Positions 1-64,000 of a stretch of 64,000 nt of DNA are shown here, piece after piece (the stretch's first letter is position 1; every line of letters starts with the position of its first letter). Under the pieces are notes generated by a model that saw nothing but the letters and a program-made list of their open reading frames with translations, was not told the origin of the DNA and searched no databases. The DNA is taken from NCBI RefSeq assembly GCF_007833795.1, contig NZ_CP032702.1:992001-1056000 (forward strand), written 5' to 3'. The position numbers were made by a program, and so were the translations under genes. The DNA comes from Candidatus Pantoea soli. GTDB taxonomy: Bacteria; Pseudomonadota; Gammaproteobacteria; Enterobacterales; Enterobacteriaceae.

Positions 1-431
1 GGCAGATTCTGACAGGGGGCGATCGGGCTGCGGTTGCTGCCGGGCTTGAGAACGGTTTTTATATCCAGCCTACCCTGATTAAGGGCACCAACCAGATGCG
101 CTGTTTCCAGGAGGAAATTTTCGGGCCGGTGATTGGCATCACCACGTTCCGTGATGAGGCAGAGGCGCTGGCCATTGCCAATGAAACGCAGTTCGGACTG
201 GGGGCCGGCGTGTGGACGCGTGACACTAACCTGGCGTATCGCATGGGGCGCGGCATTAAAGCGGGGCGCGTCTGGACCAACTGCTATCACATCTATCCGG
301 CGCACGCGGCGTTTGGGGGCTACAAACAATCCGGCGTCGGACGCGAGACGCACAAAATGGCGCTCAGTGCCTATCAGCAAACGAAAAACCTGCTTGTCAG
401 CTATAGCACGGCGCCGCTTGGTCTGTTCTGA
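1..431 (+). CDS. Aldehyde dehydrogenase (C-terminal part, cut by window edge)
   Basis: Oxidises an aldehyde to the acid with NAD(P). The reading frame is open from base 3 and shows about 142 C-terminal residues. Visible family features are the QEEIFGPV motif near visible residue 38, then [12 protein letters not shown] sequence (here [11 protein letters not shown]), the NCYH segment and the end [15 protein letters not shown]. These match the AldB/ExaC acetaldehyde dehydrogenase group as I remember it. The catalytic cysteine and glutamate lie upstream, outside the window. It ends 28 bases before adhP on the same strand, so an acetaldehyde/alcohol operon is likely. The exact substrate is inferred. 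Confidence 0.85.
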
Positions 432-459
432 GCGGCCATCCCATCAATGGAGAGTGAAG

Positions 460-1500
460 ATGAATATGCAGATTAAAACCACGATGAAAGCGGCCGTCGT
501 AAAGGCGTTTGGCGAGCCTCTGGTCATCGAAGACGTGCCGGTGCCGCAGGTGGGGCCAGGCCAGATTCTGGTAAAAATCGCGGCGACGGGCATCTGTCAT
601 ACTGACCTGCACGCTGCCGAAGGCGACTGGCCCGTGAAGCCAAACCCGCCTTTCATTCCCGGACATGAAGGCGTTGGTCAGGTGGTGGCAATCGGTGAAG
701 GCGTCAGGCACCTGAAGCTGGGCGACCGCGTAGGCGTGCCCTGGCTCTATTCTGCCTGCGGCCACTGTGAGCACTGCCTGGACAGCTGGGAGACGCTGTG
801 TCATGCACAGCAGAACGCCGGCTACTCGGTGAACGGCAGCTTTGCGGAGTACTGTCTCGCGGATGCGAATTACGTCGGCATTCTGCCGGACAACATCGAT
901 TTCAATGAAATCGCGCCGATCCTCTGTGCCGGTGTCACGGTTTACAAAGGGCTGAAAATGACCGATACCAAACCCGGCGACTGGGTGGTGATTTCCGGTA
1001 TCGGCGGGCTGGGCCATATGGCGATTCAGTACGCCGTGGCAATGGGGCTCAACGTGGCGGCAGTAGATATTGATGACGATAAACTGGCCTTTGCGAAACG
1101 TCTTGGCGCCAGCGTGACCGCTAACGCGAAACAGGTCGATCCGGCGCAGGTGTTCAAAGAGAGTTTTGGCGGAGCACATGGTGTGCTGGTAACGGCGGTG
1201 TCACCCAAAGCGTTTGAGCAGGCCATCGGCACGCTGCGGCGCGGAGGCACCATGGTGCTGAACGGCTTACCGCCGGGTAAATTCGATCTGTCAATTTTTG
1301 ATATGGTGCTGGACGGTATTACGGTGCGCGGTTCGATTGTGGGAACGCGCAAGGATCTGCAGGAGGCGCTGGATTTTGCCGGTCGGCATAAGGTGAAGGC
1401 CAATATTGCCGTCGAACCGCTGAGCAACATTAACGACATTTTTGCGCGCATGCACGCCGGGAAAATTGAAGGGCGTATCGTGGTCGATATGTCACTGTAA
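460..1500 (+). CDS. adhP: Zinc-dependent alcohol dehydrogenase AdhP
   Basis: Interconverts primary alcohols and aldehydes with NAD. The protein has 346 residues. Seen in order: catalytic zinc region GICHTDLH (Cys near 46), PGHEGVG (His near 69), structural zinc cluster [15 protein letters not shown], and the nucleotide-binding motif GIGGLG. The start is the ATG preceded by GGAGA six bases upstream; the frame is open further upstream but that part overlaps the aldehyde dehydrogenase in another frame and has no family sequence. It follows the aldehyde dehydrogenase closely, so the pair probably handles ethanol/acetaldehyde. The family call is strong; the physiological direction is not shown by sequence. 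Confidence 0.93.
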
Positions 1501-1515
1501 CGCCGGTGAGGTGAT

Positions 1516-1545
1516 ACGGCGCGATCCCGCGGCGGATCGCGCCGT
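1516..1545. terminator. Convergent hairpin between adhP and yajR
   Basis: A perfect 12-bp stem (ACGGCGCGATCC paired with its complement) closes a 6-base loop. It lies between two converging genes. Neither side has a clear T run, so it is a weak or bidirectional terminator at best. Confidence 0.5.
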
Positions 1546-1564
1546 GTAATACGGAGGGTAGCGG

Positions 1565-2929
1565 TTAACTGCTGGCCAGTAACGCTTCAATTTCCATGCG
1601 GCTGGTGACTTTACTGTCGATTTTGATGTAGGCGCTGTGCTCTTCCGGCACGATAAACACCGAGGTCACACCGGGCTGCGCGCGCAGACGTTTTTCCAGA
1701 TTCGGTACGGCAAGCACGGCATCGCTCAGCACCAGGCGCAGGCTGCTGACATAGGGCGGCTCCGACATCGACATGGCAACAAACAGCCAGGCGGCGGCAA
1801 CGATGGCGCCAGCCAGAAACACGGTTTGCGCATCAAAATGGCCAAAGATCCAGCCACCCAAACTGCCACCAATCGCCACACCGATGAACTGGCTGGTGGA
1901 GTAAATCCCCATCGCTGTGCCTTTATAGCCGGCAGGTGACTCTTTGCTAATCAGTGACGGCAGGATCGCTTCCATCAGGTTAAACGCAAGGAAGAACAGC
2001 TGCACGCCCGCTACCAGCGTCCAGAAGTGTCCTTCGGCGCCCCACAGCACAATCTCCGCCACGATAATCACGGCGACGCAGCCGACAAAAACGCGTTTCA
2101 TACGGCGTTTCACTTCGGCGTAAATGATAAAGGGGACCACCGCGACAAAGGCCACCAGCATCGTGACCAGATAGACTTTCCAGTGCTGTTCTGCCGGGAA
2201 ACCTGCCTGTTCAAACTGCCCCGGCAACGCCACAAAGCTCGACATCAGAAGGATATGCAGGCACAGAATACCGATATTCAGCTTCAGCAGTTTTGGATTG
2301 GCCAGCACTTTGCGAATGCTGCCTTTCACCATGCCGGATTCGCGGTTCAGCACGTGCCCCGGTGCGTTAGGGACCACCAGCAGGGTGATCACAATGCCCA
2401 GCGTAGCCAGAATCGCAATCATCCAGAACAGCGCATGCAGGCCAAGCGCGTGGGTAACAATCGGGCCGATCACCATCGCGATGGCAAAGGTCACGCCAAA
2501 ACTGATGCCGATAAACGCCATCGCTTTGGTGCGATTCTGTTCGCGGGTAAGATCGGACAGCAGCGCCATGACCGCCGCCGCAATCGCCCCCGAGCCCTGC
2601 AGGGCCCGGCCAAGAATAACGCCCCAGATGGAGGTGGTCATGGCGGCGATAATGCTGCCAAGCACAAACAGCAGCAGCCCGCCGACAATCAGCGGCTTGC
2701 GGCCAACGCGATCGGAAAGCAGGCCAAACGGAATCTGAAATACTGCCTGGGCCAGACCATATATGCCGATTGCCAGCCCGATCAGGGTTTCACTGGCGCC
2801 CTGTAATGCCATGCCATAGGTCGTCAGGACCGGCAGGACCATAAACATTCCCAGCATGCGCAGGGAAAATACTGTGCCTAAACCCCAGGTCGCGCGCAGC
2901 TCTACCGGTGTCATTTTGTTGTCGTTCAT
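1565..2929 (-). CDS. yajR: MFS transporter YajR
   Basis: A 454-residue inner-membrane transporter of the major facilitator superfamily; substrate unknown. Twelve hydrophobic segments can be followed. The loop motif GLLSDRVGRKPL (motif A) lies near residue 70 and GRALQGSGAIAAA follows near 107. The last 60 or so residues form a soluble tail ending in ALLASS, consistent with the extra C-terminal domain that distinguishes YajR from most MFS proteins. It sits downstream of cyoE on the same strand, as in E. coli. The ATG has AGAGG/TTGGA-like purines just upstream. Confidence 0.93.
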   Translation of the reverse strand: MNDNKMTPVELRATWGLGTVFSLRMLGMFMVLPVLTTYGMALQGASETLIGLAIGIYGLAQAVFQIPFGLLSDRVGRKPLIVGGLLLFVLGSIIAAMTTSIWGVILGRALQGSGAIAAAVMALLSDLTREQNRTKAMAFIGISFGVTFAIAMVIGPIVTHALGLHALFWMIAILATLGIVITLLVVPNAPGHVLNRESGMVKGSIRKVLANPKLLKLNIGILCLHILLMSSFVALPGQFEQAGFPAEQHWKVYLVTMLVAFVAVVPFIIYAEVKRRMKRVFVGCVAVIIVAEIVLWGAEGHFWTLVAGVQLFFLAFNLMEAILPSLISKESPAGYKGTAMGIYSTSQFIGVAIGGSLGGWIFGHFDAQTVFLAGAIVAAAWLFVAMSMSEPPYVSSLRLVLSDAVLAVPNLEKRLRAQPGVTSVFIVPEEHSAYIKIDSKVTSRMEIEALLASS

Positions 2930-3133
2930 TCCAACCTCTGTATGTGAATGCCCTTTTTACTTCATACCGCAGGGGGACGCCACGGCCATCTGGCCCGGTG
3001 AAGGAGGTGAGCATTAACCTGTCGCGGCGCTCACGGGCTGCCTGACTGCAATTTGAAATATTCCGGGCACTTAGCGCTTATTTTAGGGAGCAGGGCAGGG
3101 CGGGTAAAACAATAGTTTTTAAGCAGTGGTAAC

Positions 3134-3163
3134 AAAAAGAAAGGGCGCGAAATTCGCGCCCTT
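3134..3163 (-). terminator. Terminator of the cyo operon
   Basis: An 11-bp inverted repeat (AAGGGCGCGAA and its complement) just after cyoE. Read on the minus strand it is followed by TTTCTTTTTG, a good intrinsic terminator that separates cyo from yajR. Confidence 0.8.
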
Positions 3164-3183
3164 GTCCGGAGTGACGGTCTGAC

Positions 3184-4071
3184 TTACCAGACGTAAGTCA
3201 GCAGGTCTTTGGTAGCCGGTGACATAAAGTCTACCGACATCATCACGCTCAGCGCGGTGATGGCGACAATCGAGAACACAAACAGTTTACGCGCCCAGAC
3301 TTTATCGTTTGAGGTTTTGTAACCTGAAAGTGCCATACCCAGCCACCATACGCTTACCGCAGCAGCAACCACCAGATATTTGTAGCCCGCGTAACCGCCC
3401 AGCGTCAGCATCAGCGTGGCAATCATAAACGCCAGAATGTAGAGCGTAATATGATTTTTAGCCACGGAGATGCCTTTCACCACCGGCAGAACCGGAATGT
3501 TAGCGGCCTGGTAATCTTTAAAGCGGAAGATAGCAATCGCATAAGAGTGCGGCATCTGCCACAGGCTAAAGATCGCCAGCAGGATTAACGCGCCAGCATC
3601 AAACTCGTTGGTCACTGCGCAGTAGCCGATAACCGGCGGCGCTGCGCCGGAAAGGCTGCCAATCAGCGTGCCATAGACCGAATGACGCTTCATGTAGAGA
3701 CTGTAAATGCCGACGTAAACGACGAAGCCCATAACCGCCAGCCACATGGCCAGCGGGTTAGCGCCAAAATACAGTAACGCGAAGCCAGCAATACCTAATG
3801 CGGTTGCATAAACCAGGCTTACTTTCGCCGAGATCAGGCCTTTGACCAGAACACGGTTCCGCGTTCTCTCCATCTTGATGTCGATATCACGGTCAATCAC
3901 ATTGTTGAATACACAACCGGATGCGACCACCAGTGACACGCCTACCAGTGAGACGAGAAACAGGGTGTAATCAATGCTGCCTTTCGAAGCCAGCAGGAAT
4001 CCACCGATCACAGAAATTAAATTGCCGAAAATAATTCCTGGTTTTGTTACTTGCAGGTATTGCTTAATCAT
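3184..4071 (-). CDS. cyoE: Protoheme IX farnesyltransferase (heme O synthase) CyoE
   Basis: Transfers a farnesyl group to protoheme to make heme O for cytochrome bo3. It is an integral membrane prenyltransferase of the UbiA superfamily with 295 residues. The aspartate-rich substrate motif [18 protein letters not shown] is near residues 56-73, and a second polar loop [14 protein letters not shown] follows. It is the last gene of cyoABCDE, 13 bases after cyoD. The start [13 protein letters not shown] is conserved in the family. Confidence 0.97.
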
Positions 4072-4084
4072 TACGCGTGACTCT

Positions 4085-4414
4085 TTAGCGAACCATCATG
4101 TTGTAGTTGAGGTTCCACATAATCCACAGTGAGCCGATCACAACAATCAGGATGATGATGGCCGAGAAGACAATGGCCACCATATTCCAGCCACCTTCGG
4201 ATTTGCTGTCCAGATGCAGGAAGTACACCAGGTGAACCAGCACCTGAACGACTGCACAAACCAGAACCACACCCAGAATGGTGCCGTGCGAGGCGCTGCC
4301 ATCCATTACCATCCAGAACGGGATTGCCGTCAGGATGATAGAGAGGATGAAGCCGATCATGTAAGACTTCACGCTACCGTGAGATGCACCATGTTCGTTT
4401 ACAGAATGACTCAT
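4085..4414 (-). CDS. cyoD: Cytochrome bo3 ubiquinol oxidase subunit IV, CyoD
   Basis: A small membrane subunit (109 residues) that helps assemble the oxidase. Three hydrophobic helices follow a polar N-terminus, [22 protein letters not shown] longer open frame exists upstream, but the start chosen overlaps the cyoC stop codon by one base (TAATG), the usual translational coupling in this operon, and gives the E. coli length. Confidence 0.96.
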
Positions 4415-5028
4415 TACATGGCCCCCATCAGATAGACAACGGTGAATACGCAGATCCACACCACATCCAGGAAGTGCCAGAACAGGCTCAGGCACATGAT
4501 ACGGGTGCGGTTGGTGGCAGTCAGTCCACGCTTAGCGATCTGGAACATCAGCACAGCCATCCAGATCAGACCAGAGGTCACGTGCAGACCGTGCGTACCG
4601 ACCAGGGTAAAGAAGCCGGACAGGAAGCCGCTGCGGTTCGGACCGAAGCCTTCCATGATCAGGTGATGGAATTCATAGATTTCCATCCCGATAAATCCGG
4701 CACCGAACAGGAAGGTCAGCGCCAGCCAGCTGATGACCGAACCTTTGTTCTGGTTGTTCATCGCAATCACTGCCATACCATAGGTAATGGAGCTGAGCAG
4801 CAGCAGGGCGGTTTCGACCAGAACGAACGGCAGTTCGAAGATATCTTTACCTGCCGGGCCACCGGCAGTGTTGTTGACCATGACCGCATAGGTCGCAAAC
4901 AGGGTTGCGAAGATAATGCAGTCGCTCATCAGGTAGATCCAGAAACCAAAGACTTTATTGGCTCCTGCATCGTGATGCCCATGCTCCGCATGGGCGTCGT
5001 GGTGATGTTTTACGGTTTCAGTTGACAT
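4414..5028 (-). CDS. cyoC: Cytochrome bo3 ubiquinol oxidase subunit III, CyoC
   Basis: Membrane subunit III of the heme-copper quinol oxidase, 204 residues. A histidine-rich N-terminus ([15 protein letters not shown]) precedes five hydrophobic segments; the GTHGLHV motif of subunit III is visible near residue 143. It overlaps cyoB and cyoD by one base each, so the operon is translationally coupled. Confidence 0.97.
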
Positions 5029-7010
5029 TATTTCAGACCTGCTTTGCTGATGTCATCAAAGTGCTTCTTCTCGATCTGCTCGATTTCAGCAACCGGTACG
5101 TAGTAATCCACGTCTTCGTCGAAGCTCTTCACAATCCACGTCACCAGGGTGCCGAGGAAAGTCAGACCTGCCAGCCACCAGATGTGCCAGATCAGGGCAA
5201 AACCGAAGACTGTCATAAAGGCTGCAATCACAATTGCCGCGCCGCTGTTTTTCGGCATATGAATTTCTTCATATTTTTCTGGCTGCTTGTACGCTTCACC
5301 TTTCTCTTTCATTTCCCAGAACGCATCGCGCTCGTGGATATGCGGGATTACAGCAAAGTTATAGAACGGTGGTGGTGAAGAGGTTGCCCACTCCAGCGTA
5401 CGACCGCCCCACGGGTCACCGGTCAGATCGCGGTTCTGCTCACGGTCACGTACCGATACCCAGAACTGGATCAGCTGGCACAGAATACCGCAGGCAATCA
5501 GCGCCGCACCCACCGCTGCAACAACCAGCAGGGAGTGGAACTGCGGATCGATGTCCTGGCTCAGACGACGGGTCATGCCCATGAAGCCCAGTGCGTACAG
5601 CGGCATAAAGGCAACGAAGAAGCCAATGATCCAGAACCAGAATGCGCGTTTACCCCAGGTTTCGTTCAGGGTGAAGCCGAACGCTTTCGGGAACCAGTAG
5701 GTCACACCTGCCATACAACCGAACACCACACCACCGATAATAACGTTGTGGAAGTGCGCGATCAGGAACAGGCTGTTGTGCAGCACGAAGTCCGCACCCG
5801 GTACGGCCAGCAGAACGCCGGTCATACCACCTACTGAGAAGGTCACCAGGAAGCCGATGGTCCACAGCATCGCGGAGTTAAACTCGATGCGACCCTGATA
5901 CATGGTGAACAGCCAGTTGAAGATTTTCACGCCGGTTGGAATCGCGATGATCATCGTCATGATACCGAAGAAGGCGTTTACGTTGGCACCCGCACCCATG
6001 GTGAAGAAGTGGTGCAGCCAGACGATGAACGACAGTACGGTAATGGCGATGGTCGCCCACACCAGAGAGGTGTAACCAAACAGACGTTTTTTCGAGAAGG
6101 TGGCAGTAACTTCAGAGAAGACACCGAACACCGGCAGAACAAGAATGTACACCTCAGGGTGACCCCAGACCCAGATCAGGTTGACGTACATCATCATGTT
6201 ACCGCCCATATCATTGGTGAAGAAATGGAAGTCGAGGTAACGATCAAGCGTCAACAGCGCCAGCGTCACGGTCAGTACCGGGAACGCAGCAATAATCAGG
6301 ACGTTAGTACACAGGGCAGCCCAGGTGAAGACAGGCATTTTGAACAGGTCCATGCCCGGCGCACGCATCTTCAGAATGGTCACGAAGAAGTTGATACCGG
6401 TCAGCGTGGTACCAATACCGGAGAGCTGGAGACTCCAGATCCAGTAATCGACCCCGACGCCAGGACTGTACTCCGCACCCGAAAGCGGCGGATAAGCCAG
6501 CCAGCCGGTCTGCGCGAACTCGCCCACACCCAGAGACAGGTTAACCAGGATCACACCGATCGCAGTGAACCAGAAGCTCAGGTTGTTCAGGAACGGGAAG
6601 GCAACGTCACGTGCACCGATTTGCAGCGGCACCGCGATGTTCATCAGACCAACCACGAACGGCATCGCCACGAAGAAGATCATAATCACGCCGTGGGCGG
6701 TGAAGATCTGGTCGTAGTGGTGCGGTGGCAATATGCCTGCTTCTCCGGCAGAAGCCAGAACCTGCTGGGTACGCATCATTACCGCATCGGCAAAGCCGCG
6801 CAGCAGCATGACGAATGCCATGATGATGTACATGATACCCAGTTTTTTGTGGTCGATTGATGTTAACCATTCAGACCACAGATACTTCCACTTACCAAAG
6901 TAGGTAATGGCAGCGATCAGCGCCAGACCACCAATGATGATACCGGCGACCGTAACCATGATAATGGGTTCATGGTAGGGCACTGCATCCAGTGTTAATT
7001 TTCCGAACAT
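5028..7010 (-). CDS. cyoB: Cytochrome bo3 ubiquinol oxidase subunit I, CyoB
   Basis: The catalytic subunit: oxidises ubiquinol, reduces oxygen to water and pumps protons. It has 660 residues and about 15 membrane helices. The heme and copper ligands are visible: TAHGV (His near 106), WGHPEVY (His near 284, with the cross-link Tyr four residues on), LHHFF (His 333/334) and AHFHNV (His 419 and 421). The numbering agrees with E. coli CyoB as I remember it. The C-terminal end is three residues shorter than in E. coli. It lies four bases after cyoA. Confidence 0.98.
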
Positions 7011-7014
7011 CGTA

Positions 7015-7938
7015 TTATTCCTCGGCTCCCGCAGCTGCGGCGTGATTCATGTCCATGCCCTCGTGCGACATGTCCATTTTCCCGTGGCTCATCATGAACT
7101 TATCAATAACCTGCTTGAAGAGTTCAGGATTCGCAGTTGAGAAATATTCCACCGGGTGATTCTCACTTGGCGCAGCCAGTTTTTCGAAGTCATCCATGGT
7201 GGTCAGCGTGTTAGGTGCCGCTTTAACTTTGGCAACCCACTGCTGGAATTCCGCATCGTCTTTGGTGGCAATGGCTTTGAACTTCATGCCAGAGAAACCG
7301 CGACCGCTGAAGTTTGCTGAGATACCGTCGAACGTTCCTGGCTCATTGGCGATCAGGTGCAGTTTGGTCTGCATGCCCGCCATGGCATAGATCTGGCTGC
7401 CGAGCGTAGGAATAAAGAAGGAGTTCATCACGGAGTTGGAGGTGATTTTGAAGTTCACCGGAGTATTTGCCGGGAAGGCAATCTGGTTAACGGTAGCAAT
7501 ACCCTGTTCCGGGTAAATGAACAGCCATTTCCAGTCCAGCGCCACAACATCAATCTCAACCGGTTTCACATCCGAGGCCAGCGGTTTGCTCGGCTCCAGC
7601 GCGTGGGTTGATTTCCAGGTCAGCACGCCGAGGAAGAGAATGATCAGGATTGGAATGGTCCAGACCACGGCTTCCACTTTATTAGAGTGTGACCAGTTAG
7701 GGCTATACTTCGCGTTCGTGTTGGTTGCCCGATATTTCCAGGCGAACAGCACGGCCATCAAGACTGCCGGAATTACGACGATCATCATCAAGCCGAAAGC
7801 TGTCAGAATCAGCGAACGTTGCTCCAGTGCAATCTGTCCCTTGGGATTTAACAACGCACTATCGCAGCCGCTGAGTAATACAGCGCCTGCGATTAATGAC
7901 AAAATCCCCAAACTTTTATTGTATTTCCTGAGTCTCAT
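7015..7938 (-). CDS. cyoA: Cytochrome bo3 ubiquinol oxidase subunit II, CyoA
   Basis: Subunit II, a lipoprotein of 307 residues. The signal peptide ends in the lipobox LLSGC, with the lipid-modified Cys at 25. Two membrane helices follow (near 43-65 and 92-112), then the periplasmic cupredoxin-like domain, which lacks the copper A ligands as expected for a quinol oxidase. The C-terminus is rich in Met and His ([17 protein letters not shown]), a possible metal-binding tail. First gene of the operon, with a good sigma-70 promoter 50 bases upstream. Confidence 0.97.
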
Positions 7939-7987
7939 TTAACGACCTCAATGACAAAGGGCTCTATTGTCGTTTAAGTGTGCGCGC

Positions 7988-8016
7988 ATTTTACGGGAAG
8001 GTTTATGCAGTGTAAA
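7988..8016 (-). promoter_or_regulatory. Sigma-70 promoter of cyoABCDE
   Basis: On the minus strand TTTACA (8016-8011) and TAAAAT (7993-7988) are separated by exactly 17 bases. Transcription would start near 7981, leaving a 5-prime leader of about 43 bases before cyoA. Confidence 0.75.
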
Positions 8017-8044
8017 CCAGCTTAAGGATGTGTCAGAGTGCTGT

Positions 8045-8068
8045 TGACACCTTTTGCTAAGGGTGTCA
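8045..8068. repeat. Inverted repeat upstream of the cyo promoter
   Basis: TGACACC-N10-GGTGTCA is a perfect 7-bp inverted repeat centred about 75 bases upstream of the predicted cyo start site. This is a typical position for a regulator site. I do not recognise the protein. The rest of the 436-base cyoA-ampG gap (7939-8374) is AT-rich, contains TGTTAA-type motifs (for example near 8271), and holds no credible gene. Confidence 0.45.
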
Positions 8069-8374
8069 CAGATGTTGCGCAGGGTGACAAATTCTTAACG
8101 GTGACAAGCAGTTGGCAGCAATATAACAAAAACCAATGACAGTAACCGCAGAAAAAACAGGGAAAGCATAAACGGTACTTTTAGTACGCATTTATTTAAC
8201 AATTCTGCATCATTCAGATGATGGTTTTTAAACAAAATAATTGCTCACCGGATTTAAATATCACCGGTGATTGTTAATTTATTGTTTCTTTTTCGCGATG
8301 AAAAAAATGCTATTTGCGAAAACATCGCAGGAAATATTCTCGCCTGAATAAATAGCGGCTGGCAAATAACAATC

Positions 8375-9862
8375 TTACTGCGCTTTATCGCGCTGCGTTT
8401 TCCGCAACGCCAGGCAGTCGAGAATAACGCCCAGCGCCACCGCGATCAACGCCAGCGCCATGCCCGCTTCAAACAGTTGCGTCAGCGGCAGGCTGCCCTG
8501 CCAGAGGTGCGCGGCCTGCAGCGCCAGCGCCACCAGCCAGCACGCCAGCAGCAGACAGCCGGTACCAAACAGGCGCACGGTCCAGCGATAGCCTCCGGCC
8601 CATTGCGTACGCCGGGTAAATGCGCCGCGCTGCTGAATAGCCTGCAGCGTGCCACGGCATCCCCACAGCAGCAGCAATCCGGGAAGGCCGGCGACCACGG
8701 TAAAGGCATAAAAAGCTGGCCAGCCCCATAATTCTACCAGCCAGCCCGCCGCCGGACCGACATAGACACGCCCCACGGCAGAGAGCGCAGACAGCAGCGC
8801 AAACTGCGTAGCGGAGAAGGATTTGTTGCACAGCGTCATCAGTAAAGCCACAAACGCTGCCGTGCCCATGCCGCCACAGAGGTTTTCAATAAACACCGCG
8901 CCCGCCATGCTCCACAGGTGAGGGGGTGTAACGGCCAGCAGCCAGTAAGCAAAGTTCGACACCGCCTGCAGGATGCCAAACAGCATCAGCGCGCGAAACA
9001 GGCTCAGACGCTGCATCAGGACTCCGCCATACAGCGCGCCGATAATCGTGGCCAGCAGCCCCAGCGTTTTGTTAACCAGTCCGACATCCCCGGCGCTGAA
9101 GCCAACGCCACGAATCAGAAAGGTGGTGGTCAGCGAAGCAGCAAACGCATCCCCCAGCTTATAAAGGACGATAAGGGTAATCAGCAGCCAGGCATTGTCG
9201 CGCTGGAAAAAGTCTTTGAGCGGAAAAGCCACGGCCTCGCGCAGCGAGTGAGGCTCGCGTGCCGGCATGGCCGGTTCACGTGCCAGCAGGGTGGCAATCA
9301 GCCCTGGCAGCATCAGCAGTGCCATCAGCCAGTAAGTAGCCTGCCAGCCCAGATAGCGGTCTGCGAGCCACAGCGCCAGTCCGCCGGAAATCAGCATGGC
9401 CAGCCGGTAGCCAAGCACGGTAATGGCCGCCCCGCTTCCGCGCTCTTCAGCGGGCAGGATGTCGGTCTTCCAGGCATCAAAAACAATATCCTGCGAGGCG
9501 GAGCAAAAGGCGACCAGCACCGCCAGCGCCGCCAGCAGCGTAAGATCGCGCGCCGGCTGCATAAAGCCCATTGCCACAATACCGGCTATCAGCGCCAGCT
9601 GCGTCACCAGCAGCCAGCCGCGGCGACGCCCCAGGAACGGCGGGGTATAGCGGTCCATCATCGGCGACCATAAGAACTTAAACACATAGGCCTGGCCGAC
9701 AAGGGAAAAGAATCCAATGGTTTTCAGGTCAACATTCTCTACCGTCATCCAGGCCTGCAGCGTACCGGCAGTCAGCGCCAGCGGCAGTCCGGAAGCGAAA
9801 CCAAGCAGCAGCAATACCGCAGCATTACGTTGGGTAAATATACGCAGATAGTGAGAAGTCAT
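8375..9862 (-). CDS. ampG: Muropeptide permease AmpG
   Basis: An MFS-type inner-membrane permease (495 residues) that imports anhydro-muropeptides from the periplasm for cell-wall recycling; in species with AmpR/AmpC this also signals beta-lactamase induction. Family sequence is clear: FASGLPLAL near residue 20, WSPMMDRYTPP near 65, FCSASQDIVFDAWKTD near 120, FENLCGGMG-like (here IENLCGGMG). The ATG at 9862 gives MTSHYLRIF; a TTG six bases further upstream is also in frame but has no spaced ribosome site. It follows yajG, as in E. coli. Confidence 0.96.
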   Translation of the reverse strand: MTSHYLRIFTQRNAAVLLLLGFASGLPLALTAGTLQAWMTVENVDLKTIGFFSLVGQAYVFKFLWSPMMDRYTPPFLGRRRGWLLVTQLALIAGIVAMGFMQPARDLTLLAALAVLVAFCSASQDIVFDAWKTDILPAEERGSGAAITVLGYRLAMLISGGLALWLADRYLGWQATYWLMALLMLPGLIATLLAREPAMPAREPHSLREAVAFPLKDFFQRDNAWLLITLIVLYKLGDAFAASLTTTFLIRGVGFSAGDVGLVNKTLGLLATIIGALYGGVLMQRLSLFRALMLFGILQAVSNFAYWLLAVTPPHLWSMAGAVFIENLCGGMGTAAFVALLMTLCNKSFSATQFALLSALSAVGRVYVGPAAGWLVELWGWPAFYAFTVVAGLPGLLLLWGCRGTLQAIQQRGAFTRRTQWAGGYRWTVRLFGTGCLLLACWLVALALQAAHLWQGSLPLTQLFEAGMALALIAVALGVILDCLALRKTQRDKAQ

Positions 9863-9879
9863 AGCCAACCTGAAGTGAA

Positions 9880-9900
9880 GCCCGGCCAGACAGGCCGGGC
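9880..9900. repeat. Hairpin between yajG and ampG
   Basis: GCCCGGCC-N5-GGCCGGGC forms an 8-bp GC stem in the leader of ampG. There is no T tract, so it may attenuate or stabilise rather than terminate. Confidence 0.4.
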
Positions 9901-9915
9901 AGATTACTGCGGAAA

Positions 9916-10494
9916 TTAATGCGCGTTCTGTTTGATAAAGTTGTTCACGCTGGTGTCCTGCGCCATATCGGCGATGACGTCGCTCAGCGTTGAGTTCACC
10001 GCGTTGGTGATCTTATCGTTGGTTGCGCTGAATGCGCCTTCAACACTGTAAGTCTGGCGGTAGTTTTTCACCTGTTTGTTGCCATTTTTCGCCGTGGCAA
10101 TGATCGAGATGTCCGCTTTGGTGGTGATGCTGTAACGCACGTTGCCCTGCGTGACATCGGCATAGAGGCCATTCACTACAATCTGCAGATCGACGGCGCC
10201 GTTTGGACCGATCATGTAACCGCGTGCGGTCATCTGCTTCTCAAGGACTTCCTGCAGCAGGAAACGCAGATCGCGCGAAGGCGTCAGGGTAACCAGCTGG
10301 CCGTCGCGGTTAACTTTAGCCAGTGCCTGATCGCTGCGCTGGTCGGCACCGTTAACGCTGACGGTCACACCCATCAGACTTGGATCCTGCTGCGGCAGCT
10401 GAATTTTAGGCTGGATATTCAGGGTGGTGTTATTGCTGGCACAGCCGGCCAAAATAAAGGCAGCCAGCAGAGGGAATAACAGTTTTTTCAACAT
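9916..10494 (-). CDS. yajG: Lipoprotein YajG
   Basis: A predicted outer-membrane or periplasmic lipoprotein of 192 residues, function unknown. The signal peptide MLKKLLFPLLAAFILAGC ends in a lipobox with Cys at 18. The start was chosen because GAGA lies six bases upstream and because it gives the E. coli length; two in-frame codons upstream would add six residues. It is divergent from bolA and followed by ampG on the same strand, probably one transcript. Confidence 0.92.
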   Translation of the reverse strand: MLKKLLFPLLAAFILAGCASNNTTLNIQPKIQLPQQDPSLMGVTVSVNGADQRSDQALAKVNRDGQLVTLTPSRDLRFLLQEVLEKQMTARGYMIGPNGAVDLQIVVNGLYADVTQGNVRYSITTKADISIIATAKNGNKQVKNYRQTYSVEGAFSATNDKITNAVNSTLSDVIADMAQDTSVNNFIKQNAH

Positions 10495-10759
10495 ATTCAT
10501 TCTCGTTAGCATAGGGGTTGGTTTGCAAAACTGCGGCCATCATAGCATTGCGGCACGGTGAAAAAAGCCCCGGACCAGGGGAAATTGATTGTAAAGGCTT
10601 TTTTCGGACAGGCGGCGCAGGATGAAGGTTGACCTGTGCTTCCGCGTCGCTAAGATGCGCTGCACGTCGCGAATTTTTCTTTTTCCCTGCGGGAAGAGTA
10701 AAAATCCTACTAATATTTAAACAGATGGGGCACAGCGCTCGCCGTAGAGGGTGTTAAAA

Positions 10760-11074
10760 ATGATCCGCGAACAAATAGAAGAAAAGCTGCGTAACGCTTT
10801 CGAGCCTGCACACCTTGAAGTGCATGATGAAAGCTATCGTCATAACGTGCCTGCCGGTTCTGAAAGTCACTTCAAAGTGGTGATTGTCAGCGACCGGTTT
10901 ACCGGTCAGCGTTTCCTGCAGCGTCATCGCGCTATTTACAGCGAACTGGCGACAGAACTGGCAGGCAGCGTGCACGCGCTGGCCTTACACACCTACACCC
11001 GGAAAGAGTGGGATGGATTACAGGATACCGTGCTGGCTTCACCGAACTGCCGCGGTGCCGGTACGCTTGCCTGA
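10760..11074 (+). CDS. bolA: Stress and morphology regulator BolA
   Basis: A 104-residue BolA/IbaG-family protein. It affects cell shape in stationary phase, and family members bind iron-sulfur clusters with monothiol glutaredoxins. The core [21 protein letters not shown] and the end [14 protein letters not shown] are highly conserved. The start is ATG ([10 protein letters not shown]), with GAGG about ten bases upstream; an upstream GTG in frame is less likely. Single gene with its own terminator. Confidence 0.96.
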
Positions 11075-11095
11075 CACTGCTTAGCCACACCTCTT

Positions 11096-11119
11096 AAAAC
11101 GGCCTGCGGGCCGTTTTTA
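11096..11119 (+). terminator. bolA terminator
   Basis: AAAACGGCC-TGCG-GGCCGTTTTT, a 9-bp stem with a T run, 22 bases after bolA. The rest of the 301-base bolA-tig gap holds the tig promoter and no credible gene. Confidence 0.85.
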
Positions 11120-11196
11120 TGTTTTTAAATCGTCTTAAACGCGATCTGCGGCGCAAAAAAGCGTCAAAGCCGTTAAAAAGTGGTGAGTTTACAGCC

Positions 11197-11225
11197 TCGA
11201 CTCATTTCGGTGATGCCGCTATAAT
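11197..11225 (+). promoter_or_regulatory. Probable sigma-70 promoter of tig
   Basis: A perfect TATAAT at 11220-11225 with TCGACT 17 bases upstream (four of six matches to TTGACA). It lies about 150 bases before tig. Confidence 0.55.
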
Positions 11226-11375
11226 GCGGCGTCTATTTTTCCGGAATGTCTTCGGGACGCTTCTGGTAACAGGGATCTGGTTCTGCCTGCAGAGGCTGTC
11301 CCGGTTGTTGGATACGGCGCATTAATTGTGTGGTGTCTGAAGTTGACCGAGCACGTGATTTTTTGAGGTAACAAG

Positions 11376-12680
11376 ATGACAGTTTCAGTAGAAACCACTC
11401 AGGGTCTGGGCCGTCGCATTTCGATTACTGTTCCAAAAGACAGCATCGAAAGCGCAGTGAAGAAAGAACTGGTGGAAGTGGCTAAGAAAGTCCGTATCGA
11501 TGGTTTCCGTAAAGGCAAAGTGCCGGCTAACATCATCAACCAGCGCTACGGTGCTTCAGTTCGTCAGGACGTGCTGAGTGAGCTGATGACGCGCAACTTT
11601 GTTGACGCCATCATCAAAGAGAAGATCAATCCGGCTGGCGCCCCTAACTATGTGCCGGGCGAATACAAAGAAGGTGAAGATTTCACCTACGCCGTTGAGT
11701 TCGAAGTATATCCGGAAGTTGAGCTGAAAGGCCTGGACGCGATCGAAGTTGAAAAGCCAGTGGTTGAAGTCACCGACGCTGACGTTGATGCGATGCTGGA
11801 AACCCTGCAGAAGCAGCAGGCGACGTGGAAAGAGACTGACGCTGCGGCAACCGCAGAAGATCGCGCCACCATCGACTTCACCGGTTCTGTAGACGGCGAA
11901 GAGTTTGAAGGCGGCAAAGCCTCTGACTTCGTACTGGCTATGGGCCAGGGCCGCATGATCCCAGGTTTTGAAGAGGGTATCGTAGGTAAAAAAGCGGGCG
12001 AAACCTTCACTATCGACGTGAAATTCCCTGACGACTACCACGCAGAAAACCTGAAAGGCAAAGATGCGAAGTTCGACATCGTGCTGAAGAAAGTGGAAAC
12101 CCGTGAGCTGCCGGAGCTGACTGAAGAGTTCATCAAACGTTTCGGCGTGGAAGACGGCTCAATCGACGGCCTGCGTGCTGAAGTGCGTAAAAACATGGAG
12201 CGTGAGCTGAAAGGCGCGATCCGTAACCGCGTGAAGTCTCAGGCCATTGATGGTCTGGTTGCTGCGAACGAAATCGACGTGCCGGTTGCGCTGATCGACG
12301 GCGAAATCGACGTGCTGCGCCGTCAGGCTGCACAGCGTTTCGGCGGCAACGAGAAGCAGGCGCTGGAACTGCCACGTGAGCTGTTCGAAGAGCAGGCTAA
12401 ACGTCGCGTCGTGGTGGGTCTGCTGCTGGGCGAAGTTATTCGCATCAACGAGCTGAAAGCCGATGAAGAGCGCGTGAAAGGCCTGATCGAAGAGATGGCT
12501 TCTGCGTACGAAGATCCGCAGGAAGTGATCGAGTTCTACAGCAAAAACAACGAGCTGATGAACAACATGCGCAACGTTGCGCTGGAAGAGCAGGCAGTTG
12601 AAGCGGTACTGGCGAAAGCCAAAGTGACCGACAAAGCGACCAGCTTCCAGGAGCTGATGAACCAGACCTCTGCGGCCTGA
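11376..12680 (+). CDS. tig: Trigger factor (ribosome-associated chaperone and peptidyl-prolyl isomerase)
   Basis: Binds the ribosome near the exit tunnel and folds nascent chains. It has 434 residues. The N-terminal ribosome-binding signature GFRKGKVP is near residues 43-50 (loop contacting L23). The FKBP-type isomerase domain starts near 150 ([18 protein letters not shown]), and the remainder is the C-terminal substrate cradle. It is followed by a strong terminator and then clpP, the conserved proteostasis block. Confidence 0.98.
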
Positions 12681-12703
12681 TCCATCCGTTAACTGATTGT
12701 GCT

Positions 12704-12735
12704 AAAGCCCGCGACCGCAATGTCGCGGGCTTTTT
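12704..12735 (+). terminator. tig terminator
   Basis: AAAGCCCGCGA-N8-TCGCGGGCTTT with a T-rich tail: an 11-bp stem, 23 bases after tig. Confidence 0.9.
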
Positions 12736-12843
12736 CTTTTCCGGGGTACAGCGTGCACATTTGTGCGCTATTTGACTAATTAACCGGCAAATTATTCGCT
12801 AAGCTCTTTTTCCGTGTTAGCGAATGGGGAAAAGGTTGTTATG

Positions 12844-12873
12844 CTTGAAACAACTGGGCAGCATCCCCAGATA
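12844..12873 (+). promoter_or_regulatory. Sigma-32 (heat shock) promoter of clpP
   Basis: CTTGAAA, a 14-base spacer, then CCCCAGATA: close to the RpoH consensus CTTGAA-N13-17-CCCCATnTA. The start of transcription would be near 12880, about 135 bases before clpP. The 335-base tig-clpP gap contains only this and the tig terminator. Confidence 0.8.
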
Positions 12874-13015
12874 CAGGGAGAATGCATGAAAACAGTGAGA
12901 CTGGCTGATTAACCGTCCCGTGATGTCGGAACGAGACCGTTGCGCATAGTTTTCGCAGCGCGCCTCGCGTAAAATCGGTACAGAATGTTGCCAACGAAAT
13001 TTTCAGGAGACGGTA

Positions 13016-13639
13016 ATGTCATACAGTGGCGATCGTGAATTTACTGCACCAACCAATGCGCTGGTGCCAATGGTGGTCGAACAAACCTCGCGCGGCGAGC
13101 GTTCTTACGACATCTACTCCCGCCTGCTTAAAGAACGTGTCATCTTCCTGACCGGTCAGGTTGAAGACCATATGGCCAACCTGATTGTGGCGCAGATGCT
13201 GTTTCTGGAAGCTGAGAACCCTGAAAAAGACATTTATCTCTACATCAACTCGCCAGGCGGCGTGATCACCGCCGGTATGTCGATTTACGACACCATGAAA
13301 TTTATCAAGCCGGACGTCAGCACCATCTGTATGGGTCAGGCTTGTTCAATGGGTGCGTTCCTGCTTACCGCCGGAACCAAGGGCAAGCGCTTCTGCCTGC
13401 CTAACTCACGCGTCATGATCCACCAGCCGCTGGGCGGTTATCAGGGTCAGGCGACGGATATCGAAATCCACGCGCGTGAAATCCTGAAAGTGAAGCAGCG
13501 TATGAATGAGCTGATGGCTGAACATACCGGCAAATCGCTGGAGCAGATCGAACGTGACACCGAGCGCGATCGTTTCCTCTCTGCCGGTGAAGCGGTAGAG
13601 TATGGCTTAGTCGACTCCATCCTGACGCATCGCCAATAA
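13016..13639 (+). CDS. clpP: ATP-dependent Clp protease proteolytic subunit ClpP
   Basis: Serine peptidase forming a double heptamer that degrades proteins fed by ClpX or ClpA. It has 207 residues, the E. coli length. The catalytic triad is visible: Ser111 in GQACSMGAF, His136 in VMIHQPLGG, Asp near 185. The propeptide of about 14 residues (ending before ALVPMV) is conserved. The residue just before the catalytic SMG is Cys here, where E. coli has Ala. GGAGA-like ribosome site upstream. It is followed by clpX. Confidence 0.98.
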
Positions 13640-13767
13640 GACACATCTGCCTGGCCCTTACGCTATAGTTAACGGGAAGCAGGCAGCTGCGTTGCATGAA
13701 TATCGGCCGTTGATGTACGGCCAGTGCCGTACACCAATCGGGTCTGAGAACGAAAAGAGGTTAGCTG

Positions 13768-15039
13768 ATGACAGATAAGCGCAAAGACGGTTCAGGTAAG
13801 TTGCTGTACTGCTCTTTCTGCGGCAAAAGCCAGCATGAAGTCCGTAAGCTGATTGCCGGACCGTCAGTGTATATTTGCGACGAATGTGTTGATTTATGTA
13901 ATGACATCATTCGTGAAGAGATTAAAGAGGTTGCGCCGCATCGTGAGCGCAGTGCTCTGCCGACGCCACACGAAATTCGCCATCATCTGGACGATTATGT
14001 TATCGGTCAGGAAAAGGCGAAGAAAGTGCTGGCGGTGGCGGTGTACAACCACTACAAACGTCTGCGTAACGGGGATACCAGCAATGGTATTGAACTGGGC
14101 AAAAGTAACATTCTGCTGATCGGGCCTACTGGTAGCGGTAAAACGCTGCTGGCCGAAACGCTGGCGCGTCTGCTGGACGTGCCGTTCACCATGGCAGATG
14201 CCACCACTTTGACCGAAGCCGGTTATGTGGGTGAAGACGTTGAGAACATCATTCAGAAGCTGCTGCAGAAGTGCGACTATGATGTGCAGAAAGCGCAGCG
14301 CGGGATTGTTTACATTGACGAAATCGACAAGATTTCGCGTAAATCTGACAACCCGTCTATCACGCGTGATGTCTCTGGCGAAGGCGTACAGCAGGCGCTG
14401 CTGAAACTGATTGAAGGTACCGTCGCGGCTGTACCACCACAGGGTGGACGCAAACATCCGCAGCAGGAATTCCTGCAGGTAGACACCTCGAAAATCCTGT
14501 TTATCTGCGGCGGTGCGTTTGCCGGTCTGGATAAAGTGATTTCGCAGCGTGTTGAGACCGGCTCCGGTATCGGCTTCGGTGCGACCGTTAAAGGTAAATC
14601 GCAGAAGGCCAGCGAAGGTGAATTGCTGTCGCAGGTAGAACCGGAAGATCTGATTAAATTCGGCCTGATTCCGGAGTTCATCGGTCGTCTGCCGGTGGTG
14701 GCTACCCTGAATGAGCTGAGCGAAGAAGCGCTGATTCAGATTCTGCGTGAGCCGAAGAATGCCCTGACCAAACAGTACCAGGCGCTGTTCAATCTGGAAG
14801 GCGTGGAACTGGAGTTCCGTGATGAAGCGCTGACGGCGATCGCCAAGAAGGCAATGTCGCGTAAAACCGGTGCGCGTGGTCTGCGTTCTATCGTTGAAGC
14901 CGCTCTGCTGGAAACCATGTACGATCTGCCTTCAATGGAAGACGTCGAAAAAGTGGTGATTGATGAATCGGTTATTGACGGTCAGTCTGACCCGATGCTG
15001 ATCTATGGAAAGCATGAAGCCCAGGCTTCTGGCGAATAA
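13768..15039 (+). CDS. clpX: ATP-dependent Clp protease unfoldase subunit ClpX
   Basis: AAA+ unfoldase of 423 residues that recognises tagged substrates and threads them into ClpP. In order: an N-terminal zinc finger (CSFCG ... CDEC), Walker A GPTGSGKT near 119, pore loop GYVGEDVE near 152, Walker B VYIDEID near 182, the ClpP-docking IGF loop in [11 protein letters not shown], and sensor 2 [10 protein letters not shown]. It starts 128 bases after clpP, so clpP and clpX are likely cotranscribed. Confidence 0.98.
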
Positions 15040-15067
15040 ATAATCAATTTAACCACGTTGATATCTT

Positions 15068-15100
15068 AAAAAAGGGGAAAAGTCTTTCCCCTTTTATTTT
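15068..15100 (+). terminator. clpX terminator
   Basis: AAAAGGGGAAA-N4-TTTCCCCTTTT followed by ATTTTTC: an 11-bp stem with a T-rich tail just after clpX. Confidence 0.9.
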
Positions 15101-15116
15101 TCTCACGCCTGTGACA

Positions 15117-15144
15117 TTGAATGTCGTACAACCAACCCCATATA
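15117..15144 (+). promoter_or_regulatory. Sigma-32 (heat shock) promoter of lon
   Basis: TTGAA, a 14-base spacer, then CCCCATATA, an excellent match to the RpoH -10 element. Transcription would start near 15151, about 80 bases before lon. Confidence 0.82.
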
Positions 15145-15229
15145 CTCAATATCCTGTGGGTTTAACTGCATACAGCTTGTATAACGCGGTTCCCATCACC
15201 TGGCGGACATTAAACTAAGAGAGAGCTCT

Positions 15230-17584
15230 ATGAATCCTGAGCGTTCTGAACGCATTGAAATCCCCGTGTTGCCGTTGCGCGACGTGGTGGTTTATCCGCA
15301 CATGGTAATTCCGTTGTTTGTTGGTCGGGAAAAATCGATTCGTTGCCTGGAAGCGGCGATGGATCATGACAAGAAGATCATGCTGGTTGCCCAGAAAGAG
15401 GCTTCAACGGATGAACCTGGTATTAACGATCTCTTCGCAGTAGGGACCGTTGCCTCCGTACTGCAGATGCTGAAACTGCCAGACGGTACTGTCAAAGTGC
15501 TGGTCGAAGGCTTACAGCGCGCGCGCATCACCACTTTATCGGACAACGGCGACCACTTTGTTGCCCAGGCCGAATACCTGATCTCGCCGGAAATTGAAGA
15601 GCGCGAGCAGGAAGTGCTGGTTCGCACCGCCATCAATCAGTTTGAAGGCTACATCAAGCTCAATAAAAAGATTCCACCTGAAGTTCTGACGTCGCTCAAC
15701 AGCATCGATGACGCAGCGCGCCTTGCGGATACCGTGGCAGCGCACATGCCGCTGAAACTGGCTGATAAGCAGTCCGTGCTGGAGATGTCCGACGTCAATG
15801 AGCGTCTGGAATATCTGATGGCCATGATGGAATCGGAAATCGATCTGCTGCAGGTTGAGAAGCGTATTCGCAACCGCGTGAAAAAGCAGATGGAGAAAAG
15901 CCAGCGCGAGTACTACCTGAATGAGCAGATGAAAGCCATTCAGAAAGAGCTGGGCGAGATGGACGATGCGCCGGATGAATACGAAGCGCTGAAACGCAAA
16001 ATCGATGCGGCCAAAATGCCGGCTGAAGCGCGTGAAAAAGCGGAAGCCGAGCTGCAGAAGCTGAAAATGATGTCGCCGATGTCAGCGGAAGCGACCGTGG
16101 TTCGCGGCTATATCGACTGGATGGTGCAGGTGCCGTGGAATGCGCGCAGCAAGGTGAAGAAAGATCTGCTGAAAGCGCAGGAAACGCTGGATACCGACCA
16201 TTACGGCCTGGAGCGCGTCAAAGACCGCATCCTTGAGTACCTTGCCGTGCAGAGCCGCGTCAGCAAAATCAAAGGCCCTATTCTGTGCCTCGTCGGACCG
16301 CCGGGCGTGGGTAAAACTTCGCTGGGTCAGTCGATTGCAAAAGCCACCGGCCGTAAATATGTGCGTATGGCGCTGGGTGGCGTGCGTGACGAAGCGGAAA
16401 TCCGTGGTCACCGTCGGACCTATATCGGTTCGATGCCGGGCAAGCTAATCCAGAAGATGGCGAAAGTCGGCGTGAAAAACCCGCTGTTCCTGCTGGACGA
16501 AATCGACAAGATGTCGTCTGACATGCGTGGCGACCCGGCCTCAGCGCTGCTGGAAGTGCTGGATCCGGAGCAGAACATTGCCTTTAACGATCACTATCTG
16601 GAAGTGGATTACGATCTGTCCGATGTAATGTTTGTGGCGACGTCTAACTCCATGAACATCCCGGCTCCGCTGCTGGATCGTATGGAAGTGATTCGTCTCT
16701 CCGGTTACACCGAAGATGAAAAGCTCAATATCGCGAAGCAGCACCTGCTGCCTAAGCAGATTGAGCGTAATGCACTGAAAGAAAAAGAGATCAACGTGGA
16801 TGACAGCGCCATTATCGGCATCATCCGTTACTACACGCGCGAAGCGGGTGTGCGTAGCCTTGAACGTGAACTCTCCAAGCTGTGTCGTAAAGCGGTGAAA
16901 GCGCTGCTGATGGATAAAGCGAAGAAAAGCATCAGTATCAACGGCGAGAACCTCAAGGATTTCCTGGGCGTTCAGCGCTTTGACTACGGCCGTGCCGACA
17001 GCGAAAACCGCGTGGGTCAGGTCACCGGCCTCGCGTGGACGGAAGTCGGCGGCGATCTGCTGACCATCGAAACCGCCTGCGTGCCGGGTAAAGGCAAGCT
17101 GACCTACACCGGTTCACTCGGCGAAGTCATGCAGGAGTCGATCCAGGCAGCGCTGACCGTCGTGCGCGCACGTGCAGAGAAGCTGGGCATTAACGGTGAC
17201 TTCTACGAGAAGCGTGACATCCACGTGCACGTGCCGGAAGGCGCAACGCCGAAAGATGGTCCGAGTGCCGGTATTGCCATGTGTACGGCGCTGGTGTCCT
17301 GCCTGACCGGCAACCCGGTACGTTCCGATGTGGCGATGACCGGCGAGATCACGCTGCGTGGTCAGGTCCTGCCGATTGGCGGCCTGAAAGAGAAACTGCT
17401 GGCGGCCCACCGCGGCGGCATCAAAACCGTGCTGATCCCGGATGAAAACAAGCGCGATCTGGAAGAAATTCCGCAGAACGTGATTGCCGATCTCACCATC
17501 CATCCGGTGAAGCGCATTGAAGAAGTGCTGACGCTGGCACTGGAAAATGCGCCATACGGTATGCAGGTCGCGACCGCCAAATAG
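15230..17584 (+). CDS. lon: ATP-dependent protease Lon (La)
   Basis: Homo-oligomeric AAA+ protease that degrades misfolded and regulatory proteins. It has 784 residues, the E. coli length. The N-terminal substrate domain begins [16 protein letters not shown]. Walker [10 protein letters not shown] is near 356, Walker [10 protein letters not shown] near 420, and the Ser-Lys dyad lies in DGPSAGIAM (Ser near 679) and [14 protein letters not shown] (Lys near 722). It has its own heat shock promoter and terminator. Confidence 0.98.
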
Positions 17585-17613
17585 TGACTGGCGACAAAAA
17601 GCGCTAAAAACCG

Positions 17614-17653
17614 AAGCTGGCAGGCGAAATGAAGCTTGCCAGCTTTTTTTTGT
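17614..17653 (+). terminator. lon terminator
   Basis: AAGCTGGCA paired with TGCCAGCTT across a 14-base loop, followed by eight T residues. Confidence 0.9.
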
Positions 17654-17797
17654 GCCGCTAATTTAGGGGGCTGCTGGAGCGACGATTAAGATGAATACCG
17701 TTGTTTCAGCGCCACAGGCTTGATATAACTGGCTGCGCGTTCGCGCCGGGTGGGAAGCGCCGGTGCGATGTGAATAATAAAAGAGGGGATGAAGAGA

Positions 17798-18070
17798 GTG
17801 AATAAGTCACAGTTGATCGACAAAATTGCTGCAGATGCTGACATTTCTAAAGCAGCAGCCGGACGTGTTTTAGATGCATTCATGGGTTCTGTAACTGATG
17901 CGCTGAAAAGCGGTGATGAAGTTGCACTGGTTGGTTTCGGTACGTTCTCCGTACGTGAGCGCGCAGCGCGCACCGGCCGTAACCCGCAAACCGGTAAAGA
18001 GATCACCATCCCGGCAGGTAAAGTACCGGGTTTCCGTGCAGGTAAAGCACTGAAAGACTCCGTCAATTAA
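17798..18070 (+). CDS. hupB: DNA-binding protein HU-beta
   Basis: Nucleoid-associated histone-like protein, 90 residues; dimers bend and wrap DNA. The family signature [21 protein letters not shown] covers the beta arm, with the conserved proline in [17 protein letters not shown]. The GTG start is preferred: GAGGGG lies nine bases upstream and the length equals E. coli HupB. An ATG nine bases earlier touches the ribosome site and is less likely. Confidence 0.96.
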
Positions 18071-18145
18071 TGACCACGGATACCGCCATCGAAGCATTTT
18101 CTTCTATGGATTGAGGACGAAAAAGCCGTTCTCATGTAACATACG

Positions 18146-18174
18146 GGCACATCATTTTTGATGTGCCTTTTTTT
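18146..18174 (+). terminator. hupB terminator
   Basis: GGCACATCA and TGATGTGCC form a 9-bp stem followed by seven T residues. Confidence 0.9.
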
Positions 18175-18308
18175 CATCTTGATGCGCGACTTTAGCCGCT
18201 GGCTACAGTCTCCGCATGGTTGCCGGCTGCCAGCCTGAACCGCAGCTGCACGATGATGACATCGTGTCAGAGCTTTACATTCACACTACAGCGGAGTGTT
18301 GTCATACC

Positions 18309-20177
18309 ATGATGGACAATTTACGCGCGGCGTCGAATCATGTCGTGCTCAAGATTATTCTGGGACTGATTATCCTGTCCTTTGTACTGACCGGCGTGGG
18401 CAACTACCTGATCGGCGGTAACAGCGATTACGCTGCGAAAGTGAACGGTCACGAAATTAGCCGCGGTGAGCTGGAACAGGCGTTCAACAATGAGCGCAAC
18501 CGTCAGCAGCAGATGCTGGGCGATCAGTTCTCCCAGCTGGCAGGGAACGATGGCTATATGCAGCAAATGCGTCAGCAGGCGCTGTCGCAGCTGATTGATC
18601 AGACGCTGCTGGATCAGTACATCAAAGATCTGCATATGGGGATCAGCGACGATCAGGTGAAGCAGGCCATCTTCAACCAGCGTGCTTTCCAGACCAACGG
18701 TAAGTTTGACAACGCCAAATACAACGGTCTGATTAGCAGCATGGGCTTCAGTGCCGATCAGTACGCCGAAGCGCTGCGCAAGCAGCTCTCCACGCAGCAG
18801 CTGATTAACGCCATCGCCAACACCGATTTCATGCTCAAAAATGAAACCAGCAAGCTGGTGGATCTGGTCTCGCAGCAGCGCGAAATTCGTCAGGCGGTGA
18901 TTGACGTGAATGCGCTGGCAGCAAAACAGAGCGTCAGCGATGATGAAATCAGCCAGTATTATCAGCAGCATCAGAGCAGCTTCATGGCGCCTGAGCAGTT
19001 CCGCGTCAGCTACATCAAAATGGATGCGGCGGGTCTGCAGGAGACGGCCAGCGAAGCAGACATTCAGGCCTGGTACGATCAGCATAAAGCAGATTACTCG
19101 CAGCCACAGCGTAACCGTTACAGCGTGATTCAGACCAAAACTGAAGCGGACGCCACGGCCGTGCTGGACGCGCTGAAAAAGGGCGCGGATTTTGCCACGC
19201 TGGCAAAAAGCACATCACGTGATCCCATCACAGCGCGTAAAGGCGGCGACATGGGCTGGCTTGAGCCGGACACCACCCCGGATGAGCTGAAAAGCGCGAA
19301 CCTGACGCAGAAAGGCCAGCTTTCCGGCGTGATCAAATCTTCCGTCGGCTTCCTTGTGGCCCGTTTAGACGATATCCAGCCGGAGCAGGTTAAGCCGCTG
19401 GCTGAGGTGCGCGATGCGGTAGCGGATAAAGTAAAGCAGGAAAAAGCGGTAGACGCTTTCTATAAGATGCAGCAGAAGGTGAGCGAAGCCGCCAGCAATG
19501 ATAACGAATCCCTGGCCGGTGCAGCTCAGGCTTCCGGTCTGAAAGTGAATGAGACCAGCTGGTTTACCCGTGATGATGTTCCGGCCGATCTGAATTTTGA
19601 TGCCGTGAAGCAGGCCATTTTCAATGGCGGTCTGATGGGGCAAAACGGTGCGCCGGGCAACAACTCCGATATCATCAGCGTAGAGGGCGATCGTGCCTTT
19701 GTCCTGCGCATCAGCGAGCACAAACCGGAAGCGGTAAAACCGCTGGATCAGGTTAAAGCGCAGATTGCAGACACGCTTAAACACGATAAAGCGACGCAGC
19801 AGGCCAAAGCGCAGGCGGACAAAATTCTGGCGGATCTGAAAGCCGGCAAAGCCGACGCGCTGCAAGCCGCAGGTCTGACCCTGAGCGCCAGCAAATCATT
19901 TGATCGTAACGCGCAGGATCCGGTGGCGCAGTCTGCCTTTAACCTGCCGCAGCCTGCAGACAACAAACCGTCGTGGGGCGTGAGCGAGGATATGCAGGGC
20001 AACGTGGTACTGATTGCGCTGGATAAAGTCTCTGCCGGCACCCTGCCACAGGCGCAAACCGATGAGATGGTGAAGGGCGTAACGCAAAATAATGCCCAGA
20101 TCGCCTTCGAAGCACTGCTGGAAAACCTGCGTAAGCAGGCGAAAATCAAGTACGGCGCAGCCGCACAAAACCAGTAA
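18309..20177 (+). CDS. ppiD: Periplasmic folding chaperone PpiD
   Basis: Membrane-anchored chaperone at the periplasmic exit of the Sec translocon. It has 622 residues (E. coli 623). The N-terminus MMDNLRAASNHVV precedes one transmembrane helix (about 16-36). A SurA-like N domain follows, then one parvulin domain near 265-360 (FRVSYIKMDA ... GGDMGWLEPDT) that is thought to be catalytically inactive, and C-terminal chaperone regions. The start matches the family; an open frame upstream adds 31 residues without family sequence. It follows hupB as in E. coli. Confidence 0.95.
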   Translation: MMDNLRAASNHVVLKIILGLIILSFVLTGVGNYLIGGNSDYAAKVNGHEISRGELEQAFNNERNRQQQMLGDQFSQLAGNDGYMQQMRQQALSQLIDQTLLDQYIKDLHMGISDDQVKQAIFNQRAFQTNGKFDNAKYNGLISSMGFSADQYAEALRKQLSTQQLINAIANTDFMLKNETSKLVDLVSQQREIRQAVIDVNALAAKQSVSDDEISQYYQQHQSSFMAPEQFRVSYIKMDAAGLQETASEADIQAWYDQHKADYSQPQRNRYSVIQTKTEADATAVLDALKKGADFATLAKSTSRDPITARKGGDMGWLEPDTTPDELKSANLTQKGQLSGVIKSSVGFLVARLDDIQPEQVKPLAEVRDAVADKVKQEKAVDAFYKMQQKVSEAASNDNESLAGAAQASGLKVNETSWFTRDDVPADLNFDAVKQAIFNGGLMGQNGAPGNNSDIISVEGDRAFVLRISEHKPEAVKPLDQVKAQIADTLKHDKATQQAKAQADKILADLKAGKADALQAAGLTLSASKSFDRNAQDPVAQSAFNLPQPADNKPSWGVSEDMQGNVVLIALDKVSAGTLPQAQTDEMVKGVTQNNAQIAFEALLENLRKQAKIKYGAAAQNQ

Positions 20178-20639
<462 letters not shown>

Positions 20640-20740
20640 AGAGGCTCGCGACTCTGAAGGATTGGTAAAGCCTGTATTCAGGCTGTGCTATGCTCAACAG
20701 GTCCAACCAGTTGTCATTCTCAGCCTGAACAGGAGCAACC

Positions 20741-21151
20741 ATGCAGACCACCATCAAAGTGCGCGGCTACCATCTGGATGTTTACCAGCACGTAAACAAT
20801 GCGCGCTATCTGGAATTTCTTGAGGAGGCCCGCTGGCAGTGGCTGGAAGAGGTCGATGCATTTCACTGGCTGATGCAACAGCAGCTGGCGTTTGTGGTGG
20901 TGAATATCAACATCAACTACCGCCGTCCGGCAGTGCTGGGCGATGTGCTGCAGATAGAGAGTGAGGTTTCACAGCTGAACAGCAAAAGCGGCATTATCGC
21001 GCAGCGCGTGCTGTTGGACAGCGATCAGACAGTGGTGGTAGCCGATGCGCTGCTGACATTCGTCTGTATCGACCTGCGCACGCAGAAAGCGGTGCCGCTG
21101 GAAAGTGAACTGCGTGAGCGTTTATCCGCCCTGATGGCGGAGCACTCCTGA
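20741..21151 (+). CDS. fadM: Long-chain acyl-CoA thioesterase FadM
   Basis: Hotdog-fold thioesterase of 136 residues that hydrolyses long-chain acyl-CoA, including dienoyl forms in beta-oxidation. The active-site helix region YHLDVYQHVNNARYLEFLEE is at residues 11-30, with the catalytic Asp in HLDVY. VVNININYRRPA follows. An AGGAG site lies upstream. The neighbours ybaV and queC match the E. coli order. The family call is strong. Confidence 0.95.
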   Translation: MQTTIKVRGYHLDVYQHVNNARYLEFLEEARWQWLEEVDAFHWLMQQQLAFVVVNININYRRPAVLGDVLQIESEVSQLNSKSGIIAQRVLLDSDQTVVVADALLTFVCIDLRTQKAVPLESELRERLSALMAEHS

Positions 21152-21189
21152 CCGATCGCTGCCACGCCAGTCAGGAGCGCAGGCGGCAG

Positions 21190-21885
21190 TTAGCGCAGAC
21201 CGCTTTTCTGCTTCATTGCCGCCATCACCGCTGCCGCATTCGCCTGATAATCAGCCAGGCCACGCGCGCGTAAATGACACGCCGCGCACTCTCCGCATCC
21301 GTCGCCGCGGATGCCGTTATAGCAGGTCAGGGTTTCAGCACGCACCAGCGGCAGCTGCTGCCAGTAGTCGGCCAGCGCCCAGGTTTCCGCTTTGTTCAGC
21401 CACATCAGCGGCGTTTCGAAGCGAATATGGCGGGCCATGCCAAGGCTGACCGCCTGGTTCAGCGCCTTCACAAACTCATCGCGGCAATCGGGATAGCCGG
21501 AGAAATCCGTTTCACATACGCCGGTGATGACCGCTTCCGCCTCAACCTGATAGGCATAAATGGCGGCCAGCGTCAGGAACAGAATATTCCGGCCCGGTAC
21601 AAAGGTGCTGGGTAAGCCGCTGGCTTGCGGATCATAAGCCGGGACCGGAATGTTATCGCGCGTCAGACTGCTCACCGCCAGTTCATTGAGCAGCGTGACA
21701 TCCAGCACTTTATGCGCCCGTGCGCCCAGTTTGTGTGCCAGCGCGGCAGCCACCTCGATCTCTTCACGGTGACGCTGACCGTAATCAAAGGTGACGCAGT
21801 GCACCTCATCATAATGCTGTAATGCCTGAACCAGGCAGGTAGTGGAATCTTGTCCGCCGCTGAAGACGACAACCGCTCGTTTCAT
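21190..21885 (-). CDS. queC: 7-cyano-7-deazaguanine synthase QueC
   Basis: Converts 7-carboxy-7-deazaguanine to preQ0 with ATP and ammonia, a step in queuosine tRNA modification. It has 231 residues. The PP-loop [10 protein letters not shown] is at residues 8-17, the GRNIL segment is central, and the zinc-binding cluster [19 protein letters not shown] is near the C-terminus with four Cys. It is downstream of ybaE on the same strand. Confidence 0.97.
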
Positions 21886-21911
21886 TTTATCTTCCCCTTA
21901 AATCAGTCTGC

Positions 21912-23627
21912 TTATGGTACTGGCTCCGGCCGGGAGTGAACAGCACTGGCGATGTCAGGGGGCGAAATCCAGGCACGGGTAAAATCAAACCAGCCCAGCC
22001 GGTTCAGCTGGATACCCTCCACGCCGGGCGGGGCAGAGATCTGGTAGTGATAATTAAACAACGGCAGCAGATAACCTTCATGCATCAGCTGCTGAAACAG
22101 CTGGTGAAGCGCGGTTTCGCGCTGCGTGGCATCCGGCTGGCTGGCGATCGCGGCGAGCGCGGGCTGCAGCAGGGCAGCGCGCAGTGGCTGCCAGATAACT
22201 GCATTTTCCAGCCAGTTTGCCAGGGTGAAACGCGGGGCATCGCCAATCAAACGGTCGCCCATCACGAGGTCAGCCGTGCTGAGGTCGCTTTCATCATCCC
22301 AGCTTTTGACATCGTGAAACACGCAGGTGAGGGTGCAACCGTGTGCGGCCAGCAGCGTGACCAGCGCATCAGCCATAACGTGCAGCTCTACCGGCAGATG
22401 GTAATGCAGCGTCAGCGCCGGCGGCAGTGGCGCTGCTGTCGCGGCTACTTGCGGCACGGGCCAGCCAGGCAGCAGTTCTTCGCCAGGGGTTATCAGGCCT
22501 TCCTCCAGCGGTAGCTGGCGGATAACGCCGCTGCGCTGGATTAATGCAATCAGCGTTCGCGCCTGAGCGGCACTGAAATGCGCAGAGACCCGCGGAGCCA
22601 GATAGCAAAATCCCAGACTGGTACGGCGGTCAACCGGGCGCAGTGTGTCCAGCGCCTCGGGATCGCCAATCGCGATCTGAACCGGATGGCGGCAGCTGGT
22701 GCCAAGCCCCTGCGCAAACAGCCGGGGCGTAATCCAGTACTCTATTACCTGAATCAGCGGGCGCTGCAGATGCCAGCGGGCATGGCTCTCCAGCCGGACC
22801 AGCTCAGAGGAGAAATGGGCCAGTTTCCATGGCCCGCTGCCAATACCGGCAAGGGTTGGATGGGGCAGCAGGCAATACTGGTGCGCCAGACGCTGCGGCA
22901 GCCAGTAGTCGCGAGTATGCAGCTGAATACGCACCGCCAGCGGATGCGGCGCGTCGATCTGCGCCACAGCAGCGAGTAAGCGACGGCCCTGCGGCGTCGT
23001 CATGATGTGATGCAGCTGTGTCACCAGCTGCGCCGCCTGCACCGGGGTCTCGTTGTGCCAGCTCAGCTGCGGGCGCAGCCAGAAATACCATTCGCGGCCG
23101 CTGGCATCATGCTGCCAGTGGTGGGCGAGATCGCCTGTGACCGCTTCACCCTGAAAGCGCGTCAGCCCGGAAAACACCTGCCGTACCAGATGCTGCTCGG
23201 CGCGGCCGGTCAGCTGCAGCGGACGCAGCGTTTCCAGCGGGCGATAATAGGGGATGCGCAACACCGGCGCCTGGTTTTGCCACTGTCCGCCCATCAGCGG
23301 GCGTAGCATGTCCATCAGCTGTTCCGGCTGCAGTTCCAGTACCTGCAGTGCCTGTACGGCTTCACCGCTTGCCAGCTGGCGGGTAAGCAGCTGCTGGCGC
23401 AGCTGATCGGGCGAGACCAGAAACCGCAGTGCGCCCTGCCTGCCGCGGCCGGCTTCTCCCTGCCACTCAACCCAGCCCGCCGCCTGCCACTGACGCAGCA
23501 GCGTCCGCACATGCCGTTCACTGCAGAAGCAGCACTGCGCTATGCGGGCAACGCTGATATGCAGCGGCCCGCCCTGACTGTGTTGCCACAGACGCTGAAA
23601 CTGGTTGACGCGATGAAGCTGACGCAT
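21912..23627 (-). CDS. ybaE: SgrR-family transcriptional regulator YbaE
   Basis: A regulator with an N-terminal winged helix (MRQLHRVNQFQRLW ... CFCSERHVRTLLRQWQAAGWVEW) and a C-terminal region like the periplasmic solute-binding proteins of oligopeptide ABC systems, the same layout as SgrR. It has 571 residues (E. coli 566). The start is set by similarity to E. coli YbaE; a GTG 36 bases upstream is also in frame. The ligand and targets are unknown. It precedes queC and is divergent from cof. Confidence 0.88.
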   Translation of the reverse strand: MRQLHRVNQFQRLWQHSQGGPLHISVARIAQCCFCSERHVRTLLRQWQAAGWVEWQGEAGRGRQGALRFLVSPDQLRQQLLTRQLASGEAVQALQVLELQPEQLMDMLRPLMGGQWQNQAPVLRIPYYRPLETLRPLQLTGRAEQHLVRQVFSGLTRFQGEAVTGDLAHHWQHDASGREWYFWLRPQLSWHNETPVQAAQLVTQLHHIMTTPQGRRLLAAVAQIDAPHPLAVRIQLHTRDYWLPQRLAHQYCLLPHPTLAGIGSGPWKLAHFSSELVRLESHARWHLQRPLIQVIEYWITPRLFAQGLGTSCRHPVQIAIGDPEALDTLRPVDRRTSLGFCYLAPRVSAHFSAAQARTLIALIQRSGVIRQLPLEEGLITPGEELLPGWPVPQVAATAAPLPPALTLHYHLPVELHVMADALVTLLAAHGCTLTCVFHDVKSWDDESDLSTADLVMGDRLIGDAPRFTLANWLENAVIWQPLRAALLQPALAAIASQPDATQRETALHQLFQQLMHEGYLLPLFNYHYQISAPPGVEGIQLNRLGWFDFTRAWISPPDIASAVHSRPEPVP

Positions 23628-23720
23628 AAGAAAAACCCGGAACAGTTTTGCAAAAGTATTCACTATTAGTTCCGTAATTACCAGGCGATAGTGAATACCT
23701 CACCCAGACAGGAGATGGCT

Positions 23721-24542
23721 ATGGCTCGCCTTGCGGCATTTGATATGGATGGCACGCTATTACTGCCCACGCATCAGTTGGGCAGTGAGACGCTGGCCAG
23801 TCTGCACGCGTTGCATCAGCGCAATGTCACGCTGACGTTTGCTACCGGACGACATCTGCACGATATGCAGGCGCTGCGCGATCAGTTTACGCTGCCAGCC
23901 TGGCTGATTACCGGCAACGGCACACGCATTCATGATCCGGCGGGTAAACAGCTTTACGGCTGTGATTTGCCGCCCGCTGTGGCGGAAGAGGCCCTGCATC
24001 GCCACTGGCAGACGCCCGCTTCCGTGCACGTCTTCAACGATGAAGGCTGGTTTACCGATAAGCCGTTGCCCGGCATGCTGGAAGCGCATGCGATGAGCGG
24101 TTTTCATTATCAGCTGCGTGATTTACGCCGCATGCCGGCCCACAAAGTCACAAAAATCTGTTTTATTGCGCCGCATGCGATGCTGCTGGCGCTGAAAAGC
24201 GAGCTGGTACAGGCGCTGGGCGACCGCGCCAATATCTGTTTTTCTGCGTGGGATTGCCTGGAAGTGTTGCCGGTTGGCTGCCATAAAGGCGCGGCGCTGG
24301 CGCGGCTGTGCCAGCATCTGTCGCTGACGCTGGCAGAGTGCATGGCGTTTGGCGATGCCATGAACGATCGTGAAATGCTGGAGCAGGTAGGGAAGGGCTT
24401 CATCATGGCCAACGCCATGCACCAGCTGAAAGCGTCCCTGCCACATTTACCGGTTATCGGTCATTGCGAGACACAGGCTGTGTCTCACTATCTCAATCAC
24501 TGGATGACGACCCCCCACCTCGCTTATTCCCCCGAATGCTGA
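23721..24542 (+). CDS. cof: HMP-PP phosphatase Cof (HAD superfamily)
   Basis: Haloacid dehalogenase-type phosphatase of 273 residues; the E. coli enzyme hydrolyses the thiamin precursor HMP-PP and other small phosphates. Motif [11 protein letters not shown] is at 7-16 (nucleophile and acid/base Asp), motif II TFATGR near 47, motif III around the conserved KGAAL, and motif [14 protein letters not shown]. The ATG giving [11 protein letters not shown] has GGAG six bases upstream; earlier in-frame starts are less likely. Confidence 0.94.
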
Positions 24543-24553
24543 GGCTTACAGTG

Positions 24554-24579
24554 AACCGGACGGGATGTCCGGTTTTTTT
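24554..24579 (+). terminator. cof terminator
   Basis: AACCGGAC-N5-GTCCGGTT followed by a T run. It touches the stop codon of the convergent Cds1-like gene. Confidence 0.88.
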
Positions 24580-25612
24580 ATTGCAGTGCCCGCTGCCAGG
24601 CGCTGATATCGCCGATGTGTTCTGCCACCCACTGCGGGTTGTAATAGGTATCCGGATAGCGTTCGCCGCTATCGCACAGTAGCGTAACCAGCGATCCCTG
24701 TTCGCCCTGCGCCCGCATCCTGCTGGCGACCTGCATCATGCCCCAGAAATTGGTGCCGGTTGAGGCGCCCGGCCGACGACCCAGAATGGTTTCCAGCTGC
24801 AGCATCGCGGCGACGGTCGCGCCATCCGGCACCTTCATCATTTCGTCAATCACGTCCGGTAAAAAAGAGGGTTCAACGCGCGGACGACCAATGCCTTCAA
24901 TCAGGCTGCCACGGGCACTGCGCAGGGTTTTGTCACGGCTGTGCCAGTAATCAAAAAACACTGAATGCTGCGGATCCACCACCAGCAGGCGCGTGTCATG
25001 GCCCTGATAGCGGATATAGCGTCCCAGCGTGGCCGACGTACCGCCGGTGCCGGCACTCATGATCAGCGTATGCGGAACGGGAAACGGCTCATGCGCCATC
25101 TGCCGAAAAATGCTTTCGGCAATGTTGTTATTGCCGCGCCAGTCGGTGGCGCGTTCGGCATAGGTGAACTGGTCCATAAAGTGTCCGTTCAGCTCGCGCG
25201 CCAGCCGCTCTGATTCGCTGTACAGCTGGCAAGGATCGGCCACAAAGTGGCATTCGCCGCCGTAGAAGCGAATCATCTCAATTTTGCGTTTTGCCGTGCT
25301 GGCCGGCATGACGGCAATAAACGGCAGGCCAAGCAGGCGCGCAAAATAGGCTTCCGACACGGCGGTGCTGCCGGACGAGGCTTCAATAACCGGCGTATTT
25401 TCCCGAATCCAGCCGTTAGCCAGACCATACAGAAACAGCGAACGCGCCAGGCGATGTTTCAGACTGCCGCTGGGATGCGTGCTTTCATCCTTGAGATAAA
25501 AGCGGATACCGGGAAAATCCTCCAGCGTAAAGCGAATCAGGTGCGTATCCGCAGAGCGCTGAAAGTCGGCGTTGATTTCATTGATGGCGTGGCGAACCCA
25601 TGGCGTCTGCAT
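24578..25612 (-). CDS. PLP-dependent L-cysteine desulfhydrase (Cds1-like)
   Basis: A fold-type II PLP enzyme of 344 residues in the cysteine synthase superfamily. The PLP lysine is probably Lys52 in [33 protein letters not shown] is the cofactor/substrate loop, and [14 protein letters not shown] binds the PLP phosphate. The pattern ([42 protein letters not shown]) matches my memory of mycobacterial Cds1, which converts cysteine to pyruvate, ammonia and sulfide, rather than CysK or CysM. It is divergent from decR, whose product senses cysteine, which supports this role. It is absent from this position in E. coli. Activity is inferred. Confidence 0.78.
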
Positions 25613-25684
25613 ATGACCGTTCCGTGATAATAACTGCGCCCAGTGTACGGCACTGGCAGGAAAAAGAGGTTGCTAAAAGCACGC

Positions 25685-25715
25685 TATAATGGCGGATTAA
25701 GAGAAAATTTTTCTC
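25685..25715 (+). promoter_or_regulatory. decR promoter with palindromic operator
   Basis: A perfect TATAAT at 25685-25690 without a recognisable -35 element. The 15-base palindrome GAGAAAATTTTTCTC follows at 25701-25715, between the expected start site and the decR ATG at 25728. Such AT-rich palindromes are typical of Lrp/AsnC family sites, so autoregulation and control of the divergent Cds1-like gene are likely. Confidence 0.6.
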
Positions 25716-25727
25716 CTGAGGTCGCTG

Positions 25728-26189
25728 ATGACAGATAAAACTGACCGCAAACTGCTGGCAATGCTGCAGCAGGACTGCACGCTGTCGCTGCAGGCGCTGG
25801 CGGATGCGGTAAACCTGACGACAACACCGTGCTGGAAACGCCTGAAAAAACTGGAAGATGATGGCATCATTCGTGCGCGCGTAGCGCTGCTGGATAAAGA
25901 GAAGATTGGACTTTCGCTTACCGCCTTTATGCTGATCAAAACCCAGCAGCACAGCAGCGACTGGTTTCAGCAGTTTGTCGCCGTGGTGAAGCCCATGCCG
26001 GAAGTGATGGCCTTTTATCGTATGGCCGGCGAATACGATTATCTGCTGCGCATTCAGGTTGCAGACATGAAGAGCTACGACGCCTTTTATAAACGGCTGG
26101 TTAATGGCGTACCTGGCCTGATAGATGTGACCTCCAGCTTCGCCATGGAAGAAATTAAATACACCACCGCTTTGCCGGTAGCGCCCTGA
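25728..26189 (+). CDS. decR: Lrp/AsnC family regulator DecR (YbaO)
   Basis: A 153-residue Lrp-type regulator. The N-terminal helix-turn-helix ([40 protein letters not shown]) is followed by the RAM ligand-binding domain ([25 protein letters not shown]). In E. coli DecR responds to cysteine and activates a cysteine detoxification operon. Here the adjacent divergent gene encodes a cysteine desulfhydrase-like enzyme. GAGG lies nine bases before the ATG. It precedes mdlA by 24 bases, so readthrough is possible. Confidence 0.93.
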
Positions 26190-26213
26190 ACGGGCAGAAA
26201 CAGAGACTCTCTT

Positions 26214-27983
26214 GTGCGACTATTCAGCCAGTTAAGTTGGTATTTTTTGCGCGAGTGGCGCCGCTATCTCGGTGCCATCAGCTTGCTTATTCTTATTGCG
26301 CTGCTGCAGCTGCTGCCGCCCCATCTGGTGGGCGTGATTGTTGACGGCGTCACGCAACATACGCTCAGCACCGGACAAATCCTGATGTGGATCGGCGTGA
26401 TGCTGGTGACGGCCGTGCTGGTGTATCTGCTGCGTTACGTATGGCGCGTGCTGCTGTTTGGCGCCTCCTACCAGCTGGCAGTGGAACTGCGCGAAGATTT
26501 TTACCGGCAGCTCAGCCGCCAGCACCCGGCATTTTATCTGCGCCACCGCACCGGAGACCTGATTGCGCGCGCCACCAATGACGTGGATCGCGTGGTATTT
26601 GCCGCCGGTGAAGGGGTGCTGACGCTGGTGGATTCTCTGGTCATGGGACTGGTGGTGCTGGCGGTCATGAGCGTGCAGATTAGCGGGACGCTGACGCTGC
26701 TGGCGCTGATTCCGATGCCAATCATGGCGCTGGTAATTCAGAAAGATGGCGCGCGCCTGCACAACCGTTTCAAAGTGGCGCAGGCGGCGTTTTCCAGCCT
26801 TAACGATCAGACGCAGGAGAGCCTGACCAGTATTCGTATGATTAAAGCGTTTGGCCTGGAGGATCACCAGTCGCGTCAGTTCGCCGATATTGCCAGCGAC
26901 ACCGGCCGGAAGAATCTGCATGTGGCGCGGGTGGATGCGCGTTTCGATCCCACCATTTATATCGCCGTGGGGTTTTCTAACCTGCTGGCGATTGCCGGCG
27001 GCGGCTGGATGGTCTGGCAGGGTTCGCTGACGCTCGGTCAGCTCACCAGCTTTGTGATGTACCTTGGTCTGATGATCTGGCCGATGCTGGCGCTGGCGTG
27101 GATGATCAACATCGTTGAGCGCGGCAGTGCGGCCTGGAGCCGTATCCGCGCGCTGCTGGCAGAAGCCCCGGCGGTGCAGGATGGCGAACAAGGACTGCCG
27201 GATACGCCCGGCACGCTGCAGGTGGCCATTCGCGCGTTTCACTATCCGGCCACGTCGCTGCCGGCGCTGAGCCAGGTGCATTTCCAGCTCAGACCGGGGC
27301 AAATGCTTGGCCTGTGCGGCCCGACCGGCTGTGGCAAAAGCACGCTGCTGAGCCTGATTCAGCGCCATTTCGATGTCGATGAGGGCAATATCCGCTATCA
27401 CGATCGGCCCCTGCCGGCATTGCAGCTGGACAGCTGGCGCAGCCGCCTTGCAGTGGTCAGCCAGACGCCGTTTTTGTTCTCTGATAGCGTGGCCAGCAAC
27501 CTGGCGCTCGGCCGGCCAGATGCGACGCAGCAGGAGATTGAGCGCGTGGCGAAAATGGCCTGCGTGCATGAGGACATTCTGCGTCTGCCGCAGGGCTATG
27601 ACACGGAAGTGGGCGAGCGCGGCGTGATGCTCTCCGGCGGACAGAAACAGCGTATTGCGATTGCGCGTGCGCTGCTGCTGGAGGCGGAGATCCTGATTCT
27701 GGACGATGCGCTCTCCGCGGTGGATGGCCGCACCGAACATGACATTCTGCATAACCTGCGCCAGTGGGGCCGGGGACGCACGCTGATTATCAGCGCGCAC
27801 CGGCTCTCCGCACTGACCGAAGCCAGTGAAATTCTGGTGCTGCAGCAGGGCGCGGTGGCGCAACGCGGCGATCATGACACGCTGGCCGCCACGCCAGGCT
27901 GGTATCGGGATATGTATCGTTATCAGCAGCTGGAAGCCGCACTGGATGACGATGAGGGATCAGAAGGAGCAAACCGTGGCTAA
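26214..27983 (+). CDS. mdlA: ABC exporter subunit MdlA
   Basis: Multidrug-type ABC half-transporter of 589 residues; substrate unknown. Six transmembrane helices occupy about 1-310, then the nucleotide-binding domain: Walker [10 protein letters not shown] near 369, signature LSGGQKQR, Walker [12 protein letters not shown]. The residue after Walker B Asp is Asp rather than the catalytic Glu, as in E. coli MdlA, so one ATP site of the MdlAB heterodimer is probably degenerate. It starts with GTG and overlaps mdlB by eight bases. Confidence 0.95.
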
Positions 27984-29751
27984 GTCTCAACGTTTATGGC
28001 CTACGCTGAAACGCCTGCTGGCGTATGGCCGGCCGTGGCGCAGGTCGCTGTGGCTGGCGGTCGGCATGTTGTGGATTGCCGCAGCGGCAGAAGTCACCGG
28101 CCCGATTCTGGTGAGTTATTTCATCGATAATCTGGTGGCAAAACACCAGATGCCGTGGGGCATTGTCGCCGGTCTGCTGGTGAGTTTTATTCTGCTGCAG
28201 CTGCTGGCGGCCGGGTTGCATTACTTCCAGGCGCTGCTGTTTAACCGCGCGGCGATTGGCGTGGTGCAGCAGCTGCGGGTGGATGTGATGAATGCGGCGC
28301 TGCGCCAGCCGCTGAGCGCCTTTGATACGCAGCCGGTCGGGCAGATTATTTCGCGCGTCACTAACGATACCGAAGTGATAAAAGATCTCTACGTGACGGT
28401 GGTGGCGACGGTGCTGCGCAGCGCTGCCCTGATCGGCGCAATGCTGGTGGCGATGTTTTCACTCGACTGGCGCATGGCGCTGGTGGCGATGATCATTTTC
28501 CCGCTGGTACTGAGCGTAATGCTGATTTATCAGCGCTACAGCACGCCCATCGCGCGCCGCGTACGCAGCTATCTGGCCGATATCAACAATGGCTTTAATG
28601 AAGTCATTAATGGCATGAGTGTGATCCAGCAGTTCCGCCAGCAGGCACGCTTCGGTGAGCGGATGCAGCAAGCCAGCCGCGCGCACTATCTGGCACGCAT
28701 GGAGACGCTGCGGCTGGACGGTTTTTTACTGCGTCCGCTGCTGAGTCTGTTTTCGGCCCTGATCCTGTGCGGGCTGCTGATGCTGTTCAGCTTTGCCACG
28801 CCTGGCGTGTTTGAGGTCGGGGTGCTTTACGCCTTTATTACCTATCTGGGCCGCCTCAATGAGCCGCTGATTGAGCTGACCACCCAGCAATCCATGCTGC
28901 AACAGGCGGTGGTATCGGGTGAACGGATTTTTGAGCTGATGGATGCGGCGCAGCAGGGTTACGGCACCGATCCCCGGCCGCTGGCCTCGGGTCGCATCAC
29001 ACTGCGCGACGTCAGCTTTGCCTATCGCGACGATCGCGATGTGCTGAGTCATATCAACCTTGAGGTCCCCGCGCGCGGGTTCGTGGCGCTGGTCGGGCAT
29101 ACCGGCAGCGGCAAAAGCACGCTGGCAAATCTGCTGATGGGATACTACCCGGTCACGCGCGGCAGCATCGAGCTGGATGGTCGCCCACTGCCGCAGCTGT
29201 CGCATGATGCGCTGCGCGCCAGCGTGGCGATGGTGCAGCAGGACCCGGTGGTGCTGGCGGATACGCTGCTGGCTAACGTTCAGCTGGGACGCCCCATCCC
29301 GGAAGCGCAGGTATGGCAGGCGCTGGAAGCCGTACAGCTGGCACCGCTGGCGCGCGCGTTGCCGGACGGTATCCATACCCGGCTGGGTGAGCAGGGCAAT
29401 AATTTGTCGGTCGGCCAGAAGCAGCTGCTGGCGCTGGCGCGTGTGCTGGTGTCGCTGCCCCACATCCTGATTCTGGATGAAGCCACTGCCAACATCGATT
29501 CCGGCACCGAGCAGGCCATCCAGCAGGCGCTGCGTACGCTGCGTCAGCACAGCACCCTGGTTGTGATCGCGCATCGCCTTTCGACCATCACGGAAGCCGA
29601 TCAGATTCTGGTGCTGCATCGCGGTCAGGTGGTGGAGCGGGGTACCCATAGTCAGCTGCTGGCGCAGCAGGGGCGTTACTGGCAAATGTATCAGCTGCAA
29701 CAGGCCGGCGATGAACTTGCAGCGGGCATCCCCGCCGCGTCAGAGGCCTGA
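27976..29751 (+). CDS. mdlB: ABC exporter subunit MdlB
   Basis: Partner half-transporter of 591 residues. Six membrane helices precede the ATPase domain: Walker [10 protein letters not shown] near 375, signature LSVGQKQ (variant, Val for Gly), and a consensus Walker [12 protein letters not shown] with Glu. It therefore complements MdlA, which has a consensus signature but lacks the Glu. The GTG start at 27976 has AAGGAG six bases upstream and overlaps the end of mdlA, showing translational coupling; a longer frame upstream lies inside mdlA. Confidence 0.95.
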
Positions 29752-29796
29752 TCTGCACCTTTTTTGTTCATGTTTATCGGAATGTTCTGAACGGAT

Positions 29797-29831
29797 GCAC
29801 TCCTTTGAGGCTGTAAGCACCAAAGGAGTGC
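29797..29831. promoter_or_regulatory. NtrC enhancer for glnK-amtB
   Basis: GCAC-N7-GTGC at 29817-29831 matches the NtrC site GCACC-N5-GGTGC. A second, weaker half-matched site starts at 29797; together they make a 13-bp inverted repeat spanning 29795-29833. Centre is about 140 bases upstream of the sigma-54 start site, a normal enhancer distance. Confidence 0.75.
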
Positions 29832-29872
29832 ATAAAAGCAACATTTCGCTGCCTTTCTTTCCCGCCTGTCGT

Positions 29873-29904
29873 CGGACTGCTGTGCGCTGAAGCGCAGCAG
29901 TCCG
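29873..29904. repeat. Hairpin between the NtrC enhancer and the glnK promoter
   Basis: CGGACTGCTG and CAGCAGTCCG pair around an inner CGC/GCG stem with a small bulge. No T tract follows. It may end mdlB transcripts by another route or shape the looping region. No gene is visible in 29752-30008. Confidence 0.4.
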
Positions 29905-29939
29905 CCTCTGTCCGCAAAACCCGCGTAGTCAGTCAGTTA

Positions 29940-29955
29940 TGGCACAGCCTTTGCT
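29940..29955 (+). promoter_or_regulatory. Sigma-54 promoter of glnK-amtB
   Basis: TGGCAC-N5-TTGCT, an exact match to the RpoN -24/-12 consensus. Start of transcription would be near 29966, about 43 bases before glnK. Confidence 0.9.
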
Positions 29956-30008
29956 TAGAACTCTGCGTGTCCGCAAAGACTCACTTATTTTAATCCGGAG
30001 GGGAACGT

Positions 30009-30347
30009 ATGAAGCTGGTTACCGTGGTAATCAAACCATTCAAGCTGGAGGACGTGCGTGAAGCTTTATCCTCCATTGGCATTCAGGGTCTGACCGTATC
30101 GGAAGTGAAAGGCTTCGGGCGTCAGAAAGGCCATGCAGAACTGTATCGCGGTGCTGAATACAGCGTTAACTTCCTGCCAAAAGTAAAAATTGATATTGCG
30201 ATTGCAGACGACCAGCTGGATGAAGTGGTCGATGTCATCAGCAAAGCCGCTTACACCGGCAAAATTGGCGACGGCAAAATTTTCGTCGCGGAACTGCAGC
30301 GCGTCATTCGTATCCGTACCGGCGAAACCGACGAAGCCGCACTGTAA
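30009..30347 (+). CDS. glnK: Nitrogen regulatory protein P-II (GlnK)
   Basis: A 112-residue PII signalling protein that binds ATP/ADP and 2-oxoglutarate and blocks AmtB when nitrogen is sufficient. The T-loop GAEYSVNFLPKVK carries Tyr51, the uridylylation site. The C-terminal signature GKIGDGKIFV is present. The ribosome site GGAGG is upstream. It is followed by amtB, and the NtrC/sigma-54 control region precedes it, so both are induced under nitrogen limitation. Confidence 0.98.
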   Translation: MKLVTVVIKPFKLEDVREALSSIGIQGLTVSEVKGFGRQKGHAELYRGAEYSVNFLPKVKIDIAIADDQLDEVVDVISKAAYTGKIGDGKIFVAELQRVIRIRTGETDEAAL

Positions 30348-30380
30348 CTGGGGCTCTGAATTGTGATGGGATGGAAAGAG

Positions 30381-31670
30381 ATGAATAAAGTCATGACCAA
30401 GTTGGGCCTCACCAGCCTGGCGTTGTTACCTTCTCTGGCAATGGCGGCTGCACCGGCCGTGGCCGACAAGGCAGATAACGCGTTTATGATGATTTGTACT
30501 GCGCTGGTCCTGTTTATGAGCATTCCGGGCATTGCGCTGTTTTATGGCGGCCTGATTCGCGGCAAAAACGTGCTGTCGATGCTGACGCAGGTCGCGGTCA
30601 CCTTTTCGCTGGTGTGCGTGCTGTGGGTGGTGTATGGCTACTCGCTGGCGTTCAGCACCGGTAACGCCTTCTTCGGTGATTTCCAGTGGGCGATGCTCAA
30701 GAACATCGAACTGAAAGCGGTGATGGGCAGCTTCTATCAGTACATTCATGTGGCGTTTCAGGCTTCGTTTGCCTGCATCACCGTCGGCCTGATTGTCGGT
30801 GCCATTGCAGAACGTATTCGCTTCTCTGCGGTGCTGATTTTTGTTGGTGTCTGGCTGACGCTCTCCTACCTGCCGATTGCGCATATGGTATGGGGCGGCG
30901 GTTATCTGGCACAGGATGGCGCGCTGGATTTTGCCGGCGGGACCGTGGTGCACATCAATGCGGCGGTTGCCGGCTTGGTGGGCGCATACCTGGTGGGCAA
31001 ACGTGCGGGCTTTGGCAAAGAGGCGTTCAAACCGCATAACCTGCCGATGGTATTCCTTGGCACGGCGATCCTGTATGTCGGCTGGTTCGGTTTCAACGCC
31101 GGTTCGGCTTCCGCTGCCAATGAAATCGCTGCGCTGGCTTTCGTCAATACCGTGGTCGCCACGGCGGGTGCGGTGCTGTCATGGGTGTTTGGTGAGTGGG
31201 CGATGCGCGGCAAGCCTTCGCTGCTGGGCGCCTGTTCCGGCTTTATCGCGGGTCTGGTCGCCATTACGCCAGCCTGTGGTTATGTGGGCGTCGGCGGCGC
31301 GCTGATCATCGGTCTGGCCGGCGGCCTGGCGGGTATCTGGGGCGTCACCACCCTGAAAAGATGGCTGCGCGTGGATGACCCGTGCGATGTGTTCGGCGTG
31401 CACGGTGTCTGTGGCATCCTCGGCTGCATCCTGACCGGCGTTTTCGCCTCCTCTTCGCTGGGCGGCGTAGGCTACGCAGAAGGCGTCACCATGGGTCATC
31501 AGGTATGGATTCAGGTGTTCAGCTGCATCGTTACGGTGGTCTGGTCCGGCGTGGTGGCATTCATCGGCTTTAAGCTGGCCGACCTGATTGTGGGCCTGCG
31601 CGTACCGGAAGAGCAGGAGCGCGAAGGTCTGGATGTCAACAGCCACGGCGAGAATGCTTATAACCAGTAA
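30381..31670 (+). CDS. amtB: Ammonium channel AmtB
   Basis: Trimeric ammonium/ammonia channel in the inner membrane, 429 residues. A signal peptide of about 25 residues (LGLTSLALLPSLAMAA) precedes 11 membrane helices. The twin His of the pore are in IHVAFQ-type (YQYIHVAFQ) and VFGVHGVCG, and the family signature DFAGGTVVHINAA is present. The end VPEEQEREGLDVNSHGENAY is the tail that contacts GlnK. GGAAAGAG precedes the ATG; a GTG 18 bases upstream is in frame but less likely. Confidence 0.97.
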   Translation: MNKVMTKLGLTSLALLPSLAMAAAPAVADKADNAFMMICTALVLFMSIPGIALFYGGLIRGKNVLSMLTQVAVTFSLVCVLWVVYGYSLAFSTGNAFFGDFQWAMLKNIELKAVMGSFYQYIHVAFQASFACITVGLIVGAIAERIRFSAVLIFVGVWLTLSYLPIAHMVWGGGYLAQDGALDFAGGTVVHINAAVAGLVGAYLVGKRAGFGKEAFKPHNLPMVFLGTAILYVGWFGFNAGSASAANEIAALAFVNTVVATAGAVLSWVFGEWAMRGKPSLLGACSGFIAGLVAITPACGYVGVGGALIIGLAGGLAGIWGVTTLKRWLRVDDPCDVFGVHGVCGILGCILTGVFASSSLGGVGYAEGVTMGHQVWIQVFSCIVTVVWSGVVAFIGFKLADLIVGLRVPEEQEREGLDVNSHGENAYNQ

Positions 31671-31707
31671 CGGTGGCTGACGAAAGTCACCTTACTGATG
31701 CACTGCA

Positions 31708-31733
31708 GGGGCGAGCGTATCGCCCCTTTTTTT
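31708..31733 (+). terminator. glnK-amtB terminator
   Basis: GGGGCGA-N5-TCGCCCC with seven T residues, ending at the stop codon of the convergent tesB. Confidence 0.9.
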
Positions 31734-32595
31734 ATGCTTCGCGCTGCCGCATTACGCCTTCCTGCACCGTGGTCGCAACCAGCGTGCCGTCCTGGCTATA
31801 AAATTCACCGCGGACAAAACCGCGCGCGCCGGACGCCGAGGTGCTGACCACGCTGTAGAGCAGCCATTCCGAGAGATCAAACGGTCGGTGGAACCACATG
31901 GAGTGGTCAATGGTGGCCACCTGCATATCGGGCTCGAGAAAACCTTTGCCATGCGGCTGCAGCGCCACCGGCAGGAAGTTGAGATCGGACGCATAGCCCA
32001 GCAGATACTGGTGGATACGTCGATCGTCCGGCAGCTGGCCGTTGGCGCGAATCCACACCTGGCGCATTGGCTCATCCACCCGGCCTTTCAGCGGATTGTG
32101 AATCTGTACCGGCCGGATATCCAGCGGTCGCTCAGCAAGAAATTTCTCTTTGAGCTTAAGGGGCAGGTGGGCTGCCAGCTTTTTTGCCAGATCCTGCTCC
32201 GAGGGAAGGTGGTCCGGGCCGGGCACCTGCGGCATGCTGTTCTGATGCTCAAAGCCGCTTTCCGGGGCCTGGAAAGAGGCCGTCATGTAGAAAATAGGCT
32301 GCCCGTTCTGTACCGCACTGACGCGACGCGCGCTGAAGCTTTTACCGTCGCGCAGGGTTTCCACGTCGTAAATGATCGCTTTCTGGCTGTCACCCGGACG
32401 CAGAAAATAGCTGTGAAAAGAGTGAATAATACGGGCTTCCGGGACCGTCTGTTTAGCGGCATACAGTGCCTGACCCACGACCTGGCCGCCAAATACCTGA
32501 CGCAGGCCCAGGTCTTCGCTTTGACCGCGAAAGAGTCCTTCTTCCAGTTTTTCCAGATTCAGTAACGTAAGCAGGTTGTTCAGTGCCTGGCTCAT
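31732..32595 (-). CDS. tesB: Acyl-CoA thioesterase II, TesB
   Basis: A 287-residue double-hotdog thioesterase that hydrolyses medium and long-chain acyl-CoA. The N-terminal hotdog includes [13 protein letters not shown] near 28, and the C-terminal hotdog [13 protein letters not shown] carries the catalytic Asp. Sequence near the end, [29 protein letters not shown], is typical. It is convergent with amtB and divergent from ybaY. Confidence 0.97.
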
Positions 32596-32797
32596 AGCAA
32601 TTCCTCAACGTGAGCGATGGCGCAAGTGTGAAAGATCCGACCAGTTTGCGCAACGTTTTTGCTGTCGTTTCAGTAGCCTGGCCGCGTTTCAGGCGCAATG
32701 CGGATTTTTGTGCCAGAATTAACAACAATCGGCGGTTGAAAACCCAGCCAATCACTTCCCCGCCGACAATCATAGTGTTCATAAGGAGACGACATCA

Positions 32798-33355
32798 ATG
32801 AAACTCTGGCATGTAATTAGCGGTATGACGCTCGCTGCGGCGATCACAGGGTGTGCCGACCACAGCAAGCCGGTGCCAACACCGACGCTGGGCTCAGCAG
32901 TTGCCGGACAGAAAGCCGCCATCGCGCAGCCAAACGTAAGTGGGTCAGTCTATATTCGTCAGCGCATTGCGCTGCCGCCGGATGCGGTGCTGACCGTCAC
33001 GCTGGCTGACGCTTCTCTGGCGGATGCGCCATCAAAAGTGCTGTCGCAGCGCGTGGTGCGTACTGAAGGGAAGCAGGCGCCGTTCCAGTTTATCCTGCCA
33101 TTCAATCCGGCGGATATTAAGCCGGACGCCCGCATTCTGCTGAGCGCGGCCATTTCGGTTGACGGCAAGCTGGCCTTTATCACTGATACGGTGAAACCCG
33201 TGATTAATCAGGGCGGCACCAAAGCAGAACTGTTACTGGTGCCGGTAGCGAATATGGCGATGCCTACGCAGCCTGGCGCGGCAACCACCGTACCTTCGAC
33301 TTCACCGACGCAGGTAACACCTTCGGCTTCCGTTCCGGCGCCGACGCAGATGTAA
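32798..33355 (+). CDS. ybaY: YbaY-family lipoprotein
   Basis: A predicted lipoprotein of 185 residues. The signal peptide ends in AAITGC, with the modified Cys near 19. A YbaY domain follows (GSVYIRQRIALPPDAVLTVTL ... PFQFILPFNPADI). The C-terminus is a low-complexity Pro/Thr/Ala stretch. AAGGAG lies eight bases before the ATG. Function is unknown; some YbaY-like domains are linked to envelope or glycan-binding functions. Confidence 0.9.
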   Translation: MKLWHVISGMTLAAAITGCADHSKPVPTPTLGSAVAGQKAAIAQPNVSGSVYIRQRIALPPDAVLTVTLADASLADAPSKVLSQRVVRTEGKQAPFQFILPFNPADIKPDARILLSAAISVDGKLAFITDTVKPVINQGGTKAELLLVPVANMAMPTQPGAATTVPSTSPTQVTPSASVPAPTQM

Positions 33356-33479
33356 TAATCCAGTCCGCTGACGTCGCCATGAACGTAAAACCGTCATGAC
33401 GGCGTCATCGCTGTTTATCCGGCACGCGCGGTATGCGGTGCGTGCCGGTTTCTTTCATCACTACCTTCAGCGTGCGCGG

Positions 33480-33797
33480 TCAGCGGTCATACTCCCAGCG
33501 ATATTTATCCAGCGCGATCTCTCCGGCATCACTGACCTCAATCCCTTCCGCTTCCAGCGCGTCGCGCTGACGAAACAGATCGTCGCCCTGCAGGGAGATG
33601 CGACCGTGACGATTGATCACGCGAAACCACGGCAGCGTACTGCCGGCTGGCAAGCGGCGCAGAACACCGCCGACCTGACGCGCCGCGCGCGGAGAACCCG
33701 CCAGCAGCGCAACATCGCCGTAGGTGGTGACCTTACCCGGGGGAATGGCGGCAACAATGTGCCAGACGCGTTCAGAGAAGTTGCTTTGTTCGCTCAT
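33480..33797 (-). CDS. atl: Alkyltransferase-like protein ATL (YbaZ)
   Basis: Binds O6-alkylguanine in DNA and directs it to nucleotide excision repair, without transferring the alkyl group. It has 105 residues. It resembles the C-terminal domain of MGMT, but the active-site motif PCHRV is PWFRV here: Trp replaces the acceptor Cys, which defines the ATL family. The recognition helix GSPRAARQVGGVLRR is near residue 34. Its end faces ybaY. Confidence 0.93.
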   Translation of the reverse strand: MSEQSNFSERVWHIVAAIPPGKVTTYGDVALLAGSPRAARQVGGVLRRLPAGSTLPWFRVINRHGRISLQGDDLFRQRDALEAEGIEVSDAGEIALDKYRWEYDR

Positions 33798-33907
33798 TAA
33801 ACCGCTCGTTCATCACCAGAAAGGCGCCACTTTAGCATGGGGCGCGTCCCGGAAACCGGGATTCGCCGCCCGTCTGTTCAAGAAAACAACGGTTGCCCGG
33901 CGTGCGC

Positions 33908-33936
33908 TTGCAATTGAAAGGGGCTTCCCCGATAAT
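33908..33936 (+). promoter_or_regulatory. Sigma-70 promoter of ffs
   Basis: TTGCAA and GATAAT separated by 17 bases. Transcription would begin about 24 bases before the mature 4.5S RNA, matching the 5-prime leader that RNase P removes in E. coli. Confidence 0.7.
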
Positions 33937-33967
33937 GCCTGCGCTCTCGAAATGAGGGCTTATCAAT

Positions 33968-34081
33968 GGAGGCCCTGTTGGTTCTCCCGCAACGCTAACT
34001 TGTGAACTCGGTCAGGTCCGGAAGGAAGCAGCCGCAGCAGGCGACGCGTGTGCCGGGATGTAGCTGGCAGGGCCTCCACCC
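33968..34081 (+). ncRNA. ffs: Signal recognition particle 4.5S RNA
   Basis: The RNA part of the bacterial SRP, which binds Ffh and targets nascent membrane proteins to FtsY. The 114-base length equals E. coli. The ends GGAGGCCCTG and CAGGGCCTCC pair to form the long hairpin. The conserved Ffh-binding core GTCCGGAAGGAAGCAGCC with the GGAA tetraloop is at the tip. Placement after atl is as in E. coli. Confidence 0.97.
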
Positions 34082-34194
34082 ATTCTGCTCCCCGTAAACT
34101 CACGATAAAAGCGCACAACAGCTTGCTGGCACTCCTTTGCCAATGATTTCCTGTTCAGGGCGATAACGTTACGAAGCGGTCAGAAGGGCAAAAC

Positions 34195-34413
34195 CTAGCG
34201 GACGTATTTCCAGACAGAACCGGGCACTTTGTCATAGAGCTTATTCATGGTCAGCTCCGCCAGACGGTGATCGGCTGCGGAATAGAACACCGCTAACTCG
34301 TCGTCAGATAATTCATACTTATTTTTTTCAATCACCCGTTCAAGGGTATCAATCGAGCGACAGCGGCGCAGTCGCATTAAATAGTCAGTTTTTGTCAGGG
34401 CTTGGTTGTTCAT
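34195..34413 (-). CDS. hha: Haemolysin expression modulator Hha
   Basis: A 72-residue H-NS partner that helps silence AT-rich, often horizontally acquired genes, and acts as the toxin of the Hha/TomB pair in E. coli. The sequence [34 protein letters not shown] is nearly identical to the E. coli protein, including Cys18, the residue proposed to be oxidised through TomB. It lies 24 bases after tomB in one operon. Confidence 0.96.
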
Positions 34414-34437
34414 AAATAAACCGGTCTCACTCTGATG

Positions 34438-34815
34438 CTAAAAGGAATGGCTGGGTTGCTGGAGATAAGCGCACTCTTCGGCAAACAGATTAAATAAGCG
34501 TTTGGCTGAACGTTGCCAGCGCTGAAGATCCTGAGTATTGATGCCATAACTGCTGAACAGCATAAAGGTATCATCAAGATATTCATCAATTTGCGTAATC
34601 AGCGCTTCATCTTCAACATGCTTAATTTTGTAATTCATTGTGAAAGAGGCGATATGCTCAATTAAATCGTTGAGCTGTAAATTGCCTGGAGATGTCGGGT
34701 CATTAACCCAGCCGTGGTGGCTGTCTGTTAATGTCGCCATACTCTCGTCAGACAGGTTCTCACACAGAAATTTAAGCTGGGCAATATCATGCCGTTTCGG
34801 TGAGTATTCGTCCAT
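34438..34815 (-). CDS. tomB: Hha toxicity modulator TomB
   Basis: The 125-residue antitoxin partner of Hha; with Hha it reduces biofilm formation in E. coli. MDEYSPKRHDIAQLKFLCE and DEYLDDTFMLFSSYGIN are strongly conserved. The start is the internal ATG that gives MDEYSPKRHD; an upstream in-frame ATG adds eight residues. The gene and its surroundings are AT-richer than the flanking chromosome. Confidence 0.95.
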   Translation of the reverse strand: MDEYSPKRHDIAQLKFLCENLSDESMATLTDSHHGWVNDPTSPGNLQLNDLIEHIASFTMNYKIKHVEDEALITQIDEYLDDTFMLFSSYGINTQDLQRWQRSAKRLFNLFAEECAYLQQPSHSF

Positions 34816-34960
34816 CTTTTTCCCCTCCATAGCGAGCACAGTTACCGCAACGCGGCGAGAATTGGAAAAGCTACCAGGGAGCGATCACGAATAAAAAGAA
34901 TTCAGCGACCTTTTAAAGATAATCCACAATCATTAGTTTTGCTCACCCAATTACTAAATA

Positions 34961-35314
34961 TTACAATTCGTCTGCAGGTGATGGGCGGGTATTGTCGATC
35001 ACCTCAAACACCAGCGAACCGGCGGCAATCCGGAACATAACTTCTTCGCTTCGGGTAAAGGTTTCATTTAAATCCAGGCAGGGATTAAATAAATTCCACG
35101 TAAAATCGTAAAGCATTTTAAATCGATTGTGACCGCATGGCTGTATGGAATTTATCTTAAAACTGTCCGTAACTAATTTGGCATTTTGAGAATACCACTG
35201 GAGGTCGCCTGCCAGCGCGTCCGCTATTTTGAGAATATTCTCCTGAATCAGACGCTGCAGTTTGCCGCAGTCCGCTTCATCAGCGGCAATATCACTATGA
35301 ATAATAGCCTGCAT
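34961..35314 (-). CDS. Hypothetical 117-residue protein beside tomB-hha
   Basis: I do not recognise this protein. It is acidic and soluble-looking, with no membrane segment or signal peptide. Residues 1-40 look helical; a beta-rich half follows (DSFKINSIQPCGHNRFKMLYDFTWNLFNP). Cys occur at about 16, 60 and 78. It starts 145 bases upstream of tomB on the same strand, in visibly AT-richer DNA than the neighbouring ABC genes, with weak ribosome-site purines (GGGA). The frame and codon use look real. It could be an accessory of the Hha/TomB locus or a recent gain; there is no direct evidence for either. Confidence 0.6.
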   Translation of the reverse strand: MQAIIHSDIAADEADCGKLQRLIQENILKIADALAGDLQWYSQNAKLVTDSFKINSIQPCGHNRFKMLYDFTWNLFNPCLDLNETFTRSEEVMFRIAAGSLVFEVIDNTRPSPADEL

Positions 35315-35523
35315 TTAACATCCCGTAAAAAGAGAGGATGTTTCTATCATTGTGATTTCATCAGAACAAAGCAAGTCGCCATTAAACAGAATGGGCGATT
35401 GTTGCGATAAGCCGTGGCAGCAGGCATGAAAAACCAATGCGTTACACGCCGATGTGCTGCCTGCATTCAACTTTTGAAACACTTTAGACCCGGTACAACC
35501 GCGCCCGCATCAGGTATGTTAAT

Positions 35524-35538
35524 TGTTATGTTATAACA
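35524..35538. promoter_or_regulatory. Zur box upstream of the zinc ABC operon
   Basis: TGTTATG-T-TATAACA differs at one base from the enteric Zur core TGTTATA-N-TATAACA. It lies 14 bases before the first small ORF. Zur would repress the operon when zinc is plentiful. The rest of the gap 35315-35552 shows no gene. Confidence 0.75.
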
Positions 35539-35552
35539 TTAATGGGAAAGCG

Positions 35553-35657
35553 ATGAAATTCAGTGGACTTCTTCTTTCGCTGCCAGCCCGCCTGGGGATG
35601 ATGCTGCTGCTGTGCGCGGTGCTGGCGCTGGCGCTGTTCTGGGGCATGCAGCCATGA
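35553..35657 (+). CDS. Small (34-residue) predicted membrane protein at the head of the zinc operon
   Basis: The sequence starts MKFSGLLLSLPARLGMM and continues into one strongly hydrophobic helix (about 14-31), ending FWGMQP. GGGAAAG lies two bases from the ATG. Its stop codon overlaps the ATPase start (ATGA), which suggests translational coupling. It sits directly under the Zur box. I do not recognise a family. It may only serve as a coupled leader, or it may be a small subunit of the transporter. Confidence 0.55.
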   Translation: MKFSGLLLSLPARLGMMLLLCAVLALALFWGMQP

Positions 35658-36310
35658 TGCGGTTTGAGCAGCTGCAGGGCGGCTATCAGGGCAGGGCGGT
35701 GACGCCGGTTGTCAGCGGGACGCTGGCGGCGGGCAGCATGACCGCGCTGACCGGTGCAAACGGCAGCGGTAAATCAACTTTGCTGCGAACGATGGCGGGC
35801 TTACTGCCGCCGGTTGCGGGCCGGTTTGAATGCCAGGTACCGCGCAAGGCGCTGGGCTGGATGCCTCAGCGCAGTGAGCTGGAAACCCGCTTCCCGCTCA
35901 CGGTCTATGAGCTGGTTGCCACCGGCTGCTGGCCGCGCTGCGGCTGGTTCGGTGGCATTAACCGTGCACTACGGCAGGAGATTGATGCCGCGCTGGAGGC
36001 GGTGCAGATGCGCGCCTTTGCTGCGGCGCAGCCCGCGACACTCTCCGGTGGCCAGCTGCAGCGTGTGCTGTTCGCCCGGCTGATGCTGCAGCAAAGCCAA
36101 ATCTGGCTCCTGGATGAGCCTTTTAACGGCATCGATACGGCAACGACCCGCCTGCTGATGTCCATTCTGCAGCAGCAGCAGCGGGCCGGTACCACGCTGC
36201 TGGTGGTTCTGCACGACCGCACGTTAGTCACGCGCTACTTCAGCAGCGTACTCAGGCTGGATAGCGGCGGTACGGTGCATACGCCGCCGCGCGGCGGGGT
36301 GGCGTCATGA
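35654..36310 (+). CDS. Zinc/manganese-type ABC transporter ATPase (AztA/ZnuC-like)
   Basis: ATPase of a metal importer, 218 residues. Walker A GANGSGKST is near 33, signature LSGGQLQRV near 134, Walker B IWLLDEPF near 155, and H-loop LLVVLHDRT near 190. The start is the first of two adjacent ATGs, overlapping the small ORF by four bases. Its stop overlaps the permease start by four bases. The Zur box upstream favours zinc as the substrate; sequence alone does not separate zinc from manganese. Confidence 0.88.
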   Translation: MMRFEQLQGGYQGRAVTPVVSGTLAAGSMTALTGANGSGKSTLLRTMAGLLPPVAGRFECQVPRKALGWMPQRSELETRFPLTVYELVATGCWPRCGWFGGINRALRQEIDAALEAVQMRAFAAAQPATLSGGQLQRVLFARLMLQQSQIWLLDEPFNGIDTATTRLLMSILQQQQRAGTTLLVVLHDRTLVTRYFSSVLRLDSGGTVHTPPRGGVAS

Positions 36311-37143
36311 CGCTGCTGCAGCCGTTTATCGAATTTGGTTTTATGCGTCGGGCATGGGTGGCGTGCCTGGCGCTGGCCGTCAGCGCGACCCCGCTTGGCG
36401 TTTTTCTCTCTTTACGTCGCATGAGCCTGATCGGTGATGCGCTGTCCCATGCGGTACTGCCGGGTGCCGCTATCGGTTATCTGCTCTCCGGGCTGTCGCT
36501 GGTGGCGATGGGGATTGGCGGACTGATTGCCGGCCTGGCAGTCGCGCTGCTTTCCGGCGCAGTAAGCCGATACACGCCGTTAAAAGAGGATGCCAGCTTC
36601 TCTGGTTTTTACCTCGGCTCGCTGGCGCTTGGCGTCACGCTGGTTTCGCTGCGCGGTTCGGGCGTGGATTTGCTGCATGTGCTGTTTGGTTCGCTGCTGG
36701 CAGTGGATAACGCCGCCATGCTGCTGGTGGGCGGCATTGCGGCTGTGACGCTGCTGGTGCTGGCACTGATTTTTCGCCCGCTGGTGATTGACGCTTTCGA
36801 TCCGGATTTCCTGCGCGCGCAGGGTAAATGGAGTGCACCGCTGGTACACGGGCTTTTTTTGCTGCTGGTGGTGCTCAATCTGGTGGCCGGCTTTCAGGTG
36901 CTGGGCACGCTGATGTCGGTAGGCCTGATGATGCTGCCTGCTACCAGCGCCCGTTTCTGGAGCCGTCATCTGCTCAGCCTGCTTGGGATTGCGATGCTGC
37001 TGGCCATCGTGGCGGCGCTGGCTGGTCTGCTGCTGTCATGGCACTTCGCGCTGCCGGCGGGCCCGGCCGTAGTACTGAGCGCGGCGCTGCTGTTTTTACT
37101 CTCGGTGCTGGCAGGGCCCTGTGGCGGCCTGCTGCGTCGCTAA
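36307..37143 (+). CDS. Zinc/manganese-type ABC transporter permease (AztB/ZnuB-like)
   Basis: Membrane subunit of the importer, 278 residues with about eight hydrophobic segments, in the ABC-3 family. The family segment RRMSLIGDALSHAVLPGAAIGYLL is at about 37-60 (coupling helix region), and TLMSVGLMMLPATSARFWS is near 201. It overlaps the ATPase gene by four bases (ATGA) and is followed 23 bases later by the binding protein. Confidence 0.9.
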   Translation: MTLLQPFIEFGFMRRAWVACLALAVSATPLGVFLSLRRMSLIGDALSHAVLPGAAIGYLLSGLSLVAMGIGGLIAGLAVALLSGAVSRYTPLKEDASFSGFYLGSLALGVTLVSLRGSGVDLLHVLFGSLLAVDNAAMLLVGGIAAVTLLVLALIFRPLVIDAFDPDFLRAQGKWSAPLVHGLFLLLVVLNLVAGFQVLGTLMSVGLMMLPATSARFWSRHLLSLLGIAMLLAIVAALAGLLLSWHFALPAGPAVVLSAALLFLLSVLAGPCGGLLRR

Positions 37144-37166
37144 CCAACAGCCACAAGGAGACAAAC

Positions 37167-38048
37167 ATGAAAAGATTACCGCTGAGTCTGGCGCTGGGCG
37201 CCATGCTGGTCAGTCCGCTGAGCCTGGCGAAAACGGTGGAGGCCGTCGCCAGCTTCACGGTGCTGGCCGATATCGTTAAACAGGTGGGCGGCGATCGCGT
37301 CCACGTGAAATCGCTGGTGGGGCCAAATGGCGATCCGCATACCTTTGAGCCGACACCGCAGGACAGCCAGGCACTCGCCGGCGCGCAGGTCGTCTTCGTC
37401 AGCGGGCTGGGGCTGGAGGGCTGGATGGATCGCCTGATTAGCGCTTCTGGCTACAGGGGCAGGGTGGTCGTGGCCTCATCCGGGATAAACAGCCGGACCA
37501 TGGACGAAGAGGGCAAAACCATTACCGATCCGCATGCGTGGAACAGCATGCAAAACGGCGTGATCTATGCCACCAATGTGATGAACGCGCTCATCCGCGT
37601 CGATCCCGACGATGCGGCGACGTTCCGGCAGCGCGGAGCGCACTATATTCAGCAGCTGCAGTCGCTGGACCACTGGGCGAAAACCGCATTTGCCGCTGTA
37701 CCACCGGAAAAACGCAAGGTGCTGACCAGCCATGATGCGTTTGGCTATTTCGGGCAGCGCTATGGCGTCACCTTCCTTGCCCCGGTGGGCTTTTCAACCG
37801 AAGCGGAGGCCAGCGCCAGTGATATGGCGGCCATCATCAGGCAGCTGAAGGCGGAACAGATTCACACCTATTTTATGGAGAACCAGACCGATCCGCGCCT
37901 GGTGCAGCAAATTGCTCATGAAACCGGCGCACAGCCGGGTGGGGAACTCTATCCGGAGGCGCTGTCAGAGGCAAACGGTCCGGCTGCCACCTATACGGCC
38001 GCGTTCCGCCACAATGTGGATGCCATGCTGCAATCCATGAAGCCATAA
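37167..38048 (+). CDS. Metal-binding periplasmic protein (AztC/ZnuA-type)
   Basis: Periplasmic cluster A-I solute-binding protein, 293 residues, with a signal peptide of about 21 residues. Expected metal ligands are His in GDPHTFEP, His in TDPHAWNS and Glu in GFSTEAEAS. The fourth ligand, normally Asp in LYxDxLS, is Glu here (LYPEALS). The His-rich loop of ZnuA is missing. DPRLVQQIAHETGA resembles AztC as I remember it. AAGGAG is six bases before the ATG. Third structural gene of the Zur-controlled operon. Confidence 0.87.
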   Translation: MKRLPLSLALGAMLVSPLSLAKTVEAVASFTVLADIVKQVGGDRVHVKSLVGPNGDPHTFEPTPQDSQALAGAQVVFVSGLGLEGWMDRLISASGYRGRVVVASSGINSRTMDEEGKTITDPHAWNSMQNGVIYATNVMNALIRVDPDDAATFRQRGAHYIQQLQSLDHWAKTAFAAVPPEKRKVLTSHDAFGYFGQRYGVTFLAPVGFSTEAEASASDMAAIIRQLKAEQIHTYFMENQTDPRLVQQIAHETGAQPGGELYPEALSEANGPAATYTAAFRHNVDAMLQSMKP

Positions 38049-38072
38049 AAAAGGCCGGGGAGCAGCCCGGCC
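38047..38072 (-). terminator. rpmJ2 terminator, overlapping the binding-protein stop
   Basis: GGCCGGG-N6-CCCGGCC hairpin. Read on the minus strand it is followed by six T residues (plus-strand A run 38047-38052), so it ends rpmE2-rpmJ2. The T run overlaps the stop codon of the convergent binding-protein gene. The hairpin may also slow transcription from the other side. Confidence 0.75.
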
Positions 38073-38090
38073 AATCATCACGACACATTC

Positions 38091-38231
38091 CTACCGTTTT
38101 TTCTTTCTTCCCTGAACCGCCTTAAAGCGCGGATTGGTTTTGCAGATCACGTAAATACGGCCTTTACGGCGTACCACTTTGCAATCTTTGTGGCGGGTTT
38201 TCGCCGAACGTAATGAGCTTACTACCTGCAT
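38091..38231 (-). CDS. rpmJ2: Zinc-independent ribosomal protein L36B (YkgO)
   Basis: Alternative large-subunit protein of 46 residues: [20 protein letters not shown] then [20 protein letters not shown], ending GRKKKR. Unlike L36A it lacks the complete set of zinc ligands (only Cys17 and Cys30 remain). It replaces L36A under zinc shortage and so frees zinc. It lies 17 bases after rpmE2 and shares its Zur-controlled promoter. Confidence 0.95.
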
Positions 38232-38248
38232 ATTGCGGTGCCTCTGGC

Positions 38249-38506
38249 TTATTTGCTGCGTGTCAGGAAGCTGCCAAAACGCTTGTTAAAGCGCGCGGCG
38301 CTGCCCTCTTTGGCAAACTCTTTCTGCTTACCGGTGTAATAGACATGTGACTTTGAGGAAACATCCAGCGTGACGTAGGGTAAGGTTTCGCCCTCAAAAG
38401 TCATGGTGCGATCGGTCTGGATGGTCGAGCCGACTTTAAAATATTCGTCGGCGGTGGTGTCGTGGAAAAGCACCGGACGATAGTGTGGATGGATACCGGG
38501 TTTCAT
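38249..38506 (-). CDS. rpmE2: Zinc-independent ribosomal protein L31B (YkgM)
   Basis: Alternative L31 of 85 residues without the CxxC zinc motif: [30 protein letters not shown] and FNKRFGSFL are typical. It displaces zinc-loaded L31 from the ribosome when zinc is low. A perfect Zur box lies 18 bases upstream of the ATG. First gene of the pair rpmE2-rpmJ2, convergent with the zinc ABC operon. Confidence 0.97.
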
Positions 38507-38524
38507 ATGCGCTCCTGAATGTTA

Positions 38525-38539
38525 TGTTATACTATAACA
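38525..38539. promoter_or_regulatory. Zur box upstream of rpmE2-rpmJ2
   Basis: TGTTATA-C-TATAACA is an exact match to the enteric Zur core; the palindrome extends one base further on each side. It lies just upstream of rpmE2 on the minus strand. Confidence 0.9.
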
Positions 38540-38586
38540 TTAGTATGACCCGGTCAGGACATGATTGCAACTGCCACGCGCAGGCG

Positions 38587-38614
38587 AAAAAAAAGGCCGC
38601 ATCAGCGGCCTTTT
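38587..38614 (-). terminator. acrAB terminator
   Basis: AAAAGGCCGC-ATCA-GCGGCCTTTT with a run of eight T residues on the minus strand, 15 bases after acrB. Confidence 0.9.
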
Positions 38615-38628
38615 ATCAGGGAAGCGTT

Positions 38629-41600
38629 TTAATGTTGATGCTCTGCAGGATGGCCCTGTTCCAGCGCACCTTTATGCTTGCTGAAGCGGCGACGCACCAC
38701 CACAAAGAACACCGGCACGAAGAAGATCGCCAGCGCGGTCGCGGTGACCATGCCGCCCATCACGCCGGTACCCACGGCGTTCTGGGCACCGGAACCGGCA
38801 CCGCTGCTGATGGCCAGCGGCAGAACGCCGAGGATAAACGCCAGGGAGGTCATCAGAATCGGACGCAGACGCATACGCGCGGCTTCCAGCGTGGCTTCGA
38901 CCAGCCCTTTGCCTTCCTTCTCCATCAAATCTTTGGCGAATTCCACGATCAGAATGGCGTTCTTCGCCGAAAGGCCGATGGTGGTCAGCAGACCTACCAC
39001 AAAGTACACGTCGTTACTCAGACCGCGCAGCGTGGTGAAGATCAGCGCACCGATCACCCCAAGCGGAACAACCAGCATGACGGCGAACGGAATGGACCAG
39101 CTCTCATAGAGTGCGGCCAGACACAGGAACACCACAATCAGCGAGATGGCATACAGCGCCGGCGCCTGGTTGCCGGAGAGACGTTCCTGATAGGACATAC
39201 CGGTCCAGTCGTAGCCAATACCGGCAGGCAGCTTCGACGCCAGGCTTTCCATCAGGTTCATCGCATCACCGGAGCTCTTGCCCGGTGCGGCCTGACCCAG
39301 AATCTCCATGGAAGGCAACCCGTTATAACGCTCCAGACGCGGTGAGCCGTACTGCCATTTCGCCGAAGAGAAGGAGGAGAACGGAACCATCGTGCCGCTG
39401 CTGTTGCGCACGTACCATTTGCTGATGTCGTCCGGCAGCATACGGGCATCAGCCTGGCCCATCACATACACCTTCTTCACACGGCCGCGATCGATGAAGT
39501 CGTTCACGTAAGAGCCGCCCCAGGCGGCGCCCAGCGTGGTGTTGATGTCAGACAGCGACACGCCCAGCGCCTGCGCTTTTTCCTGATCGATGATCAGTTT
39601 GTACTGCGGCGTGTCTTCCAGACCGTTCGGGCGCACGCCCACCAGCGTATCCGGATGCTGGGCAATCATGCCAAACAGCTGGTTACGCGCGGCGGTCAGT
39701 TTCTCATGGCCCAGGTTGCCCTGGTCGATCAGCTGGAAGTCGAAACCGGTGGCGTTACCCAGTTCGATAATGGCCGGCAGGTTGAACGGGAATACCATGG
39801 CGTCTTTGATCTGCCCCAGCGCCTTCATCGCACGGCCAGCGATAGCCGGCACCTTCAGGCTGGCATCGCCACGCTCATCCCAGGGTTTGAGGCTGACAAA
39901 GGCGATACCGGTGTTCTGTCCGCGGCCGGCAAAGCCGAAGCCGTTAACGGTAAACACCGAATTCACGCTGTCTTTCTCTTTGTTCAGGAAGTAATCCGTG
40001 ACCTGATCCAGCACCTTCTGGGTGCGCTCCTGTGTCGCACCGGCAGGCAGCTGCGCCTGCGCCAGCAACAGGCCCTGATCCTCTTCCGGCAGGAAGGAGG
40101 TAGGCAGTTTCAGGAACAAATACGCCATCCCCGCCACGATCACCAGGTAAATAACCAGGTAGCGACCGGTGCTGCGGATAATGTGGCCCACGCTGTCAAC
40201 GTAGTGGTTGGTGCTCTTATCAAACAGGCGGTTAAACCAGCCAAAGAAACCGGTGGTTTTGCCGTGATCGCCTTTTTTGATGGGTTTTAGCAGGGTGGCA
40301 CAGAGCGCTGGCGTCAGAATCAACGCCACCAGCACTGACAGCGCCATCGCCGAGACGATAGTGATCGAGAACTGGCGATAAATCACCCCGGTTGAGCCGC
40401 CAAAGAAGGCCATCGGGATAAATACCGCAGACAGCACCAGCGCAATCCCCACCAGCGCGCCCTGAATCTGCTCCATGGAGCGGCGGGTCGCTTCTTTGGG
40501 TGGCAAACCTTCTTCTGCCATTACGCGCTCAACGTTTTCCACCACCACGATGGCGTCATCCACCAGCAGGCCGATGGCGAGCACCATCCCGAACATCGTC
40601 AGGGTGTTAATGGAGTAGCCGAAGGCGCTGATGATGGCGAAGGTCCCCAGCAGCACTACCGGCACGGCGATAGTCGGGATCAGCGTTGCCCGGAAGTTCT
40701 GCAGGAACAGGTACATCACCAGGAACACCAGCACAATCGCTTCAAACAGCGTTTTCACCACTTCGAAAATCGAAATTTTCACGAACGGGGTGGTGTCGTA
40801 CGGGTAAACGGTCTTCATGCCTGACGGGAAGAAAGGTTCCAGCTTCGCCAGTTCCGCTTTAACCGCTTTTGCCGTATCCAGCGCATTCGCACCGGTTGCC
40901 AGCTTGATACCGATACCGGAGGCAGGTTTGCCGTTGTAGCGGGCAATGATCTCGTAGTTTTCCCCGCCCAGCTCAATTTTCGCCACGTCGCGCAGGCGTA
41001 CCTGTGAACCATCCTGATTCACTTTCAGCATGATATTGCCGAACTCATCCGTGGAGGTCAGACGGGTCTGCGCAATGATGGAGGCGTTCAGCTGCTGGCC
41101 CGGCACGGGCGGCGTGCCGCCCAGCTGACCGGCGGCCACCTGGGTGTTCTGGGTTTGCAGCGCGCTTATTACATCCACCGGCGTCAGCTGGTAATTGTTG
41201 AGCTTGTGCGGATCAAGCCAGATACGCATCGCATACTGCGCACCAAACACCTGCGTGTCACCGACGCCTGGCGTACGGCTGATCGGATCTTTGATGTTTG
41301 AGGCGACATAGTCGGCGATGTCGTTCTGCGTCATGCTGCCGTCATCGCTGACAAAACCGGCCACCATCAGGAAGCTGCTGGAGGATTTTTTAACCTGAAT
41401 CCCCTGTTGCTGGACTTCCTGCGGCAGCAGCGGCATCGCCAGCTGCAGTTTGTTCTGCACCTGTACCTGCGCGATGTCGGCGTCCGTACCGGACTGGAAG
41501 GTCAGCGTCAGCGTCAGCGTACCGGACGAATCACTGCTCGAGGACATATACATCAGCCCGTCGATGCCGTTCATGTTTTGTTCGATAACCTGCGTTACCG

Positions 41601-41778
41601 AATCCTGTAACGTTTTCGCATCTGCACCCGGATAAGAAGCCTGGATTTCAACCGCCGGTGGCGCAACATTGGGATATTGCTCAATCGGCAGTTTGATAAT
41701 CGATAGCGCACCCGCCAGCATAATAATGATGGCGAGCACCCAGGCAAAAATGGGGCGATCGATAAAGAACTTAGCCAT
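38629..41778 (-). CDS. acrB: RND multidrug efflux pump subunit AcrB
   Basis: Inner-membrane proton-driven exporter of drugs, dyes, detergents and bile salts; trimer working with AcrA and TolC. It has 1049 residues, as in E. coli. The proton-relay Asp pair is in [16 protein letters not shown] (about 407-408), with Lys in the region of 940 in [13 protein letters not shown]. The switch-loop and porter domains follow the E. coli pattern. The C-terminus is His-rich (HPAEHQH). It follows acrA by 17 bases. Confidence 0.98.
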
Positions 41779-41795
41779 GTATCAACGGCTCCTGT

Positions 41796-42986
41796 TTATG
41801 ACGATGATTTAGCAGACGGTGATTCCGGTAGCGCATTGGCATCGTCTTTGACTTCCTGTGGCGTTACCTGTGCACCCGGTTTGGCACGCTGAATACCCAC
41901 AGTAATCACGCGATCGCCCTCTTTCAGGCCCTGCGTGACCAGCCACTTGTCGCCAAAGGCCTGATTCGCGGTAATCTTGCGCACTTCCACTTTGTTGTCG
42001 GCACCCACCACCATGGCACTGGCTTCGCCGGTCGGCGTGCGGGTCACACCCTGTTGCGGCACCAGCAGGGCAGAAGGATTGGTGCCCTCATCCAGACGCG
42101 CCCGCACGAACATTCCTGGCAGCAGGCGGTGATCCGGGTTCGGGAAAATCGCGCGCAGCGTAATGGAGCCGGTGGTTTCATCCACGGTGACATCGGAAAA
42201 TTCCAATGTGCCTTGCTGGCTATAGGCGTTACCGTTTTGCATCAGCAGGGTGACATTGGCTTTACCGTCATTTTGCTTCAGCTGACCGGATTCCAGCTCC
42301 GCGCGCAAACGCAGGAAATCGTCGCTGGACTGGGTCACATCCACATACATCGGGTCAAGCTGCTGTACGGTAGCCAGCGCGGTCGTCTGGCCACTGGACA
42401 CCAGCGCGCCTTCCGTGACAGCGGATTTGCCAATACGGCCGCTAATTGGCGAAGTGACTTTGGTGTAAGCCAGATTGATGCGCGCGGTCTCGACGTTGGC
42501 CTGAGCAGCCTGTACGGCCGCCGCGGTCTGCGCAGCGGTGGCGGCAGCGTTGTCATAATCCTGCTGGCTGATGTATTTGGTGCCCAGCAGCGGCTTATAA
42601 CGTTTCAGGGTCAGCTGCGCCACACGGGCGTTTGCCTGCGCCTGCGCCAGGTCGCCTTTGGCGCTGTCATAGGCAGCCTGATACGTCGCCGGATCGATCT
42701 GATAGAGCGACACGCCGGCTTTGACGTCTGTGCCTTCAACAAAATTACGCTTCAGAATGATACCCGACACCTGCGGACGCACTTCGGCTACGCGGAACGC
42801 CGAGGTACGGCCAGGCAGTTCGGTCGTGATTTTCAGGGGCTCTTTTTTTAACGTCACAACGCCCACTTCAGGCGGTTGCTGCTGGGCGGCTTGCTGGGAT
42901 TTATTATCATCACATCCTGTTAACAAAAAGCTGCCTGAGAGCATCACGGCGGCCGCCAGAGGCGCTAATCCTCTGTTTTTATTCAT
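41796..42986 (-). CDS. acrA: Efflux periplasmic adaptor AcrA
   Basis: Periplasmic membrane-fusion lipoprotein of 396 residues linking AcrB to TolC. The signal peptide ends in the lipobox SFLLTGC, with Cys at 25. Lipoyl halves flank a long helical hairpin (AKGDLAQAQANARVAQLTLKRY ... ). The start is the ATG giving MNKNRGLAPL; nine further codons upstream are in frame but lack family sequence. It is divergent from acrR across the operator. Confidence 0.97.
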   Translation of the reverse strand: MNKNRGLAPLAAAVMLSGSFLLTGCDDNKSQQAAQQQPPEVGVVTLKKEPLKITTELPGRTSAFRVAEVRPQVSGIILKRNFVEGTDVKAGVSLYQIDPATYQAAYDSAKGDLAQAQANARVAQLTLKRYKPLLGTKYISQQDYDNAAATAAQTAAAVQAAQANVETARINLAYTKVTSPISGRIGKSAVTEGALVSSGQTTALATVQQLDPMYVDVTQSSDDFLRLRAELESGQLKQNDGKANVTLLMQNGNAYSQQGTLEFSDVTVDETTGSITLRAIFPNPDHRLLPGMFVRARLDEGTNPSALLVPQQGVTRTPTGEASAMVVGADNKVEVRKITANQAFGDKWLVTQGLKEGDRVITVGIQRAKPGAQVTPQEVKDDANALPESPSAKSSS

Positions 42987-43075
42987 AAATAAACCTCTAG
43001 TGTCCGATATCAAATGATCAATGGATCACAAACCGTTAAACCCATTGCTGCGTTAAAACACGGGTCGTGCTATGG

Positions 43076-43099
43076 TACATACATCCACAAATGTATGTA
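43076..43099. promoter_or_regulatory. AcrR operator
   Basis: A 24-base palindrome with half sites TACATACAT and ATGTATGTA, close to the known E. coli AcrR site. It lies in the 142-base acrA-acrR intergenic region, suited to repress both genes. Confidence 0.9.
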
Positions 43100-43128
43100 A
43101 ACTTGCCAGTTTGTAAAAACAGTCCTCT

Positions 43129-43773
43129 ATGGCACGAAAAACCAAAGCGCAAGCACTTGAAACGCGGCATCAAATTCTGGACGCTGCTTTAGCTCACTTT
43201 TCTGAACACGGTGTGGCTGCCACGTCACTGGCGGACATCGCCTCTGCGGCCGGCGTCACGCGCGGCGCGATCTACTGGCATTTTAAAAATAAAGCCGATC
43301 TGTTACAGGAGATCTGGCTGCGGTGTGACGCTGGGCTTGACGATGTGGAACTTGAGTATCAGACAAAATACCCCGGCGATCCACTTTCTGTAATGCGATC
43401 GATGCTGATCTATATCCTTGACGCCACGGCAAAGGATCCGCAAAGACGTGCACTAATGGAGATCATCTTCCACAAATGCGAATTTGTGGGCGAAATGTCG
43501 ACATTAATGGCGATGCAGCAGGGGTTGTTGCAGGCGTGCTATGACCGAATCGAAGCGGTGCTGCGCCAGTGTATTGATGCCGGGCAGCTGCCGGGCAGCC
43601 TCAATACGCGTCAGGCGGCGCTGCTGATGCGGGGCTATATTAACGGCATGATGGAAAGCTGGCTGTTTAATCCGCACAGCTTTGATCTGGCGCAGGAAGC
43701 GCCGCAGCTGGTGGACGCCTTTATTGATATGCTGCGGCTCAGTCCGACGCTGAGCGCGCGTGCTCAGGCCTGA
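43129..43773 (+). CDS. acrR: TetR-family repressor AcrR
   Basis: Repressor of acrAB and of itself, released by drug binding. It has 214 residues. The helix-turn-helix is [28 protein letters not shown] at about 28-55. The C-terminal ligand domain follows. Its end overlaps the convergent rsmS by ten bases. The mscK gene that follows acrR in E. coli is missing here. Confidence 0.96.
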
Positions 43774-43919
43774 TGTTCCACCGCCTGCTTTTGCTGATAA
43801 TCGCGGCGGACAATCTCCAGCGCCGCCAGCACGGTCGCAACCGGCACCTGATTCTCCTCCAGCAGCTGGATTAAATCGACGGCCAGTTTGATCTCATCGG
43901 GTGCGTTCTCCAGCGACAT
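43764..43919 (-). CDS. rsmS: Pleiotropic regulator RsmS (YbaM)
   Basis: A 51-residue protein beginning [20 protein letters not shown] and containing RRDYQQK; it matches the E. coli YbaM pattern. In Pectobacterium RsmS influences the Rsm pathway and secondary metabolism. Its stop overlaps acrR by ten bases. Purine-rich AGGAAGGA lies just before the ATG. Confidence 0.93.
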
Positions 43920-43927
43920 CCTTCCTC

Positions 43928-44173
43928 CTAAATACGTAATTTGGCTGCCACCAGCAGCATGATCAGCGCGCCGGCCAGGGCGGCGATAAACCCGGCTGGC
44001 GGCAGGCTGCCCAGATCGCCGGTGGTAAAATACGTGGCAATATAGCCGCCAATCAGCGCGCCGATCACCGCCAGCACCAGCGTCGGCACAAAGCCGCCCG
44101 GACGACCGGGAAACAGTATGCGTTTCAGCCAGCCAGCGGCCAGCCCCATCACTATCCAGATAATAAGCGTCAT
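43928..44173 (-). CDS. GlsB/YeaQ/YmgE-family membrane protein
   Basis: An 81-residue inner-membrane protein with three hydrophobic segments. [20 protein letters not shown] and [20 protein letters not shown] are typical of the transglycosylase-associated protein family (GlsB/YeaQ). Function is poorly known; members are often stress-induced. It is inserted between rsmS and priC, where E. coli has none. It starts after an AGGAGC-like site. Confidence 0.88.
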
Positions 44174-44224
44174 GGTTATGCTCCTGTTTATCGCCGCCGC
44201 GCCGTTTGTCCGCTTCAGCCGGTA

Positions 44225-44734
44225 TCAGACAAAAGGCGCCTGCAGCTCCAGTTTTTGCAGCGCGGCGCGGCAGCGCGCCAGTCGCTCCTGTAACACGCCC
44301 ACTTCACGCATCAGCTGCTGTTGCACGCTCAGCGTTTCCGCACGCGCCAGATGCTGTTCGCGCTGCTGCAGCATTGCCAGCAGGCGCGTTTCATAGCCCT
44401 GATACTCTTCGCGTTTTTGCTGACGCGGATCGTGATGCGGCCGTTCGCGCGCTACCCGCAGCTGCTGGCTCTGGCATTCGCGTTGCAGCGCGGCAATTTG
44501 ATCGATTACCTTCTGCGCCAGCCACTGCTGACGCGCCGGCGTACACGGCTCACTGAGCAATGCCACATTCTGCTCCAGCTCCTGCAGATAATCGGCCAGC
44601 CGCGTGCCTTTACAGCGAAAGAGCCGGACGTCGAAGCGCGGCTGCCGGCAGGCACCATCGCGCTGCTGTGCAATCTGCTGGCGCAGCGCTTCCATTATCG
44701 TCAGCAGACGCTGTTGTACGGGAGATTGGGGCAT
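44225..44734 (-). CDS. priC: Primosomal replication protein PriC (N'')
   Basis: Restarts stalled replication forks by loading DnaB without PriA. It has 169 residues, mostly helical and rich in Gln and Arg. [20 protein letters not shown] near 34 and LERL-type end ([15 protein letters not shown]) fit the PriC family. It is divergent from ybaN, with the same neighbours as in E. coli. Confidence 0.9.
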
Positions 44735-44792
44735 GACTCAGGTTCCGACTATGTTAACGTAGCACTGTTTTAACTCTTTTCAGGCATCCGGC

Positions 44793-45176
44793 ATGCAGCG
44801 CATCTTACTGTTAAGCCTGGGCTGGCTGGCCATTGTGCTGGGCACGCTGGGCATTGTATTACCATTATTACCTACCACGCCATTTGTGTTACTGGCTGCC
44901 TGGTGTTTTGCGCGATCTTCACCGCGCTTTCATCACTGGCTGCTGTGGCGTTCGCCGTTTGGCCGTTATCTGCGCCACTGGCAGCAACATCATGCCATGC
45001 CGCCCGGCGTGAAAGGGCGAGCCATGTTGCTGATTGTGCTTACCTTTGCGCTCTCGATCTGGCTGGTGCCGCTCACCTGGGTGCGTATTCTGCTACTGGG
45101 AATGCTGTGCCTGCTGCTGCTGTGGATGTGGCGTATACCCGTGGTGGCAGAAAGTCCGAACGTGCGCGAACCGTAG
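44793..45176 (+). CDS. ybaN: DUF454 inner-membrane protein YbaN
   Basis: A 127-residue membrane protein with four hydrophobic segments. The family sequence GWLAIVLGTLGIVLPLLPTTPFVLLAAWCF is at about 9-39, and SPRFHHWLLWRSPFGRYLRHW follows. Function is unknown. It is between priC and apt as in E. coli. A short ACCCGG-TCT-CCGGGT hairpin (45260-45274) follows without a T run. Confidence 0.92.
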   Translation: MQRILLLSLGWLAIVLGTLGIVLPLLPTTPFVLLAAWCFARSSPRFHHWLLWRSPFGRYLRHWQQHHAMPPGVKGRAMLLIVLTFALSIWLVPLTWVRILLLGMLCLLLLWMWRIPVVAESPNVREP

Positions 45177-45329
45177 CGTCAGGGTTGCATTTAGCCGGCT
45201 GTTTGCTTAGATTTGGGCATCTTCGTGCGTGGCTTCCCTTTGAGAAACGACTTTGCTTAACCCGGTCTCCGGGTATTGGTGCTGTCTGAAGCTGCGCGTA
45301 TTAGATATTTTTTTCCAGGCGTAACCTTT

Positions 45330-45881
45330 ATGACCGCAACTGCGCAGCAGCTTGAACTGATCAAAAACAGCATCAAAAGCATTCCTGACTACCCAAAACC
45401 GGGCATCCTGTTCCGTGACGTGACCAGCCTGATGGAAGATCCGCAGGCGTATGCCGCCGCGATCGCGATTCTGGTAGCGCGTTACCGCGACAAAGGCATC
45501 ACCAAAGTGGTGGGCACCGAAGCGCGGGGTTTCCTGTTTGGTGCGCCAGTCGCGCTGGGGCTGGGTGTGGGCTTTGTGCCGGTGCGTAAGCCAGGCAAGC
45601 TGCCACGTGAAACCTACCGCGAAAGCTATGAGCTGGAGTACGGCACAGATGCGCTGGAACTGCATAAAGATGCGATCGCACCGGGTGACGTGGTGCTGAT
45701 GGTGGACGATCTGCTGGCAACCGGCGGCACCATTGAAGCGACCGTGAAGCTGATCCGTCGCGCGGGCGGTGAGGTCAAAGATGCGGCCTTTGTGATCAAC
45801 CTGTTTGATTTAAGCGGCGAAAAACGCCTCAACGCGCTGGGCATCGACTGCTACAGCCTGGTGAACTTCCCCGGCCACTAA
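45330..45881 (+). CDS. apt: Adenine phosphoribosyltransferase
   Basis: Salvages adenine to AMP with PRPP. It has 183 residues, as in E. coli. The PRPP-binding motif [13 protein letters not shown] is near 122-134. The N-terminal [15 protein letters not shown] hood and [15 protein letters not shown] are also conserved. The ATG giving [12 protein letters not shown] is the conserved start; an upstream frame is open but not family-like. It precedes dnaX. Confidence 0.97.
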
Positions 45882-46174
45882 GGGCCTTCCGCGCCGCTGT
45901 CAGGCAAACCGCCCGCCGGGCAACCTCTCTGTTTTTTACCGCGTTGCCGGCCGGCAGCCCGCACAGCACTGCCCCGGATGCTGACTCCCGTCAGTGACCG
46001 GGGTCAGCGCCGGCGCGTTACAGCTATAGGCATATCGGGCGGCGGCTGTTAAACTACTGCCCAAATACACAGGGTTTGCGAAGCTGCATTTTTCCCCTTT
46101 TGCCTTATGGCGGCATCCGGCGTATTCAGCCGCACCGCTGTGCCAACTCACGACAATCCAGTGATTACATCCAC

Positions 46175-48524
<2,350 letters not shown>

Positions 48525-48525
<1 letters not shown>

Positions 48526-49130
48526 TGCAAACCAGTCCACTGCTTGAAGCTTTGATGGAATCGCTGCGCTGCCTGCCGGGCGTCGGTCCGAAATCGGCGC
48601 AGCGTATGGCGTTTCATCTGTTGCAGCGCGATCGCAGCGGTGGCATGCGTCTGGCGCAGGCGCTGACCCGCGCCATGTCGGAAATCGGACACTGTGCGGA
48701 TTGCCGCACCTTCACCGAGCAGGAAATCTGCACCATTTGCGCCAATCCGCGCCGTCAGCAAAACGGCCAGATTTGCGTGGTGGAGAGCCCGGCCGATATT
48801 CACGCCATTGAGCAGACCGGCCAGTTTGGCGGCCGCTACTTTGTGCTGATGGGCCATCTCTCGCCGCTGGATGGGATTGGACCGCAGGATATTGGTCTGG
48901 ATCGCCTGGAGCAGCGCCTTGAACAGGAGCCGTTGCAGGAAGTGATCCTTGCCACGAATCCCACCGTGGAAGGTGAAGCCACCGCCAACTACATTGCCGA
49001 GCTGTGCGGCCAGTATGGCGTTGACGCCAGCCGTATTGCGCACGGTGTGCCGGTTGGCGGAGAGCTGGAAATGGTGGACGGCACCACGCTGTCACACTCG
49101 CTCGCCGGACGTCATAAGATTAAATTCTAA
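48525..49130 (+). CDS. recR: Recombination protein RecR
   Basis: With RecF and RecO loads RecA at gaps. It has 201 residues. The N-terminal helix-hairpin-helix is [20 protein letters not shown], followed by the C4 zinc finger CADC ... CTIC near 57-72, and the Toprim domain [17 protein letters not shown] near 80. The ybaB-recR overlap indicates coupling. Confidence 0.97.
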
Positions 49131-49160
49131 TCACTTGCCGGTCTCGTTAAGCGATACCGG

Positions 49161-49188
49161 CTTGAAATTTTTCCCGCCATCCCCATTT
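49161..49188 (+). promoter_or_regulatory. Sigma-32 (heat shock) promoter of htpG
   Basis: CTTGAAA, a 13-base spacer, CCCCATTT: a near-perfect RpoH promoter. Transcription would start near 49195, about 35 bases before htpG. Confidence 0.85.
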
Positions 49189-49229
49189 CTCTCTCAACGT
49201 TTGATCAACCCCATTCTGTTGAGGTAGCA

Positions 49230-51104
49230 ATGACCATGAAAGGACAAGAGACGCGTGGCTTCCAGTCAGAGGTAAAACAACTTCTGCACCTGATGATCCA
49301 TTCCCTCTATTCAAACAAAGAGATTTTCCTGCGTGAGCTGATCTCCAACGCCTCTGACGCCGCTGACAAACTGCGCTTCCGCGCCCTGTCGACGCCGGAT
49401 CTGTATGAAGGCGACGGCGAACTGCGCGTGCGTATCTCGGTCGACAAGGAAAACCGCACCCTGACGCTGAGCGATAACGGCATTGGTATGCGTCGCGATG
49501 AGGTGATCGAGAACCTGGGCACCATCGCCAAATCCGGTACCAAAGCGTTCCTGGAATCCATGGGCTCTGACCAGGCCAAAGACAGTCAGCTGATTGGCCA
49601 GTTCGGCGTCGGCTTCTACTCCGCTTTCATCGTGGCAGATAAAGTAACGGTGCGTACGCGTGCCGCTGGCGCGAAAGCGGAAGAGGGCGTGTTCTGGGAG
49701 TCGGCCGGTGAAGGTGAATACACGCTGGCGGATATCGACAAGGCCGATCGCGGTACCGATATCACTCTGCATTTCCGCGAAGGCGAAGATGACTTCCTGG
49801 ATGCCTGGCGCGTACGCAGCGTCATCAGCAAATACTCCGACCACATTGCGCTGCCGGTTGAAATTGAAACCAAAGACGAAGAAAACGGCACCAGCAGCTG
49901 GGAGAAGATCAACAAAGCGCAGGCGCTGTGGACGCGTAACCGCGCGGAAATCAGCGACGACGAGTACAAAGAGTTCTATAAGCACATCGCGCATGACTTC
50001 AGCGATCCCGCGGCCTGGAGCCACAACCGCGTTGAAGGCAAGCAGGAGTACACCAGCCTGCTGTACATTCCGCAGCGCGCGCCGTTCGACATGTGGAACC
50101 GCGACAGCAAGCACGGGCTGAAGCTCTATGTGCAGCGCGTCTTCATCATGGACGACGCCGAGCAGTTCATGCCGAACTACCTGCGCTTCGTGCGCGGTCT
50201 GATTGATTCCAATGACCTGCCGCTGAACGTCTCGCGTGAAATTCTGCAGGACAGCCGCGTCACCCAGAGCCTGCGCGCCGCGCTGACCAAACGCAGCCTG
50301 CAGATGCTGGAAAAACTGGCCAAAGATGACGCTGAGAAATACCAACAGTTCTGGAAAGAGTTTGGTCTGGTGCTGAAAGAGGGCCCGGCGGAAGATCACG
50401 CCAACCAGCAGACCATCGCCAGACTGCTGCGCTTCGCCACCACTCAGAGCGAAGGGGCAGAACAGACTATCTCGCTGGACGACTACCTGAGCCGCATGGT
50501 GGAAGGGCAGGAGAAGATCTACTACATCACGGCGGACAGCTATGCCGCGGCGAAGAGCAGCCCGCATCTGGAGCTGTTCCGCAAGAAGGGCATTGAAGTG
50601 CTGCTGCTGTCCGATCGCATCGACGAATGGATGATGAGCTATCTGACAGAGTTCGAGGGTAAAACCTTCCAGTCAGTGAGCAAAGCGGATGAATCGCTGA
50701 GCAAACTGGCAGATGAAGAGACCGAAGAGCAGAAAGAGGCGGAAAAGGCGCTGGAGCCATTTGTTGAGCGTGTGAAAACGCTGCTCGGCGAGCGCGTCAA
50801 AGAGGTACGCCTGACGCATCGTCTGACGGACACCCCGGCCATTGTCACCACTGATGCCAACGAAATGACCACGCAGATGGCGAAACTGTTTGCCGCCGCC
50901 GGTCAGGACGTGCCGGAAGTGAAGTATATTTTCGAAATCAATCCGGATCACACGCTGGTGAAACGCGTGGCTGATACGCAGGACGAAACCCGCTTTGCGG
51001 AATGGGTCGAGCTGCTGCTGGATCAGGCACTGCTGGCAGAGCGCGGAACGCTGGATGATCCGAACCAGTTTATCCGTCGCATGAATCAGTTGCTGACGGC
51101 GTAA
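49230..51104 (+). CDS. htpG: Chaperone protein HtpG (Hsp90)
   Basis: ATP-dependent Hsp90 chaperone dimer, 624 residues. The GHKL ATP site shows [15 protein letters not shown] near 34 and [11 protein letters not shown] near 80, with [11 protein letters not shown] near 117. The middle domain includes [21 protein letters not shown], and the C-terminal dimerisation domain ends with RRMNQLLTA. The ATG with GAGG five bases upstream gives [11 protein letters not shown]; a second ATG two codons later is the E. coli-like start. Heat shock promoter directly upstream. Confidence 0.98.
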
Positions 51105-51114
51105 TGCAGTTCAG

Positions 51115-51142
51115 GGCGGTTCGCAACGAGCCGCCTTTTTTT
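51115..51142 (+). terminator. htpG terminator
   Basis: GGCGGTTCG-CAA-CGAGCCGCC (one G-T pair) followed by seven T residues, 10 bases after htpG. Confidence 0.9.
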
Positions 51143-51177
51143 GGCCTGCGCTTCCCGGATGGGCGCCCGCTGGCGCT

Positions 51178-52053
51178 TCAGTTCACTGCCTCTTCCCTTA
51201 ACCAGTCCCGAAACCGCGTAATTTCAGCGTCGTGCTGCCGGGCACGCTGGGTCATCATCCAGGTCGCACGATTAGCGCGCACAAATCCCAGCGGGGCAAC
51301 CAGCGTGCCGTCCTGCAGCTCCTGCCGGACCAGCAGGCGGGGTGCCACAATGACCCCCAGGCCGTTTCTCGCCGCCTGAATCCCCAGCGTCAGGTTATCG
51401 AAGTGCTTGCCACCCCGAAAATGGCCGGTCACGCCGCTGATCTTTGCCCATTCGGCCCAGGCGTGCGGGCGGGTATCTGCATGCAGCAGCGGCAGCGCCG
51501 CGAAATCCAGCGGCGGCTGAAAGCCGCTGGCGTATTGCGGTGCGCACAGCGGACCGAGGTATTCGTCAGCGATCAGCGTGGCATCAATATCGTCGTCCGA
51601 CGGCTGTTCGTCGCTGAAGATCAGGACATCCGTGTGTTCACTGCGCAGCTGATCGATACCGCCCGGCGGCTGAAACTGCACCTGAATATCAGGATAGCGC
51701 TGATAAAAACTGCTGATGCGCGGGATCAGCCATTGGGCAAGGAAGCTGGGCGCACAGGCGATACTGAGGTGGTGTCGCATACCGGTGCGGATGCTTTCAC
51801 AGGTTGTGGCGAGTTCGCTGAACGCTTGCTGGCAGCTGGCCAGCAGCCGTTCACCGTGTGAGGTTAAGCGCACGCGCCCGCTGGCGCGCATGAAAAGCGG
51901 TTTGCCCATCCAGCTTTCCAGCTGGCGCACCTGATGGCTGATAGCGCTATGGGTCACATGCAGTTGTTCAGCGGCAAGGCTGAAACTGCTGTGCAGTGCC
52001 GCATGGTGGAAGTAGTGCAGTGCACGTAACGACGGAAGCGCGGTCATACTCAT
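51178..52053 (-). CDS. LysR-family transcriptional regulator (GcvA-like)
   Basis: A LysR regulator of 291 residues. The winged helix is LRALHYFHHAALHSSFSLAAEQLHVTHSAISHQVRQLE at about 9-46. A PBP2-type effector domain follows, with the PPGG and DVLIFSDEQP segments of the GcvA group. It is divergent from the unrecognised gene at 52246 with 192 bases between, the usual layout for a LysR protein and its target. The effector is unknown. It is not at this position in E. coli. Confidence 0.88.
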   Translation of the reverse strand: MSMTALPSLRALHYFHHAALHSSFSLAAEQLHVTHSAISHQVRQLESWMGKPLFMRASGRVRLTSHGERLLASCQQAFSELATTCESIRTGMRHHLSIACAPSFLAQWLIPRISSFYQRYPDIQVQFQPPGGIDQLRSEHTDVLIFSDEQPSDDDIDATLIADEYLGPLCAPQYASGFQPPLDFAALPLLHADTRPHAWAEWAKISGVTGHFRGGKHFDNLTLGIQAARNGLGVIVAPRLLVRQELQDGTLVAPLGFVRANRATWMMTQRARQHDAEITRFRDWLREEAVN

Positions 52054-52245
52054 CCCCTGTGTAAAAACCTAACAGGGATTGTCAATTTATATCATTTTAA
52101 TGTCCACACGCATTGACCTAACCTCTGCTCCTGATTCTGGCGGGTTGACTGGCGGGTGTCTCTGTGTTGTATCCCGCTCTGCGCCGCGCGTCAGGCTGTC
52201 GTCCGCCATCATTCACCGCACAATAACAAAGAGAAATGTCACGCG

Positions 52246-53073
52246 ATGGCTTCACAACAGGCGTCTGCCCGGGCAGCGGTGCGCGATCAGCTGCGCGGCC
52301 TGCTCTCCCGCCACTATCGGCTGGAAAATCACGATCTCTTCTTTGCACCTTCGCTGCATATTGCACAGGTGCTGCTTTCACAGCTGTTTCTGCGGCAGGA
52401 ACAGGCGCGCAATAACACGCGCTATGCCGCGCACTATCCGGTCAGTGAACTGAGCGTGCTGCCTGCCGTGCCAATGCTGGCGGGCAATATTGCGCTGATT
52501 GCGCACGTGGATGAAAAAACCGGCCGGGTGCGACCGCTGAGCGAGTGTCAAAGCCAGGGCGTCACCGATGCCTCTGCATCATTTGCGACCGGGCTGCATA
52601 AACGGCTGGTGAGTGAAGCGCGGCTGTTTGTCGCACAGCTCAACCGTCACGCCGCCTTAAGCGATAACCTGGTGTTAATTGCGCTGCGCACGCACGATTT
52701 CAGCACGCTGGTGCGCAGCGAACTGCGGCTGTTTGAACAGGGGCTCAATCTGGGAGAGGCGCCACAGCAGGCGCTGGACAGCATGGCGCAAAGCGACTGG
52801 AAACCGTTCAATATCGCCTGCGTTGAGGCCATTACGCTGGAAACGCCCTGTTATCTGCACTCGGTGCAGCAGCCGGGCCTGCCCTTTGCGCTGTTCCCGC
52901 TGCCCGCGGATCTGACGCTCACCCGGTTACCGCCGGATGCCACGCTGCTGCCGGAAACGCACTGCCTCTGCCTGCACGCCAGCGTGCGCGGCAACGGCAA
53001 TAAAACGCAGAACGTGACCGCCGCACTGAAAAAGCGCCTGCGCGAGCTGCTGGCTGCCCACCACAATTCCTAA
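52246..53073 (+). CDS. Unrecognised 275-residue protein next to a LysR regulator
   Basis: I could not assign this protein with confidence. It is soluble, with no signal peptide. Segments such as DLFFAPSLHIAQVLLSQLF, SECQSQGVTDASASFATGLH and LRTHDFSTLVRSELRLFEQG read like a degenerate fold-type I (class V aminotransferase-like) scaffold, possibly the DUF6024 group; this is a tentative impression only. The C-terminal 60 residues end in LKKRLRELLAAHHNS. The ATG has only weak GAGA upstream; a longer frame extends to 52156. Divergent from the LysR gene, which probably controls it. Confidence 0.7.
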   Translation: MASQQASARAAVRDQLRGLLSRHYRLENHDLFFAPSLHIAQVLLSQLFLRQEQARNNTRYAAHYPVSELSVLPAVPMLAGNIALIAHVDEKTGRVRPLSECQSQGVTDASASFATGLHKRLVSEARLFVAQLNRHAALSDNLVLIALRTHDFSTLVRSELRLFEQGLNLGEAPQQALDSMAQSDWKPFNIACVEAITLETPCYLHSVQQPGLPFALFPLPADLTLTRLPPDATLLPETHCLCLHASVRGNGNKTQNVTAALKKRLRELLAAHHNS

Positions 53074-53168
53074 AAACAGCCCGGCCGCTGGCGCATTCAG
53101 CTAAAGCAGGTCAAAGTAGGCCTTTCCGTGGAAGCGCGCCGGGTTGCCTTGTGGTGCGCGGGTCATAA

Positions 53169-53870
<702 letters not shown>

Positions 53871-53877
53871 GTCGCAG

Positions 53878-53899
53878 GGGCCGGATGTCCGGCCCTTTT
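53878..53899 (+). terminator. adk terminator
   Basis: GGGCCGG-ATGT-CCGGCCC followed by four T residues, seven bases after adk. Confidence 0.8.
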
Positions 53900-53982
53900 G
53901 CAGCAATTGCTTTCCCCCTTCGCTTTTTCCGCTACAATTTCCCCCGATTCAGATCCATTCTCTGTGACATCAAGGAAATACA

Positions 53983-54942
53983 ATGAGGCAAGAAAAGGCC
54001 GGCGTTTTGCTGGTTAATCTCGGCACACCGGATGCACCGACCACCGCAGCGGTAAAACGCTATCTGAAACAGTTCCTCGGCGATCCGCGCGTCGTGGATG
54101 TTCCCCGCCTGCTATGGTGGCCAATTCTTAACTTCGTCATCGTGCCTTTCCGCTCGCCGCGCGTCTCTAAACTTTATGCGTCGGTATGGATGGAAGAGGG
54201 TTCACCGCTGATGGTATTCAGCAAGCGACAGCAGGCCGCACTGGCGCAGCGTCTGGATATTCCGGTCGAGCTGGGTATGAGCTACGGCCAGCCCAGCCTT
54301 GATAGCGCAGTAAAACGCCTGCTGGATCAGGGCGTAACCAAAATGATTGTGCTGCCGCTCTATCCGCAGTTCTCCTGCTCAACGGTCGCGGCCGTGTGGG
54401 ATGGCCTGGCAGCCAGCTTTAAACCGCTGCGTTCGCTGCCAGAAGTGGCCTTTATCCGCGATTATGCCGAACATCCGGCTTATATCGCGGCGCTGAAAGC
54501 GTCGGTGGAGCGCTCTTTTGCGCAGCACGGTGAGCCGGATCTGCTGGTGTTGTCATATCACGGTATTCCGCAGCGCTTCGCCGATCAGGGCGACGACTAT
54601 CCGCAGCGCTGTAAAGATACCACCGCGGCGCTGGCAGCCGCGCTGAACATTGCACCGCATAAAATCATGATGACGTTCCAGTCGCGCTTTGGCCGCGAGC
54701 CGTGGCTGATGCCCTATACCGACGAAACCATGAAAAGCCTGCCGGCAAAAGGCATTAAGCATGTACAGGTTATGAGCCCGGGCTTTGCCGCTGACTGTCT
54801 TGAGACGCTGGAGGAGATCAGCGGTGAAAACTGCGAAATTTTCCTGCACGCCGGCGGTGAAAAATTTGAGTACATTCCAGCGCTTAACGCAGATGATGCC
54901 CATATTGACATGATGGTGCAGCTGGTTAACGCGCGTCGTTAA
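53983..54942 (+). CDS. hemH: Ferrochelatase
   Basis: Inserts ferrous iron into protoporphyrin IX, the last step of protoheme synthesis, supplying CyoE and the oxidase upstream in this window. It has 319 residues. The catalytic His is in LSYHGIPQR near 193, and the conserved Glu segment is [10 protein letters not shown] near 263. It follows adk; the E. coli gene aes that follows hemH is missing here. Confidence 0.97.
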
Positions 54943-54948
54943 GGTGGC

Positions 54949-54983
54949 GGCAGAGAATGTGATATCATTCTCTGCCTGATTTT
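54949..54983 (+). terminator. hemH terminator
   Basis: GGCAGAGAATG-N6-CATTCTCTGCC, an 11-bp stem, then TGATTTT. It lies seven bases after hemH. Confidence 0.85.
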
Positions 54984-55001
54984 CCCCTGACGGCAGCTTT
55001 C

Positions 55002-56303
55002 ATGAAATTTCCCGGCAAACGCAAATCCAAACACTATTTCCCCGTCAACGCGCGCGATCCTCTGCTTCAGGCGACTCAGCAGGAGCAGGAAGAGGGCAGC
55101 TGGGTGGTGGGTATCGACCAGACGCTGGTGGATATCGAAGCCAAAGTGGATGACGATTTTCTGCAGCGCTACAACCTGAGCGCCGGCCATTCACTGGTTA
55201 TTGATGATGCCACCGCTGAGGCGCTCTATCGTGAGCTGATGGCGCAGCAGCTGATCAGCCACCAGTTCGCCGGCGGTACCATTGGCAACACGCTGCACAA
55301 CTACTCAGTACTGGCGGATGACCGTTCGGTGCTGCTGGGCGTGATGTGTAACAACATTCAGATTGGCGGCTACGCCTATCGCTATCTGTGCAATACCTCC
55401 AGCCGCATGGACCTCAACTTTTTGCAGGGCGTTGACGGGCCGATTGGCCGCTGCTTTACGCTGATTGGCGAGCACGGCGAACGCACCTTTGCCATCAGTC
55501 CCGGCCTGATGAACCAGCTGCAGGCGGATAGCATCCCGGAAGCGGTGATTGCCGGGGCCTCTGCGCTGGTGCTGACCTCTTATCTGGTGCGCTGCCAGCC
55601 GGGCGAACCGATGCCGGAAGCCACGCTGCGCGCCATTGGCTATGCAAAAAAACACAACGTGCCGGTGGTACTGACGCTGGGGACGAAATATGTGATTCAG
55701 GATAACCCGCAGTTCTGGCGCGATTTCCTGCGTGAGCACGTCTCCATCGTGGCGATGAATGAAGAGGAAGCCTTTGCCCTGACCGGGGAACCCGATCCGC
55801 TGCTGGCCGCCAATCAGGCGCTCGACTGGGTGGATCTGGTGCTGTGCACCGCCGGCCCGACCGGGCTCTATATGGCGGGCTTTACCGAGGACGCCTTCAA
55901 ACGCAAAACCAATCATCCGCTGCTGCCGGGCGCAATTGCTGAATTTAACCAGTATGAGTTCAGCCGCGCCATGCGCCATCAGGATTGCCAGCAGCCGCTG
56001 CGTATTTTCTCGCATATCGCGCCTTATATGGGCGGGCCGGAAAAGATCATGAACACCAACGGCGCGGGGGACGGTGCGCTGGCCGCCTTGCTGCATGATA
56101 TTACCGCCAATAATTTCCACCGCCAGAAGGTGCCGAACTCCAGCAAGCATGCGCGTGAATATCTGACATACTCCTCGCTGGCGCAGGTGTGCAAATATGC
56201 CAACCGCGTGAGCTATCAGGTGCTGAACCAGCACTCACCGCGCCTGACGCGCGGCCTGCCGGAGCGGGAAGATAGCCTGGAAGAGTCCTACTGGGATCGC
56301 TAA
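55002..56303 (+). CDS. gsk: Inosine-guanosine kinase
   Basis: Phosphorylates inosine and guanosine in purine salvage. It is a PfkB-family kinase of 433 residues. The catalytic signature NTNGAGDGALAALLHD is near 351-366. FAGGTIGNTLHNYSVL near 89 is the substrate-side region, conserved in the family. It follows hemH and is convergent with ybaL. Confidence 0.96.
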   Translation: MKFPGKRKSKHYFPVNARDPLLQATQQEQEEGSWVVGIDQTLVDIEAKVDDDFLQRYNLSAGHSLVIDDATAEALYRELMAQQLISHQFAGGTIGNTLHNYSVLADDRSVLLGVMCNNIQIGGYAYRYLCNTSSRMDLNFLQGVDGPIGRCFTLIGEHGERTFAISPGLMNQLQADSIPEAVIAGASALVLTSYLVRCQPGEPMPEATLRAIGYAKKHNVPVVLTLGTKYVIQDNPQFWRDFLREHVSIVAMNEEEAFALTGEPDPLLAANQALDWVDLVLCTAGPTGLYMAGFTEDAFKRKTNHPLLPGAIAEFNQYEFSRAMRHQDCQQPLRIFSHIAPYMGGPEKIMNTNGAGDGALAALLHDITANNFHRQKVPNSSKHAREYLTYSSLAQVCKYANRVSYQVLNQHSPRLTRGLPEREDSLEESYWDR

Positions 56304-56311
56304 GGCAGCCC

Positions 56312-56346
56312 CCGGCGTTGCACCCCCGACGGATGCGACGCCGGGA
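56312..56346. terminator. Convergent hairpin between gsk and ybaL
   Basis: CCCGGCGT and ACGCCGGG pair across a 19-base loop that can form two further pairs. No T tract on either side; a weak bidirectional terminator. Confidence 0.45.
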
Positions 56347-56372
56347 GCCTGTCGCGCAGTGTTAAGGCGGGA

Positions 56373-58061
56373 TCAGATCGGGCAGGCGCGCACAATCGGG
56401 CTATGCGCGATCTCGTCCTGCAGCACCTGCAGCATGCTGCCGGCAATTTCGCGTTCGCCCATCACCACGCGATTGGCGCCGCGCTCCATGATATAGGTGA
56501 CTTCATCGTCATAGTGCGCGCGGGCAATGATCTCAATATCCGGGCGCTTTTCACGGGCCGCGGTGACAATCTCGCCCGCCTCATAACCGTTTGGAATGGT
56601 CAGCAGCAGCCAGCGTGCGCAGTCCAGCCGCGCCAGATCCATGGTTTCCACCCGGGCCGCATTGCCCAGCACCGCTTTGATCCCCTGTTCACGCAGCGCC
56701 TCGACGCGCGGCCGGGAGTTTTCCACCACCACCAGTGGCACATCGGCTTCCAGCAAATTCTGCCCCAGCAGGCTGCCCACGCGGCCATAACCCACGATGA
56801 TGGCATGATGGCAGATATCCACCGGAATCTGCTTCTCTTCTTCAATGGCCTCTTCCAGCGTCTGTTCTTCCATGGTCTCGGTTTTATCGAGATAGCGTTC
56901 CAGCAGCGTAAACAGAATCGGATTGAGCATAATCGAGAGAATGGCGGCGGCCAGCACCAGGTTGCGTCCCTCTTCGCTCAGCAGCCCAAGCGAAATCCCG
57001 AGCCCGGCGAGGATAAAGGCAAACTCCCCAATCTGCGCCAGGCTTACGGAGATGGTCAGCGCGGTACGGCGCGAATGGCCGAGCAGGGTGACCAGCAGCC
57101 AGGCGGCGATCGATTTGCCCAGTACGATAATCGCCAGCGCACCGAGCACCGCCAGCGGCTGCTCCAGCAGAATTCGCGGATCAAACAGCATGCCGACCGA
57201 GACAAAAAACAGCACGGCGAAGGCGTCACGCAGCGGCAGCGTATCGCGCGCCGCGCGATGGCTCAGTTCAGATTCGTTCAGCACCATGCCGGCAAAGAAG
57301 GCGCCCAGCGCAAAGGAGACATCAAAAAACTCCACCGCACCAAAAGCGATGCCCAGCGCCAGCGCCAGCACGGAAAGGGTAAACAGCTCCCGTGAGCCGG
57401 TGGCGGCGCTTTTCGCCAGGATCCACGGCACTGCCCGACGGCCCACCACCATCATCAGCACCATAAAGGCGGCCACTTTACCAATCGTCAGCATCAGATC
57501 CCACGCCAGCAGCGTCGGGCTGGCATTGCCCTGTTCCAGCATGCCGGCGATGGCCGGCAACAGCACCAGTGTCAGCACCATCACCAGATCTTCGACAATC
57601 AGCCAGCCGATGGCGATCTGCCCGCGCTGGCTGTCAATCAGCTGTCGCTCCTCCAGCGCCCGCAGCAGCACGACGGTACTGGCGGTGGAGAGGCATAGAC
57701 CAAACACCAGCCCGGTCATCCAGGACCAGCCCAGGGTCCAGGAGAGGCCCATTCCCAGCAGCGTCGCGACAGCAATCTGCGCGACGGCGCCCGGAATGGC
57801 GATCGACTTTACCGACATTAAATCCTTCAGGGAAAAATGCAGCCCCACGCCAAACATCAACAGAATGACGCCCAGCTCAGCCAGTTCCGGGGCGAGATTG
57901 GTATCGGCGACAAAGCCCGGCGTGAAGGGGCCCGCCAGGACTCCCGCCAGCAGATAGCCCACCAGCGGCGAGATACGCAGGCGATTCGCCAGCATACCAA
58001 GGAGAAATGCGAGGACCAGACCTCCGACAATGGTGGTGATCAACGGGGTAGTGTGATGCAT
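56373..58061 (-). CDS. ybaL: Cation:proton antiporter YbaL (KefB/KefC-like)
   Basis: Monovalent cation:proton antiporter-2 family member of 562 residues. About 12 hydrophobic helices fill the first 380 residues, then an acidic linker (EEQTLEEAIEEEKQ) and a Rossmann TrkA-N domain beginning IIVGYGRVGSLLG near 417. The start is ATG with AAGGAGA five bases upstream; the frame is open further but unlikely. The ion specificity is not clear. The fsr gene that separates it from ushA in E. coli is absent. Confidence 0.93.
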   Translation of the reverse strand: MHHTTPLITTIVGGLVLAFLLGMLANRLRISPLVGYLLAGVLAGPFTPGFVADTNLAPELAELGVILLMFGVGLHFSLKDLMSVKSIAIPGAVAQIAVATLLGMGLSWTLGWSWMTGLVFGLCLSTASTVVLLRALEERQLIDSQRGQIAIGWLIVEDLVMVLTLVLLPAIAGMLEQGNASPTLLAWDLMLTIGKVAAFMVLMMVVGRRAVPWILAKSAATGSRELFTLSVLALALGIAFGAVEFFDVSFALGAFFAGMVLNESELSHRAARDTLPLRDAFAVLFFVSVGMLFDPRILLEQPLAVLGALAIIVLGKSIAAWLLVTLLGHSRRTALTISVSLAQIGEFAFILAGLGISLGLLSEEGRNLVLAAAILSIMLNPILFTLLERYLDKTETMEEQTLEEAIEEEKQIPVDICHHAIIVGYGRVGSLLGQNLLEADVPLVVVENSRPRVEALREQGIKAVLGNAARVETMDLARLDCARWLLLTIPNGYEAGEIVTAAREKRPDIEIIARAHYDDEVTYIMERGANRVVMGEREIAGSMLQVLQDEIAHSPIVRACPI

Positions 58062-58532
58062 GCCTGTCTCCTTGTGTACAAATGTATCCGCTTGTAACAA
58101 TGAAGTGTAATGCACATTGGCGCAGCGCGTTTAGACATTTGCGTGGTAAAAGATGAAAAAAATGAAAAAATGCGACAAAAATGCAGTCGAAGCGTCATTT
58201 TCAGCAATTATCCCCGGCGCAGAGCCGGGATTCTGCCGCACAGGAAAGCGGGCTGTATGCCTGATGTTGTCGCCACCGCCGCGCTGCGCATCAGGGAAAC
58301 CGCGATAAAGCGCCTGCCCGGTGAGGCCACGGCGGGCAAGGGGGGATTCAGGTGCCAGGGCTGCCGCTGCGCTGGGCCAGCAGGCGATCAGGCGGACACG
58401 CAGGTTACGCTGGTCCGGATGCTGAACAACGCCTTTCACTTGAGTTAAAGCCTGAACTGTGCGACACAGGAGGGCAATTTCGCTCATTACCTTCACCGCA
58501 CCGTGGAAAAACACCAGATAAGGAGATTGGCT
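58062..58532. other. ybaL-ushA intergenic region with REP-like palindromes
   Basis: A 471-base gap between divergent genes. It holds CCCGGC-N5-GCCGGG (58213-58229) and a longer inverted repeat, CCTGATG at 58260-58266 with CATCAGG at 58289-58295, which looks like a REP element. No credible coding sequence is seen; the ushA and ybaL promoters should lie here, but I could not choose one. Confidence 0.5.
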
Positions 58533-60284
58533 TTGTTGTTACAACCACGCACCGGGCGCTGGCTGGCGCTGACGATACTCCTGCTGCCGCTGCTGGCGCA
58601 GGCCTGGCAGACCGATCGCAGCTACCGTTTCAGCATTCTGCACACCAACGATCATCATGGCCATTACTGGGCTAATGCGCAGGGTGAATATGGCCTTGCG
58701 GCGCAGAAAACGCTGATGGATCAGCAGCGTTATGACGTCCAGGCCAAAGGCGGCGGCGCGCTGATCCTTTCAGCCGGCGATGTCAATACCGGGGTACCGG
58801 AATCGGACTTACTGGACGCCGAGCCGGATATTCGCGGCATGAACCTGGTGGGCTATGATGCGATGGCGCTGGGAAATCACGAATTTGATAAGCCGCTCAG
58901 CGTGCTGCAGAAGCAGCAGAAATGGGCCAGATTTCCGTTTCTCTCCGCCAACATTTACCAGAAAGGCAGCGATAAGCGTCTGTTTAAGCCCTGGGCTATT
59001 TTTAACCGCATGGGGCTGAAGATCGCCGTCATCGGCCTGACGACCACCGACACGCTGCGGATTGCCAACCCACAGAACGTGGCGCAGCTGGAGATTCGCG
59101 ATCCGGTAAAAGAAACCGAAAAAGCGGTGGCCGAACTGCGCGCCAGCGAAAAACCGGATGTGATCATCGCGCTGACGCACATGGGCCATTATGACGATGG
59201 GCAGCACGGCAGCAACGCGCCTGGTGATGTCGAACTGGCGCGCAGCCTGCCCGCGGGCACGGTTAACGTCATTGTCGGCGGCCACTCCCATGATGCGGTC
59301 TGCATGGCGAAAGCGAACGTCAGCGAGCAGGATCATCAGCCCGGCCAGCCGTGCCAGCCCGATCGGCAGAACGGCGTCTGGATCATGCAGGCGAAAGAGT
59401 GGGGCAAATACGTCGGACGCGGTGATTTTACCTTCCGGAATGGTGAACTGACGCTGGAGAACTACCAGCTGATCCCGGTCAACCTTAAACATAAAGTCAA
59501 AAATCTCGACGGCAGCGAAACCTGGCTGCCGTATCAGGAGCTGATTGCGCCGAACAGCGCAATGATGAAGCTTCTGACCCCTTATCAGCTGCGTGCCGGT
59601 AAACAGCTGGATGTGAAAGTCGGCAGCAGCGATGATCTTTTCACAGGCGATCGCAGCAAAGTCCGTTTTGAGCAGACGCCGCTGGCTCAGCTGATTCTGC
59701 GCGCACAGATGGCCGCGACGCAGGCGGACTTTGCGGTCATCAGCGGCGGCGGTATCCGCGCCTCGCTGGCGGCAGGCGAGCTTCGCTGGCGCGATCTGCT
59801 GCAGGTACAGCCGTTCGGTAATCAGGTGGTCTCGGTGACGCTGAGCGGTGAAGAGGTGCAGCAGTATCTGGCGAAAGTGGCCAACATCAAAGCGGACTCT
59901 GGCGGTTTTGCGCAGTTCAGTCAGGTCAGCCTGGTGGCAGATGGCAACAGCGTCAGCGAGGTTAAAATCAACGGTGAACCGCTGCAGAAAGCGAAAACGT
60001 ACCGTCTGGCCACCAACAGTTTCAACGCCAGCGGCGGTGACGGGTATCCGGTGCTTGATAACCATAGCGGTTTTCGCAACAGCGGTCTGCGTGATGCAGA
60101 GGTGCTGCGGGATTACGTCAGCCGGCACTCACCGCTTAAGCTGGCAGAGTATGCGCCGCCGGCGGTGGTGCACCTGACTGCCGCACAGGTGCAGGAGCGG
60201 GATAAAGCCCGGCAGAAAGAGAAAAAACGCAGCTATCCGCAGATGATTCTGGCATGGATCTGGCCGCGTGCCGCCCATGAGTGA
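58533..60284 (+). CDS. ushA: UDP-sugar hydrolase / 5-prime-nucleotidase UshA
   Basis: Periplasmic enzyme that hydrolyses UDP-sugars and nucleotides for salvage. It has 583 residues from the TTG chosen here. The start is uncertain: AAGGAGA lies six bases before this TTG; a GTG at 58503 is also in frame. The signal peptide ends in LLPLLAQA. Metallophosphatase motifs: HTNDHHGHYW, GNHEFDKPL, GGHSHDAVC. The 5-nucleotidase C domain shows SGGGIRASLAAGELRWRD. Compared with E. coli (550 residues) it has a C-terminal tail of about 30 residues rich in Lys/Arg/Gln. Confidence 0.93.
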   Translation: MLLQPRTGRWLALTILLLPLLAQAWQTDRSYRFSILHTNDHHGHYWANAQGEYGLAAQKTLMDQQRYDVQAKGGGALILSAGDVNTGVPESDLLDAEPDIRGMNLVGYDAMALGNHEFDKPLSVLQKQQKWARFPFLSANIYQKGSDKRLFKPWAIFNRMGLKIAVIGLTTTDTLRIANPQNVAQLEIRDPVKETEKAVAELRASEKPDVIIALTHMGHYDDGQHGSNAPGDVELARSLPAGTVNVIVGGHSHDAVCMAKANVSEQDHQPGQPCQPDRQNGVWIMQAKEWGKYVGRGDFTFRNGELTLENYQLIPVNLKHKVKNLDGSETWLPYQELIAPNSAMMKLLTPYQLRAGKQLDVKVGSSDDLFTGDRSKVRFEQTPLAQLILRAQMAATQADFAVISGGGIRASLAAGELRWRDLLQVQPFGNQVVSVTLSGEEVQQYLAKVANIKADSGGFAQFSQVSLVADGNSVSEVKINGEPLQKAKTYRLATNSFNASGGDGYPVLDNHSGFRNSGLRDAEVLRDYVSRHSPLKLAEYAPPAVVHLTAAQVQERDKARQKEKKRSYPQMILAWIWPRAAHE

Positions 60285-60290
60285 AAGCAC

Positions 60291-60310
60291 GGCGGCCCGC
60301 CCGGGCCGCC
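60291..60310. terminator. Convergent hairpin between ushA and the PACE gene
   Basis: GGCGGCCC-N4-GGGCCGCC, an 8-bp GC stem between converging genes, without a T run. Confidence 0.5.
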
Positions 60311-60316
60311 ATCCCG

Positions 60317-60748
60317 CTACGCTTTACAGGCTGGCGCTTCCACCCAGCGCTGACGCAGCCTGTCCCACACCCAGTTATACGCCAGCGTATAGGGCAGGAA
60401 GAACAGAAAGAACGCCACCTCCAGCAGAAAGGCGTCCAGCAGCGAAATCTGCAGCATCCAGGCCGCAATCGGCAGGCCAATCAGAATAAACCCGCCTTCA
60501 AAGCCCAGCGCGTGCAGGATACGCAGCGCCGCGCCGCGCGGGGCATGCGGTGGCCAGATACGGTCAAAGCCGCTGTTATAAAGCATGTTCCACAGCATCG
60601 CCACGGTGGACAGGGCAATAGCCAGCGCGCCCATCTGAAACAGCGGCTTATCCATCACCCAGGCGGCCAGCGGCGAAACGGTGACTATCGCCAGCAGTTC
60701 AAAGCCAGTGGCATGAAAAAATCGTTCTTTCAGCGAACGGGTACGCAT
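60317..60748 (-). CDS. PACE-family efflux transporter (AceI-like)
   Basis: Proteobacterial antimicrobial compound efflux protein, a small proton-driven exporter of biocides such as chlorhexidine or of polyamines. It has 143 residues and four hydrophobic segments in two repeated domains: the first starts RFFHATGFELLAIVTVSPLAAWVMDKPL, the second LRILHALGFEGGFILIGLPIAAWML. The start has a strong AAGGAGG six bases upstream; a long open frame upstream runs antisense through the LysR gene and is not real. Divergent from a LysR regulator. Confidence 0.92.
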   Translation of the reverse strand: MRTRSLKERFFHATGFELLAIVTVSPLAAWVMDKPLFQMGALAIALSTVAMLWNMLYNSGFDRIWPPHAPRGAALRILHALGFEGGFILIGLPIAAWMLQISLLDAFLLEVAFFLFFLPYTLAYNWVWDRLRQRWVEAPACKA

Positions 60749-60783
60749 AAACACCTCCTTTGCGGTTACGCGGCGCATTTTCT

Positions 60784-60830
60784 CACTGCACAGTGATAAG
60801 ATAAAATGAACACCTATCGATAAAAGCGAT
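60784..60830. promoter_or_regulatory. Candidate operators between the PACE and LysR genes
   Basis: The 90-base gap contains the palindrome CACTG-CA-CAGTG (60784-60795) and ATCG-N7-CGAT (60816-60830, partly degenerate inside). The latter resembles a LysR box. Both would sit between the divergent start codons. Confidence 0.45.
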
Positions 60831-60838
60831 GGATAAAC

Positions 60839-61708
60839 ATGAAATACTCTCCGGAATCCCTTGAGGCTTTTGTACAGACCGTGGCCAGCGGATCGTTTTC
60901 CGCGGCCGCACGGGCGCTGGGAAAAAGCCAGTCCACCATCAGCAGCGCAGTGGCGAATCTGGAAGATGATCTGGGCTTTATGCTGTTTGACCGCACCGGC
61001 CGTCAGCCGGTGCTGACCGCCCAGGGGGAGCGCGCGCTGGCGCAGGTACAGCAGATTCTGGCCGCAGGTCAGCGGCTGGATGAGCTGGCAGTCAGGCTGG
61101 CGCAGGGCGTCGAGCCGCGCCTCAGTCTGGCCATTTCCGATTTCTGGCAGGCCGATCATCACGAACGTCTGCTGACGCGCTTTGAGGAACGTTATCCGGA
61201 TATCGAGTTTGAATGCATGCTGGCGGAAGATGAAGATGTGCTGGATCTGCTGCAGGCCGGGCGGGTGCATCTGGGGGTGGTGCGCACGCAGCCTGCGCTG
61301 CCGCCGGATCTGGCCGTTGCGCGTCTGCAGGTGGAAGCGCAGATGGCCATCTTCCTGCATCAGGATCATCCGCTGGCACAGGCACCGCAGGTCAGTGAGG
61401 CGCAGCTGAGCGAACTGCGGCAGCTGCGGCTGAACACCTGGGTGCAGAACCGTGAACCGCTGCCTGCCGGGCGCGTCTGGTCCGCGCCAACCTATCTGTT
61501 ACTGCTGGAGATGGCGGAGCAGGGATTTGGCTGGAGCGTGCTGCCGCGCTGGCTGGTGGCACAGTTCGGCCATCAGGTGCTGAAAGCGTTGCCGGTGCCC
61601 GGATGGCCGCAGCATATTGCCGTTGACGTTATCTGGTCGCGCCGTAACCCACCCGGGCCGGCCGGGCGCTGGATGATCGATCAGCTCTGTGCTCAGCAGC
61701 CGGATTAA
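60839..61708 (+). CDS. LysR-family regulator (AceR-like) of the PACE exporter
   Basis: A LysR regulator of 289 residues. The winged helix is [35 protein letters not shown] near 8-42, followed by the effector-binding domain ([18 protein letters not shown]). Divergent orientation to the PACE gene suggests it activates it, as AceR does with AceI in Acinetobacter. The stop overlaps the convergent ybaK by four bases. Confidence 0.88.
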
Positions 61709-62184
61709 TCGCGTCGTGCGACATCAGCCAGCGACGCATCCAGCAGGCGGGCCAAATCCTGCGCCGCCAGTTCAATATCCAGCCCGCGTTTGCCGCCGGA
61801 GATAAAAATGGTGCTGAACGCTGCGGCCTGCTGGTCAATCACCGTCGGCAGACGCTTTTTCTGTCCCAGCGGGCTGATCCCACCTATCAGATAACCGGTG
61901 ACGCGCTGCGCCAGCTGCGGGTCTGCCATATCGGCTTTTTTCGCGCCCAGCGCTTTCGCCACTTTTTTCAGATCCAGCTGGCTGGCGACCGGTGTCACTG
62001 CTACGGCCAGCGCTTTTGCATCACCGTTTAGCGCCACCAGCAGCGTTTTAAACACCTGGCGGGCATCCAGGTTGAGTTTACGCACCGCTTCATCCCCGAA
62101 ATGGGTTTCGTGCGCGTCATGCTCATAAGGATGCAGAGTAAAAGCGACCTTTTGTTTTTCCAGCAGTTTTACAGCGGGCGTCAT
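61705..62184 (-). CDS. ybaK: Cys-tRNA(Pro)/Cys-tRNA(Cys) deacylase YbaK
   Basis: Trans-editing protein of 159 residues that hydrolyses Cys mischarged on tRNA-Pro. The conserved Lys is in VFKTLLV (near 46), and the [13 protein letters not shown] loop and [17 protein letters not shown] are typical of the YbaK/EbsC family. Convergent with the LysR gene. The small RNA gene chiX lies between it and ybaP. Confidence 0.96.
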
Positions 62185-62269
62185 TTTTTTAATCCTTAGC
62201 TAAGAAAAATCTTATGTACAAACTGATGAATAGTGCTGGCGAAAATCTGAACTTTGCGCGAAAATTGCC

Positions 62270-62352
62270 CCGCGCCAGCGATGCTGGCGATAACCAAAAT
62301 CATAAACACATTCCTCTTTGACAGGCTGATAGCAATATCGGCCTTCTTTTTT
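62270..62352 (+). ncRNA. chiX: Small regulatory RNA ChiX (SroB/MicM)
   Basis: A Hfq-dependent sRNA that silences chitoporin chiP, released by chitobiose-operon mRNA. The seed TTCCTCTTTGACAGGC near 62311-62326 is almost identical to E. coli ChiX. A 5-prime hairpin (CGCCAGC-GAT-GCTGGCG, 62273-62289) and a terminator (GGCTGATA/TATCGGCC then TTCTTTTTT, ending near 62352) frame it. Length about 83 bases and location between ybaK and ybaP, on the opposite strand to both, match E. coli. Start is approximate. Confidence 0.88.
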
Positions 62353-62465
62353 ATGTGTCTCTGCGGTCGCTGAAAGCGGGCGTTCTTCATATGCGGCGGC
62401 AGGGTTACTGCCGCTATCTGCGTTCGCCACGGAGCAATGCCTCATCCGCAGCCGCACGTTTAGGG

Positions 62466-63266
62466 CTACTGTTTCAGCAGCGCTGGCAGGTTGTCATCGC
62501 CATAGAGGTGCAACGCGCCTACCGCCACCACATAGCGGCCCGGCGGCAGCGCCTGCAGCAGATCGCGCCAGTGCTGATTGCGATTGCGCATCAGCGTGTC
62601 ATTCAGTTCACTGCTGAAGGTTCCCGGCAGCCTGACCGGCTGCCGGGCCGGCGGCGCATCCAGCCACCAGCTGATCATGGTTTGCAGCAGGCGGGCATTG
62701 GTGTGCCAGTGCGTCAGCGTATCCAGCAGCAGCGCCAGGCCATCCTGTGGCAGGGATTTGAGCAGGGCGATCTGCGTGTCCGGCCCTTCCAGCTCAATGA
62801 TGCGCTTACCGGCGCTTTTTGCCGCCTGCAGCAGCTGATAATCCACGCCATACTGCGGACGTAACCCGAGGCGTTGCGCCTGTTGTGCCTGCAGCATCAG
62901 CGCGATTTGCCAGAACGGCAGATGATCAAACAGGCTCAGGCTTAGCGATAAGGTCTCACACAGCGCGGTCAGCTGCTGCAGCGCCGCAGGTTCCAGCCGG
63001 GTTGCCAGCGGCGGCGCGGTCTCCACGCCGGTAAAGGGTGACTCGCCCTGCGTAATATCGGCTTCCACCACCAGCGCATCCGCTTTCTGCAGCTGACGCA
63101 GCAGGCCGGCGGGCAGCGGCTGCATATCCCGCGTGCCCATATGAATACTGCCGGTCAGGTGCAGACGGCGGTCGCCAAGGCGGATATCCAGTGCCGGCCA
63201 GCGATAACTGGCCGGAAACAGGCGGGTGACCCACTGCTGCAGGCCGTGCCACAGACTGCTTTTCAT
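62466..63266 (-). CDS. ybaP: TraB/GumN-family protein YbaP
   Basis: A 266-residue protein of the TraB/GumN (TIKI-like) family, which includes metal-dependent hydrolases of unknown substrate. Two GxxH-type motifs are visible: GSIHMG near residue 38, and VGALHLYGDDNL near 253. The ATG with AAGGA seven bases upstream gives MKSSLWHGLQQWV. Between chiX and copA; the E. coli gene ybaQ is missing. Confidence 0.9.
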   Translation of the reverse strand: MKSSLWHGLQQWVTRLFPASYRWPALDIRLGDRRLHLTGSIHMGTRDMQPLPAGLLRQLQKADALVVEADITQGESPFTGVETAPPLATRLEPAALQQLTALCETLSLSLSLFDHLPFWQIALMLQAQQAQRLGLRPQYGVDYQLLQAAKSAGKRIIELEGPDTQIALLKSLPQDGLALLLDTLTHWHTNARLLQTMISWWLDAPPARQPVRLPGTFSSELNDTLMRNRNQHWRDLLQALPPGRYVVAVGALHLYGDDNLPALLKQ

Positions 63267-63334
63267 GCCCGGTCCTTCTGAAGTCAAAACGCCATGCTAG
63301 CGATTTCATCTGCGGAAAAACAGGGCAGAGCCTG

Positions 63335-64000
63335 CTATTGCCGCTGCGCTGGCGTGAAACGTAACAGGCGATTGGCGTTGCTCACCACGGTGATCGAAGA
63401 GAGCGCCATCGCGGCACCGGCAACAATCGGGCTCAGCAGCAGGCCGGTAAACGGATAGAGCACGCCGGCAGCAAGCGGAATGCCGCAGCTGTTATAAATA
63501 AACGCACCGAGCAGGTTCTGGCGCATATTGCGCAGCGTGGCTTTGGCCACCGCCAGCGCATCGGCAACGCAGTGCAGATCGTTACGCATCAGCGTCATGG
63601 CCGCGGTTTCCACCGCCACATCGCTGCCGCCGCCCATGGCAATGCCGACATCAGCCTGCGCCAGCGCCGGGGCATCATTGATGCCATCGCCCACCATCAC
63701 CACTTTTCGTCCCTGCTGTTGCAGACGGGCAATGGCCTGCGCTTTGCCGTCCGGCAGTACGCCGGCAATCACCTCGTCAATGCCGGCTTCCGCGGCAATC
63801 GCCTGCGCGGTCTGCTGATGATCGCCGGTCAGCATAATCAGCCGGTAACCCAGCGCATGCAGACGCGCCAGTGCGTCGGTACTTTCCGGGCGCAGTGTGT
63901 CGCGCAGCGCAATCAGGCCAAGCAGCTGGCCATCCTCAGCCAGCAGCACGGGCGTGGCACCCAGTGCGGCCAGGCGTTCGATATCGGCGCTGGCCGGGGT
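63335..64000 (-). CDS. copA: Copper-exporting P-type ATPase CopA (C-terminal part, cut by window edge)
   Basis: The gene continues beyond the window; about 221 C-terminal residues are visible. Present are the P-domain hinge [28 protein letters not shown], the [13 protein letters not shown] loop, and the last two membrane helices with [17 protein letters not shown] and [16 protein letters not shown] (the MxxSS copper-site motif). The phosphorylation site DKTGT and the metal-binding domains lie outside. Located next to ybaP as in E. coli. Confidence 0.96.

Follow-up and report, generated by a model that had tools for sequence, protein, structure and literature searches.

ZniCBA has been presented as a zinc importer encoded by three genes and partly redundant, in infection and in symbiosis, with Znu. 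Its zinc-dependent expression and zinc uptake have been published only for two species, K. pneumoniae and R. leguminosarum (PMC10797113, PMC12183173). The Cupriavidus metallidurans "ZniCBA", an efflux system, shares only the name. A second related system is ykgM-rpmJ2 of Y. pestis and E. coli, in which a Zur box precedes the genes for type-B L31 and L36; Zur binding in Y. pestis has been footprinted (PMC2706843, PMC4219657).

We analyzed a 64,000-nt window from Candidatus Pantoea soli (contig NZ_CP032702.1, positions 992,001 to 1,056,000 of the forward strand). Metal ABC genes on the plus strand (35657-38048), within an operon of the order zniX-zniC-zniB-zniA, converge on type-B L36/L31 genes on the minus strand (38091-38506), and the two operons are flanked by tomB and acrB. 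An earlier sequence-only reading had proposed this arrangement, and it is confirmed here. The genes that we take to be acrB and hha were named from their translations. The features are as follows.

35524..35538, plus strand: Zur box, importer side, TGTTATGTTATAACA, exact match
35553..35657, plus strand: zniX (our label), ORF of 34 codons with a single helix predicted at residues 9-32
35657..36310, plus strand: zniC, ATP-binding protein (PF00005; AztA model, 195.3 bits, cut-off 220)
36307..37143, plus strand: zniB, permease (PF00950; AztB model, 242.7 bits, cut-off 280)
37167..38048, plus strand: zniA, zinc-binding protein (PF01297; best solved structure 8SVC, E 3.4e-118)
38053..38072, minus strand: terminator-like hairpin and U-tract of the rpmE2-rpmJ2 transcript
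38091..38231, minus strand: rpmJ2 (ykgO), type-B L36 (NF002021, 89.3 bits, above the cut-off of 70)
38249..38506, minus strand: rpmE2 (ykgM), type-B L31 without Cys (NF002462, 113.5 bits, above the cut-off of 86)
38525..38539, minus strand: Zur box, rpmE2 side, TGTTATACTATAACA, exact match

Judged by its sequence, the ABC importer of the window is a ZniCBA orthologue. ZniA is identical to Klebsiella ZniA (8SVC) at 174 of 285 aligned residues (61%), its zinc ligands H58, H123, H189, and E264 are all kept under the same numbers, and zniC, zniB, and zniA run in the same direction, as in ZniCBA. The locus shares with the K. pneumoniae and R. leguminosarum systems (PMC10797113, PMC12183173) the C-B-A gene order, an orthologous binding protein, the same four ligands, and an upstream Zur box. 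However, the Klebsiella operon lies between mltB and pncC, whereas that of the window lies between tomB and rpmJ2 and has zniX in addition to the three genes described there. AztABC(D) of Paracoccus provides the nearest NCBIfam models and the same ATPase-permease-binding protein order, but the window has no aztD beside the importer genes, whose neighbors are rpmJ2 on one side and zniX, orf117, and tomB on the other. Membership in AztABC was rejected, with all three subunits below the NCBIfam cut-offs (195.3 < 220, 242.7 < 280, and 262.7 < 350).

Like ykgM-rpmJ2, the minus-strand operon encodes type-B L31 and L36 and has a Zur box upstream; unlike ykgM-rpmJ2, it faces a zinc importer operon converging from the tomB side. 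RpmE2 and RpmJ2 pass the type-B models and hold 0 and 2 Cys, respectively, versus 4 and 3 in RpmE and RpmJ, the Cys-bearing zinc-ribbon-type paralogues found elsewhere in the genome. In these families, low-cysteine L31 and L36 are known to be able to replace the zinc-binding forms. On balance, we think it fairly likely that the window holds a Zur-repressed locus of two convergent operons, with ZniX as an accessory subunit of the ZniCBA-type importer. Genes, boxes, orthology, and the conservation of and selection on ZniX can be read from the sequence.

Zur boxes and the pairing of zni with rpmE2-rpmJ2

Both boxes have 0 mismatches to the Zur core that we scored, the 15-bp palindrome TGTTATNNNATAACA of the gammaproteobacterial type. 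About 0.001 exact matches are expected by chance in 64 kb, none occurred in 200 dinucleotide shuffles of the window, and the whole 4.63-Mb genome has exact matches at 7 places versus about 0.08 expected. The importer-side box, previously called near-perfect, is as exact as its rpmE2-side counterpart, and both stand far above chance. Compared with the longer 19-bp Y. pestis Zur box, each site has 2 mismatches; the rpmE2-side box is also overlapped by a second match (38520-38534, 2 mismatches). A Zur box with at most 1 mismatch lies upstream of zni in 56/56 linked loci, window included, taken from the best 80 of 331 loci.

The 18-bp two-dimer Zur motif RNNNYRNNRYNNYRNNNY, described in PMC4219657, is present at the rpmE2 box of the window and absent from its zni box. 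Among the 56 linked loci, window included, it is found in 53 at rpmE2 and in 50 at zni. We make no claim for the motif as a signal of graded control: the zni box of the window lacks it, yet 50/56 loci have it there. Given these boxes and the Zur targets in relatives, we infer that Zur acts at both sites here and would leave both when zinc falls. The minus-strand operon would then make a low-cysteine L31 and L36 that could replace the zinc-binding forms.

Conservation of the pairing, which had been suggested as a comparative check, holds up in two samples. rpmE2 lies near zniA in 55 of the best 80 of 331 ZniA loci, in all 55 cases convergently and with both Zur boxes, and in a family-wide draw the two were convergent neighbors in 22 of the 49 genomes with both genes. 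For the proposed coupling of zinc import with ribosomal zinc release, nothing beyond common Zur control of two separate promoters is supported. It is fairly likely that the pairing is an inherited neighborhood only, in which zni landed beside a resident Zur operon with no coupling beyond their own boxes. Accordant with this, both genes are kept apart in 27/49 genomes of the draw. Of the 50 genomes with rpmE2 but no zni linked to it, 20 were inspected: the rpmE2-rpmJ2 pair has acrB and tomB as its immediate neighbors in 5 and lies near hha/tomB/acrB in 12 more. On a ZniA tree covering part of the 59 zniA genomes (with duplicates L078/L110 and L076/L131, and with L038, L073, L080, and L087 unlabelled), at least 5 changes are required to account for linkage, versus a shuffled mean of 37.8, and a single origin would be compatible. 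However, every linked case is convergent with both boxes, a pattern that selection for joint control would explain as well. The pairing looks like one or a few inherited insertions beside resident rpmE2-rpmJ2, and both the tree and the neighborhoods fit this.

The operons had also been proposed to share a terminator hairpin. That at 38053-38072 reads on the minus strand as a stem-loop followed by TTTTTT and has no U-tract on the plus strand; it is terminator-like for rpmE2-rpmJ2 only. Of 51 intergenic regions, window included, 39 carry a terminator-like site on the minus strand and 5 carry one on the plus strand; 2 have such sites on both. Because the U-tract is on the minus strand only in the window and both strands have a terminator-like site in 2/51 regions, a shared bidirectional terminator is unsupported, and we rejected it as a general feature. 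Four loci with genes inserted between zniA and rpmJ2 (L052, L055, L056, and L068) and one without a detected rpmJ2 were left out of this count.

A predicted small membrane protein gene ahead of zniC

The importer-side Zur box had been taken to precede the metal ABC importer. The box is exact, but the ATPase gene is not the first ORF 3' of it: the 34-codon ORF at 35553-35657 comes before. This gene for a predicted small membrane protein, which heads the importer operon, had been overlooked; it is unannotated in the window, and annotation tends to miss such an ORF. Its stop overlaps the zniC start (ATGATGA), and an alternative ATG start of zniC is possible at 35654. The stop lies within ATGA in at least 62/80 loci (best 80 of 331). 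Because of this overlap, zniC is probably translated by coupling to zniX.

A ZniX ORF lies directly upstream of zniC in 79/79 related loci with zniC from the best 80 of 331, Pseudomonas and Aliivibrio included, and in the window; L087 (no zniC found) and L105 (no zniC annotated) are outside the counts. It recurs in 20/20 further genomes, five of them reduced (0.6-1.8 Mb), and a small ORF is also present at the zni loci of K. aerogenes, K. pneumoniae, and E. hormaechei. In the same 79 loci, the R..W-plus-hydrophobic signature occurs at zniC in every case versus 0 at eight other gene starts, the background being 28/4800 random ATGs. R13 and W30 are invariant across 48 aligned members, which are variable outside few positions (mean column identity, 37%). 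The median dN/dS is 0.14 over 129 non-independent pairs, one of which exceeds 1, and pN/pS is 0.29 in frame versus 1.03 and 2.03 in the shifted frames (41 nearest-neighbor pairs). By these measures, ZniX is under purifying selection.

Searches of the 48 members against Pfam and NCBIfam gave nothing above cut-off, each family being matched by one member only (best E, 0.0014), and six distant forms matched no Pfam family above cut-off. An assignment of ZniX to a known family or solved structure was rejected. Short ORFs upstream of znuC, znuA, and the third PF01297 operon of the same genome showed, by eye, no hydrophobic helix with R..W, and a ZniX-like ORF ahead of aztA was absent from the 4/4 azt (AztABCD) loci tested (L222, without annotated aztA, was dropped). 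Our literature searches found no paper naming a small protein upstream of zniC, but ZniX may be in a supplementary list, for example that of PMC10903887, a study with a tally of 40 small membrane proteins for K. pneumoniae.

The predicted ZniX structure is a single helix (residues 9-32; mean pLDDT, 81). The N-side is more positive than the C-side in 66 of the best 80 of 331 and equal in 14, so that ZniX is probably a single-pass membrane protein oriented N-in/C-out. From 40 of 126 more distant genomes, 33 contiguous zniCBA-like operons were retained after seven loci were dropped whose zniC was truncated, missing, or on the opposite strand (L165, L169, L173, L187, L193, L194, and L196); ZniX is present in 25/33 and missing in 8/33. 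One further motif match, L197 of the wider set, lacks a hydrophobic helix and was taken to be false. The helix with Arg and Trp spans Enterobacterales to Alphaproteobacteria. A tail with 5-16 His is found in 12/25 distant members; in near relatives the tail contains no more than 3 His, and the window ZniX sequence therefore gives no hint of zinc binding. Profile comparison supports only moderately a homology between the short forms and the His-rich ones of Bradyrhizobium (probability 38.7, E 3e-4).

We infer the translation, topology, partner, and role of ZniX from these features, and a fourth importer component is the most likely role. ZniX would be a small accessory subunit next to the permease ZniB, stabilizing or tuning the importer, with zniC translation coupled to zniX. 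KdpF, AcrZ, and MntS are small membrane accessory proteins, some encoded with their partner. ZniX resembles them in size and in its single helix, although our literature searches found no such protein reported with an ABC importer of zinc. Some small membrane proteins have partners whose genes lie elsewhere, and ZniX could likewise be a zinc-starvation regulator or sensor of another membrane protein, just co-transcribed with the importer. This is unlikely, as ZniX stands directly ahead of zniC in near loci at any site, be it acrB-linked, mltB-pncC, or other; since that position is constant whatever the genome site, the importer appears to be its constant partner. It is also quite improbable that ZniX is a mere leader ORF, a functionless peptide whose translation opens the zniC start by coupling. 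The overlapping stop and start and a short, variable peptide would suit such a leader, but the constraint falls on ZniX amino acids rather than on the frame alone, the helix with Arg and Trp persists to Alphaproteobacteria and in reduced genomes, and some lineages have added long His-rich tails.

These tails suggest that ZniX may bind or sense zinc at the cytoplasmic face. Tentatively, ZniX might found a small-subunit family of ZniCBA-type importers across Proteobacteria, making them four-component transporters in which a His-rich tail (e.g., in Bradyrhizobium, cytoplasmic) receives or senses zinc and gates the permease.

Substrate of the importer and implications

Zinc as the substrate, proposed earlier from Zur and linkage, is well supported, because ZniA orthology with four ligands conserved in 127/127 tree rows, the published zinc uptake by ZniCBA, and the Zur boxes all point to it. 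That the importer carries manganese, or both metals, is very improbable: ZniA has no His in the loop preceding the second ligand, its score against the Deinococcus MntC model is good (240.7 bits, yet below the cut-off of 400), and the K. pneumoniae ZniCBA authors leave a minor Mn role open, but the three-His/one-Glu site is conserved and both the boxes and the published uptake argue for zinc. Once derepressed, the zniX-zniC-zniB-zniA operon would make a ZniCBA-type zinc importer.

If ZniX is a fourth, co-translated membrane protein, the subunit list of ZniCBA would change, by a component that genomes as small as about 0.6 Mb have retained. Constructs that begin at zniC, or that treat the region as promoter, would then omit or add a gene unnoticed. 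The His-rich forms offer a link, open to testing, with the handling of zinc on the cytoplasmic side of an ABC importer, and the zni/rpmE2-rpmJ2 pairing is a conserved one in which a metal importer probably settled next to a resident operon that belongs to its own regulon. The new part of the locus is a tiny putative membrane protein that accompanies a zinc importer in distantly related bacteria.

Gene layout and Zur boxes

The tomB-acrB interval of the window (992001-1056000 on contig C1 of a 4.63-Mb genome) contains two convergent gene sets, namely an importer operon, zni, and the operon for the type-B ribosomal proteins. Their features are as follows.

34438-34815, minus: tomB
35524-35538, plus: Zur box ahead of the importer operon
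35553-35657, plus: zniX, 34-codon ORF
35657-36310, plus: zniC, ATP-binding protein
36307-37143, plus: zniB, permease
37167-38048, plus: zniA, metal-binding protein
38231-38091, minus: rpmJ2, type-B L36
38506-38249, minus: rpmE2, type-B L31
38525-38539, minus: Zur box ahead of rpmE2
38629-41778, minus: presumably acrB, named from its translation

The sequence-only reading had placed a Zur box at either end of this module, and both (35524-35538 and 38525-38539) are indeed exact matches to TGTTATNNNATAACA, with 0 mismatches. About 0.001 exact matches are expected per 64 kb at the window's base composition, and none occurred in 200 dinucleotide shuffles; when 3 or fewer mismatches are allowed, 21 matches occur in the window versus 9.74 expected. 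Genome-wide, 7 exact places were observed versus about 0.08 expected. Genes near the boxes were identified by reading neighboring ORFs. Besides the two boxes of the module, four of the seven exact places lie, one each, at what we take to be a COG0523-type GTPase gene, at a presumed zinT-like gene, between a presumed COG0523-type gene and a second zur-like gene, and beside a presumed cysS-like gene in a cluster of COG0523-type and second zur-like genes; at C3:222067, no evident zinc gene was found among the neighboring ORFs. Among seven inspected one-mismatch places (L008-L014), one box lies at a presumed zur-like gene and one between what we take to be znuA and znuCB, and no zinc gene was seen at the other five. 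From the neighbors of these seven exact and seven one-mismatch places, exact boxes mark a zinc regulon, and one-mismatch boxes by themselves do not. The one-mismatch box L008 (C1:319218-319232) stands close ahead of the zur-like gene, which suggests autoregulation.

A second zinc-starvation-like cluster (L005, L006, and L017) occupies about 142,800-166,700 of the 276-kb contig C3. Its Zur boxes lie by genes that we take to encode a COG0523-type GTPase, a second Zur-like protein, a CysS-like protein, and FAD proteins, and it also holds a further PF01297 ABC importer. Rfam matches in the window are sraA (15061-15155), the small SRP RNA (33976-34072), the DnaX frameshift element (47487-47548), and sroB (62269-62351).

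Type-B ribosomal proteins and the convergent pairing

RpmE2 of the window has 0 cysteines versus 4 in the RpmE encoded elsewhere in the genome, and RpmJ2 has 2 versus 3 in the other RpmJ. Zur regulation of ykgM-rpmJ2 is described for Yersinia pestis and Escherichia coli (PMC2706843, PMC4219657), and in Y. pestis the operon is reported as a footprinted Zur target. The hairpin between the operons had been read as a shared terminator, which is not borne out: TTTTTT follows the stem-loop on the minus strand, and no U-tract is found on the plus strand. Across 51 intergenic regions, the window included, a terminator-like site occurs on the minus strand in 39, on the plus strand in 5, and on both in 2. 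Transcription of zni may stop at another site or continue, antisense, through rpmJ2-rpmE2. At L052, L055, L056, and L068, a gene for a 343- to 345-residue protein with many GVN-type repeats is inserted between zniA and rpmJ2, on the rpmJ2 strand, between the convergent operons.

A ZniA scan with one genome per species gave 80 loci, the best 80 of 331; judged by its nearest relatives on the ZniA tree, the window is Pantoea-like and falls in the Erwiniaceae. The pairing proved conserved: rpmE2 lies within the stretch in 55/80 loci, always convergent with zniA (55/55), and both Zur boxes (at most 1 mismatch) are present in all 55 and in the window. By NCBI names, these linked loci belong to Erwiniaceae, Yersiniaceae, and Pectobacteriaceae; tomB and acrB flank 51 of them, the other 4 coming from shorter stretches. 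In a wider-family draw of 149 genomes, zniA was found in 59, rpmE2 in 72, and both in 49, as convergent neighbors within 5 kb in 22 of the 49 and not in 27. An order-wide draw of 119 genomes gave zniA in 6 (E 1e-60) and rpmE2 in 34 (E 1e-12).

Among 20 genomes with zni elsewhere or not found, rpmE2-rpmJ2 lies directly between acrB and tomB in 5 and near hha/tomB/acrB in 12 more. The linked state requires at least 5 changes on the ZniA tree versus a shuffled mean of 37.8, and a single origin is compatible with that tree. Since rpmE2-rpmJ2 occurs at acrB/tomB without zni and tree changes are few, the most likely course is that zni came to lie next to a Zur operon already in place, the pair then being inherited. 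The pairing is real and conserved, and probably inherited. Of the coupled unit proposed earlier, the conserved convergent pair, each operon with its Zur box, stands; a built coupling device is not supported, and inheritance fits. Apart from the shared terminator and the identity of the gene behind the first box, the earlier observation holds.

A 117-codon ORF (34961-35314, minus), oriented divergently from zni, separates tomB from the zni box. It has no match in Pfam or NCBIfam; its relatives are present in 48/80 ZniA loci and at L205, an acrB-tomB locus that lacks zni at this place. ZniA of L020 and L022 (Enterobacter cancerogenus M004 and Enterobacter ludwigii EnVs2) is nested among Pantoea on the tree, and the species names of these records may be wrong.

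A ZniCBA-type importer and its small first gene

The top solved-structure match of the window's binding protein is 8SVC (E 3.4e-118), with 174/285 aligned residues identical. The four zinc ligands H58, H123, H189, and E264 have identical numbering in both proteins and are kept in 127/127 ZniA tree rows. 8SVC is described as Zn-bound ZniA of Klebsiella pneumoniae, whose ZniCBA is reported to take up zinc (PMC10797113). In Rhizobium leguminosarum, ZniCBA expression is described as Zur-dependent, the box lying 153 bp ahead of zniC (PMC12183173), and in both species the importer is reported as largely redundant with Znu (PMC10797113, PMC12183173). The nearest NCBIfam models are AztA/B/C, and all three window subunits score under their curated cut-offs. 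AztD is absent here, and the 4/4 AztABCD loci with an annotated aztA have no ZniX ahead of it.

The 35524 box does precede a metal ABC importer operon, as proposed, but the first gene after it is zniX, not the ATPase gene. A short ORF ending at the zniC start is present in the window and in 79/79 loci with zniC, each time with a single hydrophobic stretch and an R..W pattern; the zniX stop lies inside ATGA in at least 62/80. At zniC this signature occurs in 79/79 loci, whereas eight other gene starts in those loci gave 0 occurrences; it is also seen at 28/4800 random ATGs. In 48 aligned ZniX, mean column identity is 37%, and two residues, R13 and W30 (window numbering), are invariant. The median dN/dS is 0.14 over 129 non-independent pairs, one exceeding 1, and pN/pS in 41 nearest-neighbor pairs is 0.29 in frame versus 1.03 and 2.03 in shifted frames. 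These substitution patterns indicate that selection acts on the ZniX protein. Sequence comparison establishes the zniX ORF, its conservation, selection, and place; we infer that it is translated.

zniX was present in 20/20 further genomes, including five reduced ones (0.6-1.8 Mb, those with zniA in the family draw). These five (L140-L144) keep the complete zniX-zniC-zniB-zniA, and two of them (L142 and L144) have no Zur box with at most 1 mismatch at the operon. Printed frames, read by eye, contained ZniX at 5/5 plasmid-collection zniC loci (Klebsiella aerogenes, Enterobacter hormaechei, K. pneumoniae, Neorhizobium, and Thioclava); in the gene table of this collection, which is incomplete, it appears for K. 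aerogenes only, as "Uncharacterised protein." A profile search returned 51 proteins, "hypothetical" wherever a name was readable.

Further afield, 126 of 398 genomes drawn across the phylum match ZniA at E 1e-35, many through other metal importers. Forty loci were fetched from these, and 33 have contiguous zniC-zniB-zniA-like genes. ZniX was found in 25/33 (15/17 and 10/16 in two batches) and in 10/10 loci with ZniA at least 50% identical to that of the window; it was not found in 8/33, six of family code f30 and two of f69, and it is present in a further f30 locus, L163. The tail carries 5 to 16 histidines in 12/25 distant members, compared with a maximum of 3 among the 80 near members, and L175, L177, and L185 combine the typical core with a His tail. 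For one Bradyrhizobium form, 619 relatives were found in the database; among the 120 best, most are "hypothetical protein" and a few are named for zinc or nickel transport systems. Profile comparison of the short and Bradyrhizobium forms gave an E value of 3e-4, although the probability was only 38.7.

Structure prediction models ZniX as a single helix that spans residues 9-32, at a mean pLDDT of 81. The more positive flank of a membrane helix is cytoplasmic (positive-inside rule). Since the N side is more positive than the C side in 66/80 ZniX and equal in 14/80, this charge balance, read by that rule, would place the ZniX tail in the cytoplasm. Fixed position, presumed co-translation, a single helix, and the importer as constant neighbor are best explained if ZniX is an accessory subunit of ZniB/ZniC, its partner and role being those that these features would imply. 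The most novel content here is ZniX, which gives the ZniCBA-type importer operon four genes.
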